NCBI GenBank assembly: GCA_021160245.1
Contig: JAGHCW010000208.1
Location: forward strand, 1-10,631
Direction of reading: 5' to 3'
Length of the DNA: 10,631 bases
Source of the DNA: a bacterium
Lineage (GTDB): Bacteria; B130-G9
In this document: positions 1-10,631 of the stretch, in pieces
Layout of the letters: each line of letters starts with the position of its first letter
Numbering within the stretch: the stretch's first letter is position 1
Notes under the pieces: model-generated
What the model saw: only the letters and a program-made list of their open reading frames with translations
Database searches by the model: none
What the model was told of the DNA's origin: nothing
Translations under genes and position numbers: made by a program

Positions 1-33
1 CACGCACCGAGACCGTGATTCGGGGAAGAGAAC

Positions 34-150
34 ATGGGCAATCGCGATGATGTTCTGACGCAGCCATTTTTAAGCGGCAAGCATCTTTGGCTAGGCGTCG
101 TCATCTTCTCATTCATCTTCATTCTCCTGCCACTGATCGCTGGCGTATAG
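34..150 (+). CDS. Predicted 38-residue single-pass membrane protein
   Basis: I do not recognise this protein. The reading frame starts with ATG after a purine-rich GGGGAAGAG at 22-30, a usable ribosome binding site, and an in-frame TGA at 16-18 rules out a longer upstream protein in this frame. About 17 polar residues (beginning MGNRDDVLTQ) are followed by an uninterrupted hydrophobic stretch of about 20 residues rich in Leu, Ile, Val and Phe that reaches the C-terminus, ending in LIAGV. This is the shape of a tail-anchored or single-pass membrane peptide. It converges on the radical SAM gene, with 178 bases between the stops. It could be the last gene of an operon lying to the left of the window. 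The small size means it could also be a chance frame. Confidence 0.42.
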   Translation: MGNRDDVLTQPFLSGKHLWLGVVIFSFIFILLPLIAGV

Positions 151-225
151 CCTCAAGGGCAGCTGGAGCGCGATCTGCTGCAGGCGTCGCCCCTTAGATA
201 GCGGCGCAGCTACCACACATTAACA

Positions 226-241
226 CCCGAATTCGTTCGGG
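226..241. terminator. Possible hairpin terminator between convergent genes
   Basis: CCCGAA and TTCGGG form a perfect six-base-pair stem around a four-base TTCG loop (CGAA read on the minus strand). It lies 75 bases after the small membrane ORF and about 88 bases after the radical SAM stop, so it could end either transcript. Neither side has a real T-run (the minus side continues TGTTAATG), so intrinsic termination would be weak. Confidence 0.3.
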
Positions 242-308
242 CGCCATGACCTGCTGAGGCGTTCGCTCCTCCCTCACCGGAATGCTCATTTCAGCTCGGG
301 GGATAGCC

Positions 309-326
309 TCGGAAAGCCCGTCCTAC
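309..326 (-). repeat. Copy 1 of a short 3'-end-associated intergenic repeat
   Basis: Read on the minus strand this is GTAGGACGGGCTTTCCGA, starting three bases after the TAA of the radical SAM gene. It matches 7360-7377 on the plus strand at 16 of 18 positions, and that copy also lies just after a stop codon (rnfC). The match suggests a dispersed intergenic element, although two copies are thin evidence. Confidence 0.45.
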
Positions 327-328
327 GC

Positions 329-1384
329 TCACAACAACGACTTGATCAGAAGCTTTGGGGAAAAGAGGATGTTGACCGTCTGGTAGCATGGGTGGAAGCA
401 CGTGCAGCGATTGGCGCGAATCTGCTGAATCTGCTTCCGAAAGGCGTCCGACGAGCGTATTTTGCTATAATCGTAATCGAAATCCCTGATGTTGGCAACG
501 GTCGGAAGAACCTCGCACGAAGCCACATCGCCTCGGGGATATAGAACCAGCGTCATCTTGCCGGCGAGGCATTTTGTTACGCGCTCGCCCTGCACGAGCC
601 TGGGCAGGATGTTAAAATAGGACGCCTGCACCGCCTTACTAACCTTCGCAAGCAGCGGAGCGTGCTCGTTCAACGAGGCGTAGCCTCTGGATCGATTCAG
701 AATGGCGTATGACTTCTCGATCACCTTTTCGATTCCATAGCTAGCCGGGAACTCCTGCCGCCAATCGGCAAAAGCGCCTCGTTCAAGATCGAGAATGTGA
801 AGGTCGGGGTCAATGCCCTCGACAAATTCGATCACCTCGTCCAGTACTTGAATATTTGCATCAGTTACGACGGTCTCTATCTTGAATGAGAGCCTGGGAT
901 GCTCCGACTTCAGCGCCTTGATCTCATCCGCAAGAGAGACGACCTTGTCGAACGTTCCGGGCACACCGCGCATCTCGTCGTGCAGCTTTCCGACAGCGTC
1001 CAACGAGAGAACAACCGAGATGCTCGAATCCGGACATGCTTTCAGTAGGCTCGGAATGGTCTTCAGCACCCTGTCCTTTGCGACGGCGTTCGTTGGGACG
1101 GTTATGTGCTTGACCCGGTTGTGGGTGGCGAAGACCGAAAGCACGTCCGGCAAGTCTTCTCGAAGAAACGGCTCGCCGCCAGAGATCATCAGCCAATCGA
1201 ATTGGGGAAGCGTTCGGCAGAATCTTTTCACCTCGTCAAGCGTTAGTTCTTCGTCAAGCCGCCGGTTGAGCTCTTTGAGGTTGAAGCAGAAGCTGCATCG
1301 GGCGTTGCACTTGAATGTCACGTGAAAGATGACCTGAAACAGGCTTCTAAAGGCGTATGTCCTCGCATAGGCGAAAAGTCCCAA
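329..1384 (-). CDS. Radical SAM protein with SPASM/twitch-like C-terminal cysteines
   Basis: This 351-residue protein belongs to the radical SAM superfamily, which uses a [4Fe-4S] cluster and S-adenosylmethionine to start radical chemistry. The cluster motif CxxxCxxC is at C26, C30 and C33, followed by the GGEP SAM-binding motif at 69-72. A second cysteine set (C272, C290, C327, C329, C333) resembles the auxiliary-cluster SPASM or twitch domain of COG0535-type enzymes. That domain is known mainly from peptide or protein modification and some small-molecule pathways. The start is TTG at 1384, chosen because an in-frame TGA lies three codons upstream and GGAG sits ten bases before it; there is no ATG near the N-terminus in frame. 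No substrate or partner is encoded next to it in the same direction, so the reaction stays unknown. It is divergent from the restriction gene. Confidence 0.9.
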   Translation of the reverse strand: MGLFAYARTYAFRSLFQVIFHVTFKCNARCSFCFNLKELNRRLDEELTLDEVKRFCRTLPQFDWLMISGGEPFLREDLPDVLSVFATHNRVKHITVPTNAVAKDRVLKTIPSLLKACPDSSISVVLSLDAVGKLHDEMRGVPGTFDKVVSLADEIKALKSEHPRLSFKIETVVTDANIQVLDEVIEFVEGIDPDLHILDLERGAFADWRQEFPASYGIEKVIEKSYAILNRSRGYASLNEHAPLLAKVSKAVQASYFNILPRLVQGERVTKCLAGKMTLVLYPRGDVASCEVLPTVANIRDFDYDYSKIRSSDAFRKQIQQIRANRCTCFHPCYQTVNILFSPKLLIKSLL

Positions 1385-1591
1385 TAGCTGTCATCTCCGC
1401 TGTTTTAAGTTGACCCCGGATGTGATCATCACGCAGAAGGCAATCCAGCCTAGCCCAAATTCCCTCTCATAATCTGCATACCCACCGTCGAATCGTCAAG
1501 CCCCGATGACAAGGATATGGCGTCACTCTAAGCAAACCCAACTCCGATCATCTGCTTGACCCGGGAACGCTGATTGCATAATATCCAGCCT
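1385..1591. promoter_or_regulatory. Divergent intergenic region
   Basis: This region separates the minus-strand radical SAM gene from the plus-strand restriction gene and should hold both promoters. The plus-strand promoter is clear at 1556-1584 and is entered separately. For the minus strand, a TTGACG box at 1494-1499 is the best -35 candidate, but I see only a poor -10 near it. TTGACCC followed by G-rich sequence occurs twice, at about 1410 and 1556. I see no RNA gene or hairpin of note. Confidence 0.5.
1556..1584 (+). promoter_or_regulatory. Predicted sigma-70 promoter of the restriction gene
   Basis: TTGACC at 1556-1561 and TAATAT at 1579-1584 are separated by 17 bases, the ideal sigma-70 spacing. 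Transcription would start about seven bases past the -10 box, around 1591, which is next to the ATG at 1592. This predicts a leaderless or nearly leaderless mRNA and fits the absence of a ribosome binding site before that ATG. Confidence 0.5.
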
Positions 1592-4459
1592 ATGAAGCAC
1601 GCACCTGATACCATTAAGCGACTTATCGAAACATTCGGCGAGAATATCGACTCCTACCGATCTGGTTCCTATAACGAGGCGCGGGTTCGCGTCGAGTTCA
1701 TCGACCCGATGTTCAAGGCGCTGGGATGGGATGTGAGCAACGAGGCGGGCTATGCCGAGGCGTTCAAGGATGTCATCCACGAGGACGCCATCAAGGTTGG
1801 CGGCGCGACGAAGGCTCCGGACTACTGCTTTCGCATCGGCGGCACGCGGAAATTCTTCGTTGAGGCAAAGAAACCTGCCGTCAACATCCGAACCGATCCG
1901 ACGCCAGCGTATCAGCTCCGCCGTTACGCATGGTCGGCCAAGCTGCCGCTGAGCATCCTGACCGATTTCGAGGAGTTCGCGGTCTATGACTGCAGGATGC
2001 GGCCTGTGCAGCATGATAAGGCCTCGATGGGACGGATACTCTACATCAAATACACGGATTACATCGACCGTTGGGACGAAATTGCGAGCGTCTTCTCGAA
2101 AGAGGCGATCCTCAAAGGCTCGTTCGACAAATATGCCGAATCGACCCGACGCAAGCGAGGCACGGCTGAGGTTGACGCCTCGTTCCTCGCCGAGATCGAA
2201 TCCTGGCGCGATGAGCTGGCCCGAAACATCGCCCGGCGCAACAGAGACCTCGGCGTCCGGGAGATGAACCAGGCCGTCCAGCGGACAGTTGACCGCATCC
2301 TGTTCTTGCGGATGTGCGAGGACCGAGGCGTCGAGAAATATGGGCGGCTTCAGGCGCTGCTCAACGGCGAGAACGTCTATGGGCTGCTGGGCGAGCTCTT
2401 CAATCAGGCGGACGACAAGTACAATTCGGGCCTATTCCATTTCAAGAGCGAGCGCGGCCGTGAAGGTTGCGACGCGTGGACGCTGGAACTCGCCATCGAC
2501 GACAAGGTGCTCAAGGGCATCATCAAGCGGCTCTATTATCCCGAATGCCCATTCGAGTTCTCCGTCTTACCCGCCGACATTCTCGGCCACATCTACGAGC
2601 AGTTCCTGGGCAAGGTCATCCGGCTCACGAAAGGCCATCAGGCGAAGGTCGAGGAAAAACCCGAGGTCAGAAAGGCCGGCGGCGTCTATTACACGCCAAC
2701 ATATATAGTCGATTACATCGTCGAGAACACAGTTGGCAAGCTCTGTAAAAAGAGCACGCCAAAGAAGGTCGCCAAACTGCGGATACTCGACCCGGCTTGC
2801 GGCTCTGGCTCGTTCCTTCTGGGCGCGTATCAGTTCCTGCTTGATTGGCACTTGAAATGGTATCTCGATCACGACCCCGAAAAGCACGCAAGAGGCAAGA
2901 AGCCCGCTGTCTATCAGAGCCGAGGCGGCTGGACGCTCACGACATCAATTCGCAAGGAGATTCTCCTAAACAACATCTACGGCGTTGACATCGACGCTCA
3001 GGCCGTTGAAGTAACAAAACTCTCGCTGCTCCTGAAGGTCCTAGAGGGACAGACCGCCGAGGGAATCAGGCAGCAACTCGCGCTCTTCCGAGAACGCGCC
3101 TTGCCCGACCTCGCCTCGAACATCAAATGCGGCAACAGCCTCATCGGCCCCGACTTCTACGACGGCAAGCAGACCTCCCTATTCGGCGAGGACGACCTCT
3201 ACCGCATCAACGCCTTCGATTGGAACAACGAGTTCCCGGAGATTATGGAGCGAGGCGGATTTGACGCGGTTATTGGGAATCCGCCGTATGGATCGTCACT
3301 GTCCGCTATTGAAAGGGACTATTTCCGAACACGGTTCGAGAAAACAGCACGGTCGTCTGATAGCTACGAACTTTTTCTTGGGAAGGCGATGATGCTTCTG
3401 GGTTCCGGAGGCCGCCTTTCAATGATTATCCCATCCTCTTGGCTAACCGGCGACAGGTTCTCCTGGTCACGGCGGACGCTTCTCACATCTCTTGACCCTG
3501 TGGCGGCATATGCCCTTCCATTCGACGTTTTCAAGGACGCTTACATAGATACGGCAATTGTCGTTCTAGCCCGATCTTCTGGTATTGATACGTGTCTTCT
3601 CCATTATTTCCCCAAGAAGGAGAAATTATCCGAGATTCCTCAGGGAATAGGTGTAGCCGTGCCTATCGACAATGTCCTGCGCGATCCAACCAACCGGCTG
3701 ACAGTCCTTCTCTCCATTGAGCTAGAACCGATTCTTAGCAAGGTGAATACGGCTGGCACTGCATTGGGCCAAATCTACCGGGTCCAACGCGGTGTGCAAC
3801 CATACAGCAGAAAGAAACACTCGGAGAGGCAGATTTCTGAGCGTTTTCTGCACGCAGACACGAAGCTGTCGGACGACTACTTGCCTGAATTGCAGGGATG
3901 CGAGCTTTCGCGCTACACCATTGCTGCCGAAAGATGCTCCTACATACGATTTTGCGACGATATTGCATCGAGTCGATCCATCGCCATCTTTAGCAACAGG
4001 CGGATTGTATTGCGACGGCTTCTGACGAGAAAGTTTCGTCTTCAGGCCTCTATGACGGCGGAAACGATGATAACAACAGACAATGTTCTAAACTTGGTCC
4101 CGACAGCTCCAGGATCATCCGTCGCTTTTGTCCTTGGAGTGCTTAACTCGAAATTGACCTCTTGGTTGTATGTCAACACATCTGCGACTGCTCAGAAAGA
4201 CGATTTTCCACAAGTTTATATCTCGGCGCTTCGACATTTGCGGATACCCGATTCTGACAGGGCCCATCACGATCGGATGGTTGAGTTGGTTGAGCGGATG
4301 TTGGAGTTGCACAAACGGCTTCAGGTGGTGCGGACGGAGCAGGACAAGACGCTCTTGCGACGGCAGATTGCCGCGACAGACGGCGAGATCGACCGGCTGG
4401 TCTATGAGCTGTATGGGCTGACTGAGGCGGAGATTAGGATTGTGGAGGGGAGCGGCTAA
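1592..4459 (+). CDS. Type IIG restriction endonuclease / adenine-specific DNA methyltransferase fusion (Eco57I-like)
   Basis: This single 955-residue protein should both cut and methylate DNA, as Type IIG enzymes do. The N-terminal part carries a PD-(D/E)xK nuclease core, with PD at 76-77 and EAK at 91-93. A helical linker leads to a gamma-type N6-adenine methyltransferase, with SAM-binding motif DPACGSG at about 400-406 and catalytic NPPY at 563-566. The remaining 390 or so residues hold the target-recognition region and end in a helical segment with RLVYELYGL, typical of the family's C-terminus. The length is normal and no frame is broken, so it looks functional. I chose ATG at 1592 over TTG at 1574 because the TTG lies inside the likely promoter. 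No separate methylase or specificity gene is needed or present. GC content drops in the recognition region (about 3290-4250) compared with the nuclease and methylase parts. Confidence 0.93.
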   Translation: MKHAPDTIKRLIETFGENIDSYRSGSYNEARVRVEFIDPMFKALGWDVSNEAGYAEAFKDVIHEDAIKVGGATKAPDYCFRIGGTRKFFVEAKKPAVNIRTDPTPAYQLRRYAWSAKLPLSILTDFEEFAVYDCRMRPVQHDKASMGRILYIKYTDYIDRWDEIASVFSKEAILKGSFDKYAESTRRKRGTAEVDASFLAEIESWRDELARNIARRNRDLGVREMNQAVQRTVDRILFLRMCEDRGVEKYGRLQALLNGENVYGLLGELFNQADDKYNSGLFHFKSERGREGCDAWTLELAIDDKVLKGIIKRLYYPECPFEFSVLPADILGHIYEQFLGKVIRLTKGHQAKVEEKPEVRKAGGVYYTPTYIVDYIVENTVGKLCKKSTPKKVAKLRILDPACGSGSFLLGAYQFLLDWHLKWYLDHDPEKHARGKKPAVYQSRGGWTLTTSIRKEILLNNIYGVDIDAQAVEVTKLSLLLKVLEGQTAEGIRQQLALFRERALPDLASNIKCGNSLIGPDFYDGKQTSLFGEDDLYRINAFDWNNEFPEIMERGGFDAVIGNPPYGSSLSAIERDYFRTRFEKTARSSDSYELFLGKAMMLLGSGGRLSMIIPSSWLTGDRFSWSRRTLLTSLDPVAAYALPFDVFKDAYIDTAIVVLARSSGIDTCLLHYFPKKEKLSEIPQGIGVAVPIDNVLRDPTNRLTVLLSIELEPILSKVNTAGTALGQIYRVQRGVQPYSRKKHSERQISERFLHADTKLSDDYLPELQGCELSRYTIAAERCSYIRFCDDIASSRSIAIFSNRRIVLRRLLTRKFRLQASMTAETMITTDNVLNLVPTAPGSSVAFVLGVLNSKLTSWLYVNTSATAQKDDFPQVYISALRHLRIPDSDRAHHDRMVELVERMLELHKRLQVVRTEQDKTLLRRQIAATDGEIDRLVYELYGLTEAEIRIVEGSG
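4361..4445 (+). repeat. Upstream copy of an 85-bp imperfect direct repeat (3' end of the restriction gene)
   Basis: This stretch encodes the restriction enzyme's last residues (RQIAATDGEIDRLVYELYGL and a few beyond). It aligns without gaps to 5206-5290, and I count 74 of 85 identical bases, rising to 51 of 55 in the last 55 bases. The match stops 11 bases before the end of the stop codon of the restriction gene. Confidence 0.85.
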
Positions 4460-4463
4460 GATC

Positions 4464-5252
4464 ATGCGACAGGGCGTAGGGTGGCTTAACAGGCTAATTC
4501 GACACATTACGCGAGACGTCTGTCTGAAGCTTGGAGGACTTCCTCTGGCGCGACGGGCCAACGCGTTTTTTCAGCGCAGGTGTTTTCTTAGATACGCTTG
4601 TAAGGACAGACTCCTACTTGGCCTCATAGGATCTATCGCAGTATTTTGGATTGCTCAGGCTGCTCTCCCCTGGGGAGAATATCCGACTTGGAGGGGGATC
4701 GTTTTCGTCCCGGCCTTCACAGTAGGGATTCTCGTCACGGTTGTGCTAGTTATCAGGGAACGTTGGAAGAGCATCAGGGACATGTGCAATGCGGGCAGGA
4801 ATCTCTATGAAATGGATCTTACCCTGGAGAAGTTGATGTGTTCGTTAGCCGGCCTTGCAGGCACAAATGCGAAGCCCAGATCATGCAAAGCATTGAATCA
4901 GTTCACATTGCTGGTGGCCAGATACGAAGCACATGTAGTATATATTCAATCTCTACTGCAGGACATTATGTCTATGCGTCAGAAGCGCGAGGAGATATCC
5001 GGTTTGGTTGCCGCATGGTTTGATATGCTTCATTTGCGCACGCAATTGTCTTTGCTAGTATTGGAGGGGCGGTACAAGGTCCAGGAGCCAAAACTGCAAG
5101 GGCTACTTGATTTAGCAAAGAAATGCAGACAAACGGCGCGATTGTTTGCAGATACAATCCGGGATGGTAAAATGATTATCAGAACGGGCAAGACAAAACA
5201 GAAGACGGCAGATCCCCGCGACGGACGACTAGCCCGACCGGCTGGTCTATGA
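4464..5252 (+). CDS. Unrecognised two-transmembrane protein with a helical cytoplasmic domain
   Basis: I do not recognise this 262-residue protein. A basic N-terminal stretch is followed by two hydrophobic segments at about residues 50-70 (LLLGLIGSIAVFWIAQAALP) and 78-97 (GIVFVPAFTVGILVTVVLVI). After these come about 150 mostly helical, mixed-charge residues with several cysteines and a basic tail. The positive residues predict the large C-terminal domain on the cytoplasmic side. ATG at 4464 is preferred to the TTG at 4440 that overlaps the restriction gene, because GGAGGGGAG at 4444-4452 is a strong ribosome binding site for it. It starts four bases after the restriction stop, so the two are probably co-transcribed. 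Local GC is low (23 of 60 bases at 4921-4980). The last 15 or so codons are derived, in another frame, from the repeated 3' end of the restriction gene. A membrane-acting defence accessory is possible from context only. Confidence 0.72.
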   Translation: MRQGVGWLNRLIRHITRDVCLKLGGLPLARRANAFFQRRCFLRYACKDRLLLGLIGSIAVFWIAQAALPWGEYPTWRGIVFVPAFTVGILVTVVLVIRERWKSIRDMCNAGRNLYEMDLTLEKLMCSLAGLAGTNAKPRSCKALNQFTLLVARYEAHVVYIQSLLQDIMSMRQKREEISGLVAAWFDMLHLRTQLSLLVLEGRYKVQEPKLQGLLDLAKKCRQTARLFADTIRDGKMIIRTGKTKQKTADPRDGRLARPAGL

Positions 5253-5292
5253 TCTGTATGGGTTGAATGAGGCGGAGATTCGGATTGTGGAT
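5206..5292 (+). pseudogene. Decayed second copy of the restriction gene's 3' end
   Basis: In the frame of the restriction gene this copy reads RQIPATDD, a TAG stop, then PDRLVYDLYGLNEAEIRIVD. It is clearly the same C-terminal segment as at 4361-4445 but broken by the stop and cut off from any upstream part. It forms the 3' end of the two-transmembrane gene in a different frame and runs on past that gene's TGA. It may be left from a related restriction gene that once ended here, or from a duplication made when the membrane gene arrived. Four of the last 55 bases differ, so it is not a fresh copy. Confidence 0.8.
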
Positions 5293-5301
5293 TGCGGATT
5301 G
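5281..5301 (+). repeat. Three tandem 7-bp units at the end of the restriction remnant
   Basis: The sequence is CGGATTG, TGGATTG, CGGATTG, followed by A. If one unit is removed, the remnant frame reads R-I-V-D and then TGA, close to where the intact enzyme stops. The extra unit therefore probably arose by slippage after the copy lost function. Confidence 0.65.
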
Positions 5302-5358
5302 AAGCCCGCGCGTGCTTTGTGGGACGAGGTGGGTTTTGCTTTCGGCCACCTATCCGCC

Positions 5359-5398
5359 AAAATCTTACGGGGGGCCGTTATTGGTCCGGCGCCGTAAG
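5359..5398 (-). terminator. Predicted Rho-independent terminator of hicBA
   Basis: On the minus strand CTTACGG (5398-5392) pairs with CCGTAAG (5370-5364), and inside it GCCG (5390-5387) pairs with CGGC (5377-5374). This gives about 11 base pairs broken by a small internal loop. ATTTT (5363-5359) follows directly. The hairpin includes the last codons and stop of hicA, which is common for compact toxin operons. The T-run is short, so efficiency is uncertain. Confidence 0.45.
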
Positions 5399-5563
5399 CG
5401 CTTGGCAGATTTTCCTCGCGAGTTTCTCAGGAATCTCAGTATGACGCGGCACGGCCTCCACATGGCCGGTTTGAGGATTACACCACAGGGAATGCGATCG
5501 GCCTTCCCGCTTCAGATAGCAGCCGTGACGTCTGAGACGTCTGAGTAAGGCGCTACGCTTCAT
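5378..5563 (-). CDS. hicA: HicA-family mRNA interferase toxin
   Basis: This 61-residue protein matches the HicA toxin family, small double-stranded-RNA-binding-fold ribonucleases that cleave mRNA when free of their antitoxin. The N-terminal helix KRSALLRRLRRHGCYLKREG is followed by the catalytic histidine in the segment GRSHSLW, then VPRHTEIPEKLARKI, matching the family's conserved VPxH...I..G/A...I pattern. The length is typical. It overlaps the antitoxin gene by one base (TAATG), so translation is likely coupled and hicB is made first. A 9-bp tandem repeat near its 5' end encodes LRR twice. Nothing suggests it is broken. Confidence 0.88.
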   Translation of the reverse strand: MKRSALLRRLRRHGCYLKREGRSHSLWCNPQTGHVEAVPRHTEIPEKLARKICQALTAPDQ

Positions 5564-5775
5564 TATATGCTGACAACAGCCCGCTCTGCGTCTTCTGGCA
5601 CGCCTCGAAGCGCATCTTCCCGTCGGTCTTCAAGGATGAGGGCGATTGCCTCGGACAAACTCTTGAGGCACTGCTCCTTCGTGCGGCCTTGACCGTTGGC
5701 GCCGGGGACTTCAGGGCTATAGGCTATGAACCAGCCTTCATCCTGCTCAATAATAGCTGTGAACTCATTGTGCAT
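5563..5775 (-). CDS. hicB: HicB-family antitoxin (short form)
   Basis: This 70-residue protein is the partner antitoxin of the HicA gene just downstream. It shows the partial RNase H-like HicB fold: FTAIIEQDEGWFIAYSPEVPG, then a G-x-T-xx-ECLxxL-like segment (GQGRTKEQCLKSLSEAIALI), which in the family folds over the toxin's active site. It has no C-terminal helix-turn-helix or ribbon-helix-helix, so direct repression of its own promoter is less certain than in long HicB proteins. GGAGAG six bases before the ATG at 5775 is a good ribosome binding site. The antitoxin-first order is common for short-form HicBA pairs. Confidence 0.88.
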   Translation of the reverse strand: MHNEFTAIIEQDEGWFIAYSPEVPGANGQGRTKEQCLKSLSEAIALILEDRREDALRGVPEDAERAVVSI

Positions 5776-5794
5776 CGAACGCTCTCCAAATCAT
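5765..5794 (-). other. Possible 9-codon leader ORF overlapping the hicB start
   Basis: A strong GGAGGT (5807-5802) lies seven bases before an ATG at 5794. That frame reads MIWRAFDAQ and stops at TGA (5767-5765), eight bases inside hicB. The arrangement could couple hicB translation to the leader or modulate it. It may equally be chance. Confidence 0.3.
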
Positions 5795-5815
5795 CTCGAT
5801 TACCTCCTGGACATA

Positions 5816-5845
5816 AATATAGCAGAGCATGGACGCCAACCGCAA
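5816..5845 (-). promoter_or_regulatory. Predicted promoter of hicBA
   Basis: On the minus strand TTGCGG (5845-5840) is followed after 18 bases by TATATT (5821-5816). The -10 box is good and the -35 box matches only in its first half. Transcription would begin near 5809, right at the GGAGGT before the 9-codon leader. Confidence 0.35.
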
Positions 5846-5906
5846 CCGTTCAGCGTAATCGCGGGCGTGATAATGGCCGGTTATCTGAATCGTCATCGAA
5901 ACATCT

Positions 5907-5935
5907 TTGACTTGAGAGTCGCTGCGCCCTATATT
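5907..5935 (+). promoter_or_regulatory. Predicted sigma-70 promoter of rnfC
   Basis: TTGACT at 5907-5912 and TATATT at 5930-5935 are exactly 17 bases apart, five of six matches to consensus in each box. Transcription from about 5942 would give a leader of about 65 bases before rnfC. The inverted repeat GACT-TGAG-AGTC (5909-5920) overlaps the -35 and spacer and could be an operator half, but it is short. Confidence 0.6.
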
Positions 5936-6006
5936 TCACCACAATTGAAGGAATATGGCTTAGCGTCTGCTATTTTCAATCTTCACTTAAGGATAGACAC
6001 AGAGCG

Positions 6007-7335
6007 ATGAAGGCGAGAACATTTCCAGGTGGTATCCATCCGCCCGGGGGAAAGCAACTCACAGAGAAGAAACCGATTGAAAGGGCAACTCCGCCCGATA
6101 GGATAGTAATCCCCCTGTCCCAACACATCGGGGCGCCGTGTAAGGCCGTAGTGAAGGTCGGGGACTTGGTGAAGATGGGCCAGAAGGTTGGCGAGGCGCA
6201 GGGCTTCGTCTCCGTTCCGGTTCACTCAAGCGTATCGGGCAAGGTCGTCGCAATCGGCCCATTTCGGCACCCAATGGGCAACGTCCAGCCCGCCATAACC
6301 ATAGAGAATGATGGCAAGGACGACGCCGCCCCGCCGCTAGCGCCACTCGATCCATCCACAGCGGACCCAAAGTCGCTCATTAAGCGCATCTGTGAGCTTG
6401 GCGTTGTGGGCATGGGAGGCGCGACTTTTCCGACGCACGTAAAGTTGTCGCCACCGGAGGAAAAACCGATAGATACCGTCATATTGAATGGGACGGAGTG
6501 CGAGCCTTATCTAACGGCTGATCACCGCATGATGCTCGAGTCGCCTTCGAGGATAATCAAGGGCCTTGAAGTGGTGAGTCGCATTCTCGGCGCAAAGAGG
6601 GCGATTATCGGGATTGAGGGCAACAAGCCGGACGCTATTGAGTTGATGAGAAAGTCCGTCAATGGCGCCGGGGACATCGAGGTCATCGAGCTGCTCGTCA
6701 AATACCCCCAGGGCGGCGAGAAGCAGCTGATTAAGGCGCTCACAGACCGCGAGGTTCCGCCTCCGCCCGGTCTTCCGATGGACGTTGGTATTGTGGTTCA
6801 AAATACAGGGACAGCGTCTGCGATTGCGGACGCTATCTTCGACGGCAAGCCGCTAATTGAGCGCGTTACCACCGTAACCGGAAGTGGAATTTCAGAGCCG
6901 AAGAACCTACTCGTTAGAATTGGCACAATGGCCTCGGACCTGATCGCCCAGTGCGGCGGCTATAAGGGCGATTTGGGCAAGCTGATATTGGGCGGACCGA
7001 TGATGGGCATCGCCCAGAGCACAGCTGAGGTCCCCGTGTGCAAGGGCACGTCCGGCATCTTAATTCTCACCAAACAAGATTCGCTGATGCGCGAGCCCGA
7101 TCCCTGCATTAGGTGTGGGCGCTGTGTTGAAGTGTGCCCGATGAACCTAAGGCCCTATCAGATGGCTGTGCTGATCGAGAACGAGCGGCTGAATGACGCT
7201 GAGGCGGAATCGGTTTTGGCTTGCACAGAATGCGGGTGTTGTTCATATACCTGTCCAGCGTCGCGCTGGCTTGTTCACCTGTTCAAGAGCGCGAAGGCCC
7301 AGATAATGGCCAATCGGCGCAAGAAAAAGGCATAA
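6007..7335 (+). CDS. rnfC: RnfC-like subunit of an ion-translocating ferredoxin:NAD oxidoreductase
   Basis: RnfC is the peripheral iron-sulfur and NADH-binding subunit of the membrane Rnf complex, which couples electron flow between ferredoxin and NAD to Na+ or H+ pumping. This 442-residue protein has the expected N-terminus (TFPGGIHPP at 5-13) and a biotinyl/lipoyl-like region to about 100. The NuoF-related nucleotide-binding part follows, with GVVGMGGATFPTHVKL at 132-147 and NGTECEPYLTADHR at 161-174. Two [4Fe-4S] motifs lie at C367, C370, C373, C377 and C406, C409, C412, C416. The length suits the anaerobe-type form. The ATG is certain from the conserved N-terminus, although the best ribosome binding site (AAGGA, 5989-5993) is 13 bases away. 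The usual partners rnfDGEAB do not follow; a transaldolase does. A paralogous role with another redox partner cannot be excluded. Confidence 0.9.
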   Translation: MKARTFPGGIHPPGGKQLTEKKPIERATPPDRIVIPLSQHIGAPCKAVVKVGDLVKMGQKVGEAQGFVSVPVHSSVSGKVVAIGPFRHPMGNVQPAITIENDGKDDAAPPLAPLDPSTADPKSLIKRICELGVVGMGGATFPTHVKLSPPEEKPIDTVILNGTECEPYLTADHRMMLESPSRIIKGLEVVSRILGAKRAIIGIEGNKPDAIELMRKSVNGAGDIEVIELLVKYPQGGEKQLIKALTDREVPPPPGLPMDVGIVVQNTGTASAIADAIFDGKPLIERVTTVTGSGISEPKNLLVRIGTMASDLIAQCGGYKGDLGKLILGGPMMGIAQSTAEVPVCKGTSGILILTKQDSLMREPDPCIRCGRCVEVCPMNLRPYQMAVLIENERLNDAEAESVLACTECGCCSYTCPASRWLVHLFKSAKAQIMANRRKKKA

Positions 7336-7437
7336 TTTCGGGCGGTCTTTCCGCCGAATGTAGGGCGGGCTTTCTGACCTGCCATAAGAACTTATTCTGA
7401 ATCTGCATAAAAAAGGCCTTTGGCTGGAGGTTAGGCG
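7336..7437 (+). repeat. Intergenic repeat and hairpin pair after rnfC
   Basis: Two related units sit in this gap: GGGCGGTCTTTC at 7340-7351, completed by CCGCC into a 5-bp hairpin (7341-7345 with 7351-7355), and GGGCGGGCTTTC at 7364-7375, completed by CCTGCC into a 6-bp hairpin with one G-T pair (about 7365-7370 with 7379-7384). The 18 bases at 7360-7377 match 16 of 18 in the minus-strand copy at 309-326. There is no T-run, so this does not look like a standard terminator. GGAGG at 7426-7430 is the ribosome binding site of the next gene. Confidence 0.45.
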
Positions 7438-8094
7438 ATGAAGTTCTTCGTGGATACTGCTGACGCTCCCCAGATTCGCGCGGCGATGGAGATGGGGCTC
7501 GCCGATGGCGTTACGACCAACCCGACGCTCGTGTCCAAAACCGGTCGAGGCTTTAAGGAGACGCTCGCTGAGATTTGCGAGATCGTAAAGCCCGGGCCGG
7601 TCAGCGCGGAGGTTCTCGGTCTCGAGGCCGATCAGATGATTGATGAGGCGAGACGGCTCTCTGATATCGCCGAGAACATCGTGATCAAGATACCGATGAC
7701 AAGCGATGGCATGAAGGCCGTTCGCACGCTCGAAGAGGAGGGCATCCGAACGAATGTCACTCTGGTTTTCTCCGCCAACCAGGGGCTGCTAGCTTGCAAG
7801 GCCGGCGCCTCGTTCATCTCCCCATTCATAGGCCGGCTTGATGACATCGGCCACAATGGGATGGGTCTGGTTGCGGAGCTCTTGGAGATAATAGAGAACT
7901 ACGGTTTCGACACTCAGGTCATCGTCGCTAGCATTCGCCATCCGCAGCATGTGAAGGAGGCGGCGCTTTTGGGCGCGCATATCGCGACCGTTCCCTTTGC
8001 GGTTTTAGAGAAGCTCTTCAAGCACACTCTGACCGACGCTGGCATCAAATCCTTCCTCGCGGATTGGGAGAAGGTGCCGGACAAAACCTTCTAG
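7438..8094 (+). CDS. tal: Transaldolase, small FSA/TalC-type
   Basis: This 218-residue enzyme belongs to the short transaldolase / fructose-6-phosphate aldolase family. It should move a dihydroxyacetone unit between sugar phosphates in the cytosolic non-oxidative pentose phosphate pathway. The family signatures are GVTTNPTLV at 24-32, the Schiff-base lysine K84 in IVIKIPMT, and SPFIGRLDD at 128-136. Two positions point to true transaldolase rather than aldolase activity: Glu58 (SAEV), where E. coli FsaA has Gln59, and Phe130, where FsaA has Tyr131. The start has a strong GGAGG seven bases upstream. It follows rnfC by about 100 bases and may share its transcript. Nothing is missing or unusual. 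Confidence 0.92.
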
Positions 8095-8191
8095 GCCCGG
8101 TCGTTGTTTACTACTATGTGGTCGAGATGTTGAGGGATATCGCCTCAAAGAGCCGCAGACCGAACATTAATTTACTAAAGAGGCAATAGGC
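8095..8191 (+). other. Short gap before the zinc-ribbon gene
   Basis: This 97-base stretch carries the likely ribosome binding site AAAGAGG (8177-8183) for the next gene. It also has a weak stem around GATATC (GAGG at about 8135 with CCTC). I see no convincing promoter or terminator in it. Confidence 0.4.
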
Positions 8192-8416
8192 ATGCCGATC
8201 TTCGAATACCACTGCAATGATTGCGAGGCCGATTTCGCGGAGATTGTGGCCCAGGGCGAGGAGGCGGAGCGCTGCAGATGTTGCTTAAGCAAGAACATAG
8301 CTAAGAAATTCTCCTGTTTCGCCACTCGCATCGAGGGCGCCACAAGGAGCGACTCAAGCGCATCCAGCGGCTGCTCAACTTGCAGTTCGCACAGCTGCTC
8401 AACTTGCGGGCATTAA
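8192..8416 (+). CDS. FmdB-family zinc-ribbon protein
   Basis: This 74-residue protein matches the FmdB putative regulatory family, a small single zinc-ribbon protein found widely in bacteria with no settled function. It begins MPIFEYHCNDC, with C8 and C11 as the first zinc pair and C28 with C31 (in ERCRCC) as the second; K39F40S41 matches the family's usual position after the ribbon. The C-terminal tail is Ser-, Cys- and His-rich with two CSTC units. These come from a 14-bp direct repeat in the DNA (8370-8383 and 8394-8407). Cys-rich tails of this kind are common in the family. It starts 98 bases after the transaldolase and stops 10 bases before the next gene, so it is probably in the same operon as the propeller gene. 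Confidence 0.87.
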   Translation: MPIFEYHCNDCEADFAEIVAQGEEAERCRCCLSKNIAKKFSCFATRIEGATRSDSSASSGCSTCSSHSCSTCGH

Positions 8417-8426
8417 GAAAAGCGCG

Positions 8427-9380
8427 GTGAAAGAAGCACGAGCGCGCCTAATTCGGCTATCCGCCAGCCTTCTGATATTCGCCGCTTTGCTCCGCATCTT
8501 CGCCGCTAGCTCCTCGCTCGCAGCGGAGGCTCAAGCAGACCAGGCTCCGGTCTCTTGGCGGCGGGTGTTCTTCATTGATAAGGATACTGGATGGCTTGTC
8601 GGAAGCAGCGGGAGCATTAAGAAAACGATCGATGGCGGGAAGACTTGGGCTGCCCAGTCGATCGCCGTGCCCAGCAACGTCAACCTCACGGATGTCTGGT
8701 TTCACGATAAGAACTTAGGATTCGCATGCGGTTGCCTCGGCAGTTTCTTTGCCACAGTTGACGGTGGCGCGACTTGGAGTAGAATAGACGGGGCGGGCAT
8801 TGAGTTCCAGCGGATGACCTTCTGCGATTTGAAGCATGGGTATGCGGTCGGTCTCGACGGTCGTATTTTTTTTACGCATGACGGCGGCGATGTCTGGCGG
8901 GAGCCCTCCGAGCGGCGGACGCGGCGGCTTTTGTGCGGCATAGCATGCGCGGGAAGTGAGCTTGCTTGGGCCGTAGGACTTGCCGGGACTATCATCCACA
9001 CGCCCGATGGTGGCAAAAGCTGGATGCTTCAGGAGTCCAACACCGCGTCGATTCTTATAGACGTTTGTTTTGTGGATGAGAGGGTTGGCTGGGCGGTCGG
9101 AACTGACGGCGTGATACTCCATACAGAAGATGCCGGCAAGACTTGGCTGAAGCAGAAGAGCGGCACAAAGCTCGAGTTATATTCTGTTTTCTTTCTTGAC
9201 CGGAACATTGGCGTCGCAGTGGGCGAGCAGTCGATACTGCTGCAGACTTCAGACGGCGGAAGAACCTGGCGGAGCTCAACGCTGATTGATAAGGATGCGT
9301 GGCTCTTCTCGGTCTTCATGCTCAACTCGAAAGAAGGCTTCGCCTGCGGAAAGAACGGCGCGATCGTCAAGCTGCCATGA
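8427..9380 (+). CDS. Secreted Ycf48-like seven-bladed beta-propeller
   Basis: This 317-residue protein starts at GTG and opens with a signal peptide: a basic N-terminus, a hydrophobic core (LSASLLIFAALLRIFAA) and a likely cleavage near LAA-EA at about 33. The rest is repeats of the Ycf48/HCF136 type, each with a D-x-G-W/F-x-x-G core and a T-x-DGG-x-TW end. I count six full repeats starting at about 43, 86, 127, 167, 209 and 250. A final half repeat (SVFMLNSKEGFACGKNGAIV) would close a seventh blade. Ycf48 helps assemble photosystem II in phototrophs, but the same fold is widespread in secreted proteins of non-phototrophs, where the role is unknown. Here it follows an FmdB gene by 10 bases, so photosynthesis is not implied. 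The weak ribosome binding site (AAGAAAAG) suits translation coupled to the upstream gene. Confidence 0.87.
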   Translation: MKEARARLIRLSASLLIFAALLRIFAASSSLAAEAQADQAPVSWRRVFFIDKDTGWLVGSSGSIKKTIDGGKTWAAQSIAVPSNVNLTDVWFHDKNLGFACGCLGSFFATVDGGATWSRIDGAGIEFQRMTFCDLKHGYAVGLDGRIFFTHDGGDVWREPSERRTRRLLCGIACAGSELAWAVGLAGTIIHTPDGGKSWMLQESNTASILIDVCFVDERVGWAVGTDGVILHTEDAGKTWLKQKSGTKLELYSVFFLDRNIGVAVGEQSILLQTSDGGRTWRSSTLIDKDAWLFSVFMLNSKEGFACGKNGAIVKLP

Positions 9381-9386
9381 GCATTT

Positions 9387-9403
9387 GGCGGCACTATGCC
9401 GCC
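9387..9403. terminator. GC-rich hairpin between convergent genes
   Basis: GGCGGC and GCCGCC form a perfect six-base-pair stem around ACTAT, six bases after the propeller stop and 23 bases from the end of the opposing gene. No T-run follows on either side, so it may act as a bidirectional weak terminator or RNA-end stabiliser. Confidence 0.45.
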
Positions 9404-9425
9404 GCTTAACAGTCGTCCCCAGTGA

Positions 9426-10631
9426 TTAGGGCACAGTAGCCCCGATTGTGAACGAGGCGGAGGAGACCTGGCCGATTATCTCCGTTCCACTGGCCAGCGC
9501 GGCGAACCAGGTGTAATCGCCCTTGGGGAGATGATCGGTTATCGGCAGCTGAAAGAACTCCATCGGTTGCGTCAGCGTGCCCGGCAGCAGCAATTGCGAC
9601 ATGAGAATACTGATTGTCGTCCAGTCTGGGAAGAAGAAGAGAGAGCCATCCGGCAGCATGATCGCGATGATAACGTTGACATTCCAGCGCGCTTTGCTGA
9701 GATTGGTTCCCATAAGCGAGGCGCTCATTATGTCCCCGGGCTGGTATTCCGGCTTGTCAATTACAACCTGTATCGTCGGCAGTGGGTCTGGCTGGCCGCG
9801 ATTCGACAACCTGCTAACGCCATAGTAAGCCGAGCCGAACCAGGCGTCACCGTTGGGCGCGAACGCAATTGAGCATATACCGCCGCACTCGCCATCGAAC
9901 GCCTGCATGAATCCGAAGTTCTGGGCGTTGAGCTCGCTCCAGTTCTGGCCGTCGAATGTGGTTGCGCCGCCCTTCCTCAGCCCGGTGTCATACCGCCCAA
10001 ACCATTTCACATTGTCGGCATCGACCGCAACGCAGTATGTATCTTCCATCGGGACACCAGTTAGCTCTGAGCTGTATATCGAAAGCAGTGTCCCATCAAA
10101 GGAGAAAGCGCTGCGCGGCGCAAACCGACTATTGTGGATGGTTCCCCAAAGGACGCCGTCATGATCATAAGCGAGTGAGTCAACGTCGTCATTTGGATCG
10201 AGAGAAATCACCCTCCAGCCGTTCTCATCCAACACAAGGAATGACCCAAACAAACCGAAGGCAAGGTTCCCGGTTAGCTCATCGAACGCCATCGAGTAAA
10301 CAGCGTGGAACTCCTTTTCTTCTGGAAACGGTATCTCCCGCCAGTATTCCCAATCGAACTTCAGCACGAATCCTTTAATGCCTACCCACACGTTGCCACT
10401 CGGGTCCACGAGCACCCGCCCACGCGCGTAATTTGTGATCTTGGGCGCAAAATAACTCACACCATTGCTAAAGCTCGTCCAATCGGTTCCGTCGAACCTC
10501 TGAAGCGTCAGCTGCTCCGGCTCGCTATAACCGCTTCTGGGATAGGCAGAGAGCACCCAGAGCGCGCCATCGGGCCCTTCGGCGATGTCGTGAACTAGAT
10601 AGCTCGCCAGACCGCTGTTGTCAGGCGTCCA
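9426..10631 (-). CDS. Partial secreted propeller protein with C-terminal Ig-like domain
   Basis: The frame stays open from the TAA at 9426-9428 to the right edge, so the N-terminus lies outside the window. The 401 visible residues are a two-component-regulator-type propeller. The left edge opens with a W-T-x-D-N-S-G-L blade start. Repeated W/F-x-D-G...W blocks follow, such as GNVWVGIKG, NLAFGLFGS, GVLWGTIHN, NVKWFGRYD and GDAWFGSAYYG. From about residue 286 an Ig-like domain begins with TIQVVIDKPEYQPGD and contains the pattern LPDGSLFFFP and later KGDYTWFAAL. It ends ASFTIGATVP, with no sorting signal or membrane segment visible. The protein is likely exported or on the surface. A GTG at 10556 is not the true start, because the same frame continues upstream. 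The partner is unknown. Confidence 0.8.
   Translation of the reverse strand, partial: WTPDNSGLASYLVHDIAEGPDGALWVLSAYPRSGYSEPEQLTLQRFDGTDWTSFSNGVSYFAPKITNYARGRVLVDPSGNVWVGIKGFVLKFDWEYWREIPFPEEKEFHAVYSMAFDELTGNLAFGLFGSFLVLDENGWRVISLDPNDDVDSLAYDHDGVLWGTIHNSRFAPRSAFSFDGTLLSIYSSELTGVPMEDTYCVAVDADNVKWFGRYDTGLRKGGATTFDGQNWSELNAQNFGFMQAFDGECGGICSIAFAPNGDAWFGSAYYGVSRLSNRGQPDPLPTIQVVIDKPEYQPGDIMSASLMGTNLSKARWNVNVIIAIMLPDGSLFFFPDWTTISILMSQLLLPGTLTQPMEFFQLPITDHLPKGDYTWFAALASGTEIIGQVSSASFTIGATVP

Follow-up and report, generated by a model that had tools for sequence, protein, structure and literature searches.

The restriction gene and the genes downstream of it

The window, that is, the whole 10,631-nucleotide stretch of DNA analysed here, is the entire contig of a Coatesbacteria-type MAG. 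It contains a gene that is predicted, by domain matches, to encode a type IIG restriction enzyme-methyltransferase (RM), in which a nuclease, an N6-adenine methylase and a recognition domain are joined in one polypeptide (Table 1). The Pfam domains HSDR_N, N6_Mtase, Eco57I and TaqI_C were found in this gene, and the PADLOC match was to REase_MTase_IIG (E=4e-186). DNA identity of the 5' block to relatives (82% to G001:C27 and 77% to G002:C246) ended at position 3290, the recognition domain had no DNA match to the relatives compared, and the 82% identity to G001:C27 picked up again at position 4256. The alleles have in common a 5' block of 1.7 kb and a tail of approximately 220 bp, which enclose an unrelated recognition domain, and the 5' 1.7 kb was kept next to an unrelated recognition domain in nearly all allele pairs compared. 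The genes located 3' of the stop codon were also unrelated between alleles. The GC3 of the recognition domain differed from that of the methylase part (p=1e-11); within the window, the recognition domain and the downstream membrane gene both had a GC3 of 0.53, whereas the methylase part and the tail ranged from 0.75 to 0.79. Chiefly on the basis of this composition, we infer that the first cargo gene arrives together with the recognition domain. Among plasmids, relatives of the RM gene were at most 40% identical, their best matches ended before the tail, and no before/after pair was found.

Table 1. Features of the window discussed in the text
Feature	Position	Strand	Basis or remark
Type IIG restriction enzyme-methyltransferase gene	1592..4459 (ORF 1574-4459)	+	Pfam, PADLOC
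Conserved 5' block, nuclease and methylase	1575..3290	+	DNA identity to relatives
Exchangeable recognition domain	3291..4255	+	Unrelated between alleles; GC3 0.53
Conserved RM tail (CT block)	4256..4459	+	GC3 0.79, like the gene's 5' part
Repeat copy 1	4359..4446	+	Working 3' end of the RM gene
Putative membrane gene, 262 aa, two predicted helices	4464..5252	+	Starts 5 nt past the RM stop
Repeat copy 2	5204..5291	+	Decayed RM 3' end, read as displaced; TAG in the RM frame
GATTGTGGATTGCGGATTG run	5276..5300	+	At the edge of copy 2
HicA-like toxin	5378..5563	-	Pfam HicA_toxin
HicB-like antitoxin	5563..5775	-	Weak Pfam matches to HicB-like families

An earlier note on this DNA described an 85-bp repeat on either side of the membrane gene. 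Positions 4361-4445 and 5206-5290 aligned gap-free with 74 identical bases out of 85, the same count as in that note, and the repeat could be extended to 77 of 88, with an E value of 3e-27 in a within-locus BLASTN search. When the 85-mer was slid over both strands of the window, the mean number of matches was 21.8 (sd 4.4) and the next best was only 41 of 85, and therefore chance, which the note had named as a possible refutation, is ruled out for the repeat. As it had also claimed, the upstream copy lies at the end of the restriction ORF, and the downstream copy is used in another frame by the membrane gene, whose last approximately 15 codons and stop codon come from it. The region of copy 2 resembles the C130 tail as far as position 5300, and the GATTGTGGATTGCGGATTG motif also flanks RM tails in G001. 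Copy 2 is probably a left-over tail from an older version of the restriction gene.

The membrane-protein label given to the intervening gene agrees with the presence of two hydrophobic segments in its product, around residues 50-70 and 75-100. No relative of this gene was found in Pfam, PADLOC, NCBIfam, 98 genomes, IMG/VR or plasmids, no known anti-phage family in Pfam, PADLOC or NCBIfam matched it, and the single-sequence AlphaFold2 model of the protein was of low confidence (pLDDT 51). Of the genes beyond copy 2, the HicB product is identical to that of G001:C132 at 61 of 70 amino acids, and the region 5397-5775 has 84% DNA identity to the same locus, whose Hic pair is flanked by RM tails. 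The HicAB pair of the window is probably older cargo.

Tail copies in other genomes

Counted without correction for relatedness, 9 of 33 unselected loci from several phyla, and 16 of 40 when selected loci were included, carried a second copy of the final 210 bp of the RM gene further downstream on the same strand. The stretch that recurs is the last ~45-195 bp, with other genes in between, while ten other 210-bp segments of the RM gene, used as a control, gave either 0 or one short match each. The earlier note had proposed to look in relatives at what separates the enzyme's C-terminus from any downstream remnant, and the outcome was in favour of its reading, as the genes found between the C-terminus and a second RM 3' end differ from relative to relative. 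Among 386 genomes, whose relatedness was not corrected for, 50 of 135 RM-tail matches were orphans in frames of no more than 150 aa, compared with 0 of 105 for a better conserved internal segment (p=4e-15, likewise uncorrected for relatedness) and about 8 of 62 for the RM 5' end; matches at contig edges were left out of the tail counts.

In many unrelated bacteria, orphan tails closely precede defence or toxin-antitoxin genes, among them Septu, SIR2/TIR, DUF4258-DUF2283, ImmA-DUF4411 and HicBA. Often the cargo begins no more than 30 nt from the tail's stop, and frequently no more than 40 nt separate its end from the next tail. The same HicAB/HicBA pair is found next to RM tails in two genera, at chromosomal positions that are unrelated, one pair being shared by the window and G001:C132 and another by G000:C130 and G001:C149. 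The position of the left-over tails suggests that defence and toxin-antitoxin genes have been gathered at the ends of restriction genes and later displaced downstream. The suggestion in the earlier note that the repeat may mark a place of exchange where accessory defence genes gather is supported across phyla, but a defence role of this particular membrane gene is not supported, and no relative of it was detectable.

Some loci carry tandem arrays (L074 and L136); the array in the window holds one extra tail only. At L142 and G001:C132, cargo is enclosed by tails in the absence of an RM gene, and fused 5'-3' remnants of RM genes were seen at G003:C15 and G115:C192. Many tail copies, including that of the window, contain frameshifts or stops, and the orthologous orphan tails of G001:C106 and G003:C145 have drifted apart by several amino-acid changes and an insertion. 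The left edges of the copies range from about -195 to -44 and recur near -126/-132 (L066, L067, L074 and L078) and, in Coatesbacteria, near -103. The five copies with a start near -126/-132 raised the possibility of a fixed insertion site, which was rejected because some of them are not independent and other copies start elsewhere. The left edges fall within the tail more often than free illegitimate joining predicts, so that a specific site or selection may also play a part. According to the allele comparison, a DNA search within the locus would miss a former recognition domain, and thus at the left edges only the closeness of the cargo stop to the tail edge counts.

When ten paired copies were pooled, pS was 0.39 and pN 0.10 (p=8.5e-19), indicating that the copies diverged while both were coding. 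For 9 of 11 copies, the closest match among 54 RM tails was that of the resident RM gene, and this, together with the mainly synonymous differences, indicates that the copies come from two related working RM genes. The paired copies are thus derived from two working RM genes and not from a fresh duplication, a result that is weak for the window pair alone, in which the synonymous excess was small (pS 0.19, pN 0.11). Of the two routes of acquisition that had been offered for the membrane gene, recombination with a relative is supported by this divergence, and duplicative insertion is disfavoured by it.

Proposed displacement by recombination and its alternatives

The reading that we somewhat favour is that recombination imports a recognition domain, a tail and cargo, and thereby displaces the old tail and the old cargo. 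No close strains with an empty and an occupied site were found. Incoming DNA would pair with the resident RM gene in the 5' block, which is likely the left homology arm, and would supply a new recognition domain together with its own tail and the gene that follows this tail, in this case the membrane gene, while its far end would join within the resident tail. The RM gene would remain whole, and what is shifted downstream would be the former tail fragment and the gene that used to follow it, probably HicAB in the window. Successive events could produce arrays of RM gene, tail, cargo, tail and older cargo, and later loss of the RM gene would leave orphan tails before defence genes. A dedicated recombinase would not be required, and two tails, once present, could serve ordinary homologous recombination. 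The marks of displacement that were found are a conserved 5' part with a 3' part exchangeable between alleles, older RM 3' fragments downstream with older downstream genes retained and, over the ten pairs but weakly for the window pair, fragments from different working alleles.

Alternatively, the tail could belong to a true cassette system, in which a circle of an RM tail and one cargo gene or pair is excised and inserted at RM tails by RecA or a recombinase acting in trans, much as attC and attI serve an integron array. The tandem arrays, the cargo framed by tails without an RM gene, the HicAB pair at unrelated places, the tight packing of cargo and tails and the recurrent left edges are all consistent with such a system. 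However, no integrase was present among the annotated genes of the examined arrays, the left edges do not fall at one position, the tail copies lack the consistent strand fold of attC, and the close similarity needed by in-locus copies points to homology rather than a short core, so that we regard it as unlikely. In a broader form, the RM tail would be a portable docking sequence by which an integrase-free or trans-acting system moves units of tail and defence gene across phyla, inserting them at the RM 3' end, restoring the RM frame and placing them on one transcript with the RM gene, and type IIG genes would be defence-collecting platforms; we regard this form as tentative and rather doubtful. 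It is also improbable that the orphan tails result from decay of a tandem arrangement (RM1-cargoA-RM2-cargoB), in which the body of RM2 was lost and its tail survived as the carrier of the translation start region of cargoB. The fused remnants show that RM bodies can vanish, and orphan tails that lie directly before cargo starts and drift between orthologs would fit such decay, but random deletion would be expected to leave longer 3' or internal pieces behind in many instances, none of which was found in short frames, and in many cases the cargo stop abuts the tail edge with no remains between.

A direct target repeat of about 100 bp around the insert is the signature of the duplicative insertion proposed for Helicobacter RM units (PMC3874152), and the slight synonymous excess of the window pair would suit insertion of the membrane gene with a target duplication of ~88 bp. 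This explanation is nevertheless very unlikely in view of the coding-type divergence over all loci, the tails that precede cargo without any RM gene, and the RM 3' end as the sole target ever seen. Least probable, to the point of being nearly discounted, is that the downstream copy works as a small gene or element encoding a peptide, a terminator or a regulatory RNA. A few orphan tails do fall in short ORFs that have a start codon (L065), but the frameshifts and stops, that of the window included, the drift of orthologous orphan tails and the lack of a consistent fold all speak against it, and an RNA element was rejected because the tail copy had no Rfam match.

Relation to known systems

In Neisseria, minimal mobile elements hold varied accessory genes, RM genes included, between conserved sequences and are swapped by homologous recombination; their borders are conserved chromosomal genes, whereas the loci described here are bordered by the tail of the RM gene itself, copies of which stay behind. 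Integron cassettes resemble the RM arrays in that new genes enter at the front, older ones are pushed back, and the cargo includes toxin-antitoxin and defence genes. In the RM arrays, however, the repeated unit is protein-coding RM sequence, no integrase was seen (none among the window genes), and an attC-like element was rejected for lack of a consistent fold on either strand (z from -2.6 to +1.2, the best value being in the working coding copy). A diversity-generating retroelement was also rejected, as the differences between copies involve all four bases and are not adenine-specific; no reverse transcriptase was present among the annotated genes of the window.

Sequential displacement has been described for the effector-immunity arrays of the V. 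cholerae T6SS (Kirchberger 2017, PMC5361080), and C-terminal displacement for Rhs genes (Jackson 2009, as cited in PMC5361080). Like the RM locus, these systems have a conserved 5' part and a variable 3' part, a new module enters while the old downstream gene is kept and shifted, and the displaced gene sometimes keeps the 3' end of the old gene; one-sided, homology-anchored recombination without an integrase has been proposed for them, as we propose for the RM locus. The displaced gene in T6SS and Rhs loci is the immunity partner of the toxin, whereas at the RM locus it is an independent defence or toxin-antitoxin gene. In addition, the RM gene, unlike these systems, has a second conserved block, the tail, beyond its variable domain, and the pattern extends over several phyla. 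Our locus also resembles insertion with long target duplication (Nobusato 2000, as cited in PMC3874152 and PMC3077401): in both, an RM gene is involved and direct repeats of about 100 bp flank the inserted gene. In that process it is the RM unit that inserts and the target that is copied, whereas here the RM 3' end is the target and another gene is inserted, and, unlike in that process, the copies across RM-tail loci differ like two coding alleles. Recognition domains of type I and IIG specificity genes move between conserved blocks (PMC3077401), but this movement acts inside the RM gene and not on downstream genes or displaced tails. No earlier report of such displacement for RM genes was found in the literature.

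If displacement is true, an RM tail marks former direct downstream neighbours of a restriction gene and is a countable trace of defence-island turnover, and orphan RM tails are a cheap pointer to undescribed defence genes that start just behind them. Displacement would account for the gene arrays behind type IIG enzymes and would tie a change of restriction specificity to the gain of new defence genes in a way that can be tested. Furthermore, displacement of the Rhs/T6SS type would extend to restriction enzymes.

The repeat and the genes it touches

The earlier note described an ungapped repeat with 74 of 85 bases identical at the 3' end of the restriction gene, and this could be extended to 77 of 88 bases (4359-4446 versus 5204-5291). 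The match is beyond chance, as the 85-mer slid over both strands of the window gave a next best value of 41 of 85 bases (mean 21.8, sd 4.4). As that note had stated, the upstream copy is the C-terminus of the restriction protein, and the downstream copy contains a TAG in the frame of this gene and is entered in another frame by a membrane ORF (see the table). This restriction protein of 955 amino acids has HSDR_N, N6-methylase/Eco57I and TaqI_C domains, and its best match is the PADLOC type IIG model (E=4e-186); its gene is referred to here as the RM gene, the conserved 3' end as the tail, a tail copy without an RM gene as an orphan tail, and genes directly behind or between tails as cargo. 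The window is the entire contig 48 of a 3.43 Mb genome (G000) in 244 contigs.

Coordinates of the membrane ORF and of fused RM remnants
Feature	Position	Genome:contig	Remark
Predicted membrane ORF, 262 aa	4464-5252	window	ends within the downstream copy
RM gene reduced to 5' end joined to 3' end	L160 4501-4746	G115:C192	
RM gene reduced to 5' end joined to 3' end	L103 800-1055	G003:C15	
RM gene reduced to 5' end joined to 3' end	L169 about 4673-4928	G060:C1	

Specificity and spread of tail copies

A scan of genome contigs found 44 relatives of the RM gene across many phyla, and each locus was searched with its own gene end for further copies. Such second and third copies of the 3' end, separated by genes and mostly 75-92% identical, lay downstream in Vicinamibacteraceae, Chloroflexi, Anaerolineales, Planctomycetota and others. 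When matched segments were compared, the last 210 bp had a same-strand downstream copy at 16 of 40 loci, against none or a single match of 23-34 bp for each of ten other 210-bp segments. Among the 40 were 7 selected loci (the window, its relative G001 and loci taken because copies had already been seen), and the copy was present at 9 of the 33 unselected loci. An exception is L158 (4852-4998, G105:C52), in which the downstream copy is the left part of the tail (model positions 2-50) without the end, and a PIN toxin-antitoxin pair forms the cargo. At L074 (9826-11306), the first codons of the DUF3800 gene behind the second tail reappear with the third tail, so this unit has probably undergone tandem duplication or a second insertion.

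The tail model had 142 listed matches in 386 genomes, of which 135 were counted after 7 at contig edges were left out. Among the matches listed (down to E ~1e-4, tallied by hand), 50 of 135 tail matches lay in frames of at most 150 amino acids, compared with 0 of 105 for a better conserved internal segment (Fisher p=4e-15, with every genome, most of them MAGs, taken as independent and kinship ignored). For the RM 5' end the number was about 8 of 62, and most of these were remnants in Coatesbacteria, a single split gene and matches of low strength. Orphan tails are not only assembly artefacts, because the single-contig genomes G060, G187, G192 and G261 have them too. Tails also stand at the very start of contigs (G377:C102, G121:C98, G040:C32, G151:C20, G263:C2), as if assemblies break there, and some may hide further arrays. 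The fused remnant of G115 still has an open frame of 81 amino acids, with a 247-amino-acid gene with a hydrophobic N-terminus directly 3' of it.

Cargo and its recurrence at unrelated places

Cargo includes PtuA and PtuB of Septu (L153), a SIR2 protein with a TIR/Dsr1-like partner (L151), the PADLOC candidates PDC-M11A, PDC-M24B and PDC-S13, and, with tails on both sides, ImmA/HTH plus DUF4411 (L142). HEPN, TIR, DUF3800, DUF559, RhuM and Nmad3 genes and DUF4258-DUF2283 and PIN pairs were also found behind or between tails, while several cargo genes, the membrane gene of the window among them, had no family match. Spacing is tight: of 67 partial tail matches (among them a few diverged RM genes), 27 had the start of the next gene on the same strand within 30 nt of the tail stop, and 20 had the end of the preceding gene within 40 nt of the left edge. 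An ATGA overlap with the next gene is common in working RM genes.

RM gene ends recur on contigs 130 and 28 of the window's own genome. Contig 130 has, in order, an RM 5' end (residues 10-68), an Nmad3 gene, an RM 3' end, a HicBA-type pair and a further 3' piece. The junction of the 5' end with Nmad3 is also present on contig 28; at both places (L031 8283-9437; L032 1-406) the Nmad3 gene lies inside a former RM gene, its sequence nearly identical and the RM part ~9% different. The ~60 bp 5' of the RM start (1531-1591) is also conserved in the contig 28 copy: the match, gene start included, has 87% identity over 249 bp, so the leader travels with the gene. The relative G001 has an RM gene, a different membrane gene on the opposite strand, a 3' remnant, a HicB-HicA pair and another remnant, with more orphan tails on contigs 86, 106, 132 and 149; in the relative G003, a 5' end fused to the 3' end is followed by a HicBA pair. 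The HicAB pair of the window (5397-5775) and the tail-framed HicAB of G001:C132 are 84% identical, and the contig 130 HicBA is 80% identical to that behind a tail in G001:C149. In neither case does the similarity extend beyond cargo and tails, and the neighbouring chromosomal genes are different. Therefore, cargo and tails recur jointly at unrelated places in two genera. The orphan tails of G001:C86 (L100 119-210) and C106 (L101 269-360) share 98% identity along 92 bp, and their flanks are unrelated on either side. A dispersed repeat of ~90 bp with GGATTGC runs, which could have a part in rearrangements, adjoins tails in Coatesbacteria (window 5276-5300; L099 9404-9517; L187, L188).

Proposed displacement and its alternatives

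Changes between tails and their downstream copies were mostly synonymous (ten pairs; pS 0.39, pN 0.10, p=8.5e-19), and the closest of 54 tails was that of the resident RM gene for 9 of 11 copies. Therefore, the two copies descend from separate but related RM genes, both of them working, that came together later. Of the earlier proposal that a gene was acquired at the RM 3' end, either by recombination with a relative or by duplicative insertion, the first form fits, and the second, with a long target duplication such as is known for RM units (PMC3874152), does not fit the divergence pattern over the ten pairs. The window pair alone (pS 0.19, pN 0.11) has a small synonymous excess and is compatible with some decay after displacement. 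Amino-acid changes and an insertion of 6 nt separate the orthologous orphan tails of G001:C106 and G003:C145, as expected for relics. A cassette system in which the tail serves as the site is improbable, since left edges vary, tail copies have no attC-like fold and no recombinase was found in the arrays examined.

Displacement is the best fit for the repeat and the arrays, and we regard it as a fairly probable explanation, drawing on tail specificity, allele blocks, the coding type of divergence, the association of cargo with tails and the reappearance of one cargo in unrelated surroundings. Incoming DNA would anchor in the conserved 5' block (nuclease and methylase), the recognition domain and tail would be replaced by incoming versions, and the far end would join inside the resident tail, so that the old tail and old cargo would be pushed downstream; the joint arrival of recognition domain and cargo, the one-sided homology and a role of RecA are inferred. 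Such displacement has been proposed for T6SS immunity arrays via homology-facilitated illegitimate recombination by Kirchberger et al. (PMC5361080), who also note an old effector whose 3' end was shifted and refer to C-terminal displacement in Rhs loci. The literature searched gave no account of displaced RM tails next to defence genes, which is weak evidence of absence, with subscription journals and preprints thinly covered. Pairs of RM loci have ~1.7 kb of the 5' end and ~220 bp of the 3' end in common, and only a few are related in the ~1.1-kb recognition domain or in the cargo. Furthermore, in the window the recognition domain has the same GC3 as the membrane gene (0.53), and values are higher in the 5' part (0.75) and in the tail (0.78-0.79). 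Judging from this GC3 pattern and the allele blocks, a new recognition domain may have arrived in the window jointly with a new tail and the membrane gene.
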